Shown here piece by piece: positions 1 to 60,000 of a stretch of 60,000 nt of DNA. Origin of the DNA: Bolinopsis microptera (Eukaryota; Ctenophora; Tentaculata; Lobata; Bolinopsidae); contig NC_087072.1 in assembly GCF_026151205.1 (NCBI RefSeq), positions 7,490,084 to 7,550,083 of the forward strand, written 5' to 3'. The translations under genes were made by a program, and so were the position numbers. Every line of letters starts with the position of its first letter. The first letter of the stretch is position 1. A model generated the notes under the pieces. The model worked only from the letters and a program-made list of their open reading frames with translations, was not told the DNA's origin and ran no database searches.

Positions 1-2645
1 GACAAGTATAAAAAATACAGTGACTGCAGGCGGAAGGTCAAAAAAGATCGCCGCAATGCTCAATCTAAGTTCTATGGTGGAAAATTTGCAGTCTAGTTGC
101 ACGGAAACAGTAAAAAGACGTGGGAATTAATTAACCAAATACGGGGTAAACGAAAACGACAAACCAAACCTCTATTTACTATCAATAATGAAAAAATTAC
201 TAATCGTAGGGTAATAGCTAATGAGTTTTAAAATGAGTACTTTGTCTCCCTAGCTTCTAATCTTAACGAGGCATACAATGAAATCGGCGAACTAGTAATT
301 AATGGCATCCCCAGTATCTATGACTACCTACCAAAATCCAACACGACCAGTATTTACATGCATGATTGTACAATCGATGAAGTATGTAAAATAATATCAG
401 AATTGAAAAATGGCAAATCGTCTGATATCCCAATACATGTTGTAAAAGCGTCATCCAGAATTATCGCCCCCCTATTATCTGTACTATACAATGAATGTTT
501 GAAGGAGGGAATATTCCCGGACGATTTCAAGATTGGCAGGATCAGTCCCATATACAAGAAAAAAAATGAAGAATTACTTGAAAACTATAGACCAGTCTCT
601 ACCTTAGCCGTATTTGGTAAGTTATTCGAGAAAATTATATATAGTAGGCTATACAGCTTTTTCCAGTCACAAAATATGATCTATGAAAATCAGTATGGAT
701 TCCGTAAAAATCACTCTACTAGTCATGCCCTGAATTTCTCAGTGAATTATGTAGAATCATGCCTTAATAAAAAGCAGCACGTGCTCGGAATATTAATTGA
801 TCTAAGCAAAGCATTCGATACCATCTCAGCTGACAAATTACTGAGTAAGCTAGATAATTACGGAATTCGAGGCAATGCCAACAAACTCATTGCTAGTTAT
901 CTCTCTAATAGATATCAATACGTCTCGGTCCTAGGAGAAGAGTCTGACAAGCTTCCAGTTCTCTTTGGAGTACCCCAGGGATCTTGTCTTGGTCCGTTAC
1001 TATTTATTATTTATATCAACGACCTATATAGGGCAACTGAACTAGGCAAGTTCATTCTATTTGCTGACGATACAAATATATTTGTCGCGGATGAATGTAA
1101 GATAAAGTTATATGAACAAGCAAACCAAATTCTCAAACTGGTACAACTGTATATGAAATGTAATCTCCTGCATATTAACATTAAGAAATGCTGTTACATT
1201 CACTTTAAACCAACGAATAGAAAAAGCAAGGTAGAACATAATGAAGAAGAACACGTACTTACTCTAAACGATGTAGTAATAAAGCAAGTCAAAAAGGTGA
1301 AGTTTCTTGGTGTTATTATTGATGATCAGCTTAAATGGGATGCTCATATACGGTCGCTCAACACAAAGCTGAAATGTGAAAGTGGGAAAATTTGTAGAAT
1401 ACGGCACATTATTCCAGAAAAACTCTACAAAGAACTGTACTACACACTATTTGAATCACACTTGCGATTTGGGATATCAGTATGGGGTGGCCTTAGTAAC
1501 AACAGGCTTGAACCAATATTTATCACTCAGAAGAAATGTGTTAGAATACTATTTGGTAACCGAGAGGCGTACTTAGAAAAGTTTAGAACTTGTGCTAGAA
1601 CACGAAGTAAAGACAAGCAAAAATTAGGAAGCGACTTCTATGAAAAACAGCACACAAAACCGCTATTCAAGAAAAATGGTTTACTAACCATACACAGTTT
1701 GTTCAAACACACATGTTTATTGGAAATGTTCAAAATCAATAAATTAGAATCCCCAGTCCCACTCCTAAATCTATTTCACAGATCATCAAGACGTGCTGAT
1801 CGATTCATCACTCCAACCCCATCCACCTCCTTCATATATCAATCGACAAAAATGTGGAACGATTGTAGAAACACTGCTAGCAATATCAACTTCTCTACAT
1901 CAACGAACCTTGTGAAATCCACAATAAAAAAGGAGTTACTCGGCATGCAGTCCAGGTACAACGAAATAGATTGGTGTGAACTGAACTTCGATTCCAACGA
2001 ACTGAAATTCTAATGTCTACTCAATGAAGATATGCTGAGCGCTAAAGCCGATTGAAATGTTAATGTCTAAAATTTCGGCGGTCACGCCGCGCATTTTGCG
2101 CGCTGTGCCGCTATTTTTGGCCCATCTTATCAGATATTATTTACAATGTACTCGCACAGTACATGCAGGGCATGCCTCAAGATCATATTAGTGTAGGAAT
2201 CATTATGTTTTCAACAATTCATTATATGTCGAATTCAGCAGTGGGTCCTCTCTTCGTCCGGTTTGTGTGTTTGTCGCCTGTCTGGACTCTCGTAGTCATG
2301 TAATTTTTAATTTTCAATTTCTAATTTGTTATCTTAATTTTAATTTTAATTTTTCAATTTTCTAAATGTGTGTTCTGCTCCGGGACTCGATTACCGTTTC
2401 GGCTTTCTTGAGACTGTAAATTTGGAAAGCCAACTATGCGGGGCGCCTGCCCACCGGCACTGAAGAGTGATCAAAGAATTAACTAAAATTTCCTAATATA
2501 ATATAACGATTGAATATAGAGTTGTTTAACCGGCGCGGCCATGGGTGTGTGGCCTAGCTTTGGCTGCACACCTATGACTGCGCTGTTGCTGGTGGACAGG
2601 CGCAGTTTTTGTTGTGCAGTAGTGTTGCAAGAGAATAAAACCAAC
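1..2645 (+). mobile_element. Decayed non-LTR (LINE) retrotransposon, 5'-truncated by window edge
   Basis: The element is open at the left window edge. Frame 1 is coding-like from base 1 but has two in-frame stops (TAG 94-96, TAA 229-231), after which an uninterrupted reverse transcriptase frame runs 358-2013. A 3' untranslated stretch of about 630 bases follows, with a polyadenylation-like AATAAA at 2634. The exact 3' end is not clear: I see no A-rich tail or target-site duplication. The two stops show that the copy is inactive. The RT motifs and the long C-terminal region suit the CR1/L2/jockey-like group of LINEs, but I cannot place the clade without a tree. Confidence 0.85.
358..2013 (+). 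pseudogene. Reverse transcriptase region of LINE ORF2 (interrupted upstream)
   Basis: The 551-residue open stretch carries the reverse transcriptase core in order: NYRPVSTL (fingers), LIDLSKAFDT (first catalytic Asp), GVPQGSCLGPLLF, the catalytic FADDTNIF box and FLGVIIDDQLKW, followed by a thumb/C-terminal region typical of LINE ORF2. The reading frame continues upstream of the first Met (WELINQIRG, then a NEYFVSLASNL segment) through stops at 94-96 and 229-231, so Met-358 is an artefact of decay and not the native start. The protein would copy LINE RNA into DNA by target-primed reverse transcription. No endonuclease domain lies in the window; it would be to the left. Confidence 0.85.
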
Positions 2646-4290
2646 TTATTATGTACTAAATGGAATCAAGAATATTATTGACTATATTTGATAACGATGA
2701 ATTGTAAATTTCGATCAATTTATATTTTTCGGTCTCCAATTATTGAACTGCGGAAGCTGGTTGCCTCAACAATGTTGACTATGCATGGTATGACTGAATT
2801 GTAAACACGTGATAATTGAACGAAAAATAAATGATGAACATGATTCAAAAACTGTAAACCACCAAATGAATTATCGCTTAAATTTAAATAAGTATTTAAA
2901 CAAAAACCATCATGTGCCGTTAAGCAGCAGGGCGCGGCTCATCTGGGCCACAGCAAATCGGCGAAAATGGGTTCGAAAAAGCCACTATTGGCACTCGAGT
3001 CCTTGATCTTTCCGATGGTTCACTGGGGCTTTTGAGCTGCCGTCCTTCAGCTTCTGTAAACTGAAATTACTACCAATCCAAGTTGAGGCAATCAGCCGAC
3101 GCGCGGCTTTTATGGTTATATATGATATGTTTAATCTGTAATAAAGATCAAAATTCAAATTTGTTTCTCTAAAATTTGTTTCTCTAAATTTAAATTATTT
3201 AACCTTTTGGTGCTGTATCAAAATAACATTAATTTATTATTATTATTATTATTAAGAAAATAATACAATAATTATTGCTCTTAGATAAGAGGAGAAAGAG
3301 GGATGGAAAGTGGTAGTGCAGTTAAAATAGCAGATTTAGATATAAATTTAGAACCAGTGCATTGATTGTCATTCAGCTACTTTTACTGTAATGATTTTTG
3401 ATGAATGTTGCTCAGTTTTTAAGGGCTTTTTTACTTTTATATAGGGTCATTGTGATATTATCTATATATAATCATCAAATACAGCACAATAAGTCAAATT
3501 TGGTATTACCATCTCATTGGTGGTTAAACCTCGATACCCGCCAAACAGAATCCCCACATGATATGTCGTGCGACACAAACTACTCGTTTTGAACAAAGAA
3601 ACCTTCCCTAGAAGTTGTGGTTTCCAGGACATATGGTAATTATTCTCTGGAGTGGCACCGTCCCCTAGACTTCGTCCTCTAGTGTGCAATTTCAACAAAA
3701 TCTTCTGGTAAGTGGGAACACTGCACTCAAATCCCGTAACCAGAGAAGCTCCAATAGATGTTAGCTTATTTTCAAAACAATTAGTTAAGTGAGCATCCCA
3801 CAGTCCCTCGTTGAATCAGATCTGAGAAGAGTGTGAATAAGGGTTTAATAAGGAGCAACCATTACATGCCAAAAGATCTTGAACCTTCAGAATACATACA
3901 TCAGAGTGTTAAGAACAAATGAAACAAAGTTCAAATGATAAGTTCAACTTCAAGTTTCATACTATAGTAATTCGACTAAAGCAATTGTCAGGAATGACGA
4001 TTGCTTTAGTTTTAGTTTAACCTTGCTCCTTGATCTCATCACGCAAGTAGAGCACTGTAGTGCCAATTAAGAAAATAAAACTATTATTATACATCAGCGT
4101 GTATGTACTTATTAAATTATGATTTATATAGCTTATCTAGGTCTTCTCACTTGCACAGGAATGATAGAAATAGTTCTAAATATCTCTACCCATAAAAAGT
4201 TTATTTATTTAGATATCTGATAGTATTTAAATATATTATATACTGTATCATCAAAAACATGATGTTTAAATCTCATTCGATTCTTTTGCA
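2646..4290. other. Intergenic, no supported gene
   Basis: AT-rich DNA with no convincing coding sequence or RNA gene. It holds a short ATT microsatellite (about 3235-3254) and a pair of short direct repeats of aatttgtttctctaaa near 3160-3190. The small ORFs here have no recognisable domains. Confidence 0.6.
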
Positions 4291-4302
4291 GGTTTAGATA
4301 CA

Positions 4303-4653
4303 ATGGTTGGACTTAGCTTCATGAGAGCTTTTGACATGAAATTCACTAAAGATAAGAATAAGCACATTCGCTTTTCGTCATATGATGCAGATGATAAAAT
4401 TGATCTTCAAGACATTTGTCAACTACTAGAATCTCAGATGGTGGTAAAGATATCTATTATGAAAGCCCACAGTGGTCCGGGACCTAGTCATAGGATTTTA
4501 GGTCACCATCTTAGATTCCTTTTAGTCCAGGTTAACCTGTTAGAAAAAATAGATGCTGATGCAATGCAAAAAACCATAATTGATTTCACAAAAAGCTCTT
4601 TTTTTGACAGCTTGTCAAAATCGCACGTTTTAGAAACCTGGTCAAAACTCTAA
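4303..4653 (+). CDS. Hypothetical ORF, 116 residues, unrecognised
   Basis: An open frame of 116 codons with no domain I recognise. Its only support as a gene is the context of its start: a good 3' splice site (TTTTGCAG, ending 4292) lies 10 bases before the ATG, the arrangement seen at nearly every convincing gene here. The product is mixed in composition, with no signal peptide or membrane segment. It could be the first exon of a longer hypothetical gene that includes the ORF at 5888, or a chance ORF. Confidence 0.25.
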   Translation: MVGLSFMRAFDMKFTKDKNKHIRFSSYDADDKIDLQDICQLLESQMVVKISIMKAHSGPGPSHRILGHHLRFLLVQVNLLEKIDADAMQKTIIDFTKSSFFDSLSKSHVLETWSKL

Positions 4654-4659
4654 TAAATT

Positions 4660-5880
4660 GCCCAAAATAGGTAAAAGTGAGCTCTAAACTGTTTAATTGT
4701 GTTATCTCAGTTCTCTATAGGTTATATTAGACTCAATTCTATGCAGCAATCCTAATACACTGCAAAAAAAATTATTGTTCTATCTTATAAGGTTGATTTT
4801 TGACCAAGCTTAAAATTTTTATCGAATTTTTAGGAAAATTTTTAGGAAATTCGAGAAAAAATAGTTTGGATGCCATCATATGCCACAATATTCCTATAGC
4901 TTATCTGAAAGAGGAGACAAATCTCTAACAGATTCCAAAAGGAATAAGGTGCCAAATGGTGCCGACAGAAGTTACGATTTTATAAAAAACCTTGACGTCA
5001 GTAAAAATGTGTGAAAAATGAAAAATATTTTTTTCTCAGTTTTGCCTTTTTTGGAGGAAAGGCATCGTTTTAGAGTCTCAAAATGTGTTTTAAAGTTATC
5101 TTTGGGTATGGTTATGCCTAAGAAGGACTTTTTTGGACCTATTTTCAACAACTGCCCGAAAGTGTTGGTAATTTTATCGAAATTTAGGTTCCGCCAGGGC
5201 AAAATGTGTCATATTTAGACCTTCAATCACAAAAATAATGATTTTTAAATGAATTAGGACATCAAGATTGATTTCAAAGTGTTTTACAGTCATTGTAAGG
5301 TCTGGCAACACTTATTTGAGTAATTTAAAGGCTTATTCTCAGAAAATATCAGCAATTTGGGGCTAAAATTACCTTATTTTCTTGTCGCGTAACTAAATTT
5401 TGCTCAAAAGAGCAGTGTTTTTGTCCCAAAAAATTCTAATTTTTTATCAAAAACCATGTATAGAGGCATCAAATTAAAGCTCTTGATGACCTCTTCACAT
5501 TAAAATCACAAAGAAGTAGTTTAGAATTGATATAAGTGATAAAATGGTCTAAAAATGGATTCAAAAAGTTCTAAATTTCACCCAATTTCTGTCTAATCAT
5601 GAACCTTTGAGAGCTCATAAAAAAATCATGCCACAATATTACACTGTAAATTTTTCTAGGATTACTCTAAATGTCCTATACTTACAGATAGATTAACTTA
5701 TAGATGCTTACCAAAGTTAATTTGCAACTTATTTTTGTAATTTGTCATAAAAAATGGCCAAAAATGGTCAAAAAATGCAATTTTTGACACAAAATCAGGT
5801 AAAATTAATATTTGAGGTCAAATATCCATTTAATTACTCTGGAAACCCTTTTAAACGTTATTTTGGGGCAAGATACCCCT
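4660..5880. repeat. Low-complexity AT-rich stretch
   Basis: About 1.2 kb dominated by runs such as aaaaatggtcaaaaaatg and similar degenerate A/T-rich words on both sides of 5000-5800. I see no coding potential and no clear repeat unit; it looks like decayed repeat DNA. Confidence 0.4.
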
Positions 5881-5887
5881 AGAAAAC

Positions 5888-6295
5888 ATGATTTGTGGTA
5901 TATCATACCCCTTAGTCATGCCTATGTCTACCTCGCATGGGCGCCCGGACCACTGTGAAGCCCCTGTTCGTGGTTGTCTCTCACTTTGGAACATCTTTCA
6001 TGAATACATTGTCCTTGAAACAAGAGACTGTCAATCTGGAGATACATCTTTTTGGTCGATAGAAAAGCATTGTACAGGATTCGAGATACAAAATAGTACA
6101 GAAATAGCAGATGTTGTCGATAAAATAAACTATAAAGATCGTTCATTTTCATTTTCATGGCCACCTCAAATGATCGAGCAGTTTGAGTTTGTTAATCCCA
6201 TTGCTACGGACGCCTTGTGCCATTTTTTGCGAGAATGGACCAAAGCTGAATTCAGCACAGACAACACTGTACAACATTTTTCGTCACAACTGTAA
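5888..6295 (+). CDS. Hypothetical ORF, 135 residues, unrecognised
   Basis: An open frame of 135 codons with a fairly ordinary amino acid mix (many Cys, Trp and Phe), but no family I can name. It has no splice acceptor or start context that I would trust, and it lies in gene-poor DNA just before a dead CIA30 fragment. It may be a remnant of a gene or mobile element, or chance. Confidence 0.2.
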   Translation: MICGISYPLVMPMSTSHGRPDHCEAPVRGCLSLWNIFHEYIVLETRDCQSGDTSFWSIEKHCTGFEIQNSTEIADVVDKINYKDRSFSFSWPPQMIEQFEFVNPIATDALCHFLREWTKAEFSTDNTVQHFSSQL

Positions 6296-6447
6296 GACTT
6301 ATGCTCAGGAGATTTTTAAGCTTGCGATAAAGGACTCAGAAGGAAGACACATTGTTAGAAGGTAGAGCTAAGTGCCCACTAGCCAAAAAGCTCATGATAT
6401 GAGGTTTCTTTGAACTTTTTCTTTTCACAGTCCTAACCATTCTTACT

Positions 6448-6563
6448 CATGCCTTCTTACTCCTAAAACGTGCAAGGATATTGGACCCAAGCTGCTTGTA
6501 AGAGGTCAGTACTGAACAGATAGGACCTATGAAACGATGTAGCTATGAACAAAAGTTTGCTGT
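6448..6563 (+). pseudogene. Fragment of the CIA30-like gene found at 11148
   Basis: About 85-115 bases match the middle of the CIA30-like gene (11450-11600). Shared words include gtaagaggtcag, cagatagga and atgaaac, and the block agctatgaacaaaagttt differs from the intact gene by one base in that stretch. A deletion of roughly 30 bases and small indels break the frame, and similarity stops near 6563 on the right. It is therefore a short, disabled duplicate lying about 5 kb upstream of the parent gene. No intron or poly(A) information is present to say whether it arose by retroposition or by DNA duplication. Confidence 0.75.
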
Positions 6564-7067
6564 TGCCACCCCCTACCCCTTTACATAGCAGCATAGTGGT
6601 GGCTTTGATTGAATTTTAATTTGAACTTTTAAACTTAAATTTTAAAATTCTGACAAGACTTTTAAAGTTTATCGGTTGAGTAAATAGTAATTTATTATTT
6701 TTCGAGATTTTTTATACATTTTATATGGTAAAGAATATAATGATGATTTTAATTTATTGCCAAGTTCGGTACAAATGAAATAACCATCTATTTCGGATCG
6801 GGAAATTGAGCGGCCATCCACAAAAGAAAAGCGGCCGCATTTCTTGTTAAATGTTATATGTTGAATTAATACTTAGCCACTAGTTTTACTTATTATTTCA
6901 GTATAATTTCTACATTCTTACCATCGATCAACTAGAGGTTTGCAGATTATTGGGATCAAAGAAGTGCATCGCCCTTAATATCAGTCATTGCCTAAAAGTT
7001 AAGAAATTGTTGGGTATGTTTGAAATATAATAATTCTCTATTATACGTTTGCAATGTAAATTTTCAG

Positions 7068-8453
7068 ACATCTGACAAAAATTCTACCATGGCAGGTCAT
7101 GAATAGACTTTTTGGACAGTCAAGGGCTAAGGGGCCGGCTCCAAATCTGACAGACTCTATTGCTAATATAGATGCTAGAGGAGATAGTGTGGAGAAAAAG
7201 ATACAGAAACTCGATGTAAGTTTTAGACATAATATTGATATGATCATAGATCATAATGATCATCAAGCCATATTTTAATGGTTGAATATTTTGTGGTGTG
7301 TTAAATTAATCGTTATCAATTGAGTTTTCAGCTTCCAACTTGTTTCACTTAATTTCTAAGGTATTGTGTTTACCAATAGTGACTGTAAGCTTATTGAATG
7401 ACTTCAGGTTGAGCTCAAGCGATATTCCGATCAAATGAAGAAGATGAGAGATGGACCAAGTAAGAATATGGTAAAACAAAAAGCCCTGAGGGTACTGAAA
7501 CAGAAGAGATCATACGAGGGGCAGTTGGAAGGCATCAGGAACCAGTCATTTAATATGGAGCAGACTAATTATACCACTCAAATGTTAAAGGTATTGATTG
7601 TTTGATAATATATCATAATATGTTACAATATTTCGAATGATATTTTGATTAGAGTTACCTAAAATTAATGAACTAGGCTAAATGCTAGGGTGATCCATAT
7701 TTTTCCCAACAATAGACAGAGATTTGACGAACCAGTATCCAGTTGTGACCAATCAAATCATCAATCATGTGTCAAAATAGATAATTTTTCTTGAGATCAT
7801 TAAAACGTACAAGTGATTATAACAAGTTATAACAATATTTTTCTAAGGACACAAAGACATCAGTGGATGCCATGCAGACGGGGCTAAAGCAAATGAAGAA
7901 AGAGTACAAAAGCGTTAACATTGACAAGATTGAGGACCTCCAGGATGATATGGTTGATATGATGGAAGATGCAAATGAAATCCAAGAAATCATGGGTAAC
8001 GTTAGATTTATCATGTTTTAGGTCATGTTTTAAGTGCTTAAATAAATATCTTTTATCGTAGTTTTAACTCACATCAACAGAGAAGCTGACAAGTGAACAG
8101 AAACTAACTTGTCAGGATGTACCTTATCAATTTCTATAGAAATATCTTTATCGATATACTAGAAGCAATCTTGGTAAATATTCTCCCAGTTATGCTTTAG
8201 AGTTCACTTTCAACCGATCCAGATTTTTTGCTTACAAATTAATCATTCAGGACGTCAATATGGTATGCCAGATCTTGATGACGCTGATTTGGAAGCAGAG
8301 CTGGATGCTTTAGGTGATGAATTGTTGTTCGATGATGACATGAGTTATTTGGACGAAGCTGCAGAGGCTCCTACCAATGTGCCTGGATCTAGTGCGAAAG
8401 AAGATCCTTCTTCTACTCAACTTGATGAGTTTGGTCTCCCTGCTCTGTCTTAA
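7068..8453 (+). CDS. CHMP5: CHMP5, ESCRT-III subunit (charged multivesicular body protein 5)
   Basis: Coding exons: 7099-7215, 7408-7590, 7848-7995 and 8251-8453, joined in phase to 216 residues (human CHMP5 is about 219). The start [17 protein letters not shown], the central helical region ([18 protein letters not shown]) and the acidic tail [13 protein letters not shown] followed by DEFGLP are hallmarks of CHMP5/Vps60. The protein is a late-acting ESCRT-III component that binds LIP5/Vta1 and controls Vps4 during multivesicular body sorting on endosomes; that role is family knowledge. A splice acceptor ends at 7067, so the mature 5' leader may be only 31 bases. That leader contains an ATG at 7089 that opens a five-codon uORF (M A G H E stop) overlapping the true start at 7099. 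Confidence 0.95.
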
Positions 8454-9339
8454 TTGTTCCAATAATCTGTGTGTTACTGTTAAACTCCAAGACACTTGTA
8501 CAGAACTTGTATCCTTCCAGAATCTTCACAAGTCGAGTTATTACTTGAGTTGTCGCCACTCGCCATGGCTACCGGTATTTGTTTACAGTAAGAGCAACTG
8601 GTGAAGTCTGACTTAGTCTTTTAGTATCAATGCAATGTTTGGAATATTAATGATAATAACATCTAGTTTAAACTTAAAGTTAACCTCACTTTCCAACATG
8701 AGTTCGTTTTACAATTAGTCATGAAGCAGTTTTCTGGTTTTTAAAATTTCACCTTCACAAGTCTTATATTGTCCTGAAAATGTAGCTTGAAAAACCTATG
8801 TAATTCTTTTAGAAACTATTACGTACTATCTTTACACAGTGCCGATATACTGACTACTAATTATTTAGATAATTCCGTAGATTATAATATTATATCAGTT
8901 ATGATAAGTATGTATTCTTCATAAATACTCTGTAGTTGAGTTAGAAGTATAGGACTTTATAATTAGAATACATAATTGATATTATAATATGACAATCTTA
9001 GTCCGCAGTTTGAGAAATTTTGTTATTGAATTTGTTAAATGTTTATTAGAACGAAACTTTTGTTACATAAACCTCATTTTATTTGCAAGCAGTTGATCCT
9101 CAACAAATTATTATACAGTATCAATATTCTCTTGGAAGATTTTGCTATGCTATTGAGTTTAAACATGATACGTACATGAAATTAACCGAAAATTGTTAAG
9201 TTCTCATCGTATTTACATTTTATTTTTCTTTAACAAAATTGCGTCATGTACATTGTACAATTGAAAACTTTTCGAGACCAACATTTGTAACTCACATGAA
9301 TCACGTAGTATGATGATATGTTTCAAATTTTCAACACAG
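8454..9339. other. Intergenic/3' UTR between CHMP5 and GSTCD
   Basis: AT-rich, with no ORF of interest. It should contain the CHMP5 3' UTR and any promoter of GSTCD. It ends in a splice acceptor (TTTTCAACACAG, ending 9339) that begins the GSTCD leader. Confidence 0.5.
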
Positions 9340-9368
9340 GACTAAAACCGTAAGCGCTGTATTCGACC

Positions 9369-10934
9369 ATGCTACTGGAAGATTCGAAAGTACAAATAGA
9401 TCTGACAAAAGGAGCCTCTCACACACTCAAGAATCTAGGAATAGTCTACCTCTCCTTATACCTAGACCACGACAACTTCTCCTTAACCACACCAGACACA
9501 TCAGGAGAGCTGCTAAAAACTCCTGGGTGTTGCACTGAAAACCTGCACGTATCTGGTGTTGCTAACACTGCGCGCCATCTCCTCCTGCTCCTCGACATAA
9601 ACCATCCTCTGCTGGGACACCATGCGGGGTGTCTGTCTGGTACCAAGGAGGTCAGTCCGTGGACTAGAATCATTGAGATAACTTTCCCTGATTCTCTTGC
9701 CTCTGCTGCTGATTTACAAGAAGTTCAATCAACGTTAGGATTTCTACAAGAAACCCTCAACGCACCTTTCATCGGACACAACCAGAGAAAGATAAGACAA
9801 GAAGCCACGAGACTAGGATTGCTGCCTGAACAGGGAGTATTATCCCACGACGAAAGGAAGGCACTCCCAGTTATAAGGAGATACGTTCATGGTCTTCATC
9901 TTGGAGCTACTGATATTCTTCTTTTTGGGATGATCTCTGCTAAGTTGCATTCCCTGGGGTGTGATATTTCTCAGCTTCAGTGTGATGATTTGACTCAAAA
10001 ATGGTTTGAAAGAATGATCGATATTGCTCAGGCATTTGAACCTTTTTATATGAATTTCTTACGTGAGAATGTTGACTTAAAAGTGGAATTAGAAATGGAA
10101 ACTTCTAATAAGGAAATCGGCATTGCAGAAGAAAAGGCAGATCCAGTTGAAAATCAGGGCGAAGTTGATAAGACTCTTCTGCTAAAAATGGATGAAATTG
10201 CCAATAATTACCAGTATCAGGAACTTGATGATTTTCCTGTGAAATGGGATTCACTCAGTGACCTTCTCAAACCTCAGAGAAATAAAGTTAACAACACTAA
10301 CAAAATGTTTCAGCTGCAAAGTATCCTGGCTGGAGTGCACCTCTGTGTAAAACATCTCCGATCCTTAAATCTACCGAAGATTCGAATTGTCGACTTTTGT
10401 TCTGGAGCTGGTCATTTAGGGATATTCCTAGCCCATCATTTTCCAGATTGCCACATCATATTAGTAGAAACAAAGTGGGGTTCGTTACGTTATGCCAAGG
10501 AGAGGATCGACAAACTAGGGTTAAAAAACATCAGCCTTTGTCTAGCACACATGGAACAATTTGTGGGTCGTTTTGAGTTAGGTGTCAGTCTCCATGCCTG
10601 TGGTTCCTTGACTGATAAAGTTTTTCAACAGTGTATTAGGAGCAGTGCTGCCATCGTCTCGTCCCCTTGCTGCTACGGAAAGATTGTGAACTCAGAAAGT
10701 TTGTTATACCCAAAAAGTGAGCGTTTTCGAAATATTATCTACGATCACAACGAGTTTTTTAAGGTTTCAAGGTTAGCTGATCATGAAAGTAATAATGAAA
10801 ATTACATGAAATGTGTTGATATTGATAGAACTGAGCATCTTAGGGAATATGGTTACCAGTTTGTAGGTATTTCCAAGCTCAAACCGTTAACTTGTTCCCC
10901 AAAGAATAATTTGGTAGTTGCTTTTATGGACTGA
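9369..10934 (+). CDS. GSTCD: GSTCD-like protein (GST C-terminal fold plus methyltransferase-like domain)
   Basis: Single-exon frame of 521 residues; human GSTCD is about 630, so this form is shorter, mainly at the N-terminus. The first 220 or so residues resemble the GST C-terminal-like region. From about residue 338 there is a SAM-binding methyltransferase motif I, IVDFCSGAGHLGIFLAHHF, followed by the acidic strand ILVETKWGSLRYA, and around residue 430 the SSPCCYGK motif shared with this methyltransferase group. The biochemical role in animals is not settled; GSTCD is known mainly from lung-function genetics. A splice acceptor ends 29 bases before the ATG. The CIA30-like gene follows on the same strand only about 210 bases downstream, which would allow co-transcription. 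Confidence 0.85.
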   Translation: MLLEDSKVQIDLTKGASHTLKNLGIVYLSLYLDHDNFSLTTPDTSGELLKTPGCCTENLHVSGVANTARHLLLLLDINHPLLGHHAGCLSGTKEVSPWTRIIEITFPDSLASAADLQEVQSTLGFLQETLNAPFIGHNQRKIRQEATRLGLLPEQGVLSHDERKALPVIRRYVHGLHLGATDILLFGMISAKLHSLGCDISQLQCDDLTQKWFERMIDIAQAFEPFYMNFLRENVDLKVELEMETSNKEIGIAEEKADPVENQGEVDKTLLLKMDEIANNYQYQELDDFPVKWDSLSDLLKPQRNKVNNTNKMFQLQSILAGVHLCVKHLRSLNLPKIRIVDFCSGAGHLGIFLAHHFPDCHIILVETKWGSLRYAKERIDKLGLKNISLCLAHMEQFVGRFELGVSLHACGSLTDKVFQQCIRSSAAIVSSPCCYGKIVNSESLLYPKSERFRNIIYDHNEFFKVSRLADHESNNENYMKCVDIDRTEHLREYGYQFVGISKLKPLTCSPKNNLVVAFMD

Positions 10935-11147
10935 GTCTTTATATATAATAATATTATGTATTAGGAATTATTTATCTTGATGCATATTAATTTTGAATGT
11001 TTTAGCTGTTCTGATGTATGATGTTGTTTCCCTTGTCTAATGTTTTTCTTTTTACCTTTTTCGCAGTATTGAATCGATACCCAAATTGACAACATGATCA
11101 CACAAACATAAAATACAAACCTACTTATCTATTTTAATGTTTTAGGA

Positions 11148-11792
11148 ATGTTACCGAAAGTCATAAGAGCTCTTGGTCCTCTTGTATTGGGTAGTGTTCT
11201 GAGTGTCTCTTGTTCAACAATGGAGATCCACAAAACAAACAAGGAAATGACGCTCTTTGACTTCACTACTGACAAACAACAAAACCACTTGTGGAGGGAG
11301 ATCAGTGATACGGTGCGGGAACCAGGCATGTCCAAAGCAGTGTTCTCGATACAGAAAACTCGGCTATTTCAAAGGGCGGTCATGTTTGCCATGATAAACC
11401 CGCAGCCGAATGGAGCTGGTTTTGCAGGAGTACAGACCGAGATGCCTGATACCGCTGCTAGTCACGCTCAGGATACTGGACTCAAACTGCTGGTAAGAGG
11501 TCAGGGTCAGTTGAAGTACTGGAAGGTAGTACTGACAGATACAGACCAGATAGGAGCCATGAAACAGTATAGCTACGAACAAAAGTTTACTGTTGAACTG
11601 GACCCGAAGGAGACAGGGGGCGACATGGATATTGTGGAGCTGCCATTTTCTGAGTTCAAAGCTTTTTTCAGAGGTAGGGAAGTTGAGGATGCTCCTCCGT
11701 TGGATCTGGCGAAAACTGGAGCTTTTGGACTCCAAACATTTGGTGGTGTTTATGACAATTTTAAGCAGAAAGGCACCAGAGGCACATATTAG
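11148..11792 (+). CDS. CIA30 (NDUFAF1)-family protein, 3' end altered by transposon insertion
   Basis: A 214-residue frame matching the CIA30 domain: GFAGVQTEMPDT, GLKLLVRGQGQLKYWKVVL (about residues 110-128), VELPFSEFKAFFRGR and PPLDLAKTGAFGLQTF. In animals NDUFAF1 is a mitochondrial assembly factor for respiratory complex I; the short N-terminal stretch with hydrophobic GPLVLGSVLSVSC could be a targeting or membrane segment. The ATG lies two bases after a splice acceptor (TTTTAG, ending 11145). The last codons are not native: the frame enters the terminal repeat of a hAT-type element at 11777 and stops at TAG 11790-11792. Across the element the original frame resumes at 12924 and reads GSLEIDSISFY before TGA 12958-12960, which matches the conserved end of the CIA30 fold. 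So 11 residues have been replaced by RGTY. Whether the truncated protein works is unknown. Confidence 0.85.
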   Translation: MLPKVIRALGPLVLGSVLSVSCSTMEIHKTNKEMTLFDFTTDKQQNHLWREISDTVREPGMSKAVFSIQKTRLFQRAVMFAMINPQPNGAGFAGVQTEMPDTAASHAQDTGLKLLVRGQGQLKYWKVVLTDTDQIGAMKQYSYEQKFTVELDPKETGGDMDIVELPFSEFKAFFRGREVEDAPPLDLAKTGAFGLQTFGGVYDNFKQKGTRGTY

Positions 11793-12915
11793 GTGCGGTA
11801 AAAAAATCGAAATTATGCGGTACCGCACCCGACTATAAAGGTAAAATGTGCGGTAAGGTGCGGTAAATTTTTACCAATTATGCGGCAAATGTGCGACGAT
11901 TTTTTCGAAATTTGTGCGGGAATTGTGCGGTTTTCTTATGCATTTTCTGAAGGACTTTGCAAATTCTAAACGTATAACCGCCGCTCTTATCAAAAATAGA
12001 TCTGTTTATGTGTTACTGAGGGTGTAGTTCTTTACTAAGACCATGATTGAACCTATATTGAGATTCAGTTATCTGAGAACAGTGACTTGATCTGGTAGAG
12101 ATCAGGAGACATTTATTTGAAGACGCCTCTTGATAGAGTCGATCAGATCCGATGCCTGATCGCAAATATGTGACACGCTTGTTGGCATTGATCGTCAGTA
12201 CTTGTAAACCATTTGATCCAAGATCCATTAAGCCCACTATAAAGCCAACGCTACAACGAATCGAGCTCATTACCCGATAAAAAGGGCTGCAGGTATGATC
12301 GAAGTTCGGTAACGACGAGGGTTCCATAACGGCCTGGGTCACGGTCCCGAAAGGGCCTGGGTAACGGTCCCGAAAGGGCCTGGGTCAGGGTCCCGAAAGG
12401 GCCTGGGTCACGTGGTAACTGGGTCACGTGGCCTAGGTATGAGTTCCAAAAGGGCCTGGGTCACGGTCCCGAAAGGGCCTGGGTCAGGGTCCCGAAAGGG
12501 CCTGGGTCACGTGGTAACTGGGTCACGTGGCCTAGGCATGAGTTCCAGAAGGGCCTGGGTCACGGTCCCGAAAGGGCCTGGGTCACGTGGTAACTGGGTC
12601 ACGTGGCCTAGGTATGAGTTCCAAAAGGGCCTGGGTCACGGTCCCGAAAGGGCCTCAGTCACGGTCCTAAAAGGGCCTGAGTCACGGTCCTAAAAGGGCC
12701 CGACTTTTAACATATTTTGGTTTTTACACTCGAAACTCTTAACGCGAAAATTTCAAAATTATGCGAAATTACGCGGAAAATGCTAGATTATGCGGAAATA
12801 TGCAGAAAATTACAAAATGTGTGGGAGTGTGCGGAAAACAATAAATTATGCGGAAATGTGCGGAAAACGGTAAATTGTGCGATCCCGCACCCATCGCACC
12901 TAATATGTGCCTCTG
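11777..12915. mobile_element. Non-autonomous hAT-type DNA transposon inserted in CIA30 gene
   Basis: The ends are perfect 21-bp terminal inverted repeats (11777-11797 and 12895-12915) that begin CAGAGGCACATATTAGGTGC. The element is flanked by an exact 8-bp target-site duplication, AAAGGCAC, at 11769-11776 and 12916-12923. Both features are diagnostic of the hAT superfamily (CAG start, 8-bp duplication). The 1139 bp encode no transposase. The subterminal regions carry many copies of tgcggaaa and tgcggtaa words, plausible transposase-binding sites, and the centre is a minisatellite. The perfect TIRs and duplication suggest a recent insertion. Confidence 0.93.
12325..12705 (+). repeat. Minisatellite inside the hAT element
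   Basis: Tandem units of about 23 bases, typified by gggcctgggtcacggtcccg, interleaved with a longer unit containing tcacgtggtaactgggtcac and cctaggtatgagttcc. This gives a higher-order pattern of roughly 100-120 bases repeated about three times. The open frame across it is a by-product of repeat length and not a gene. The block lies wholly within the transposon. Confidence 0.85.
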
Positions 12916-12923
12916 AAAGGCAC

Positions 12924-12960
12924 AGGATCTTTAGAGATCGATTCCATTTCTTTTTATTGA
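12924..12960 (+). pseudogene. Orphaned 3' end of the CIA30-like coding sequence
   Basis: Directly after the right target-site duplication the sequence reads in the CIA30 frame as GSLEIDSISFY and then a stop (TGA 12958-12960). This is the expected last beta-strand of the CIA30 domain. It is separated from the rest of the gene by the 1139-bp hAT element and would only be translated if the element were excised or spliced out. Confidence 0.8.
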
Positions 12961-13059
12961 ATTTCAAATATGAGAGGTATCGACCTCTCTCTTCGAAATC
13001 TATGATTTGTGCAATGCATGACATTTTTCGAAGTTTTGGGGCACTTTTGACAACTTTAT

Positions 13060-13290
13060 TTTTATATTAAACGATTTGGAAAACTGAGTTAAGGTACGAC
13101 TTGGTAGATGACCCTCGTTTATTTTATGTGATGTATCGACCTTTCTCATCAACAATTATTTTGATATTTGCATGGTATTTGTATATTTTTTGTTTCATTT
13201 TTCATCTTTTTAAAAGATCTGGAAAACTGAGCCAAAGAGCGACTTGACAGCGGACGTGACTCTTCGCTATATTTTTAATGTTCTTGAAAA
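13060..13290 (+). repeat. Diverged direct repeat pair
   Basis: The segments starting near 13066 and 13213 share ctggaaaactgag followed by related acgacttg and gactc/gaccc words, about 148 bases apart. A related tcgacct(c)tct word also occurs at 12980 and 13137. They are old tandem duplicates just 3' of the CIA30 gene, with no coding signal. Confidence 0.45.
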
Positions 13291-13784
13291 TTGTATCCTC
13301 CTCGGGGTTTTATGTATATTTAAACTGATCACATTAACCTGGTTTGTGGCTAACAACCGCTCAATTCACATTGTTGCTACAGAAACGTCCTCCTCGCTTC
13401 ACCACAAGCTCAAATATAACTTTTACCAATTCTCCCATACCAGTATCATTTTACACGCCAAGCAGCCTTTACATTCGGTCCTTGATTATATTGGTAAGCA
13501 GTGAAATAGGAAGTAACACTGATTTGATTGGTTTAACACTGCTCTTAGATTTGTATTCCTCCACCTTGTTCGTTAATTACCACGTTTTCCTGATCTGTTA
13601 GGCTGTTAGTATTACGGTAATGTTTTCTCGCCAATGTAATGGTCCGGCAAAACAAACAGACGATTACAATTTAGCGTTTTTAAACAAATTTATTTCTGTT
13701 GTTGTTTATACGTGTTAACGTTAAATTTCTGACTGACTAACGTAACAACAAAATCTTTTTCGATATTCAATTCGTTTTAAACCA

Positions 13785-14093
13785 GGCAGGGACCGAGAGT
13801 ACCCATTGTCATGATAATATACGACTAAATATGACAAACGATGACAATATACAACTAAATATGACAAACGATGACAATATACGACAAGATTTTACAATAT
13901 ATGACAATATACGACAATACATGACAATACATAACAATATGTGACAAGATTGGACAATAAACGACAAGATTTGACAATATACGACAATATAATATGGCAA
14001 TATATGACATGATTTGACAAAATATGACAGTACACGACAAGATTGACAATTTGTGAGAAACTGTGGGAAAATGGGCACTCTCGGTTTCTGCCC
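13785..14093. mobile_element. Candidate MITE carrying a tandem-repeat core
   Basis: The ends form an imperfect inverted repeat: GGCAGGGACCGAGAGTACCC at 13785 and, on the reverse strand from 14093, GGGCAGAAACCGAGAGTGCC. The flanks ttaaacca and taaaccga could be a decayed 8-bp duplication. A paralogous region near 15285-15310 (upstream of the next gene copy) continues across this point without the element, resembling an empty site. Between the ends, 13815-14045 is a tandem array of tatgacaatatacgacaa-like units. The superfamily is uncertain; a CAG near each end would fit hAT. Confidence 0.55.
13815..14045 (+). repeat. Degenerate tandem array, unit near 17-18 bases
   Basis: Roughly a dozen copies of atgacaatatacgacaa and variants (tgacaagatttgacaatat) fill the core of the candidate MITE. 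Reverse-strand frames across it give Cys/Ile/Leu-rich repeats that are artefacts of the array. Confidence 0.85.
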
Positions 14094-14402
14094 TAAACCG
14101 ATTGAACTGTTTGTTTTGATTGTTTATTACATTGTTGTAACATTCGCTTTTTAACATTTTTATGTTTAACTTACATTATTTCATATTATACAATATACGT
14201 TTTATTGGCTGTGGCTAATTTTGATACGACACAGTCTGATTCCTTGAGATCCCCAAAACATATTATGTCCTCAACATCCATAGGAACTCAAATAAAATAT
14301 GCTTCTGTTACATATTTTGTTAAAAGAAATAAAAGAAATAGCTTAAAAAGTTACTAATCCGTCAATACCCTCAGAAGAATAATGTCAAACTATTGTTTCC
14401 AG

Positions 14403-14903
14403 ATGTTAAATTACCGTGGGAATTATTGGGATGACGACTTTATAGATCGCCGGAATTGGGCGGACAAATCTGCTGCCGCCATTGAAAGGGAGGAAAACGC
14501 GAAGGAAGAATTCCAACTTATCAGGGTTCAGATGGAGGAGCAGAAAGATCTTTCCCCGGGATTTTCTGAGACTATAGAACTTCTTAAGCCATCCTGTCAT
14601 CTCATTGATGCTTGTTGGAAATCCTTCCGTAAGCATGTGTGTAGTTTCGACGGATGGCGCACAAAACGGCGACTTGCAACTGCTGAAGAGAAGAAGAAAC
14701 ATGGGGAGAAAAGGAAGGCAAAAGTTTATTTTACTGACGTGACTTATTCTGTGCCTCGCAGGAGTAAAGGAAAGGAAAGTAAGGAAAAAAGAAAGGAGAG
14801 TACTACTAACAAAGAAAATGACAAGGAGAATAACAAAAGGTTGTTTGAAGATGAACAATGTCCTTCTACAGCTTCTACTTACAAGAAATCGAAGAACTGT
14901 TAG
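14403..14903 (+). CDS. Unrecognised four-copy family, copy 1
   Basis: The start chosen is ATG 14403, immediately after a splice acceptor (TTGTTTCCAG, ending 14402); an ATG 21 bases upstream would lie on the intron side. The product is about 166 residues. Its conserved core runs from NWADKSAAAIEREE through LLKPSCHLIDACWKSFR, HVCSFDGW and TKRRLATAEEKKKHGEKRK to YFTDVTYSVP. The tail is highly charged and Lys/Glu/Asn-rich, consistent with a nuclear or nucleic-acid-binding protein. There is no signal peptide or membrane segment. Cys and His at C-H-x4-C-x6-H-x-C spacing could bind a metal ion, which is inference. I do not recognise the family. Confidence 0.75.
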   Translation: MLNYRGNYWDDDFIDRRNWADKSAAAIEREENAKEEFQLIRVQMEEQKDLSPGFSETIELLKPSCHLIDACWKSFRKHVCSFDGWRTKRRLATAEEKKKHGEKRKAKVYFTDVTYSVPRRSKGKESKEKRKESTTNKENDKENNKRLFEDEQCPSTASTYKKSKNC

Positions 14904-14921
14904 TCTTGATAACAGCTTCAT

Positions 14922-15950
14922 ATAACAGCTGTTTTATTGTTTTGCAATGTTTTATCGTTAAGACTTTAAGAGGGCAATGTTATCTGTCCTAAAGCTGGTT
15001 GGGCACTTTCTTTGGAACTTGTTTCGAGGCAGTTTGTATTTCTAGCAATCGAATATTTGTATTTATTTCATAATTATCTATTTGAGCTTCGGCGTTTTTT
15101 AACTTTTAAATTGTTTGTAGCAACCAATTTTGTGCCACAGCCGATCAGTTTCGAAGAAAGTTTCAAATTCATTTGTTAGGCTTTAACTTTAAGATTTTAT
15201 TCGAAGAATTTTATAGGTTTCATCGAAGATATATCTGACTGGCTAAAGTAACTAAAACAACAAAACATTTCTAATATTCAATTCGTTTTTAGCCAATTAA
15301 ACTAATTGTCATTGTTTTAGTGTAATGTTTTAATCTTCACCAGCTATGATTTACATATTACTTTTAATTGTTTATAAAATACGTTTTTAACCTTTTTACA
15401 TTATCACAATTATATTATTTTGAAATTGTTTATATAACTTCACGTACACTATAACATCAAGATCGGTGTAATATTGGGTTAGGCGATAATTTACGTTTTT
15501 CCTATTTTACCATTTATACATTTTTAATTAACATTACTTGTTGTTAATTTAAGTGGCAGTGGCTACTTTTCATAATTTTACCTAATTATATACATTCGAG
15601 TAATACGTTACAGTTTAATAATTCATTTCAATATTATTATTGTATATTTATTACTACAACACAATTATCATGAAAACTTACATTTTTATAAACGTGTTTA
15701 ATTGTTCATCAATTCGTGTTCGATTTATTTGTATTGCAGTGTAGAATGAAGTATTAACTTTAATCGTTATTTCGAATATCTGACTTGATTGCATGCAAGA
15801 AGTATCTCACCTTGACAAATAAAAGCTTAAAATACTTTTCCAAATACTATCAAAAGAAAGTAAAAACAATCTTTTGTTATGTTTTTTTGAATTATGCGGT
15901 TTGTTCGATTTGTTCGACAATATTCATGAATGATTTTCCATCATTTCCAG
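14922..15950. other. Spacer upstream of copy 2, homologous to spacer upstream of copy 1
   Basis: No gene is seen. Bases 15225-15300 (ctgactggctaaagtaac...attcaattcgttttt) match 13725-13785, and scattered words further on match 14110-14230. This shows that copies 1 and 2 arose by tandem duplication of a unit of about 1.5 kb. The spacer ends in the splice acceptor TCATTTCCAG (15950). Confidence 0.55.
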
Positions 15951-15969
15951 GTGATGTTTGGCTTTAGTT

Positions 15970-16956
15970 ATGACTTTGATTCCTAAAGACTGTAGTATAA
16001 AGACGAAGTCACGCCGGATCTCTCGCCGAGGATGGGCTGAAAAATCTGCTGCTGCCATGCGACGTGAGGAAACTGCGGTGAAGATGTTTGAAACTGCTCG
16101 GCTGAAGATGGAAGCACGTGACGACCTTTCTGTTGGATCACGTGAGACAGTCCAGCTTCTGAAACCATCCTGTCATCTGACTGAAGCGTGTTGGAAATCA
16201 TTTCGTGGACATGTATGTAGTGTCGAGGGATGGAGCACCAAGCGAAGAGTTGCCACCGAAGCAGAAAAGAAGAAACACGGAGAAACTAGGAAGGGAAGAG
16301 TTTATTTTGTTGATGTGATTTACTCTGTGCCTCACCATAGTAAAGAAAGAGAAAGCAGCTATAAAGAGCGTAACAAAGAGAATATAAATCCTGACAACCA
16401 GAAACAGTTCCAAGATAAGAACAAAGCAGGTCCTTCTCTGTCTCCCCCTCCAGTGTCTCCATCTGTACAGAGTTCTAAATTTTTCAAAAGATTGTCTTCT
16501 ACTCTGCCATCTGCGTCTTCTATTCTGTCTCCTGCGTCTTCTTTTCTGTCTCCTGCGTCTTCTATCCTGTCTCCTGCGTCTTCTTCTCTGCCATCTGTCT
16601 CTTCTACTCTGTCATCTGCGTCTTCTATTCTGTCTCCTGCGTCTTCTATTCTGTCTCCTGCGTCTTCTTCTCTGCCATCTGTCTCTTCTACTCTGTCATC
16701 TGCGTCTTCTATTCTGTCTCCGGTGTCTTCTATTCTGTCTCCTGTGTCATCCGATCAGTCTCCTCCTTCTGTGTCTCCCTCTGTAAAGAGTTCTAAATTT
16801 TTCAAGAGATTATCTTGCACACTGTCTCCTGATTCTCCTGTGTCTTCTACTGTATCCATTTCTCCAGCTCCTTTGTTTCCTCAGTCTAGTCGGTTTCCTT
16901 TTCTAGTTCCTCTTTGTAGTTCCTCCCCGATATATCAGGAGATTGAAGGGATGTGA
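15970..16956 (+). CDS. Unrecognised four-copy family, copy 2, with Ser/Pro repeat tail
   Basis: The core (GWAEKSAAAMRREE ... LLKPSCHLTEACWKSFRGHV ... GWSTKRRVATEAEKKKHG ... VYFVDVIYSVP) is nearly identical to copy 3. The C-terminus is replaced by a long Ser/Pro/Leu-rich tail built of SSILSPA-type heptads. The start is a problem: the ATG equivalent to copy 3 (15954, three bases after the acceptor) is out of frame with the core and stops after ten codons. The core frame is open from an ATG at 15970, giving about 328 residues starting MTLIPKDC. So either the start has shifted to 15970 or the gene is damaged at its 5' end. Confidence 0.65.
   Translation: MTLIPKDCSIKTKSRRISRRGWAEKSAAAMRREETAVKMFETARLKMEARDDLSVGSRETVQLLKPSCHLTEACWKSFRGHVCSVEGWSTKRRVATEAEKKKHGETRKGRVYFVDVIYSVPHHSKERESSYKERNKENINPDNQKQFQDKNKAGPSLSPPPVSPSVQSSKFFKRLSSTLPSASSILSPASSFLSPASSILSPASSSLPSVSSTLSSASSILSPASSILSPASSSLPSVSSTLSSASSILSPVSSILSPVSSDQSPPSVSPSVKSSKFFKRLSCTLSPDSPVSSTVSISPAPLFPQSSRFPFLVPLCSSSPIYQEIEGM
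16500..16760 (+). repeat. Coding minisatellite (21-base unit) in copy 2
   Basis: About twelve tandem units of tcttctattctgtctcctgc and variants, encoding SSILSPA / SSSLPSV / SSTLSSA heptads. Every unit is a multiple of three, so the frame is kept. It includes a larger duplicated block (near 16580-16640 and 16665-16720). Confidence 0.9.
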
Positions 16957-17690
16957 GCTGTCAATTATTAGAGCTAACAATCTTATCACGATGGCTTGGT
17001 GTTTACCTGGTTATTTATGATCAGGCGATGTGATTTGTGATTTCATGTTTAAAATATTAAGTTTCCTGCGAATGTTATTTTCCTGTATTTAACCACATAT
17101 TCAACTGATATCACAATAAGTTGGTATTGTTTAACTTATTATAAACATTATATCAAATTTGTATTTTTCATGCATGAAATGAAATTTATAGTAATATTTT
17201 GATCTGTCTGGTTTTTAACTTTATAGATTTAATTATTTCGGGTATTCCTATGCTAGCATTACATCAGAATTTTACTTTTTAATGAAGTTTCTTTTTATCA
17301 AAATTTTACTATTTGCTATTTGTCGACTTAAATTATTGAAACTGTCAACGAATTGTAAAGCTTTTTGTTGTTTATCAAGTTATCAATCATTAATCAGAAA
17401 TCACCATATTAGATAATATCTTGGTGTTCTCAAACTTTTTATTATTAATGATTTTGTAGATCGTCAGTTATGACATTTTGGTTTTATATTCAGTCATAAG
17501 AGATTTCGTGTCTTCAGTCTTGTCATTTTATTATTATCAATATTTTATGAAAAAGTCCGACTGGTATCATTTCACTTAGAAATAGAATCAAATTTATGAA
17601 ATAATTTCACTTTGCTATGCAATAATTTGTATTTTGCTTGATATAATGTTAAAATTAAAACTGTCATTATTAATGATTTTTTTTCGTATC
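16957..17690. other. Spacer between copies 2 and 3
   Basis: AT-rich with no gene or clear repeat. It ends in the acceptor TATCCTCAG (17695), three bases before the ATG of copy 3. Confidence 0.5.
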
Positions 17691-17698
17691 CTCAGGTG

Positions 17699-18289
17699 AT
17701 GTTTCAAGGATTTGATTATGGTGCCTTCAATGGTTCGTTTGAGAAGGATCTCCGTTCGTCCCGCAGGGGATGGGCTGAAAAATCTGCTGCTGCCATGCGA
17801 CGTGAGGAAACTGCGGTGAAGATGTTTGAAACTGCCCGGCTGAAGATGGAAGCACGTGACGACCTTTCTGTTGGATCACGTGAGACAGTCCAGCTTCTGA
17901 AACCATCCTGTCATCTGACTGAAGCGTGTTGGAAATCATTTCGTGGACATGTATGTAGTGTCGAGGGATGGAGCACCAAGCGAAGGGTAGCCACCGAAGA
18001 AGAAAAGAAGAAACACGGAGAAACTAGGAAGGGAAGAGTTTATTTTGTTGATGTGATCTACCTGCCCAGCCAAAATAAACGAAAGCCAAAAGAGAACACC
18101 CTTGAGAACTACATACAGTATCCAGGGGAGAATATAAAGTGTGATCTGAACAAGAGACAATTAGAAGATGAGAGCGAAGCAGGTACTTCTCTGAATCCTT
18201 CAGGTCCTTCTCTGTATCCTTCAGGTCCTTCTCTGTATCCTATGTATCCTTTAAGTTCGTCTCCTAACAAGCGGTTAAAGTACTTTTAA
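17699..18289 (+). CDS. Unrecognised four-copy family, copy 3
   Basis: 196 residues from ATG 17699, three bases after a splice acceptor. The core is almost identical at the nucleotide level to copy 2 over about 17765-18055: only a handful of substitutions in nearly 290 bases, while the flanks and tails are unrelated. The tail differs from copy 2: a basic/polar linker, then three SGPSLYP-type repeats and the ending PNKRLKYF. The conserved SCHLTEACWKSFRGHVC block is intact. Function unknown; a small basic nuclear protein is a guess from composition. Confidence 0.75.
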   Translation: MFQGFDYGAFNGSFEKDLRSSRRGWAEKSAAAMRREETAVKMFETARLKMEARDDLSVGSRETVQLLKPSCHLTEACWKSFRGHVCSVEGWSTKRRVATEEEKKKHGETRKGRVYFVDVIYLPSQNKRKPKENTLENYIQYPGENIKCDLNKRQLEDESEAGTSLNPSGPSLYPSGPSLYPMYPLSSSPNKRLKYF

Positions 18290-18876
18290 CAATTGAAACC
18301 TGCTGTTAAAGACTTCTGCTGAAATGTTTGAGATGTTAAATTGTCTGGCAAGGTTTTCGTTGTTTTTAACCATTTTTATTAATTTCCACTGATGCCTGAG
18401 ATTGTTTTTAAATTGTTTATAGCATTTATTTTTATATAATATAGTTATATTATATTTTAAATCTGTATAATGCTCATTGGAACTTGATCTTCATTTCCAA
18501 TCGGTTAAATGGTTTGTGAACTGAGTCTGTTTTTTTTTCAGGACTAACATTTTATAATTTACTACCGAAAGTTGTACTTCTTGTTTTTAATCAAATCATG
18601 ATAATAAATTATTACCTGATACCTTATACGACGCGAGTTTTAAGTTTTTTAGATCGATAATCACTATTTTATTATTAATATTAAGATATCTTATCTAAAA
18701 TGCTTATAAATTAAAATTATTCGTATCATAATATCATTCATTGTCACACAGCTTGAATTTGAGATGTAAAAGGAAATCTCAATTTGTATTTCACCATTAA
18801 TTTAAACTTATTTTGTTAATATCATTACTTAAGCTACTCTAACATAAGCGTATCATGCAGTTAGTATACTATTACT
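18290..18876. other. Spacer downstream of copy 3
   Basis: AT-rich, with no gene or repeat that I can support; it presumably holds the 3' UTR of copy 3. Confidence 0.45.
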
Positions 18877-18884
18877 ATTAACGT

Positions 18885-19134
18885 CCCACAGCCAGAAACC
18901 TTAGCAGACTAGCAGATAATCTGCGAGGAAATTTTCGATTTCGGAGGAAATTTTTGGTGCCAAAGAGGAAATTTTAAAAGTTTACGATCTCAATTTGAAC
19001 AAGAATTTCGCTGCGGTTAAACCACTTACCACGCACGATCAATTTTCCCTACGATGTACTTGTACCAGAAAAGCGGGCCACAGAAAACAGAAAATTTGTA
19101 TCTGCGAGGAAATTTTTAACTTTCTGGATGTGGG
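18885..19134. mobile_element. MITE with 8-bp target-site duplication (hAT-like)
   Basis: A 250-bp element with terminal inverted repeats CCCACAGCCAGAAA / CCCACATCCAGAAA (one mismatch), flanked by the exact 8-bp duplication ATTAACGT at 18877-18884 and 19135-19142. Inside are three copies of gaggaaatttt. It has no coding capacity. The 8-bp duplication points to hAT, although the CCCACA end is not the most typical hAT start. Confidence 0.85.
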
Positions 19135-19732
19135 ATTAACGTTAACTCTTATTAAAATTCATTCACATATTTCTAATTATCTTTGACAATACAATTTGTT
19201 TGATTGATATGAGGCGCATTTAAGTGTTTGATAAATATCAAATTTAATTGGGACTTCAGTATTGAAATTTAACCCAGAACCTAGTTCGACAAGTTTATTA
19301 TATAACTCCACTTTTGACCTATTTGGCGGCCATTTATTAATTCCATAATTGCACCGGTTTTTGTTCCAGGGGGTGCGATTACAAAACTAATTGCACTGTT
19401 TTGAGAGTGACCGAAATCTTATAAGGTACGATTACTAAACTAATTGCACTGATTCCCTGAAAGATGCTGTAAATCATGGCTCAGGCAGATAATTAGAGTT
19501 AGAGAGAGCACCTCGTAAAATGAGGACCCAATTAAAACCAAGTATTTTACTACTGTGAGGTGCTGATTCAAGTATTGACTTAAATCAACTACCTGAGGTA
19601 GTTTGGCGACCGTTAGTGCAATGGTCGCACGAAAAAAATTTATGGGCATAAATTTAAATTTAAAGTTTAGGACAACATCTTTCCTTGTGTTTGGAATAAG
19701 TCAATCATTGCATTAACACAACACAGTATGAG

Positions 19733-20432
19733 GCTGAGATCTCACTAATTATTTGTAAAACAAAAAGTGGCATAACTTATGTTCTGTTAAATATTTTTGC
19801 TTCTAAATTTCACAGAATGTTAATAACAAGTATCTAAACCTTTGTGGCAAGTTTTGTGTGATTGCGAGCTTCACTGAGCTTATTCGACTAATTTAGCCCC
19901 TGAGCGAGCTAGCTTGAATTTCTCACCCAGAACTGTTTACATTGGTTAATAGAAACCACCAAAAAAAATCTTGGGTAACAAAATTAAAAAACCAGCGATT
20001 TATTCACGTTTTACCAATTCTATTCACATGGATCCATCGCACATTCCATTCTCTCTATATTTTAACTGATAAGGACTATCACAGATGATCCTTCCTGCTT
20101 GTTTATATCGTTCTTCTTACATGGAATGTGCGATGTATCATGGTGAATAGAATTGGTAAAACATAAATAAATCGGTGGTTTTTTAATTTTTTTACCCAGG
20201 ATTTTTTTTGGTGGTTTCTATTAACCAATGTAAACAGTTCTGGGTGAGAAATTAAAGCTAGCACACTCAGGAGCTAACTTTGTCAGACAAGCTCAGACTC
20301 ACACAAAACTTAGCACGAAGTTGTGTCTAATTATGATTAACATACTCTAAAAATTTGAATCAAAAATATTAATCAGAACGTAAGTTATGGCGCTTTTCCA
20401 TTCTGAGATAAAATAATTAGTGAGATCTCAGC
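19733..20432. mobile_element. Foldback element, about 700 bp
   Basis: A long imperfect inverted repeat. The outer ends are gctgagatctcactaattat (19733) and its complement ending at 20432. The inner arms around 19915-20055 and 20115-20260 match closely (cccagaactgtttacattgg / ccaatgtaaacagttctggg; ttttaccaattctattcac / gtgaatagaattggtaaaa). A 3-bp GAG lies on both sides and could be a target-site duplication, but that is weak. The RNA or single strand would form a long hairpin. No ORF. Confidence 0.75.
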
Positions 20433-20550
20433 GAGCTGTTACAATTTTAAGAGATAAGGATGGGTAGACTTTTGAGGCCCACCCTGTATAACAACAAAGT
20501 CGGTGCGATTATAAACTAATTACACTGGTTATAACATCAGAGGCGTGGAG

Positions 20551-20740
20551 TTATACGCGAATCTAACTGCATGTATAATACGATTACACCAGTTATTGCA
20601 CTCGGCTGCGCCTCGTGAAATAACTGCAATAATCGAACTCGGCTTCGCCTCGTGCGATTATTGTATCAATTTCCACTCGGCTGCGCCTCGTGCAATTAAT
20701 AGTGTAATCGCATTATACGCAGTTAGATTAGCGTATATAA
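20551..20740. repeat. Palindromic repeat with CTCGGCTGCGCCTCGTG boxes
   Basis: The outer arms (ttatacgcgaatctaactgc from 20551; its near complement ending about 20740) enclose three boxes of ctcggctgcgcctcgtg at 20601, 20638 (one change) and 20676, alternating with gattac/taattg words. It probably represents a small repetitive element or MITE about 110 bases upstream of gene copy 4. Related cggtgcgatta..ctaattgcac words occur at 19370-19450 and 20500-20526. Confidence 0.65.
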
Positions 20741-20849
20741 TACAATTTCCAGTATCATTGAAAATGTAAGTTATGTGTTGAATAAAGCTCATCATGACCT
20801 TATAAAAACTATTGATTGCATTTAACGAACTTGCAAACTTTTCCAGAAA

Positions 20850-21266
20850 ATGGACGAGGACGGTTTCTTCTGTCGCTCAGGATGGGCTGAGAAATCTGGA
20901 GTTGCCGCGTTTGATACAGCTCGTGTGGAGATGGAGTCACGTGCTGATCTGAGCGCTGGGTCACGTGAGAGTGTCCAGCTACTCAAACCCTCCTGTCACC
21001 TCACCCAGGCCTGCTGGAAATCATTCCGTGGTCACGTGCACGGCTTTGAGGGATGGACCACGAGACGGCGGGTTGCTACTGAGGAAGAGAAGAAGAAACA
21101 TGGGGAGAAGAGGAAGAGTGCAGCGTACTTTACTGAGGTCACTTACACTGTGCCCCGAAATAAGAAGGTGTTAGATGATGTGAACGAATCAGAGGGCGAT
21201 ACTTCCTGTTCCGAGAGTAGTGATGATTTTGAGGCTCCTGTCAGCAAGAGATTGAAGGAATGTTAG
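20850..21266 (+). CDS. Unrecognised four-copy family, copy 4
   Basis: 138 residues from ATG 20850, three bases after the acceptor CTTTTCCAG (20846). It is the shortest copy: MDEDGFFCRSGWAEKSGVA, then AFDTARVEMESRADLSAG, LLKPSCHLTQACWKSFRGHV, GWTTRRRVATEEEKKKHGEK, YFTEVTYTVPR and a short acidic Ser-rich tail ending KRLKEC. It lacks the ten or so residues between KSxAA and the F-x-x-A-R segment seen in the other copies. The last Cys of the putative metal site is His here (HVH instead of HVC), a swap that zinc sites tolerate. Its codon use is richer in G/C than copies 1-3. Confidence 0.8.
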   Translation: MDEDGFFCRSGWAEKSGVAAFDTARVEMESRADLSAGSRESVQLLKPSCHLTQACWKSFRGHVHGFEGWTTRRRVATEEEKKKHGEKRKSAAYFTEVTYTVPRNKKVLDDVNESEGDTSCSESSDDFEAPVSKRLKEC

Positions 21267-21955
21267 TTGTTAGTTGGAGATGTTAATGCTTGAAACTTCT
21301 CCCCCATATCTGTATGATCCATTTGGGGACTGAAATCGACTTTAAATATTCAATGACCGTGATCTGAGTTTTGTACATATCAACCAGAAAAGTCTGATGA
21401 AAGCGTGTGAATTACTATTAATTTATGAAATGACTGAACCAAATTTTACCGTCGTCTTTTAATTTATTCTGCATGACATTTATTTTTTAACTCAGTTGAC
21501 AGTTAAACTAAATTTTAAAGATTTTCCTCATCCTAACCGAACATTTAAAACTAAATTCAGTTTAATGTGGGATTGACATATCAATTATTTTAATTAAGCT
21601 TGTTGTATATGTGTGTCAGATAACATAATTTATTTATTTTAGAATTTTAAATTTAAAGAGAATTTATGACACAAGATAACATGATTATGAACAGCATCTG
21701 ATTTCCCATCAATCAATTGTATCATTTTGACAACCACAACACCTGTATTATTTATTATTAACGAATTCATATTTGATTTCTGTTATTTCAAAATGAACCA
21801 CTGAACCTGCTTCTAAGTTCCGATATTTTTCTCAATATTTCATGCAATAACCAACCAAACTTCGGTCAAATACAAATTTCAGGGAATCCTAAACTTAACA
21901 AAACGTAACTGCAATACATCACAACTTCCTACTCAACCTCTTTGTCTCCCAATTA
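21267..21955. other. Intergenic
   Basis: AT-rich with no gene seen. It ends in a possible splice acceptor (CCCAATTAG, 21956) before the next gene. Confidence 0.45.
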
Positions 21956-21970
21956 GAATGTTGTGACACC

Positions 21971-24900
21971 ATGCCATGTAGCGTGGTCCATATCAGTCTA
22001 CAACTAGGAAATGCCACCACTAAGACACACCCTCTGGTAGTTAAAAGTAATGCTTCCTTTAACGATTTCCGCACCCTTCTCTGTGGTTTGTTCCACATTC
22101 CGCCCTACATTATCAGGGTCTCCTATGTGGATACTCTAACTGGGGATGTACAGGTTAGTTTTAATTAATTAATTAATTAATTAATTTCTTAATTTACTTC
22201 TTTTTGAAATCATCGAATATCTTGTGAGAAAATGTTGAGCGATATACATAGTATGCATACATACATATACATGCATACATAAAACTTTGCTATTATACTA
22301 CTCATACTTCTTTTTTATAATACACTCACCCAGTTGTGCTTCCAAAAATTGGCTGACATTCCGAATAGATTGCCCCTAAAATAAGTCTTCAACACACTAT
22401 CAGTTCACATCTGATTCTCCCTGCAGTATCTAGATGGGGCCTCCTACAGGCGGATCCACAGTCGGGGGAGTGATCGGGTAGAACACCTCTCCATTGTAGG
22501 GATACATTTCGAGATTCTGGAGATAGTGGACGATTTCTGCTCTGCTGTCTTGAAGCTCGATGATGTGGTCCAACATCACAAGTACGCGACTATTAGTTGG
22601 CTATTTGAATTACTTTTTATTAATGAAAGGATATATGGGATGAATTTTATATTATGTTCTTTAAAAAGTATTTTTATTTAATAACTCATGATGAAACGAA
22701 AACTAAAATTTAAACCAAAATTAAAACCAAGCGAATACATGAGATTTAGAATGAATTCATTGATGCTCTTTTAAAAATATCGTAGAATTTGTATGATATT
22801 AACTTTCTGATAGCATAATATCCGCAGTTTTCTGGGTACGGATACTTTCAATGAAGGTGAAGATGAAGTCTTACGTAAGTTAATATTTTGTTTTATGTCA
22901 AATTTGAATAAGCCATTTAAGATAGTCATGAGTTTATCTATATCTAACACTGCTTAACATCACAGATGGACATATCTTATGTACAAACTACAGTTATACT
23001 ACACATGCATTGTATCTGTTAACTAGTCTTACACAGTCATATGATGAGTCTTTGATTTTTAAGTTAATATCAGATTGTTTCTGATAACTTTTAACAGCAG
23101 CATGTGTTATGACGTAGAATATCAATCAGAAGTGTAATCGTTCTTCTACAGCTGGTAACACACATAATTGCAGATTACCTGTTATTACCTGATATTACTA
23201 TCTTCGCAGATTACCTGATATTACGGTACAGTAGTATGGTAGAAACAGGACTATACCCTTGGCAGACGGAGTTTTGTGATAACAACAGATATTACTTTTA
23301 CACTCAGTGTTTGTCGTACAAGTTCCTAGGAACTGCCAAGCAACTGAGGTTGTATCATCTCAGTAAAAACGGTACTGACGCCGCCAAGGTTCACCAGGTT
23401 CGTACAGCGTTACACTTCATAGAGAGTTACGGGACCACGGGGGTAAGTTGCGAATATGATGGCTTTTATAACTTTTCAATGTTTGTAGTACGAATCTAGT
23501 TTCATATCATGTTTCAGATAACAATGTTACGGTACCTAACCCTAAACCTAATGTGGAATTTCCTGGCCACAAAAGGAGACAGACTACATTGGTACGAACA
23601 TGGTGCTGTACCTCTTGCAGTTGACACCTTCTTCGACTCAGAACACCAGACTTCACCTATCGGCTTCCTGAACGCCAACCACCCCCTCCTGGAGCTGAGT
23701 ATTGGAGTACTGGTCCAGTTTGCTGAGATGGAGAGTGTGAAGGTTCAGCTGTGTAATAACAACCGGTTTATGAGGAGGTTCTGCGAGGTTATAGCTGATA
23801 CCAGGAATCTGTCCAGCAGCAATGATGAGATCCTCTATAATGGGCAGGTTAGTGACCACTTGAATTATTTTTTGACTTCTTTGTTGTGGAGCAACACGTT
23901 TTTCGGGTCACGCGATTGCCGGTAAGCCACCGATGATCTCATGATACTAGTTGCCACTAGTATCGCGGGCGGGGCAGTAAAATAGTCTCTTTTTTGGAAT
24001 ACGCGAGAAATCTTTTGATTGTGAATCAGCAGCCCAGCTTTGCGCGCGATCGATATATATAAGCTAGCGCGCGTATATTATTTTACTCTTCGATCGAGCT
24101 AGCTATCACACTATCACAGCCACACAGTATCAAAGCCACACAGAAAATAAGTAATAACATCGATATTCGATAAGACTAGCTAAGCATTTGTTTAGGTGTA
24201 AACGTTATCTTACTGAAAGCTGTTTTTCCTTCTTCAGAATGTCTATAAAAATAACTTCTTCCACTTTACATGAAGTTCATTCGTTCGGTATCTACTGCCC
24301 ACTGCCTAATAAGGTCTTTAAATACTTATGGAGGCTAGAAAGGCTAAATTATAGCTCTATTGCGGTCTAACGTAGTTAAGATAGTGAATGCACAATCTTG
24401 CACACGACTGTGGCCTGTGGCTTAACATTTTCAAAATCAATACTTCCATGATGTAAATTTATACGGTACAATCCATGACAACTTCATAGACGCAAATTTC
24501 AGCTCAAGCTGAACACCCTGATGTGCCTAATATCTAGCCCCTCTACACATCTCCAATTCCTCAGACGAGACATTCTACACATTCTTACACAACTCTCCTC
24601 ATTCGTGTGAGTTTTCCTAGATTCTGTAATTTTACCAAAATGGCACATCGGAAGAAATGGAGTCCACCTCGTCCCATACCAGATCTTGTGGAGGAGTTGG
24701 TCAGACACTCTCTTAAAACGAAAACCAGGACTGATGGTTATTTGGACGTCATGTTTTTACAACTTACGGAAAAGACTCTGTTTCCAGTAAAATTCAGTGC
24801 AACTATTTCAGGATGAACAACGTGGCGTCGTACTACTTCTTCAGTCTTTGTGTCGCTTTTCTCTTCGGTTTCTCACTTGAAGACATTAGGACAAATTCTA

Positions 24901-26430
24901 AAGCTCATGCTAACTGTATTAAGGTGAGTTACTGAATAGTTTAGATGATTTGCTGCAGATTGTTAGATGGATATTGTTGCAGTTTCTAAATTATAACGAT
25001 GAGTAAGTATCAAACGAATACTTACCGTGAGTCTCGATTTATGGGCAGTTTCTTATTTCCCCGTTAGAGGCATCTTATTGAATTAAAATGTCTGATTAAA
25101 CAGGGTTTTCGATTCAATTATATAAGTCTCCCAGTAAATTGGGGGTTGACTTTATTAGTAGATAAGATAATATGTCACATCTTCTAGAACAGACATAACG
25201 AGCGTTTGTGCGAGTTCAGTTTCCTGACGTCCTCTGTTAGAAACTTCCTAAGGAACTTTAAACCCAGTCAACAGTACAAGTTTGAAGTGGTCAAGCAATA
25301 TTTGTGGGTAAGATATGGTACTTTGATACATATGGTACGAGTAATTTAATGGGTGTTCATGGGTTATTGGGTAAACAAATTTTTTTGTCGAAATTTCTAA
25401 TTTAGATTAGGTGTGCTTCGTTTCATTTCCTAGCAACAACAAAAAATATGTTTCGAAGTACAGTAATACCCGGATTTACCGCGGAGTCTGGGAGAAAGGG
25501 AAAAGCCGTGGTAAATCGGCGTTTGCAGTAAATTGGGAAGCGGTAAATCGGGATTTTTCTGTACTCCGAATAGTGACATTATTTCTGTATCATCCCATAA
25601 TATTTTTAAGTATGCTATTCTGGTGATTCGACAATTTAAGTTGTTCTAAACAATTTTTAGACAGTAACACATCCCCGTTAGATAACAATGAAACCGTACG
25701 TGGAACTAGCGTGGTCAAACGCAATCCCACCCTGTCAAGACACGGACCCTGGTCCCCCGATTGAGCTGGACCATGGCTTCCATGTAGAGGCTGCTAAAGC
25801 TAAGTACTTACCCAAGATCATGGGAGTGTGGTCCCTGGAGAACATGACCCGGAACAAGGAAAATGTTAAGATTATATACGAGGAAGGTTGGTTGGTAGAT
25901 TTTAGATTATGATCTCATGGCACTGGAGAGAGTTTGATTTTAAGCTTTTATCTAGATTTAGGAAAAGAGTCTGAGAACCCTGGTGTAAAACAGGCGAGTT
26001 GCTGAAACTTATATCTGTGCAGGATTAGAAGATTTCGTGACGATGATAAGCTGGGAGTTTCCCCAGTTTAAGCAGCGTCGAGCTATGAACTGTGTTTGTG
26101 AAGATAACTGTAATATTATTCCGGGAACACAGCCCCATCCTCCATCACTTCAGAACATCTGCCGAGCTAAACTCATGGTGCGTTCTATATGAATTATTAT
26201 TTATATATATATATATATCGTGACGTCATTTCCTGTTACGTCATATTACGTGACTGATCAACGTCGTAAATTTCCAGAAATAATCACCTGGGCCGGGTGA
26301 TTGATGTTTGCCCTCCCCTGCCATTTATATTTGATTCACTCTTTTTCAGAGGCTGGGAGGAGTCACGCCCCAGATTGGTATCAATGGCTCTATGACCGAC
26401 ATATTCAATTCTCTTCGAGTTATGGTGTGA
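21971..26430 (+). CDS. Unrecognised 11-exon gene, helical (ARM-like?) protein
   Basis: Exons that join in phase: 21971-22153, 22427-22581, 22828-22874, 23210-23442 (or from 23174), 23518-23847, 24503-24606, 24812-24923, 25188-25307, 25682-25886, 26023-26177 and 26350-26430 (stop 26428-26430), about 570 residues. The N-terminal 60 residues could be a ubiquitin-like fold (HPLVVKSNASFNDFRTLLC). The middle (RYLTLNLMWNFLATKGDR, LNANHPLLELSIGVLVQFAE, VKVQLCNNNRFMRRFCEVI) has the Leu-rich paired-helix look of ARM/HEAT proteins. The C-terminal region is mixed, with Cys-rich CVCEDNC. There is no signal peptide. The leader has a two-codon uORF (ATG TTG TGA, 21958). I cannot name the family. Confidence 0.65.
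22157..22280 (+). repeat. AATT microsatellite and CATA-rich repeat in intron 1
   Basis: Tandem taattaattaatt units at about 22160-22185, followed near 22248-22280 by catacatacatatacatg-type repeats. Both are intronic in the 11-exon gene. Confidence 0.8.
23171..23222 (+). promoter_or_regulatory. Duplicated 3' splice site (in-frame tandem acceptors)
   Basis: The sequence gcagattacct occurs twice, giving AG acceptors at 23172-23173 and 23208-23209, 36 bases apart. Both join the upstream exon in the same phase, and the intervening 36 bases are open, so use of the first would add 12 residues. Confidence 0.6.
25461..25561. mobile_element. 101-bp Tc1/mariner-pogo-like MITE
   Basis: Starts CAGTAATACCCGGATTTACC and ends with a near complement (ggtaaatcgggatttttctg), flanked by TA on both sides (25459-25460 and 25562-25563). 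A CAG..CTG TIR with a TA duplication is typical of pogo/Tigger-type non-autonomous elements. It lies in an intron of the 11-exon gene. Confidence 0.7.
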
Positions 26431-26695
26431 AACAACGCGGTTGTTAAATTCATTTACGATTTATTGTAAGACTACGAAAAGTGTTTTTCCATGAAAAGAA
26501 GCCCAAGCTTAATCGATCGAGATAAAGGATCAAGCATAGTTAACGGTTAGCATATTTTCTAAAATGGTCTGTGTGCATGTAGTAATTATTGTTTAGTAAA
26601 GAATAGAATGAAACTTTCTTTATTAATAAAAGCTATGATAATTTGCAAAGATCCTCAGATAATAACCTATGATAATAACCAATAACTTGGATTCA

Positions 26696-27421
26696 GGGGG
26701 CAGGGGGGGGTCTTCATGGAAATTTTCTCAAAATCGACTTTTTAGTTGTTTCTGATAGATGGGAGTGATATCTATCAGATGCTTTTAATCCGATAGAAAA
26801 ATATTGCTCCTAGCAGAAATTATCGCCGGTAGAAGGTCAGCGCTTGTGTGTAATTGTATTGCGCGAGCGATTTTTGATCGCGTGCCCTGAAAATCGAGTC
26901 TAAAAATCTATCTTCTCCTACATTTTTTGAGCAATCACCCTTAAACTTTCAGGATATGTTCTAAGGATCATTTAGAAGGGATTGTCCGGGCAAAATTTTG
27001 AGATAGGCCTTAAAACATTTTTTATTTGATTTTGAAAATCTTGGACCTGGTTTTTTGACGATTTTTCGAGGTCCAAGATTTTTAAAATCGAATAAAAAAT
27101 GTTTAAAGGCCTATCTCAAAATTTTGCCCGGACAATCCCTTCTAAATGATCCTTAGAACATATCCTGAAAGTTTGAGGGTGATTGCTCAAAAAATGTAGG
27201 AGAAGATAGATTTTTAGACTCGATTTTCAGGGCACGCGATCAAAAATCGCTCGCGCAATACAATTACACACAAGCGCTGACCTTCTACCGGCGATAATTT
27301 CTGCTAGGAGCAATATTTTTCTATTGGATTAAAAGTATCTGATAGATATCACTCCCCTCTATCAGAAACAACTAAAAAGTCGATTTTGAGAAAATTTCCA
27401 TTAAGACCCCCCCCTGCCCCC
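26696..27421. mobile_element. Near-perfect foldback element, 726 bp, TTCA duplication
   Basis: Two inverted arms of about 345 bases are almost identical and face each other across a spacer of about 30 bases near 27050. The ends are GGGGGCAGGGGGGGGTCTT. A 4-bp direct repeat, TTCA, flanks the element (26692-26695 and 27422-27425). The arms differ at only a few sites (for example tcttcatgg/tcttaatgg and gatgggag/gaggggag), so the palindrome is young or kept uniform by conversion. No ORF. It lies between the 11-exon gene and THOC3. Confidence 0.85.
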
Positions 27422-27867
27422 TTCAGTGATCAAGAATTTTGCATGAGATGATGAATAAATGAATTACCGATCTTACAAAGTATGTACGGGTATTATTCAA
27501 TCTTTAATCTTCTACTTTGATATTACTTATCTTAAATGTTGTATCTAAATAATTTATTGGTAGATATTGTTTTAAATCATAACTTCCTTTACGGGGGGCT
27601 ATTCCAGATGTTTCAAAATGGAAACTTTAATTATTTGAGAGTGGGGAACCACTGGTGTATTTAAAACTTTGTTAATGCTTGTAAAATGTATATAGGTTTG
27701 TTGCAATCGAAAAGATTAATAATTATTAGAGTGGGGTATACTTGTCACGATAATATGTTTTTCTTATTGTCTTTTTATTGTTTTAATTGTAAATATATTT
27801 TGTTTTCAGATCCGAAAATCGCGCTTTACTTGGAATAAATAACGTGCAACCGATAACTAGGAAATCT

Positions 27868-27976
27868 TGAAATCTTGTTACTTTTGTAACTTTTGCAACT
27901 CTTGTTACTCTTGTTACTTTTGTTACTCTTGTAAATCTTGTTATTCTTGTAACGTTTGTAACTCTTGTAACTCCAG
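27868..27976 (+). repeat. 9-base minisatellite directly upstream of THOC3 start
   Basis: About twelve units of cttgttact / cttgtaact / cttttgtaa lead straight into the acceptor CTCCAG (ending 27976), one base before the THOC3 ATG. The array is pyrimidine-rich on this strand and may act as, or have expanded from, the polypyrimidine tract. It also reads as an open Cys-rich frame (CNSCYSC-type), which I take to be non-coding. Confidence 0.85.
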
Positions 27977-27977
27977 G

Positions 27978-29440
27978 ATGGTAGCAGCAGGTAAGGATAC
28001 TGCCAGTTACATCGAGAAAGTTCGAAAGGATCTCGGACGTTCGAGAACCAAGGAATTCTCAGCTCACAATTCTAAAGCTCACTGTGTAGCATGGAACTGC
28101 ACTGGCAAATACATCGCTTCAGGTAAGCTTGATTTTATCTAATATTTGGGGTTAAGATAAGATTTTTTTCGTCTCAGGCATAACTTTTAAAATGCTTAAA
28201 TCCTCATCTCCTACCCTACACACTACACAGCACACCTAAAATACTAAGTTAAACATCACTTTTTAATGACGAATCGTGAATATTAATCAGCCACTCCTCA
28301 GGATCTCTTGACAAAACAGCGTTTGTACAGAGTTTTAAAGAAGATAGACTGAGTAAGGAGTTCAGTCTGAAGGGACACGAGGATGCAGTGGACCAGATCG
28401 CATGGCACCCCTCGGATCCTAACATGCTCAGTACCGTCTCCACTGACAAAACTCTCCGACTATGGGACATTCGCACTCCTCAGGTTTCTAACTATTCGTA
28501 GATTTTCTGCATGGAATATCGACGAGGGGCTTCAGAAGTTTTATATTTTCAAAAACTGGATTGTGTGCTCGGAATGAGATTTGTAATCATAAAATAATGA
28601 ACACGTTCTCTTTAGAAAACAGTGGCCTGCATCACAACAAAAGGAGAAGTTATCAACATGACGTGGAAGAGTGACGGCAGCACAATTGCTCTGGGGAACA
28701 AGGACGACATGGTCTGTTTTGTGGACTACAAGACTCATAAGATCATAGCTGACAAACAGTTCGATTTTGAGGTTAACGAGATTGGATGGAACAATACTGA
28801 TGAGCATTTCTATCTCACTTCAGGTGATTCTCGCACAGGTGATTTGAACACTCAGTATAAGTTTTCACCACTCTCTGTGTTTAAATTTCTTTCTTGATTC
28901 AGGATAATAGATATTTTTTAAATTATTCACGTCCTACATTTCTAAATTGTGTGATAGACGCTGAAACATCTCCCTATCTCCCCAGGTAACGGTTCAATCC
29001 ACATCACCCAATACCCCTCACTGGAGCCCCTCCTCCAAATCCCAGCCCACACCGCGCACTGTATCTGTCTCAAGTTCTCGCCCGACAAACAGCGCTTCGC
29101 AACGGGCGGCGCGGACGCGCTCATCAACATATGGGACGCCTCAGAGCTGTCTTATCTAACATCCTACTCAAGGCTAGAGTGGCCGGTCAGGACGTTATCT
29201 TTCAACCACGACGGCAGGTTACTGGCTGCCGGGTCTGAGGATCTGGTTATTGATATAGCACTTGTGGAGACGGGAGAGAAGGTAGCGACCGTGTCTTGTA
29301 ACGCATTTCCGTTTTGTGTCGCCTGGCACCCATCCCAGAATCTGCTAGCATACGTTACAGACGATAAATCTAAACATAATGAGAAGCACTCCAGAGACAG
29401 TGATAAAACCACTGGGTGTGTGAAACTGTTCGGGTTGTAG
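27978..29440 (+). CDS. THOC3: THOC3, WD40 subunit of the THO/TREX complex
   Basis: Exons 27978-28122, 28302-28483, 28616-28823 and 28986-29440 join in phase to 329 residues (human THOC3 is 351). WD repeats can be read throughout: HCVAWNCTGKYIASGSLDKT, HEDAVDQIAWHPSDPNMLST followed by DKTLRLWDIR, ITTKGEVINMTWKSDG, FATGGADALINIWDASEL, WPVRTLSFNHDGRLLAAGSE and FCVAWHPSQNLLAY, ending CVKLFGL. The late region GADALINIWD..SYSRLEWPVRTLSF is characteristic of THOC3/Tex1. THO couples transcription to mRNA processing and nuclear export. The ATG lies one base after a splice acceptor. MPDU1 follows on the same strand with about 340 bases between the stop and the next acceptor. Confidence 0.95.
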
Positions 29441-29789
29441 GCCTTATCTTAATAACTATGGTTATTTATTTACTTTTTAAGATGAGATTTAAATCTATTT
29501 GGCAATATTTTTACCGCCAGAAGCAGACTTTTAAATTTTATAATTCATCATTATTAACGAATGTTTTACTATTGAACGGATGTTCTGATTGTCGATTTAT
29601 TTGACTGTATCATATTATGAAGTTTCTCTCTAAGTTGACTCTGGATTCCCGTCTTCATCTCAATGCCACTCTTTTAGAGTTTTAGGCTGAGACTTCAACT
29701 ATTCCTTTTTTGCAGAGAGATAACCCCACATTTAAAATTCCCCATTTGCCATGCTAAATCTAAACCCACCTCTATACCTATAGGCGACC

Positions 29790-30876
29790 ATGTATCTAGA
29801 ACTGATCCAGGCGATCACTCCCCTCCTGCTGATCTTCATGACAGAGGAATGTGTGGACACAATCTTCGTCAAGTTCAACATTCTCGACGCAGACTGCCTG
29901 AAACTCATCATCAGTAAGGGTTTGGGGTATGCTATTGTGGCTGGATCCATGTTCGTCAAATTCCCTCAGATTGTCAAGATTTACAACAGTTCTTCAATTG
30001 CGGGTCTATCTCTTACTACCTTCGTTTTGGAAACTATCGTTGTTATTGTAAGTCTGATTTTTCAGAAACTCTCTGTCAAGCTGAAGTCCGTCCATTTTAG
30101 TGAATTTGTATAAAGATTTATTTTTAGCTCGAGCTTAACATCCTACGTTGTTCTAGAATTAATACAAAATCAGAGGATTTAAATAATCCATAATTACAAT
30201 TAATGTTCCACGTTCAGTGTCCCCACGATCTAGCACGTGTAACCTCTACACTCTACAGGTGACGGTGTCCTATAACTACGCGCAGTCCCTGCCGTTCAGC
30301 ACGTGGGGGGAAAGCTTCTTCATCCTGCTCCAGCTGATAATCCTGCTGTCCCAGTACTTCCACTACACTTCCAGCAAGGTGCTGCTCCTGGTGACCCCTG
30401 TCCTGATCCCTGCCCTTACCTGGCTCCTGACAACTCTATCTCATCAGTACCTGACTCTCTGTCTTACCGCCTCTATTCCCCTCATGGCTCTCAGCAAGGT
30501 TGGAAAATGCAAATTTATTTATGCGATAGTTTAAGGTTTAGCTTTTTGAGTCAACAAATGTGAGCTCAATTATGAAATGTGCTGTTATATTGTTTAACGA
30601 TGATAGTTTTGATCAAAAGATATATCTACTCCAAAATCGTTTCAGATCCTACAAATAAAGTCTAACTTTATGAACGGACACACTGGCCAGCTCTCGTTCA
30701 TAACCAGTCTGATGAACTTCCTAGGATGCCTGGCTCGTCTGTTCACGGTTATTCAGGAAGTGGACGACTCTCTCATCCTCTTCAACAGCACCACAGTGTT
30801 CTCTCTCAACACTATCATCGTGCTTCAGTTCCTCATGTATTGGAGTGTTGTGCCACCCAAAGAGAAGAGTAGTTAG
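29790..30876 (+). CDS. MPDU1: MPDU1, mannose-P-dolichol utilisation defect 1 protein
   Basis: Exons 29790-30047, 30259-30498 and 30646-30876 join to 242 residues (human 247). The first PQ-loop reads KGLGYAIVAGSMFVKFPQIVKI followed by GLSLTTFVLE; later segments include LPFSTWGESFFILLQ, and the second loop has MNGHTGQLSFITSLMNFLG and ARLFTVIQE. These are diagnostic for MPDU1/SL15. About seven hydrophobic helices indicate an ER membrane protein. MPDU1 is needed for use of dolichol-phosphate mannose and glucose in N-glycan and GPI assembly (family knowledge). The ATG is six bases after the acceptor CCTATAG (29783). Confidence 0.95.
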
Positions 30877-31068
30877 GTTTGTTGACTTTCACGTGAGTAT
30901 TATATACATAACCATTTAGCTTAAAACTTTGTAATTTTTTAGGAATTGGGTTTTAGTTTTTGCTTCGTATATATGATAGATATTATAGTGGTTGTGATTA
31001 CTGTTTAAATGGTTTATGTTTTTGTTTGATTTCTGTTTTGAATGTAATTATTACATCTTTTCATAACG

Positions 31069-31165
31069 GCATGTACCGCTACTTACGGTATGTACGGTAT
31101 GTACCGCTACTTACGGTATGTACGGTATGTACCGCTACTTACGGTATGTACGGTATGCACTGGTA
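31069..31165 (+). repeat. 28-base minisatellite downstream of MPDU1
   Basis: About three and a half perfect tandem copies of a unit read as tgtaccgctacttacggtat followed by gtacggta. No coding role; it lies in the 3' flank of MPDU1. Confidence 0.9.
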
Positions 31166-31516
31166 CTTACACTTTTTTAGAATGTTCCCAATGTTTTGCT
31201 TGATTTGATAGGAGGATAGGTTAGTGCACAGTGCACACAGTATGGTAAGCTACCATGATATTAACATTACTCACCTCACACAGCATTCTTCATCTATCAA
31301 TATTTTCTTTTGTTTGATTTTGATTGTACACTCTAAACATGTTATGAAATTAACATCATGAATTTAACTGGTTTCATTAAACATCAAATATCTCCTCCGA
31401 ATTCTCGTATTTAAAAATACATTATCTTTTAAAATAGGGCGAAAAGCCTTTTGACTATAATTATGTATATTAAGCATAAAATCTGATGTTTACACTTTTC
31501 AATAGGTCCCTCAGCC

Positions 31517-33001
31517 ATGATGTGCAGGGCTGATGTGTTGGAGGGACAGACTGTAACGGAGGAGTTCACTGTTGAAGAGGAGGAGGAGGAGGAGCCCTTA
31601 GCTGTATCTGAACATGTTCTGATCGGAGACGTGACTGTTAGCGAGGAGAGCAGTAACTCCAGTTACCAGTACTCTACCATGTTGGATACACCGCAGGGAG
31701 GGAGTATTATAGACACTTCTAGTAACTCTGAATATGAGACTATCTGTCTAGATGGTGTGGAGGTGGAGGAGGACCCACAAGGTCAGGGTGAACTCAATAC
31801 TCAACAGTTGGGATACTCAGTGGACAACTCCCCTGCTGCTGCGCACACTGAAGTATCCTTCCAGGAGCTACTGAACGAGGCTCACTACGCCATCTCCACT
31901 GGAACTATCCACAATGTAGTGGACAACTTACTGGACACCCACGTGAGGACGGGACCCTTACCCAGCCCTGTAGTTCCCACTGTTTACTGCTGCGAGATCT
32001 GCTCTAAAACCTTCACCCAGCTCTGGATCCTCAACAAGCACTACAACACCGCTCACGGCTTCTCTGCTGAGCAGTCTAAGGACTGTAAGAAGTGTGGGAA
32101 GTCTGTGGAGCCCCGGACGAAACACTTCTGCTTCAAGTGTCTTCATTGTGTCATGAAGTTCTCCTCCAAGTCCTCTCTCCGAGACCACGTGCTAGTTCGA
32201 CACACCCAGACCAGCAAGAAGTGTGATACTTGCAGTGAACAGTTCCCCTCCCAACAACTCCTGACACGACACATGATCGAGTGCAGGGTACGCAAGGGAC
32301 CTCAACAGGAAACCAAGTCTCCGTTACACTGCCCCAAATGTGACAAAGTCCTCCACTCCTTCCAGCACCTGAAGAAGCACGAACAAAACTTCAACTCCCT
32401 GTCCCACACGTGTCCAGTGTGTGAGGAGAGTTTCTGTATGCTGTACACCCTGTTCACGCACGTGTGGGGGGACCACCACAAGAACAACAGAGCTGCTGAG
32501 TACACCTGTCCTCTCTGCGAGGAGGTGTTCAAGAACTTCAGGGCTTATTCGTATCACATCTACGATGTTCACGAGGGACACACTGAGGATGAGATTTGGA
32601 AGGACGATGGCCGGTTCAGGGAGAGAAAATACATGTACTCTAGAGAGAGGTATCTAGCTAAGAAGAACGGGGCAGAGAAGGAACAGCTCAGTTGGGAGTT
32701 TGAGGGAGAGTTTAACCCCCGACCTGACGAAGATGTGGAGTTAGAGGACTTCGCTCGGAGCTCTAGCAGGATTGAGATGTTGAATGAGTCTGGTGCTCCT
32801 ACTATGCTGGGTAAGAGGAAAACTGTTAAACTTCTTTCATTGCCCGACAAGTCTAGGAAGAAGCGTACAGGAGCTGGGTCTAAAGCAAAGACTAGCAGAA
32901 AAGCTCCAACTGGTGTTCAAATTACTAAATCAAAACCTACGGCTAAGTCCACAAGTAAGACGAAGAAGTCAAAGGCTAAGAACGTAGCTTTGAATAAGTG
33001 A
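31517..33001 (+). CDS. C2H2 zinc-finger protein, six fingers, single exon
   Basis: 494 residues. The N-terminal 150 are acidic (runs of Glu) with no finger. From about residue 156 come C2H2-like units: CEICSKTFTQLWILNKHYN..H, CLHCVMKFSSKSSLRDHV..H, CDTCSEQFPSQQLLTRHM..C, CPKCDKVLHSFQHLKKHEQ, CPVCEESFCMLYTLFTHV..H and CPLCEEVFKNFRAYSYHI..H. Some are atypical: the third and fourth lack a standard final His, and an extra CKKCGKS..KHFC segment sits between fingers 1 and 2. The C-terminus is Lys/Ser/Thr-rich (SKKTK-type, histone-tail-like), probably a nuclear localisation region. A DNA-binding regulator is likely; no orthologue can be named. The ATG follows acceptor-like CCTCAG by two bases. Confidence 0.9.
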   Translation: MMCRADVLEGQTVTEEFTVEEEEEEEPLAVSEHVLIGDVTVSEESSNSSYQYSTMLDTPQGGSIIDTSSNSEYETICLDGVEVEEDPQGQGELNTQQLGYSVDNSPAAAHTEVSFQELLNEAHYAISTGTIHNVVDNLLDTHVRTGPLPSPVVPTVYCCEICSKTFTQLWILNKHYNTAHGFSAEQSKDCKKCGKSVEPRTKHFCFKCLHCVMKFSSKSSLRDHVLVRHTQTSKKCDTCSEQFPSQQLLTRHMIECRVRKGPQQETKSPLHCPKCDKVLHSFQHLKKHEQNFNSLSHTCPVCEESFCMLYTLFTHVWGDHHKNNRAAEYTCPLCEEVFKNFRAYSYHIYDVHEGHTEDEIWKDDGRFRERKYMYSRERYLAKKNGAEKEQLSWEFEGEFNPRPDEDVELEDFARSSSRIEMLNESGAPTMLGKRKTVKLLSLPDKSRKKRTGAGSKAKTSRKAPTGVQITKSKPTAKSTSKTKKSKAKNVALNK

Positions 33002-33520
33002 GGATGTCACTTGATAAATTATTAATCTTTTGTGTTGTATTTTTTTAGCTGTATTTACGTTTGGCTTGATGTGTATCGAGATTTTTTCATTGATCAAGAA
33101 TAACTTATTACTTTCAAAATTTTTAGACTTTTACCTCTGATTGACTTTTTACACGAAATGAACAACGAATGAAGGATTTGAATTGAGGTTTTTAAAATTT
33201 TAATCGATTGATTTGAAGGAGATTATGATGGCACAATATACCTATTTATTAAGTTATTAGCTGGCTCTATTTTTCGACATACAAAACTTCGTCATACTTT
33301 TGCTATGTAATTGATTTCTTATTTATCTATCACGTTCACCTTAATGAGTTTGACTTATTCTTCTCTATGTATAAGTTGCATTTAAACTTTATTGGACGAA
33401 TTGATGGACAAAGCTAATCTATTTGACAAAGCACAATAGTTGAAATTACAAGTAAATACAATTTATCAATGCACTATATTTAGTATACAACAGAAACTAA
33501 CCCCTACATTTTAAAGTAAC
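33002..33520. other. Intergenic between zinc-finger gene and PSMD4
   Basis: AT-rich, with no gene, RNA or clear repeat. It should contain the zinc-finger 3' UTR and any PSMD4 promoter. Confidence 0.45.
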
Positions 33521-33530
33521 TAGCAACAAG

Positions 33531-36500
33531 ATGGTCCTGGAGAGCACTGTGATATGTGTAGATAACAGTGAATACATGAGGAACGGAGACTTTGTCCCAA
33601 CCAGGCTACTTGCACAACAGGTTCGTGTTAACCACGTGTTCGTGTTAACCACGTGTTCGTGTTAACCACGTGTTCGTGTTAACCACGTGTTCGTGTTAAC
33701 CACGTGTTCGTGTTAACCACGTGTTCGTGTTAACCACGTGTTCGTGTTAACGCTTACTTCGGAATTTTATCTTTTTAAACTTGTCCTTATAAGTTATACT
33801 CAGTGCGATAAGACGACTTTAATTCCAGCAGAAAGGTTTAAACGTTCGTTTAAAAACCGAAATTGTTACAGGATGCCGTGAACATGCTGTGCACTTCAAA
33901 GACTCGAGCCAACCCAGAAAACACAGTAGCTCTTCTAACTCTGGGATCTCTCAAAGTTCTCTCCACCCTTACTAACGAAGTTGGCAAGGTTAGTCCCCTC
34001 TCAACTTCGTGTGAAGTGCTACCTTACATCGCGTGCTGAGCTCGTTTATACTCAATTGAAAGTTTGACTTGCAATTACTTATTAAGTTATTATACTTAGC
34101 TGCTGTGATCACATTCTCCTCTACTCTTTCAGTACTCCTTTCATTATACTCCTGTAGCTGTAATAACTGGTACATAACACACTGTTACAGGTTATGTCGT
34201 GTTTACATCAGATAGAACCACAGGGCGAGGTGAACTTCCTGACTGGTATTAAAATCGCTCAACTCGCCCTTAAACACAGGTAATTCTTATATATATATAT
34301 ATTATACTCCACAGTTTCTTGCTAACTTTAGGTAGTATTTTTGATTTAAGCTGATGAATTTCTGAATAATGAATATTGTCTTTCGCAAATAATTATTAAA
34401 ATAGTTAATTCATAGAAAACATTACAAAGTTTATCAGACATTAAAAAAAGTTTGCCGATATGAGTCCATCTTTCAATTATTAAACTTTGACCCACTTAAA
34501 AAACATTTAAAAATAAATTACAATCATAATCACTCTGGCATTTCCTTGATCCGTTACACTTTAACACTCTAGAAAGTAAGTACAAATAACTTTCTTAATC
34601 CTGTCTGCAACACCAGTCTCCCCAGAGCTCGGCTTGTATGTAGCAAAGAAGGTCCTGATCTGTAGGGGCTGCAGTGTAATCATGTTTCCCTCATCGTACA
34701 TAGTGTATTTACTCATATCATCCACCACGTTCTCTATAGGTCTGTCTCCAGCGAGCCCTTTCTCCTCAAACTCCACCAAGGTTTTCCCTTTGAAGACCCT
34801 TCCTAGATCCACTGTAATGGGCTCTCCTCCCTCCATTTTGGGTATGATGTTCTCCAGCCGCATTAGATACGTGAACACATCTCCTGAGTAGTCCACGTTG
34901 ATGATAGTGGCCACGTTGATGTACTCGTTCTCCACCGCGCTGTCGCTGTAACTCTGACTGGGCTGCTCTGGATTTTCGTCAATTCCAATTGCTACTGTCG
35001 GTTTGTAGAACATTTCCTGACCCAGAACCCTATTCTCCTTCATGGAATCAAACCGGGAATAGTACAGCCAGTGCCTCCCCTTGACAACCAGCTCATCGTC
35101 CAGTGCCTCGTCTACCCCACGGTTATCGTCCTCCAGGGTCCTGCGGTGCACCATCAGCTCCACCTGTCCCTCTGCTAGAGACGCTCCTCCCTGGGCTCTA
35201 TCTGTCAGAACAGTCAGCTGCATTCCTGTTTGCTCGTCTAACAGCACTGCTCTGGTGGTGACGGGGTAGTAGTTTCCAGACACCGGCTCCGTTACCTCAT
35301 CCTCCTGCAGCTTGTTCAGTCTCCTCTGGAGCATCTCCCGACCATTGCTATCCGTATAGAACTTCTGGTTTGTAGAAAGGCTGGTCTGGTACCTCAAGAT
35401 AACTTCCCGGCCATGGTCCGAGGGTAGTGGGCCCACCACCCACTCAACCTCAATGTAAGGCTTGTCTATTGAGACTCTGGTAACCAGGTTGATCCAGTCA
35501 CCGTAGATTTGCCATATCTCAGTAAACTGGTTGTTTGATATGTAGTTAGTCAGGACTGGTGTTCCTATCTCCTCTGCTTTGTTGTCTACTGGTCGGAATA
35601 TGTGGGCTCCTGAGGCTTGTTTGCTGAGACTGTCTCCAGTGTTTGAGCGGTATTCCAAGAATTTCGCGGACAACTTATCTGTCGAACCGGAAACTTTGTT
35701 AGTGACGCTTTTCAAGGACCCAGTTTGTCCATCAAACACCACAGTATAGAGCTGTGTCTGAACCGTGATATCAGCAGACACATCTCTAGGTTGGCTGCTG
35801 AGGAGCTGAGAGTGTCGTGGCTTAAGAGCGTGTTGGAGCCGATACGTGGAGTAACCCAAAGCTGGGAGGGTCGCCTTGAACACTCCCTCCACTGGTAGCG
35901 CCTCAGAGTTGACTCTGTTCAAAGCAGGATTCAGTTCTACAAAAGTTAACTGGACATGCTGATTGGTTGTCAGGTCAATGAGCTCGTATTTCTCACTGAG
36001 CAGTGGGATCCTGATATACTCAGTCCTATTAACTGATCTAGCGTTGTACACCACCACAGTCAAACTCTTGTTCCCAGCTCGACTAGTCACCTCACAATAA
36101 CTCTCATTAGCCAGCCTACACGACTCCAAACTACCAGAACCAACTCCTGACAGTTTCTCCAGCCCTCTGTTTATCACTCCCTCACAGAAGGTCTGACCCT
36201 CAGCTAACCTCCTAAAGTAATCATCTGCCACGTGCTTCTTACTTGTCCCGGTTATAGCGTCATGATGCTGAGCTACACTCATAGCTAACCAGAGTTTATC
36301 AGCATCGCAGTACGGACTACCCACTAGGACCTCCACCTGTCTGCACACTTGGAGGACATTGTTACAGTCCCTCACGTAACCTTTAAGAGATGGTCTAGAT
36401 GTGTAATACCCGCTCCAGTAGGAGTGCGATTCATCTGCGTAGGGGAAGAAGTCCTCTTTCCTCTGTGCCAGGGAGTCTCCAATAGCACCCTTCACTGCGT

Positions 36501-39500
36501 TCATGTACCGAGATGGTGTCGAGTACACCATTTCAAACCCATACTCTGTTGAGTTTAGGTTCACGTATTTCATCAGTGTGTCCAGGTTGGCGAAGTACTG
36601 GTGAGCGTTCTGGTAAGAGAAGTCACCTCCCATGGTCAGCATGATGTTCCCACTGCGATAATGGGCTGCCTGCTCCTTCAAGAATTCCAGGAATTTAGTG
36701 AGTCTCTCAGGGAGGTTATATTCCGGAGATTCAGGATCAGCTACGATAGGCGGATCAGTGCAGGTGCTGTCAAAGCAGAAGCCAGTTGGAGCGTTATATC
36801 CTTGGTAGAGCACACTGCTGAAGATGGTGTCCTCACCCGCAGTGCTGTGCCAGTTAAACTCCAACTCCTTATCCTGCTTCCTCTTCTCGTATTCTTGATA
36901 ATGCATCCTGGAGAAGAAGAGCCCCTTCAATCCTGACTGTGCACTGAGTGCTGCTTGTGCTGCGCTGTGTCCGTACGTGTCAATCTGCCAGGCTACAGTG
37001 GGCTCAGCTGCGCCCCCAAAGTTCTCCGTTAACCAGACCATTCCTGCACTGAACTGATCAACAGTAGCCATGTAGTGCACACTGGCCTCGTCGTTCATGC
37101 TGTACCCACCTCCCACAAACTCTAACTGCTTGTTCTTGATCAGCTTCCTGACCTTGTTGTGCCACACCTTGTCCCTGTGCTCCCACCACCGCTTAAAGTA
37201 GGCTATCTCCATGTAAATGAAGGTTTTGGACGGGTCAGCTGTCAGTTCGTCCACTACTGTGTCTATGATGAACTGGACCCCTCCTTGGTAGAGGCCGCTT
37301 CTCGTTCCGAAGTAGTACTGGTCTACTGTCTTCAGCTTGCCTACGTCATTGTGTGTGTGTGGTACCACGTGTACTTTTATTGTGTCAGGACTGCCGGGCC
37401 TGGGATGGGGGTATTGTTGTAGATGTAAAGATTAAAGTTATATTTTAAATACATTGTATCTTCGTGTAATTTAGAAAACCGACTCGCTGACCTATATCAA
37501 ATATGTTAATAGTATGCTATCTTGTCCGAGGCACACACCTCTTCGATAAAAAGATTTACAACTTACTTCTCATCGGAATTGTTGCAAGTCACTAATCCAC
37601 CAACCAAGCAATATATTAGCACCAAAATGCTTGATTTCATCTTTTAGGAATATTTTTAATAAGTGGAGACCGGAGAGTTGATTAAGAATATCGGTCATAA
37701 TATTATATAATAATGTGACACAATAGGCATAATGCCACGAAACTAAGTTAAAACGCTTACCATTCACGTTAAATCACAGTTAAAAGCCATTTAACTACAT
37801 TAGATAATAGCGGAAGACTCTCGAAATATTACTTGCAATTCACATGTGTTAGTAAACTTTAATGAAATTCGATATGTTATTGTTAATAAAACAACCTTGA
37901 AACGTAACAGATAATTCTAGATCGGCTAAAGAAATAGTTTCGTTGAGTTAGGTAATACCTTATTCTATCACCTAAAGATTATTGGTACAAACAACATGCT
38001 AACAGAGGGAAACACAATATTGCATTCTGAGCTGGACAAATGAACTGATAATATCGTGATAATAAAACTAAACTTGTTTCACGTGAGTTGCGAACTCTGC
38101 TCCTTCTTGCCACGTTCATTTTTCAGTACAGGCTCTAATACTCTAATACATGCCATTTTAAAACCGTTTCCAGTTTTTATAATTTAATCTTACCGGTTGT
38201 CATACGAGCTGTTTCAAAAGTAGATAAAGCTAAGAATAGGGTGCTAATATAATGTAGCAATGTGGAATTGTGAGAACTTTGTCCAATGAATGCAGGCAGA
38301 TAGGTTTAATTAACTTAATTAACTTACTATACCTGCCGTTTTATCGCCTTCTTCAGCTAGCACTGAGCACTGTTCCTTCTGAAACTGCACACCATATTAA
38401 CGGAACGATGCTTGCAAAATTTGCAAGAACGTCGCTTCTTCAGTCCTACCCTGAAGAAATTTGTCGTATGCTGTCTGCCCGCACAATTACATGATTAAAC
38501 TTGCTCCAAAGTACCGACCAAAATTGAATTTCAAAATTTTAGTTTTCAAAGACCTACTCAAATCTGATAATTAAACTGTTGTCTTGGTCACTAACTCTGT
38601 CTGCTTCAGTTAAAGTTTAAAATTATGCCTGCGGTGGATGGGGGTTAGAGTCAAGTTTATAAGTCATAACACTAGAGTACTTACTTGTACTTGAAAAGGT
38701 CTCCTCCTAGTCATTGGCGTGGCCTGCACCACACAGTGACTCCTTATTCCGATTTATGAGATCTCTCCAATGTACCCTGTTTGTTGCTTGTTGTTGTGCA
38801 GCTTATATTATAACACTAGAAATTACCTCGACCAATTGTCTCCCTAGGTCTATTTTGCTGGTTTCAAATAAGTATGCCGTTAGAAGATTAATTATTTACT
38901 TTTGAAACACGAGGTGTTTCAAAAGTAAATAAAGCTAAATATAGGGCGCTAATATTAATTAGCAATCTGGAATTGTGAGAACTTTGTCAAACCAAGGCTG
39001 GTAGATAGTTTCTCTCAAGTTGTTATGATCTTAGCAGGTAATCTAGGCGGATGGAGACAATTTTGTAGTCAAAATGGGGCTCTAAATTTATCGAAATGAT
39101 TTAATTTGAGAGCGACTAATAATCGCATGAAGGTGCCAGTTTGCTATTTTCGTTTCCTCTAGATCTGTAAAATACGTTCCGGGTTCCCCCTGCATCACTG
39201 CTCAAAGAAACTTGCTCCAAAGTGACCAAACTTGATTTCCAAATTATAGTCTACACAAACTCGATCAACTTCGATGATTTGACTAGGTTATGAACGGAAA
39301 GACGGTTTAATGGACTCAAATTGTCTAGTTCAGTTGATGTTATAATGCCTTATGCCGCGGCGGTTGAGGCAGCTTTCAGTTACAACAATTACCGGCTCAA
39401 GTTATTTTTTTATTCGCTCTAGATAAAATCGATAAACAATTATTTAATATTTATTATTAGGTGTTAAAACACCTGCATGACTTCATAAATATCAGATTAT

Positions 39501-42500
39501 TATTTTCCATCTCAATCACTTATCACCCCTGATCTCATCTTCAAACAAATGATTAAACCAATGCACTGCGCAAAAAATTAGGTTGACTGGTGAGTGGCGA
39601 GCTAGAAGCCGGAATTAATTCTGGGCAAGCCTCCATAAGTTCTGTCAGCGCTTAAAATAATGATATCCTGTCGTATTAATAATATCCTGTTTACCTTCGC
39701 GTATAGATCATGAATTTAGTTTTTGTCTAGATTATTATGATTTGTGTTATTTCTAGAATTACTTTATTTTGGCTCAACTGTAAATATCACATACGAGTAA
39801 CCTTTATGTTTATGAGTACTTGTCATCAAATATATAATCCCGTTCCAAATGACGAATGAATTTACAGCAGAATTTGTATTTGCCAGCATGAGACTACACT
39901 TTAGTAGACAACACTTAAGTAGGCAACAAATCTGAACAGCATGATGAATCATGACGTCGTGAAAGAGTCCGTAGTTGCATATCGATTATTGAATTAACTG
40001 GTTTTTATATGGAATTCAGCTGTGTTAATCTAACATCTGTGATCTGCTGATCTGAAAATCATGCATAAAATAATCGAATAAGAAAGCTCTTATCCACCCC
40101 AACCAGTGACCACACATAGTTTAGTGATTTTTAGTTTGGAATGTTCCGTTTATATTGTGTTTTTTATTCGAAATAGACCTCTCCTCCGAAGTAGAGATCG
40201 TTGGAATCCGTGTTCGTGACACAAATTATAATTGAAATATTTGATGAGGCTAACTTTAACTTTTCTATTCTTCGGAACGAAGCATTTTGACACCACACAC
40301 AAACCTGAATTTTGCACGATTTAATGAAGTTTTCAATGAAGTTACTGGCTCACGAATCACAACATTAATTGGTAGAACAATGGTACAGTCTATGAACGTC
40401 TAACTCTATTAGTTCAAAGCTGGCGTAAAATCGAGTAAGGATAGCACATAATTAAGAACCCTAGCAACTCGTAATTCGATCCATGGGCAAGTCTTATTCT
40501 TATTGTGTCGTTTATTTTTGGGGCTGATGCTCTAAATCCGACAAATGCCGCACTCTTTCAAATTTTCAGACACTCTGTAATTACATTATAGTTTTTCCCT
40601 AAAAACTGCCACGATTGCAGAGTTTTAACCGCTATAATATCTAATCCGTTTTTGCAATTTTAGCGTTTGGTAACTCTACACAAGAATGCGACTGTTGCCG
40701 ATTGTTTCAACTCTGCTGCTGATCTTAGCTGTGGTGAGAGGGTTTAACGAGGTCGAGAGAGAGGAGACGTCTAATGACTTTGACAGTATTGACCTGCCCG
40801 ACCTGCCCACAACTGGACCAGCGGACTTCACCTCGAGTACCACTCCAGAGGGTCCTGGAGAAATTGGAATATTCGACCCACTCCCGTACCCTGTGATCGA
40901 GTCCTACCCACAATCCCTACAATTGAACGTGGGAGATATGGCAGAGTTTGAGTGCAAAGCATCTGATCATGCTGATCATATGCCCAACTGGCCAAAACAC
41001 GAACTTTTTATCGAGATGTTCTACGAGGATGATCCTAAGAGGGACTTGACAGCTGTGGAGCACGACTGGTTTGAAGACGTCACTAAGAGCACCAAATCTC
41101 GACCGAGTCACCCTAAAGGACGTATTGACATCACTGAAGTTGCAGAGATATACTTGTCTAAGGATGCCGTGACGAAAGAAGACGAAGGATGGTACAGATG
41201 CCGAGCGTGTATTTACAAAGGAGATCCAGAGAATGAAGCGTGTGATAAGAACTATGCCAAATTTTACTTGAGAGTAAAAAACGAACCTGGATGGCAAGCA
41301 GATGAGGCTGAGTCTGCTACCACCTCGACACCTTACTATCAACAACCTGGTGCCATCACTTTCCGTGAATCACCCCGATCTTCTTGCCAGGTATTTGGTG
41401 ATCCTCACGTCATAACCTACGACGATATGGTCTACAATATGCCTTCCACCAGCTGTGACTATGTCCTGTCGCTAGATCAGGGTGCGGCATCTTTCTTTGT
41501 CTACGGTAGGATGCGTCCTTGTGGAAATCTTGTTGAAGGTAACTGTCTCGAGTCTGTCACCGTTTACGCTAAACGTGATGCCATTCAGCTACAACGAGGA
41601 TGGTTAGTGAACCACAGAGGACAAAAAGTAGAGACCATGAGAACGTCCGGGCCAATAGAAGTAGGAGTATTTGAGGTGGAGTTTACAGGAACAACACTGG
41701 AGGCAAGGGTGCTGCTGAGCGAGGACCAAAACGAGCAGGACTGGCTCAAGATTCGATGGGATGGTTTCATGACTCTTACCATAGAAGTACCTCAAAGCAC
41801 CAAGACTCAAGGCCTTTGCGGTAACAACAACCAGGATCCAATCGATGACTTTGATCTTTGGGGACAATTCAATGACAACTTGATCTTATTTGCAGAGAGC
41901 ATGAAAGTGGACAGAAATTGGCGATGTGGTGCTGGAAGCCCAGCTCCTTCTATGGACGAGGTTAGGGGCCTCTGTGGAGACAAGAAATACGGTAAAGCAG
42001 TAATTAGGTGCAACAAAATCTTCGCTATCCATTCCTTTGAAAATTGTGTCCATGATAAACGACCTTACGTTGATGCCTGTATCTACGACCAGTGCAAGGG
42101 AATCAACATACAAAATGATCTGTATGACTGGATGATAATCCCCAAAGTGGACCGAGTTCTTCCTCCCGGGTGCAACGCAGCAGAAGCTTACGCCATGAAG
42201 TGTTCCAGGAAGTCGTGGACTAAAGATGGAGAAATCATCGCTGAGATCGACATGTCAGAGTGGGAAGCTGATCTGAGAACGTCCAATAGTTGTCCGTCTA
42301 GAGCGGTTAAATTGGATAACATTCCCAAAATGGGGTGCCCGCAGAGTTGGATGCAATATTAAATCTGTTTGACCACCAGATTTACGAGACACTTGATGAT
42401 AAGATCTTCTTTTCCTCACAATCTGTTATAATTCAACATACTGCTATGTGAGGGAAATAAGTTAAACTATTTCTCTTTCGCTTCAATTTTAAAAAAATGA

Positions 42501-45500
42501 GACCATATCTTATATAGATCACTTTGATCAAGGAAAAAAACAAAACTTAAAATTCTGACAATTTCTGAACGTATTAACTACATTTTCAGGGTCTTCAATT
42601 TGTGTAAAATTAATGATGACTGACATTTTTAACTTCTGAAATTTTACGATAGAGAGTATTTTTGTTTAAAACACCTACAATCTAAATACATTTCCATCAT
42701 CAGTACATCAGTATAATGGAGACTGTAGAGGTTGTTATTTACCGGGATCTAGAGGACTAGTCAGGTACTACTGAGTTGGTTGGTTCAAAATGAAACCCGA
42801 TCAATTAGTTTGACTAAAGTCAGCAAAGGTTTTATTAGTATGTTGGCACTGAACTCAAATTCATGCGTATCTTACAAATCGGATAAATCAGACATATTTA
42901 CAATCGAAGCCACGGACGGCTATGGAGGTGAAAGTAGTGTCATGTGATTAGTGTTTCTCAAATGTGATTGGTTGGTGCTAAGGTAGTGTTAGGACTGTGA
43001 AAGGTGAGGGTTGTTACTTAAAAGGATTGTGTGAATGAATTTGTGGGGGAGGTGCTATGAATTGTTGACATTGCTTTGTGGAATTAGTTTGAGTTTAGCT
43101 GGAGCCGTCCGGGAATAAATCATGAAATATTAGTATTATAATAATCACTAAAGTTATATACTGTATAATAAATCGTAAAATCTAGAAATTATCAAAAAAA
43201 AACATAACGTCTTCTCGTATAACGTAAGAATATGCTCGCCTGTCTGTTATTTTCAATAAGTATTATTCTCTATCCTCCAAATTACGCATCACCTTTCATC
43301 TGTGGTTCAGACCTTTGCATTGTTCACTTTATGAAGAGTATCATAGTCATAGACAATGTCCATTTCATTATATAATAGACAATGTCTATTGCACTGAAAC
43401 CTGGTGAACGTTAGTACTTTTTTTTTTATGAAAATCTTTTCAAAATTTACATACAATATAACATGTGGCGCAAAATAAAAACAAAATATAACTGATTGCG
43501 ATCTCTAAAGGACAGATGTATGTAAATTTCAAAGGGAAACCAGAACGCAGTAAAATTGTAGTCGAAACCACACCGCACAAGCCTAGTCCCTGGTAAATGA
43601 AAATCAATCAAATAATATGTTGATAAAAAATCATATCCCATCAGTCCTTCTCGGAGCTTACGATCTTATTGTTCCTTATAACATGAACTCGCTGAGGCTC
43701 CAATTCCCGTTTCTGCTTAACTTCAAGAACTAACTTCCTGAAGGCAGCTCTCTGCTCGGCTGATCGGTCGGGGCTGATGTACACTGAGTCATACCCCTCC
43801 ACTTCTCTTAGTTTTCTCGCTTTGCTCAACACTTGCCGCACATGATCTGAGCCGCTGAGAGTGAACTTGATAGGTTTAACGGCTGGTCCTCCATCTGATA
43901 CAGTTCTCCCCATCCTACAGCAAGAAACGATTCGAGGTTTCTCATCTATGTTTTCTAGTACCTCAAGCACTCTCTTTTCCAGGATTTCTTCACTCTTTTC
44001 TGGTAGACCGTAGATGACCAGATTTTGACTACGATCCTCTTCCTCGGAGGCACGTTTCAGAGCAGCTTTCATTTTCTTAGGCGCTAGCGCCTTGCTGCAT
44101 GAATTCTTCACAACTGACGACCAGGCTTTGAGTTCGCTTTTCACTGTCGTCTGAACAGAGGTCAAATCTTCACTTTTCTTCTCAAGCAATTGTCCTTGCA
44201 GTTTAATCACAGTGTTCTGATCTGCAATCTTTTCGTCCTTCAGTTGGTCGATTTCATCTTGTAGTTTGGTGGCTGAAAACAACAGCGGTGAACAATAACT
44301 GTCGAGAATGTCGAGAATGTCGATAAAAGTTTCCATCCAATCACACAGCGTAGCCTTGGTGATCTGAGGCTTGTTGAGCGTTTCTTTACGTAACACATTG
44401 GATTTCTGAACACCTGCCGCTTGACGCATATCGTTGAGTAGCATAATCTGAGCACCCAAAATCTGTTCAGCATACATTGATCTGAATTTGAGTGTAGAGT
44501 AATTCAACGCTATTTCATTGTCAAGATTCTCCAAGTATTTGTTAACCATGATGTACAATGTACACGCAGGGCCAGTTTAATATACACGAGTATATTATCT
44601 GCTACACAGTGAGAGCTGTTTAAACCGACGCAAAAGCAATTAACTGATAAGACAAAAAAGATATATATAAATATATATCCGGGAAATACACAATGAGAAC
44701 ATTCAGAATATTTAGTCCTAAACTTGTTCTGCTTATCTAATAAAATTAATAAAATTGCACATCATTAAGGCTTCTAAATGCATGCTGTATTGCACATCAT
44801 TAAGGCTTCTAAGTACAATAGATTTTAAATACAAAAAATTAGAGTGCTACATAAAAGTAGTTCCATTGTACTTTAGTTTATGGGTGATTAACGCATGTAA
44901 TTTTACCATACATAATGACGTATTTATTTCTCCAGGCAGAGCAAGAACCATAAGACAAGGATTATAATATTTGTGGGGTCTCCAATCGACTCTGACGAGA
45001 AGGATTTACAGAGACTAGCAAAGAAGTTGAAGAAAGAGAAAGTAAATGTAGATATAGTGAACTTTGGTGAGACTGAGGACAATACCGAGAAGCTGACAAA
45101 CTTCGTCAGCACCCTGAACGGGAAAGAGGGAACAGGTGAGTTTATCAGTTTATTCTTGTTTAGGTTGGATTGTCAATGAAAATTGTTCTTAATACTTTAA
45201 TATTCGTGAAATATTGATTGTGGAGACGAAATTATATGTTATCACCCTGTCTCTGGGATTTGTAGGCTTGGTAGTACTTGTGTGGGGGGGTACCAATGGC
45301 ATAAATGGCATAATGGAGAATTGGCCAATAAAAATTTCCATTTATGCCATAAAACGTATGCCATTTATGCCATTTTTGATATAATACATTTTTAGTTTCT
45401 TTATTTGTCATATGAATCTTTAACGATCATTCCAAGCGTTATAAAGCATGAAACATGTCTCTTATTCAAGTACTAATAATAATTTGCGAATTTAAAGTCA

Positions 45501-48500
45501 AATATGAAGACCTAAATTCATGGCATAAATGGAGAATTGGCCAATAAAAATTTCCATTTATGCCATAAAACGTATGCCATTTATGCCATTTTATGCCATT
45601 GGTACCCCCCCACTTGTGTACAGGTTGTAAAAGGAATCAGACCATCGTGTACCTGTCTTCTCTGAGTGATTGTCAGAAAACTATCGACATATACTTTTAA
45701 TGACAGTAATCATGCTAATCCATATCGTTACAGGATTCCTATAACCCAATCATAAATGCAAATAACTTCCAAACATCAATACCGACAAAAAAAACTTAAA
45801 CATCAATTTTTTTTCCGGGAATCATCACCCGGAAATTTTCTCCCACCTTTTTCTCCCGCCTTTTTTTAAATTTGACACCGAACTTTACTTCGGTTCGTAT
45901 AAATAATAACTCAACATTGGTTCGATCGTGTTTACACCAAATTTAGCATTGATTCATTCATTTACAAATTAATTTTAACATCGATTTATTTACGAACATT
46001 GTATCAAACATGAATTAATACAGTAGTATTGCAATTTGCAAACGATCCTAATTCTGTAAGTGCTGTAATTTAAAATTGAAACAGAATATTGAATATTGTT
46101 TAATTTTAACATCGATTTATTTACGAACATTGTATCAAACATGAATTAATACAGTAGTATTGCAATTTGCAAACGATCCTAATTCTGTAAGTGCTGTAAT
46201 TTAAAATTGAAACAGAATATTGAATATTGTTTGCCAAAACCATAGCCGAAAGCAATTATACGAATATTTTTTGAATCTGAACCCTTAAGCCCGCGGGGCA
46301 CGATGAAAGCTGTGACAAAATTAAACATCGCTTTTAAAATTTAACATCCCAGAGACCCAAATTGAAACTTTTTTTAAAAAAACACTGTAATAGTATTAAT
46401 CTGTTTATAATAGACTCAGTGGCAGCCGGAGAAACTGAAAAGTGAAAGAACGCAGTACATCTTCGAACCGAAAAGCGACGCCTCTTCAGATATTACGCGC
46501 TTTTTGCTCTGGCTGAGATCAGAGGAATTTGGATCCGATATGATCGGTATCATGTAGGATATCAATATTCAATATGCCATGTTCTCTTATTAAGATTAGA
46601 ACAACACGGTTGCACTCACCTAATTAGGGTTCTCCTGCACTTTATCGCATATTATGTCACAGCCACTAAGTTTATATCCACATTGATATCCTACATACTC
46701 ACATACAGAGCATATTGAATATTGATATCCTACATAACGATTAGATCGGATCCAAATTCCTCTCAGCTAGAGCAGAAATCGCGTACTATTCGCCATCTGT
46801 CAGAGTTCTAGGATGAATTCAGGGTTTTCAAGCTACACAATAATTTTACAAAATCTTGGTATAAATTGACAGCTTGTGCTGTCAGTTATCAACTTAAGGG
46901 GGGGGGGTTCACCCTGATTTTTTTGGGGTTGGGGTCCCGGACCCCAACCGCCAAACGGTGCCCGCGGGGCAGCCACGCCCATATTTGGTCCAAATTAGGT
47001 CCAATTTAGCCAAATACCCTGAACAGGCCCAAAACAGGCCAAAAACCATATAACCATACGCCCGGCAAATTTCAGAATTTGGCCGCCAAATTTGTTTGAA
47101 GGCCTAACTCAAAATTCTATATTAAAACTTAAGGTCGAAATGCGATTCTACGTTGATTCTGAAAATTTCATGTAAAAATATTAAAACCCTATTGAGATTT
47201 GAGTTCTATTGTTTTGAGCCAAAATAAGTTTTGCAAATATCGCGAACTGAGATATGGACGATTTTGTTCATTTTTTGTGATTATTTGAACACAGAATCCA
47301 CAGTTAGATAGATACTGAGCTGATATTCATAGATAATATGTAGTATAGGCTTACCTTCCATATAAAGTTGGTTTTATTCAAAAAAATATTGATATTTGAC
47401 CAATTTATGGGCCAAAATCGATCAAATTTGGTGCGTATGCCCAAATATGGTTATATGGTTTTTGGCTCATAACTCAATCATTTTTTTGTTTTGGGCATGT
47501 TCAGGGTATTTGGCTAAATTGGGCCTAATTTGGATCAAATATGGGCGTGGCTGCCCCGCGGGCACCGTTTGGCGGTTGGGGTCGGTCAACGGTCCTAGTA
47601 AAAGTATATGACGATGGTTTTTGACAATCGTTCAGACAAGGCACGAAGAGGGTCCGATTTCTATTTTCTGCGCACAAGTACTAACCAAACTCCGAATCCC
47701 AACGCCAGGGTGGTTATATAAAGTTTCTGCCAGGTTCCTTTTATTTGAATCAGAACAGAAATAAGCAGTAGTTCAAGTTGATAGGTAATTTTTCAAGATA
47801 TTTTCGTATATTCTTATAAAATATAACGGGGTTCTAATATTTGCAAAAAAACTTAGTTCTTAGTTAATACCGAATTACCCAGGATCGCATATAGTGACGG
47901 TTAGTATTGGTCCCACCCTGTCGGACGCTCTTAAGAAGTCCCCCATCCTATCTGGGGAGGATATGGGTGGTATGGGCGGCAGTGGGTTCGACTTTATAGA
48001 CGCCAACCAGGACCCCGACCTAGCCCTTGCCCTCAGGTTCGCATTGTTTGGTATTCTCCTACTAATTTTGTCATTGTGCAAATTTTGTCATTGGCAAATT
48101 ATAACTTGATTAGAGATTTATGTATCGACTTACAAAAGATTCGATTTATTGTAAAAGCGTCTCAACTTCTGTCCTGATGTTGTATAATAGAAATTGAATA
48201 CCAATTTGATTTGTTTCCCTCCTCACCATTTCACCCCCCTAAAACTTTAAAATGCCAGAAATTCTAACAGATAGTTACTAGGGATCGTTCAAATGTTACA
48301 TGATAAGGATTAAGGCCAAGGATTGTAAATTATGTTGCTACATGGACAATTTCTATGCGTAAAAGGGTTTACGGACGGGGACGGTTGCAAGCTGGCAAAC
48401 ATTACGTAACATGTGAAGGATCCCTTATATTAACGATGTGTCACAAAACACAGTTGAGATTATTTCTTTCTCCCACAGAGTATCACTGGAGGAACAGAGA

Positions 48501-51500
48501 CAGAGACAAGAAGAGGAGAACAAGGGAGGTGCTGGAGACGCCCCTGTCTCTGCTAGTCTCAGCGATAACGTCGATTTGTCTCAACTCTCGGAGGAGGAGC
48601 AGATTGCACTTGCCATGCAGATGAGCTTAGCGGTGGGTTCCACTAACTTCCCCAAAATAATCACGTGACCCAAATCGGAATTCGTGATATTTTGATAACA
48701 TGGCTAAAAGATTGAAATTTAAATTAAACAACGAGACTCTCTATTTCTCATATTGTATACTTCTACCAATTTTTGAGTCTAAAAGAGTCCGCGACTCAAG
48801 CTTGATCGGTTTCAGGGTGTAGAGGATGACATGCCGAAAGCGGAAGAAACTAGCTCCTCAACTGCCACTGCGGCTGATGCTGATGATGATTTGGGTGATC
48901 CTGACGTTCTGGCTGATGTGATGGCAGATCCTGAGTTCCTCCAACAGGTGACATTTTGTGATCTCAATTGTTATTTTTCATGCAATTTCATACTTAATTA
49001 TAATAATTACCACGACGATAAAGTTTAAAGTTGGGACATTTAAATTAAAATGTTTCATAATGGTTCGTATTTCATAACAACAACAATAACGTGAGTAATG
49101 CCATTGTCTTAATAATTATAATAATAAATATAATCATGGATACAGAGTTGTCTCTTAGTGAAAACTACGAAAATAATTTAAACTTGGATGTGGCTAAACA
49201 CTTTTATAATTCAGTTTGCTTTACTCTGTGTTGCGCAATATAGATAGTGTAAACCATCTCTCTGCAGTCTCTGTAGTTCTTTATCTTACATTTTGCAACT
49301 TCATCGCTGTTTCTCAAACCAACTTATTCATTCTCTATTGGTTCGCATCAACCAAGATCCTCTTAAATTTAAACCTGCTGCTTTTGAACAGTTATCTCAT
49401 CAGCATTATCGCCTCTTAGGGGACCTGGCTCGTCCCGACTTAGGAGAACCCGGAGAGCCTGGCGCTGCCATCGCACTCAACGGCATCTCCGGAGCCGCTG
49501 CATCGAACAGAATGTTCCGGAACTCAGCATGACTGATCTTCCCGTCTGCATTATCATCAGTTATTGAAAATATCATCTCCACGTCTTCATCAGAAGCGTT
49601 GATCCCAAAATGAACTAACGCGTCAACTATCTCAACCTTGCTGAGGAAACCGTCGTGGTTCTTGTCAAATAGCTTGAAGGCTTTGTTGATCTCTATCTCC
49701 TGCCCGATCCTGGGATCTAGCCTGGAGATGAGCTTGAGGAACTCGTCAAAATCAAGATTACAGTCCCCGTCCGTATCGTACTCCCAGATCATCTCCCGGA
49801 CTGTTTCCTTGGGCAGGTACACGTTCATCTTGGTCAGAGCATATTGGAACTCCTGCGCTGTGATGTTCCCGCTGTCGTCGTCGTCGAAGGTTTTGAAGAT
49901 GTTCCGCAGTTCCTCGACTTTTTCTTTTGATATGTTGTCTATGTCTTCCATCTAGAACATACACGTAATCCTACGATGAGAAAAAGTTTTAATGTATGTT
50001 GTTACGTCAACGGTTTATAAGATTAAATCAGTTACATTTTATCTGTAAACTTAATTATAATTTAGTGTAGAAAAAAACGGAATTCATTTTAACTGAACAA
50101 CAAACCTAAGTCAAATTTACAATAACACAATGTGTGTCCTAGCGCACAAAAACAGCTTAAGCAGTAAATAATGGCTACGTTACGGTTGAGTGACATTAGA
50201 TACTTAAATAGATATTTAAATACCTCAGGAGCTCAAGGATGTACGGACAATTCCGACAAAATTCAGCAAAACCTTTAAATATGCGAACGATGCCTACCAT
50301 TTCCAATCCTTATTGCAAGGCTATCTTTTAATACAGATTACAGACCATTTACAGACCCATTTTGAAACGTGACGCAAACTAATAAATGGAAAACATGATC
50401 TTCTGATTCCTTATTATATCGGTATGTGGAGTTACTGCAGAAATTTGGTTAATTTTGTTGGGTTAACGTTATCTGGTAATCTGGATAATGGGTACTATGA
50501 CTCATTCCTGAGAAAATGACCGCACACTTAATGGCACATGGTCACAGTAGTGTGTTCACATTCTGCGTAAGCATAACCGCGTAAGTACCGCTTTCATTAA
50601 CACACTGCTAACGTAAGAACTTTGCAGAGAGGTCGCGCCTTAAATCTCAGCTTTAGGCCGATTTCATGGTAGGATATACGATTAAGTGATTTGTTGTGGT
50701 CTCAGGTTTTCTAATAATTTTTGTACGCAGTGAACGGTTGGCTGCTACACTCTGCAACTCTGCAAGGTACCTACACTTCGTGAAATAGGTTAATATGGAT
50801 ATCTGGTGAGTTATCTAGTTTGGGTTATCTGGGATACATACCAAGCGTAAAACAACGTTAAGCTTGCATTACTTTATCCTAATACGTGCATTCCACACAA
50901 GCTGTAAGAAACCAGGGGATACAGAAAAGGCAAGATAATCTAAGCAACAAACTCCAACAGGTTTACTAAAATAATTGCAACCCTCCAGGCTTGACCAACT
51001 GTGACTGTACAGCACCCAAAAAATCATCATAATTTTATGGTATAATCAAATCATAAATGCAAGCCTGCAATAAAAGTGTTTCCTGAAGCGACTTCCATTA
51101 TTTCCGACTGAAAAAAAATATTGGCTCCATTTTAATTGTCATTTGTCATTGGTAACAAAAATGTTGAATAAATATAATAATATAATTGAAATTTAAGTAT
51201 GGACTAAGGACTTATCATAATATTATAGGGAACTCAAATTAATTACTCCCAAACGGAATAAATATATCAATTTTATAGTTACACGAATGCCAAGTTTAAA
51301 GTTACTACGGATGCCAGAATTCATGATGCATGAATGAATAAATGAATAAGATAAGGTAAATCTGATTTTAACCCAAAGTTTGATATGATTAAACTTAAAT
51401 ATAAATTACTAGTGTCTACTGTCTGTAAACATAGCCAGTGTACCCTGGCTCCATAATATGAAGGACTTGTTTTAATTCTAGATGAAAAGCTCGAATAGAC

Positions 51501-54500
51501 TGAAAGGCTTTAGATAATACCCAATATCTTATCATCCGGACACTGGCACTGGCAGAGGCAATAAAGCCTGGAAATAGACGGCAGTAAAGCTGCAGTGATG
51601 TGCTGCATTAGTACCCGTGATACGAGTCCAGGTTCCTGATCACGTGACCGGGAAACCAACTCATTATGCAGACTGCTCGGATCCTGCTTTATTCACCGTT
51701 TATTGCACTGTTGTGGTATTTAATTTAATTACCACCGCACTGCCGTGCTCAGCACTGCATTAGTTAATTAACATATTAGATCAGGTAAGGTCTAGACTCT
51801 AGAGGTATGGTCTGCTGACCGGAAGACGATTAGTACCGCTAGACAATTTTACTGCGCGGTAGATCTCTTTTATTCGAGTCAGGGACTTGACGTATTAATT
51901 GACGTCCCCTAAACTTCTGTGATCATGTCTTTGATAGTGTACGACGTACGTCAGTGATGCCTACTAAGTACTAATATTCAATCACTCATGTTACAGAAAC
52001 AACTTAAGTGGACTTTAAACACTAATGATGACTTGGGAAAATTTAGTCACCATAGCTTGTCGTACGTGCATGAAAATTAAGACAACTTGATTGCAAGAAT
52101 GGTAGAAACCGTATAATAAAATACTACTCAGATGCTTAGTAGATGAAAAGCAGAAAGGAAATGCTCTCTTTCTATGTTTAAAGAGCATGTCTTACTAAGT
52201 CTAAAGGAATCCTTTGTAAGAATTTTGTTGCAGGAAAAATTTCCCAGGGATCCCTAAATCCAGACGAACTGTGAGTCAGAAAATTGCTAAACCTCCATAT
52301 TTGAGCTGGGATTGCGCAGAAACCGAAGTCAACCCGGAGATTACAGACAAATTTGAGTTAGCAAAATGATTAAATGGCATTTACGGGAATAATCAGAAAA
52401 TTTGGTTCCCTAACCCGGTAACTCGGTTGGTTAAGCATGTTAATAACCCTTCAGATTAAACACACGACACTGTGACCGGGCAAGTAACTCAGGCTCATTG
52501 TCCTCAATGTCCTCATTGTCCTCAATGTCCTCATTGTCCTGCAGCAATGAAGAGCAGGTCATGCTTTAAGAGGCCTGGTTATACAATACCCTCTACCGAT
52601 CATGCTATCATCACATTAACCATCACTGAATCATCCCGGGTGGAATGTGTCCTGGTTTCCTGGTGCTCAATGTGATATAACACAAGGGGGCATGAGGTGG
52701 ACAAGTATTGTTGCATTGTGATGTAGGTTTAGTATTGTAAACTGCGAGCTGCCTGACTAATCTGCTGATACGATCACTGTGATGTCATATAACTGAGTGC
52801 ACTGACGTTTCATAGCTCTGCACTAATTTGCTGTCAAATGGAAAGAGATTGATTATCAGGGAACTATGAGTCTTTGACCACCTGCCAAACAGTTATTAAA
52901 GATAGGTAACTAATATCAGGAGCATGTACCAGGCACGGCATGATAATTGAAGCCGCCCGGTTCAGCAGTGATTTTATATAGCTGTAGCCGGAAATCGAAC
53001 AAGGAGAACTGTGTTCAGTGTTATTATAAACTGCACACCAGTTATAGGAGCCACTTGGGTAGTGGGTACGGTGAACACTGCGCTAACTTAGATGTAGACC
53101 ACACATTTTTACAACAAAACCGCCGATCCTGAGGCAGAACCCTTATTCCTTGTCAGAGTCGGAGATATTTAGGGGCTTTCTTGCCCGTGGGGCGCGGTCG
53201 GTTATTGAACAGTGAACTGATGCCAGAAATGCTTTCACTTCTAATTTTGGACATCATAATCTTACTAAAATACTTGTTGTATGATGTAATAAAATTATTC
53301 AATTATTTAGGGAAAAAAAGAAAGAAAAATCACTAGAATTACAAATTCAGTTGAAACAGTTATCAGATAAGATTCCATCAACAAAACTTGACTTGGACAG
53401 CAGAATTACTGGTCTCTAATTTAGACCTGGCTTCACAAATTGAGATCCACTGTTAACAAAAGCGCCAATTATACCCAGCTCCTGTGTACATCCGCTCAAT
53501 TTCAGTTCTAGTTACACTCCGATAGTCTCTGGTAACTTCATTCCCAGATCCAATTTCACGACTAACAATGGCCGCGCTAACAAGATCCAGATAGCAAACG
53601 TTCGAAACCAAAGCACAAGGATTCCTCAAGGAATTAGGAAAGCCTCTATACAGTAAACTCAAATTATTGATAACGGTATTTAGAGGGCGGTGGCACAAGT
53701 TTTGTTGACGTGTGAAATGTAACATCAATCCTGAGACTTGATTGGTCGATACTGCAAGCAGATTCGTTTATCGATGTCACCATGTCACAAACCAGTGCCA
53801 CCTCCATATTATCCGCATCATCATTACTTCACAATTAAAAGCCTCCTTAACAAAAATCCGCTCAGGACTACACGAAACGTTTAAACTTTTATAAACTTAT
53901 ACAAATCTAGAACTCGTAGATTGCCTAAATTTCCTGAATACTGAAGCCAAATAGGGGTTATCTATTGGTAACTTTTAAAATATGCAGCACAGGTACACAT
54001 AACTTCCAGTCATGAAATAAGGATAAAGACCTGTTATTAGAGTGTACAGGATAACGAGGAGCATGACACGGATCTGTTGGAGATTACCACTCGTTATATA
54101 ATGGGAACTTAATAAGGCGTCATGAGCCCAGACTTCACCTTATTTGTTTACTTTTTGCGGCATGCACTCTGCACATAACATACTATTACCATGTTTATGA
54201 CATCAACAAGACCGGTTTGGATTGTCTCCTATCAGATGATTGGGAAAGATTTCGGGTCACCACTTCATGACCTTTTTGAAATTTAAAATCGGAAATCTCT
54301 ATTATTTTTTCCTGTCCCTTTAGATTTTACCTGTCAATCTAACCAGTGTATACGTCATCAAGAATGTTGATTGTACTACCGGTTTTCTAAGTGATTTTCT
54401 AATTTTTACAGCTCTAAAAAATTACTTTACTTTAATTCATTAAAAATAACCCCCACTATTCCAGGTTCTAACGGACCTACCGGGCGTGGATCCAAGTAGC

Positions 54501-54617
54501 GAGGCAGTAAAAAGTGTGATGGGTAACATACAGAAAGGTAACAAGAACAAGAAGGAGGACGATGATGACGATGAGCCTGGGGAGAGTGCCGCCAAGAAAC
54601 CCAGAAAAGACAACTGA
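33531..54617 (+). CDS. PSMD4: PSMD4/Rpn10, 26S proteasome ubiquitin receptor, spread over 21 kb
   Basis: Eight exons join in phase: 33531-33620, 33872-33988, 34191-34279, 44936-45135, 47883-48036, 48479-48632, 48816-48947 and 54465-54617, giving 362 residues (human 377). Residues 1-190 form the VWA domain ([63 protein letters not shown]). [12 protein letters not shown] follows, then one ubiquitin-interacting motif, [16 protein letters not shown] (about 251-268), [17 protein letters not shown] and a KKED-rich acidic/basic tail. Rpn10 docks at the proteasome lid-base interface and captures polyubiquitin. Only the first of the two mammalian UIMs is obvious; the second appears degenerate or missing. 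Introns 3 (10.7 kb) and 7 (5.5 kb) contain whole genes; intron 4 is full of MITE DNA. Confidence 0.95.
33621..33752 (+). repeat. 17-base minisatellite starting exactly at PSMD4 intron-1 donor
   Basis: Seven perfect units of gttcgtgttaaccacgt plus a partial eighth. The first unit begins at base 1 of the intron, so its GT is the splice donor. Each junction creates CACGTG, the E-box core, giving a ladder of seven E-boxes spaced 17 bases apart. Confidence 0.95.
34561..37640 (-). CDS. MAN2B1: Lysosomal alpha-mannosidase (GH38), nested antisense in PSMD4 intron 3
   Basis: Two exons on the minus strand: 37640-37567 (signal peptide [17 protein letters not shown] plus TCNNSDE) and 37399-34561, joined in phase to about 970 residues (human MAN2B1 1011). 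Catalytic features: the zinc-binding [20 protein letters not shown], nucleophile Asp in [25 protein letters not shown], and [18 protein letters not shown] with zinc His residues. The usual Trp after DVG is Lys here. The enzyme removes alpha-linked mannose from N-glycans in lysosomes. There are many NxS/T sites. The ATG sits directly after an acceptor (CCTAAAAG). The gene lies wholly between PSMD4 exons 3 and 4 on the opposite strand. Confidence 0.93.
37650..40660. other. PSMD4 intron 3 between mannosidase and VWD genes
   Basis: About 3 kb with no supported gene. The only structure I see is the pair of diverged repeats listed separately. The space must hold the mannosidase promoter (pointing left) and the VWD gene promoter (pointing right), so the two genes are divergent. 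Confidence 0.45.
38205..39335 (+). repeat. Diverged tandem duplication (about 400-base units, 705 apart)
   Basis: The segment from 38207 (gctgtttcaaaagtagataa ... tggaattgtgagaactttgt) matches that from 38912 (ggtgtttcaaaagtaaataa ... tggaattgtgagaactttgt). Further in, aaacttgctccaaagt at 38499 matches 39208 with similar downstream words. The units have diverged by substitutions and small indels. No coding frame. Confidence 0.7.
40686..42362 (+). CDS. Secreted Ig-VWD-C8 protein, nested in PSMD4 intron 3
   Basis: Single exon, 558 residues. Signal peptide [17 protein letters not shown] at the start; an acidic, Thr-rich linker; an Ig-like domain at about 75-195 ([11 protein letters not shown] ... 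[11 protein letters not shown]); a von Willebrand factor D domain at about 235-390 with the classic [14 protein letters not shown] start, CDYVLSL and the [13 protein letters not shown] calcium-type end; and a C8 region at about 425-475 ([37 protein letters not shown]). It is therefore an extracellular Cys-rich matrix or coat protein. No orthologue is named; Ig plus VWD combinations occur in cnidarian matrix and skeletal proteins. The ATG is 22 bases after an acceptor (GCAATTTTAG). It is on the same strand as its host gene. Confidence 0.9.
   Translation: MRLLPIVSTLLLILAVVRGFNEVEREETSNDFDSIDLPDLPTTGPADFTSSTTPEGPGEIGIFDPLPYPVIESYPQSLQLNVGDMAEFECKASDHADHMPNWPKHELFIEMFYEDDPKRDLTAVEHDWFEDVTKSTKSRPSHPKGRIDITEVAEIYLSKDAVTKEDEGWYRCRACIYKGDPENEACDKNYAKFYLRVKNEPGWQADEAESATTSTPYYQQPGAITFRESPRSSCQVFGDPHVITYDDMVYNMPSTSCDYVLSLDQGAASFFVYGRMRPCGNLVEGNCLESVTVYAKRDAIQLQRGWLVNHRGQKVETMRTSGPIEVGVFEVEFTGTTLEARVLLSEDQNEQDWLKIRWDGFMTLTIEVPQSTKTQGLCGNNNQDPIDDFDLWGQFNDNLILFAESMKVDRNWRCGAGSPAPSMDEVRGLCGDKKYGKAVIRCNKIFAIHSFENCVHDKRPYVDACIYDQCKGINIQNDLYDWMIIPKVDRVLPPGCNAAEAYAMKCSRKSWTKDGEIIAEIDMSEWEADLRTSNSCPSRAVKLDNIPKMGCPQSWMQY
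42363..43640. other. PSMD4 intron 3, no gene seen
   Basis: 3' flank of the VWD gene and the downstream flank of the LINE ORF1-like gene. I see no ORF2, poly(A) tract or other remnant of a LINE here, and no clear repeat. Confidence 0.5.
43641..44558 (-). CDS. LINE ORF1-like coiled-coil/RRM protein, solo and intact
   Basis: 305 residues, uninterrupted. The N-terminal half is helical with a coiled coil (about residues 90-150: [30 protein letters not shown]). The C-terminal half, from [16 protein letters not shown] through [24 protein letters not shown] and [18 protein letters not shown], matches the RRM plus C-terminal domain of L1/CR1-type ORF1 proteins, which coat LINE RNA. No reverse transcriptase frame follows on the minus strand, so this is either a truncated LINE or a captured gene. 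It lies in PSMD4 intron 3, antisense. Confidence 0.75.
   Translation of the reverse strand: MYIMVNKYLENLDNEIALNYSTLKFRSMYAEQILGAQIMLLNDMRQAAGVQKSNVLRKETLNKPQITKATLCDWMETFIDILDILDSYCSPLLFSATKLQDEIDQLKDEKIADQNTVIKLQGQLLEKKSEDLTSVQTTVKSELKAWSSVVKNSCSKALAPKKMKAALKRASEEEDRSQNLVIYGLPEKSEEILEKRVLEVLENIDEKPRIVSCCRMGRTVSDGGPAVKPIKFTLSGSDHVRQVLSKARKLREVEGYDSVYISPDRSAEQRAAFRKLVLEVKQKRELEPQRVHVIRNNKIVSSEKD
44750..44816 (+). repeat. Short tandem duplication
   Basis: gcacatcattaaggcttcta occurs twice, 38 bases apart, in PSMD4 intron 3 just upstream of exon 4. Confidence 0.85.
45284..45611. mobile_element. 328-bp MITE with 8-bp duplication in PSMD4 intron 4
   Basis: Ends GGGGGGGTACCAATGGCATA and its exact complement, flanked by the perfect 8-bp direct repeat ACTTGTGT at 45276-45283 and 45612-45619. 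Inside, the ggagaattggccaataaaaa block occurs as two direct copies, each near atggcataaatg words. No ORF. The 8-bp duplication suggests hAT or another superfamily making 8-bp staggered cuts. Confidence 0.9.
45971..46232 (+). repeat. 131-base tandem duplication, two near-identical copies
   Basis: aattttaacatcgatttatt starts at 45971 and again at 46102, with the whole 131-base unit repeated essentially unchanged, ending gaatattgttt. It is intronic (PSMD4 intron 4) and recent. Confidence 0.93.
46490..46783. repeat. Foldback repeat
   Basis: The left arm (acgcgctttttgctctggct ... gaggaatttggatccgat ... gtaggatatcaatattcaat, 46490-46585) is matched in reverse on the right (about 46700-46783). An extra copy of gtaggatatcaat lies in reverse near 46680-46700. 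Arms of about 90 bases with small indels. No ORF. Confidence 0.75.
46940..47583. mobile_element. Foldback/TIR element with GACCCCAACCGCC ends
   Basis: The outer ends are gaccccaaccgccaaacggt and its exact complement. The inverted arms continue through gcccgcggggcagccacgcc and a diverged part with catataaccat and ccctgaacaggcc words, roughly 130-180 bases each. The core (47090-47390) is non-coding. I find no convincing target-site duplication; a mirrored ggttggggtc just outside the left end complicates the boundary. Confidence 0.75.
48948..49400. other. PSMD4 intron 7, left part
   Basis: AT-rich intron sequence and the 3' flank of the EF-hand gene; nothing further recognised. Confidence 0.45.
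49406..49951 (-). CDS. Four-EF-hand calmodulin/centrin-like protein, nested in PSMD4 intron 7
   Basis: 181 residues, single coding exon, minus strand. Four EF-hand loops with good calcium ligands: residues 23-34 ([12 protein letters not shown]), 59-70 ([12 protein letters not shown]), 96-107 ([12 protein letters not shown]) and 132-143 ([12 protein letters not shown]). Spacing is as in calmodulin, but the sequence is divergent, and a 35-residue tail rich in Ala, Pro, Ser and Arg ([17 protein letters not shown]) is added. It is probably a cytosolic calcium sensor; I cannot assign calmodulin, centrin or troponin C firmly. The ATG directly follows the acceptor TGTATGTTCTAG on the minus strand, indicating an upstream leader exon or trans-splicing. 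It lies wholly inside PSMD4 intron 7, antisense. Confidence 0.88.
   Translation of the reverse strand: MEDIDNISKEKVEELRNIFKTFDDDDSGNITAQEFQYALTKMNVYLPKETVREMIWEYDTDGDCNLDFDEFLKLISRLDPRIGQEIEINKAFKLFDKNHDGFLSKVEIVDALVHFGINASDEDVEMIFSITDDNADGKISHAEFRNILFDAAAPEMPLSAMAAPGSPGSPKSGRARSPKRR
49965..54460. other. PSMD4 intron 7, right part, no gene seen
   Basis: About 4.5 kb with no coding region or RNA gene that I can support. It has a higher density of mixed-composition sequence than the other introns. The only repeat is tcctcaatgtcctcattgtc (about two and a half copies, 52500-52540). It must hold the EF-hand gene's promoter. Confidence 0.45.
52498..52542 (+). repeat. Short tandem repeat (tcctcattg)n
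   Basis: Five units of the 9-base words tcctcaatg / tcctcattg in tandem; non-coding, in PSMD4 intron 7. Confidence 0.85.
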
Positions 54618-54908
54618 TGACGTCATATCACCGTGATGACGTCATTATCTTCTAGAATCTGATGATATGTGTCATCAGAACGAACCTGACTTCAGATTAT
54701 TATCAACGACGGGGACCTGACTATCGGACACAGCGTGTCGAGTCTTGGTTTGGGACGTTTTGAAATTATACTGTTTATTTGATGTTATATAGTGGAAACT
54801 AAGGTGTTTCGATGTAAAAGTTAAATTTAATGGCATAAAATAACTTACTTATAAAAATATCTTTTCCAATTTGTTCAATTTTTAAAAATATGAATAAAAA
54901 AGTGGTGG
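54618..54908. promoter_or_regulatory. Convergent, overlapping 3' ends of PSMD4 and integrin alpha
   Basis: PSMD4 (+) stops at 54617 and the distal integrin exon (-) at 54909. The only AATAAA on + after PSMD4 is at 54893-54898, and a minus-strand AATAAA lies at 54774-54779 (TTTATT on +). If both are used, the two 3' UTRs overlap by about 120 bases or more. Confidence 0.5.
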
Positions 54909-55679
54909 TTACACTTTGGTTTCGGCATTATTATGATCGTCCATATTACTTAGAGGAACATGCCTGGTCTCATCGTCTTTACAGAAGCCACAGCAGCAAA
55001 CCATGATAATGACCGCTACTCCCAACAATAACAACCCAACAACTATAGCTACCAGTATTATCCAGCTGTAATCCTCCTTTCCCACTGCGGCCTCGGTTTC
55101 TACAAAGTCTGTCGCTGTAGCTGCTTGACCCTCAGGCCCGTAAACCAACGGGTTATTTGAAGTGTCTTGGGCTACTGCTATTATTTCGAAATATGGTGTT
55201 AACGTAAGATTGGTGTATGATATCTGTTCGGTATCTATACTATCGGTGTTCAAAACTGATAGAAATCTCACTGAGACCGTCTCATTCTTCCTCAACTTGC
55301 TGATATAACAAGTGAACTGTTTACAGTTCTTACTATCAACAGAACAGTCCATCTTGTTTCCCTCAGCACTCCCTGATAGCCGAGTCCCCACCTCCTCCTC
55401 TCTCTTACCCCTGCTAGGGTACCTCCACCCTGCCCCCTTCTTTCTGTGGGGCCACACTGTACTCCTACTCCATCTGGTTCCTGCTGCCACATTGTCCCAG
55501 TCTTCAGTGCTGAGAGTAAAGTGGGGACTAAAGGAGCACTCTACCAAGTCACTGGAAGGGATGTAATTGTAGAGGTCCAGGAGCAGGGTCCGGGTACCGG
55601 GGTAGTAGAGGGGCCAGTGCCCCATTATCTCCACTGCGTCGTAGCTGTGGGCTATTAGGCTGTGCTCAGAGATGTAAAC
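54909..55679 (-). CDS. Integrin alpha alternative terminal exon B (divergent tail)
   Basis: Starts after the acceptor TGTATTTACAG with VYISEHSLIAHSYDAVEI, phase 0, the same as exon A. It encodes the end of the calf-2 region, including CKQFTCYISKLRKNETVSVRF and the shared VYGPEGQAA motif, then the membrane helix YSWIILVAIVVGLLLLGVAV and the tail CCCGFCKDDETRHVPLSNM to the stop. The canonical GFFKR membrane-proximal motif is GFCKD here, and a Cys-rich IMVCCCGFC could be palmitoylated (inference). It lies distal to exon A with nothing of integrin type between them. Confidence 0.85.
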   Translation of the reverse strand, partial: VYISEHSLIAHSYDAVEIMGHWPLYYPGTRTLLLDLYNYIPSSDLVECSFSPHFTLSTEDWDNVAAGTRWSRSTVWPHRKKGAGWRYPSRGKREEEVGTRLSGSAEGNKMDCSVDSKNCKQFTCYISKLRKNETVSVRFLSVLNTDSIDTEQISYTNLTLTPYFEIIAVAQDTSNNPLVYGPEGQAATATDFVETEAAVGKEDYSWIILVAIVVGLLLLGVAVIIMVCCCGFCKDDETRHVPLSNMDDHNNAETKV

Positions 55680-58600
55680 CTGTAAATACACGAACATTTT
55701 ATTGTAAATCATACTCTATTCTTTAGTAAAGTTGCTTGTAAATTACCGAAATATAGAAACCACAATCTTCACTGCATTTTAGAGATTTATCAGATCATCC
55801 CAAGTTGAATATCCTTGTTACAAATCGCTATCCAACAGATTCAATTAATTAATGTCATGTTACCAAATTTAGCACTCTATGAGTGTAAACAAAGCAAGCA
55901 ATGTATAGATTACACACTTGCATCGTGTACATTGACCTGGCGAGTGAGGAAATGAATCCAATTATGTTTGATATAGAGACCAAGCATTGTTCAACCACAT
56001 GTACAAAATAGAGGATGGTTTACAAAAATATCAAATCAATATACTGTACACACACGAACTCAAATATAACTTTATATTTTATCAAAATATGCCTCTGACT
56101 TTGGGGGTTGAACTCAATATCAGGTTAAGTCTCAATTTAAAGATACAAAAGTACAAATAATCAATATTAAGAACACCTATAATCTATTAAGCACAAAACG
56201 TTTCAAGGTGTTGTTCTTTAGGTTATGTCAGGTTGCAGCTCACTCCGAGGTTTAACCTCACTCTGAGGTTTAACGTCACCCTTCTGCCGCATGTTCATGT
56301 GCCTGTGCTGTGACTGCTGGTGGTGCTTTACGTTTGAAGAAGCCGCACTTCCATAGTATAATAATGATAAGAACTAACAACAAAATACCAGCAATAATTG
56401 ATCCTATGATAATCCACAGATAGTTCCGTCTTGTGGCTGAGCTCGGATAGAACTGAGACTTCATCGCACTCTTACCCTCCGGACCAAACACGAAATCCTC
56501 CTGGTCCACCTTGGTAACACTCACGAAGGACGTGACATTGATATTACCCACATTATACAAGGTGGACTCCCAGAGCCGCGCGTAGAACTTGATCTTGATA
56601 GTGTTATCCTTGTCCAGCCTGGTAATGTAGCAGTTGAAGTTGCGACACCCCTGCATGTCAGTGTCCGCACAGTTCACAGGGGGTCGGTCCTGCGGGGTTT
56701 CCTTGTCAGCCGCCCTCCTCTTACGTACTGTGTTATCCTTCACATCCGCGTCGTTAATGATACCGTTAGAGACACAATACGTGTTGTCTTCTGTAGGGTC
56801 CTCAATACTGACATGTACCAGGTACAGCAGGTAGTCCTCGTTGTTTCCCATGAATTCCGGCCAGTTTACCTCCAGAACTACGTTATCAAATGCTTCTTCC
56901 TGGGCTCCATCTGCTATGCTCACCTGAGTACACATTCTGTTAGGACTTTGATATATGTCGGTCATGACGTGTGCTGTCTGTCAGTCATATTGTCTGTAAG
57001 TCTACTGGTTTCTCTAGTTGCTCGGGCTGTCACCCTGTTTGTCTGTTAGTCTGTCTGTTTTCTGTTGTTCCTAAGTCTGTTTGTTCCTGAGTCTGTCTGT
57101 GTTTCTAACCCTTTGTTTGCATTGCTTACTACTATAACATGTAATATACATACAATCTAAATGTTACACTAACCTCAAGTTCATGTCTAACATCCGGACC
57201 AATAGCTTTAGCAGTAGATGGAGAGGAGCCGTCATCCTTTACATCATTACTGTAAGGTTGTCTCTCTCTGAGAGGTCTGCCTAACAGTTCTATTCCAGCA
57301 GGGTACCCCACTTGTATCGTTACCTTCTGGTTGTTATCTCCCAGTAGGGTTTCTGAGGGGAACACCACTTTAGATCTTAAGTTGAGCATTTTTTTAACAT
57401 AGATATTTGGTGGAGGAAATTACAGGAAGCTCTGTCCTGTTCAGTTTGCACTTGAAAAACAAATTACCATGCGTTGAACTTGATTTGGTTTACAAAAAAA
57501 GAAGGAACTACTACAAGTATTCACAAACCTAGCTCTTCACTGGGTTCCTGGACCCTTGCATTGAAATCAAACAAGAGTGTCTTCTGGGACAAATCTTCGA
57601 TATTAGTGGTAATGACGGACAAGCCGAATATCTCGCTAGCTCCGACCTGTAGTTCCTGGGAGAGAGAGCAGATGACCTTGTTGGTGAGATCCTCGTCTTG
57701 TTTTGTGATGCACTTGATGTGTCCTATATCCTCTTCGCTCTGACCTCCGATAGCTTGCCTTCTGTTGAAGATGATGTTCCGTGGCAGGGTGATGGACAGT
57801 TCCGATCTGAATGCATCGTCTTCTCCCTTGTTTGTAACCTGGTTGATTGTAGATTGTTTTAGATGGTTTACATTTTTGGTCACTATAATTCTTGTTCGCA
57901 ATGCAGCAAAAAGATAACTTTAACTAAGTAACCTTTTTCAAAGTTTTACTCATCTCATTTTCCACCACCATTTCAAACAATTTACTTACATTTATACTGA
58001 AGACAACGTAATCTGTTCGATCAATGGCGATAGCTTCGTAACCTTTAGGGCTGATCTCGAACTGTATGGGAGAAAGTTGTAGGTCTGCCTGACACACCCC
58101 GCTGGGTTTGGTACACCCAGACTGCATTACCACTCTGTCCTCTGTAAGGGGTTGTTCGTTTTTCATTCATTTGGATTTTAACGAAATTAAGGTATGATGA
58201 TTCTCTTGAGCTGTAAGGGGAAAAATTAATGAAGGGAGGTTCATCAGTTATGGAAAATGTAGGGGTATGATCGAGCAAGACTCACCTGCAGCATCGATGA
58301 GTTTATCATTAAGTGTAACCCTGTTACTAAAGGACCGACTGTCCTTAACATCCGCTTCCAGCTTGAAGTAAATATGTCTGAAGTCGTAAATCTCGTCGTT
58401 AAAGTATGATTTGAACATTGAGGTACAAGACTGTGTCCCATCTGTGCTCACCACTGTTCTACCCATCAGCCTCTGTGATTTAGGATCACTTGTGCTAGGC
58501 TTGAAGTACATCCTGAACCCTTTAGCGTTTTTGTAGTCTGAGATAAGTGTGTAGTTAACCTCTATTTCTTGGCTGGTTCCATCCACAACTCCCTTCAGAT

Positions 58601-60000
58601 ATTTGAAACATATCTTGATGTCCACTGCGGCTGCTTGATAGCTAGGGTTATCAGGCACATTGACCCTCAGATCTGGGTTTGTTCTGTTTATGGGGGTGTC
58701 CGGGCTGATAACGATATCAGCCTCCAGATCTATGATGGGCAGGGCTCTCAAATAAACAGCGTGACCATTCATAGTTCCCACCATTACGTCCGGGTAACTG
58801 TTATCGTCCATGTCCACCCCTCCGTCCAGACTCCACCCAAAAGTGGTGATGGTGTTGGACACAGCCAGGTCGCTAGGCCTGATCGTTTGTCTGGGCTCTG
58901 TCTCCACTCCACTTTCTGTTCCTAGATATAGATAAACCACACCGTTTGAATCGAAGGGTGCCCCGATCATCACATCCCCCATTCCATCTTTGTTGATATC
59001 TCCGACACTTCTTACCGAGCTACCGAACTGTGTGTTCTGGATAACTCCTCCGTCTATGATGGTTGGTTTGTCAGAGAGGTATTCTTCTCGACTACCGTAG
59101 TAAATATAGGCTCGTCCAGTGGACTGTAGTCGGGCTTGTCCTGAAGTAAAGATGTGGTTACGGTACTTCATTATTATGGTAAGTAGTTTTAAGATGAACT
59201 GTGATGGTAGTTTATGTGGCTATTTCCGTGAGTTGTTCAATATCATCCTATGAAATGATAAGTGAATATGGCAATGGCCAGCATCAAAGAACATTTTCAT
59301 GATTTGCTGGCATAATAATAAAAATGTCTGTTATTAGTCACTAATTAGTCGAATGTAGACAGTAAAATTAAGTACTGACCTGAAGTGTCTCTGGAGTAGT
59401 AGGGAGCGCCCACTATGACATCAGCCAACCCATCACCATTGAAATCCCCACAATCCATGCTGTAGCCGAAGTACTCCCCAATCTGCATCCCGTCAATCTC
59501 CTTGTGTTTGTTCAACTTGTCCCCTGTTTTAGTGTACACGAATAGTTTGCCCATGTAGGTCTCTGCTCGGGGTGCTGCTGTAATAACATCATCTTTACCG
59601 TCTCCGTTAACGTCACAGATAGCAGTACTGTAACCCGTGTACCATTGTCCAGCCTCTCCTCCCTCTTTCTGTTTTGAAGTCTCTGTTGACCCTGGTTTTG
59701 TAAAGTCGTTGCCCATGTAAGCTTTACCTTCTCCTCTGTAAGCTCCGGGTCCCCCGAAGACGAAGGAGGTTGGTGAGATGTCCACGCTGGTTCCAGCTTG
59801 ACAAGATGACATTTCGTAGCCAGTCGTATCTCCCCAACAAGGTTTATATTCAGCTAACTGACTAGACAAGTCCCCGGAAACTACCGAGCATTTGCCAATG
59901 GGCTGGGTATCGAAAGTGTTTTTGCGGTAGTTGTGAGCTACTCTGATGAACCTGTGAGCACATGCCACTACGTATTCACCGTTAGACCTTAGTGCCACGC
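54909..60000 (-). CDS. Integrin alpha chain, 5' end beyond window, two alternative 3' exons
   Basis: Minus strand; the 5' part runs off the right edge. Exons in order: >60000-59380, 59140-58286, 58141-57990, 57838-57525, about 57357-57174, then either 56923-56276 (A) or 55679-54909 (B). FG-GAP/calcium repeats of the beta-propeller: DVNGDGKDDVITAAP, DFNGDGLADVIVGAPYYS, DINKDGMGDVMIGAPFDS, and a weaker DMDDNSYPDVMVG. Thigh and calf segments follow (QSGCTKPSG, TNKGEDDAFRSELSITLP, IGPDVRHELE). No inserted I domain is seen. It pairs with an integrin beta at the cell surface for matrix adhesion. Junction phases agree at each step; the 57525/57357 junction is the least certain. Confidence 0.9.
55690..56270. 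other. Intron or 3' UTR between integrin terminal exons A and B
   Basis: AT-rich, with no ORF or repeat. If exon A is used, this contains its 3' UTR; if exon B is used, it is intron. A short direct repeat (ctccgaggtttaacctcactctgaggtttaac) lies just past the exon A stop. Confidence 0.5.
56276..56923 (-). CDS. Integrin alpha alternative terminal exon A (canonical GFFKR tail)
   Basis: Starts after the acceptor TGTACTCAG with VSIADGAQEEAFDNVVLEV, phase 0. It contains a basic RKRR site (VRKRRAADK), a possible furin cleavage site as in many integrin alphas, then CRNFNCYITRLDKDNTIKI, the FVFGPEGKSAM motif, the membrane helix YLWIIIGSIIAGILLLVLII and the tail WKCGFFKRKAPPAVTAQAHE to the stop. The GFFKR motif binds talin-regulated partners and clasps the beta subunit. 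It is homologous to exon B, so one arose from the other by duplication. Confidence 0.88.
   Translation of the reverse strand: MSIADGAQEEAFDNVVLEVNWPEFMGNNEDYLLYLVHVSIEDPTEDNTYCVSNGIINDADVKDNTVRKRRAADKETPQDRPPVNCADTDMQGCRNFNCYITRLDKDNTIKIKFYARLWESTLYNVGNINVTSFVSVTKVDQEDFVFGPEGKSAMKSQFYPSSATRRNYLWIIIGSIIAGILLLVLIIIILWKCGFFKRKAPPAVTAQAHEHAAEG

Follow-up and report, generated by a model that had tools for sequence, protein, structure and literature searches.

The window analyzed here is a 60,000-nucleotide stretch of contig C1 of the ctenophore Bolinopsis microptera (C1:7490084-7550083, from an assembly of 264.65 Mb in 232 contigs), and its minus strand holds a complete integrin alpha gene made up of five shared exons followed by two possible last exons, here called A and B. 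In keeping with a ctenophore source, part of a glutamate-receptor ligand-binding domain encoded in this genome finds its best PDB matches in the chain named ML032222a (116.7 bits) and in 4zdm (103.1 bits), proteins of Mnemiopsis and Pleurobrachia, the next family reaching 49.6 bits. By gene model and Pfam, the in-window part of exon 1 (59380-60000) encodes FG-GAP repeats of the beta-propeller; the exon runs past the window end to an ATG 412 bases outside (C1:7550495), and the chain starts with what was judged, by eye only, to be a signal peptide, MILLVSVLLVGYCSA. On the same evidence exon 2 (58286-59140) carries FG-GAP repeats and the start of the thigh domain (Integrin_A_Ig_1), both families scoring above cut-off, and exon 4 (57529-57838) carries Integrin_A_Ig_2 barely below it (22.6 versus 24 bits). 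Between these two lies exon 3 (57990-58141), which has an AG acceptor and a GT donor and keeps the frame. Exon 5 (57174-57352) is the shared exon that precedes the choice; it has no Pfam match of its own and ends with ...GPDVRHELE at the donor GAG/GTTAGT, in phase 0. The introns between the five shared exons measure 239, 144, 151 and 176 bases, and all are GT-AG.

Exon A (56276-56923), recognized by homology, gene model and Pfam, is 250 bases from exon 5. It follows the acceptor TACTCAG, begins at 56923 and reads VSIADG...CYITRL...FGPEG...WKCGFFKR...AAEG, passing through calf-2, a furin-type site, the membrane helix and the tail to a TGA stop codon at 56278-56276. An 18-base tandem repeat (2.3 copies) at 56239-56279 of the window covers this stop codon. 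Exon B (54909-55679), recognized by homology, gene model and codon use, is 1494 bases from exon 5; it follows the acceptor TTTACAG, begins at 55679 and reads VYISEH...CYISKL...YGPEG...CCCGFCKD...AETKV, likewise passing through calf-2, a furin-type site, a longer membrane helix and a tail that ends in ETKV, with a TAA stop codon at 54911-54909. Both joins are in phase 0, and the joined models are open from ATG to stop, at 1058 aa for the A form and 1099 aa for the B form. What is exchanged between them is almost all of calf-2 together with the helix and the tail. An earlier note on this DNA had placed both exons in phase 0 after the ...GPDVRHELE exon, and its coordinates, phases and landmarks are right to the base. 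It had also called the two exons mutually exclusive, a term that holds for alternative last exons but not in the sense of internal mutually exclusive exons. The membrane helix of the A form was judged by eye and from a PDB alignment; PF00357 scores 17.7 bits on this form, below its cut-off of 20.2.

Homology and coding evidence for exon B

When the 264.65-Mb genome was searched with exon A, eight of the ten matched places were integrin tails. The two others were dropped on inspection, C6:4646209 being a membrane protein of another type and C9:6762721 being noise. The non-self matches include six other integrin alpha genes and exon B (E 4.5e-14), and the best non-self match of exon B is in turn exon A (E 1.1e-13), confirming the claim of the earlier note that the two exons are homologous. 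The closest match of exon A is a paralogue at 75.6 bits, with exon B at 59.4 bits. In a global alignment the identity of A and B is 28%, and all four calf-2 cysteines are common to both (C50, C85, C93 and C98 in A; C48, C112, C119 and C124 in B). In each exon the first two of these cysteines flank a furin-type site (consensus R-X-K/R-R), RKRR in A and RGKR in B. Against the PDB, integrin alpha chains account for five of the six sequences matched by exon B at E <= 1, all of them weak matches, the best at E 0.021. Because of this homology and the exons that it shares with the A form, the product of B is taken to be an integrin alpha isoform, though one that lacks a GFFKR-type motif.

The coding character of exon B was assessed against shuffled sequences, with a codon-score training set built without exons A and B. 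None of 20,000 single-base shuffles stays open as long as its 256-codon frame, and its codon score of 0.195 compares with 0.073 +/- 0.032 (maximum 0.182) in 2,000 shuffles, frame 0 being the best of six. Taken together, the evidence on exon B, drawn from this one genome, argues for selection. The contrary reading takes exon B for a functionless remnant, once the last exon of another integrin gene in tandem with this one and now seldom or never spliced in; in its favor, the Pfam calf-2 model (Ig_3) gives B 21.7 bits, below the 23.6 cut-off, where A reaches 53.9, and among the seven terminal regions compared in a tree no branches are longer than those of B and of the C1:6168k gene. We consider such a relic quite unlikely, given that B has kept its frame open, its resemblance to A and the shared cysteines, has an intact acceptor, stop codon and AATAAA and uses codons as genes do, and that inspection by eye shows no further integrin-like frame in the stretch from A to the convergent gene downstream.

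The tree in question was made from the part from the second cysteine onward and includes seven of the eight regions, the split C9:2619k gene being left out. The branch leading to exon B is long, and just 32% of 200 bootstrap trees place A and B together. Because of this value, and because A is closest to a paralogue, it is not proven that B arose by duplication of A. A DNA search of the genome for a second copy of exon B gave one match, the window copy alone, which rules out a recent or assembly duplicate. As to the other alpha genes, the matched part of the one at C1:6168543 lies in a single 1097-codon frame and is apparently intronless there, unlike the gene in the window, and upstream of the C9:2619k gene there are four near-identical frames with a spacing of 405 bases (153-1689 of the extracted locus).

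Beyond exon B, a plus-strand frame (54450-54617) ends at 54617, 291 bases away; its C-terminus, read by eye, is presumably that of the proteasome subunit PSMD4. This convergent frame leaves little room for another gene behind exon B. The first AATAAA after the PSMD4-like frame, at 54893-54898 on the plus strand, is 10 bases from the stop codon of exon B, so the 3' ends of the two genes probably overlap. A further reading would assign exon B to a separate transcript, never joined to the integrin gene described here. This reading is rejected as highly improbable, since the acceptor at the start of exon B matches exon 5 in phase, and exon B has neither a signal peptide nor a head of its own and is followed at the distance just given by the stop codon of the convergent gene.

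Membrane helix, inner clasp and beta partners

The helix and tail of exon B were compared with those of exon A and of the six other alpha genes of the same genome, the seven non-B tails being read up to the first in-frame stop. The distance from the Trp that opens the helix to the motif is 24 residues in all seven tails, whereas B has 25. At the second position ahead of the motif, Lys or Arg is found in seven of seven and Cys in B, and at motif position 5 the same seven have Arg where B has Asp. The motif itself reads (G/N)FF(K/N/T/S)R in A and the six paralogues and GFCKD, preceded by a CCC run, in B; a GFFKR-type motif after the membrane helix is present in the A form (WKCGFFKR) and absent from the B form. 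The tail comparison thus bears out the earlier description of two exons that each carry a helix, tail and stop codon, with GFFKR in one and GFCKD after a CCC cluster in the other. By eye, the outer small-xxx-Gly helix contact is retained, as AIVVG in B and SIIAG in A, and exon B therefore looks to have kept the outer clasp and lost the inner one. It might be that the B helix packs in a new register. Class I PDZ ligands have a C-terminal S/T-x-hydrophobic consensus, and by pattern match the ETKV end of B is a predicted ligand of this class, as none of the seven other tails is. The CCC run may be a place of lipid attachment by palmitoylation.

The weight of these changes can be judged against the alphaIIb-beta3 pair, in which the resting state is maintained by the inner clasp. 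In the available text of PMC5207772, beta3 D723 pairs with alphaIIb R995 in a salt bridge that is called critical. The excerpts of PMC423134 describe that changing GFFKR to GAAKR, or cutting the chain before GFFKR, mimics activation and loosens helix pairing, and R995W is cited as constitutively activating in the title of a reference in PMC7717987. By analogy with alphaIIb-beta3, the B form is expected to be held less tightly in its inactive state, because it has Asp in place of Arg opposite the beta Asp, has lost a basic residue and has a helix one residue longer. However, the available part of PMC5207772 also describes no phenotype in beta1 knock-in mice with a disrupted inner clasp, and because of this the effect of the B form on activation is put forward here as a hypothesis. 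The idea that exon B could change activation, already raised in the earlier note, is in this way strengthened by the longer helix, the lost basic residue and the beta Asp, while its standing as a proposal is unaltered.

For the beta side, the ten genome hits of the beta cytoplasmic model were used, with reading around them, and the clasp Asp is kept in five of five integrin beta tails read. These are DKREY at C13:3085k, DKQEY twice (C13:2949k and C13:2995k, alike in the stretch printed), DQQEY on C7, where the first half of the tail was found by eye, and DKKLY on C10. A charge-swapped, basic beta partner for GFCKD is absent from these five tails, a set that stands apart from the loci on C8, at C13:14.13 Mb and at C1:22229153. 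The first two of these are further beta-like loci, whose tails have no counterpart among the hits of the beta cytoplasmic model; the third is a weak hit of that model (E 1.08) and contains a stop. The tail exons at C13:2949491 (minus strand) and C13:2994924 (plus strand), alike in the printed stretch, are 45 kb apart on opposite strands, and the pair arose either by inverted duplication or through an error of assembly, the 3-kb loci not being identical overall.

These beta tails also bear on another possibility, in which the B form is made but acts as a brake, its poor beta binding or intracellular retention resulting in less active integrin. Charge repulsion would be expected with the five beta tails read, and the usual clasp motif is lost in B. 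In the B form, however, nothing changes in the head and the greater part of the leg, where alpha and beta make most of their contact, and ETKV and CCC resemble gained contacts rather than decay; a braking role is therefore unlikely in our judgment.

One of the integrin beta genes, at C13:3085290-3088694, has three candidate alternative terminal tail exons. Its upstream exon ends with KWNT/GTAAGT in phase 0, and each of the three next exons follows an AG in phase 0. The first, DNNPLYKNPVTHFQNPLS..., lies within a 216-aa frame and keeps NPLY, with NPLS at the second place; the second and third, GLSPLYKEPTTKYTNPAYSGKLI-stop and GLSPLYKEPMTKYTNPLYTAAASRM-stop, have SPLY and a second NPxY (NPAY and NPLY). 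On sequence grounds, the arrangement of last exons described for the alpha gene seems to have its equivalent in this beta gene.

The 3' ends and the proposed choice of last exon

In the interval from the stop codon of A to exon B, motif search located a single canonical AATAAA, at 55703-55698 on the minus strand, with 18 bases separating it from the first base of exon B. About 0.65 such signals are expected by chance in this interval, and its position ahead of exon B is for that reason only suggestive. Weaker poly(A)-signal variants (GATAAA, AATATA and TATAAA) are present at 56083-56076. Cleavage usually takes place 10-30 bases downstream of AATAAA, which from 55703-55698 would hit the acceptor of exon B. 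If transcripts of the A form use this signal, 3'-end formation for A and splicing to B would therefore physically exclude each other. The likely poly(A) signal of B is an AATAAA at 54774-54779 (minus strand), 130 bases past its stop codon. As terminal exons, A and B thus share one donor and one phase, and each has its own stop codon and an AATAAA that is presumably used.

A second feature that may affect the choice is at the junction TACTCAG/GTGAGC (56918-56930), where a donor-like sequence comes directly after the acceptor of exon A. Once exon 5 is joined to A, the junction reads GAG/GTGAGC, which agrees with the consensus at seven of nine positions, the same as the native donor, and recursive removal of exon A through its donor-like start is possible. 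Chance is also a fair explanation for this start, because 15 of the 430 Val codons (3.5%) in the coding pieces counted begin with such a GTR-AGN sequence. RS-exons, in the available text of PMC6224609, offer a likeness in that exon A begins with the donor-like GTGAGC; unlike them, exon A is terminal and carries a stop codon, and its recursive use is putative. Three stretches were scanned for splicing-factor motifs: as raw counts, ACTAAC occurs once (57050) and YGCY 0, 6 and 2 times, and TGCATG, GCACG and TGGTGG are absent from all three.

Proposed function and relation to known integrin variants

Both exons are intact and in phase, are homologous to each other and end in stops of their own; the use of B in RNA and the function of B are what we infer. 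The best explanation, which we hold to be probable but not secure, is that this is one integrin alpha gene with two alternative last exons, in which B replaces the membrane module in its entirety, the replacement having a weaker inner clasp and new contacts in the tail. A conventional alpha chain with GFFKR would result when exon 5 is joined to A. If A and its poly(A) signal are skipped and exon 5 is joined to B, the same ligand-binding head would be carried by another lower leg, helix and tail. What decides would be whether the 3' end is formed at the AATAAA just ahead of exon B or the transcript is spliced past that signal. In the B form, the outer helix contact of the AxxxG type would be kept and the inner clasp lost, and its CCC and ETKV may offer lipid attachment and PDZ binding. 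With two modules on one head, splicing would thus set the activation threshold and the partners and leave ligand choice untouched.

A bolder version, which is tentative and on balance doubtful, is that of a built-in unclasped integrin: a lockable or a non-lockable module would be picked by recursive removal of A or through competition of poly(A) cleavage with splicing at overlapping sites. The three-tail beta gene, whose candidate exons differ in having the talin-type NPLY or the kindlin-type second NPxY, would widen this to a small combinatorial range of receptors if it is a partner, and isoform choice, not inside-out signalling alone, would set activation.

No integrin alpha that exchanges calf-2, helix and tail was found in the open-access literature searched, nor any account of ctenophore integrin splicing there, including the available text of PMC5395295 and PMC13245172. 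Relative to the integrin alpha variants found in that literature, in which the tail or a propeller segment differs, the exchange of a whole membrane module would be new. The GFFKR clasp is regarded as a shared integrin off-switch, and how generally it is required is not settled, as the beta1 knock-in mice of PMC5207772, so far as its available text goes, tolerate its disruption. If the proposal is true, an early-branching animal phylum would offer a natural experiment on this off-switch, with clasp-bearing and clasp-lacking modules carried by one and the same head. It would also mean that splice variation in integrins can swap an entire membrane module, beyond the tail.

In Dscam, homologous alternative exons change the membrane segment of a receptor; that is another receptor family and the exons are internal, unlike the last exons described here. 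Within the integrins, alpha3 and alpha7 have A/B cytoplasmic variants, as does alpha6. In the accessible text of PMC5930856, the alpha6 A and B variants differ in the tail with GFFKR common to both, and the C-terminus of alpha6A binds PDZ. The ctenophore gene is similar in that splicing at the 3' end of an alpha gene would alter the tail and a PDZ-ligand C-terminus. The contrast with tail-only variants drawn in the earlier note holds when compared with this pair: the alpha6 tails are otherwise unrelated and keep GFFKR, whereas here homologous exons would swap calf-2, helix and tail, and the motif changes. There is a further likeness to the X1/X2 variants of integrin alpha chains (alpha6 X1 and X1X2, as given in the same portion of PMC5930856), in which the extracellular part varies by splicing. 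Those variants, as the available text on ITGA6 X1X2 has it (PMC12564407), alter the beta-propeller, unlike the present gene, in which the leg and the membrane anchor would be exchanged.
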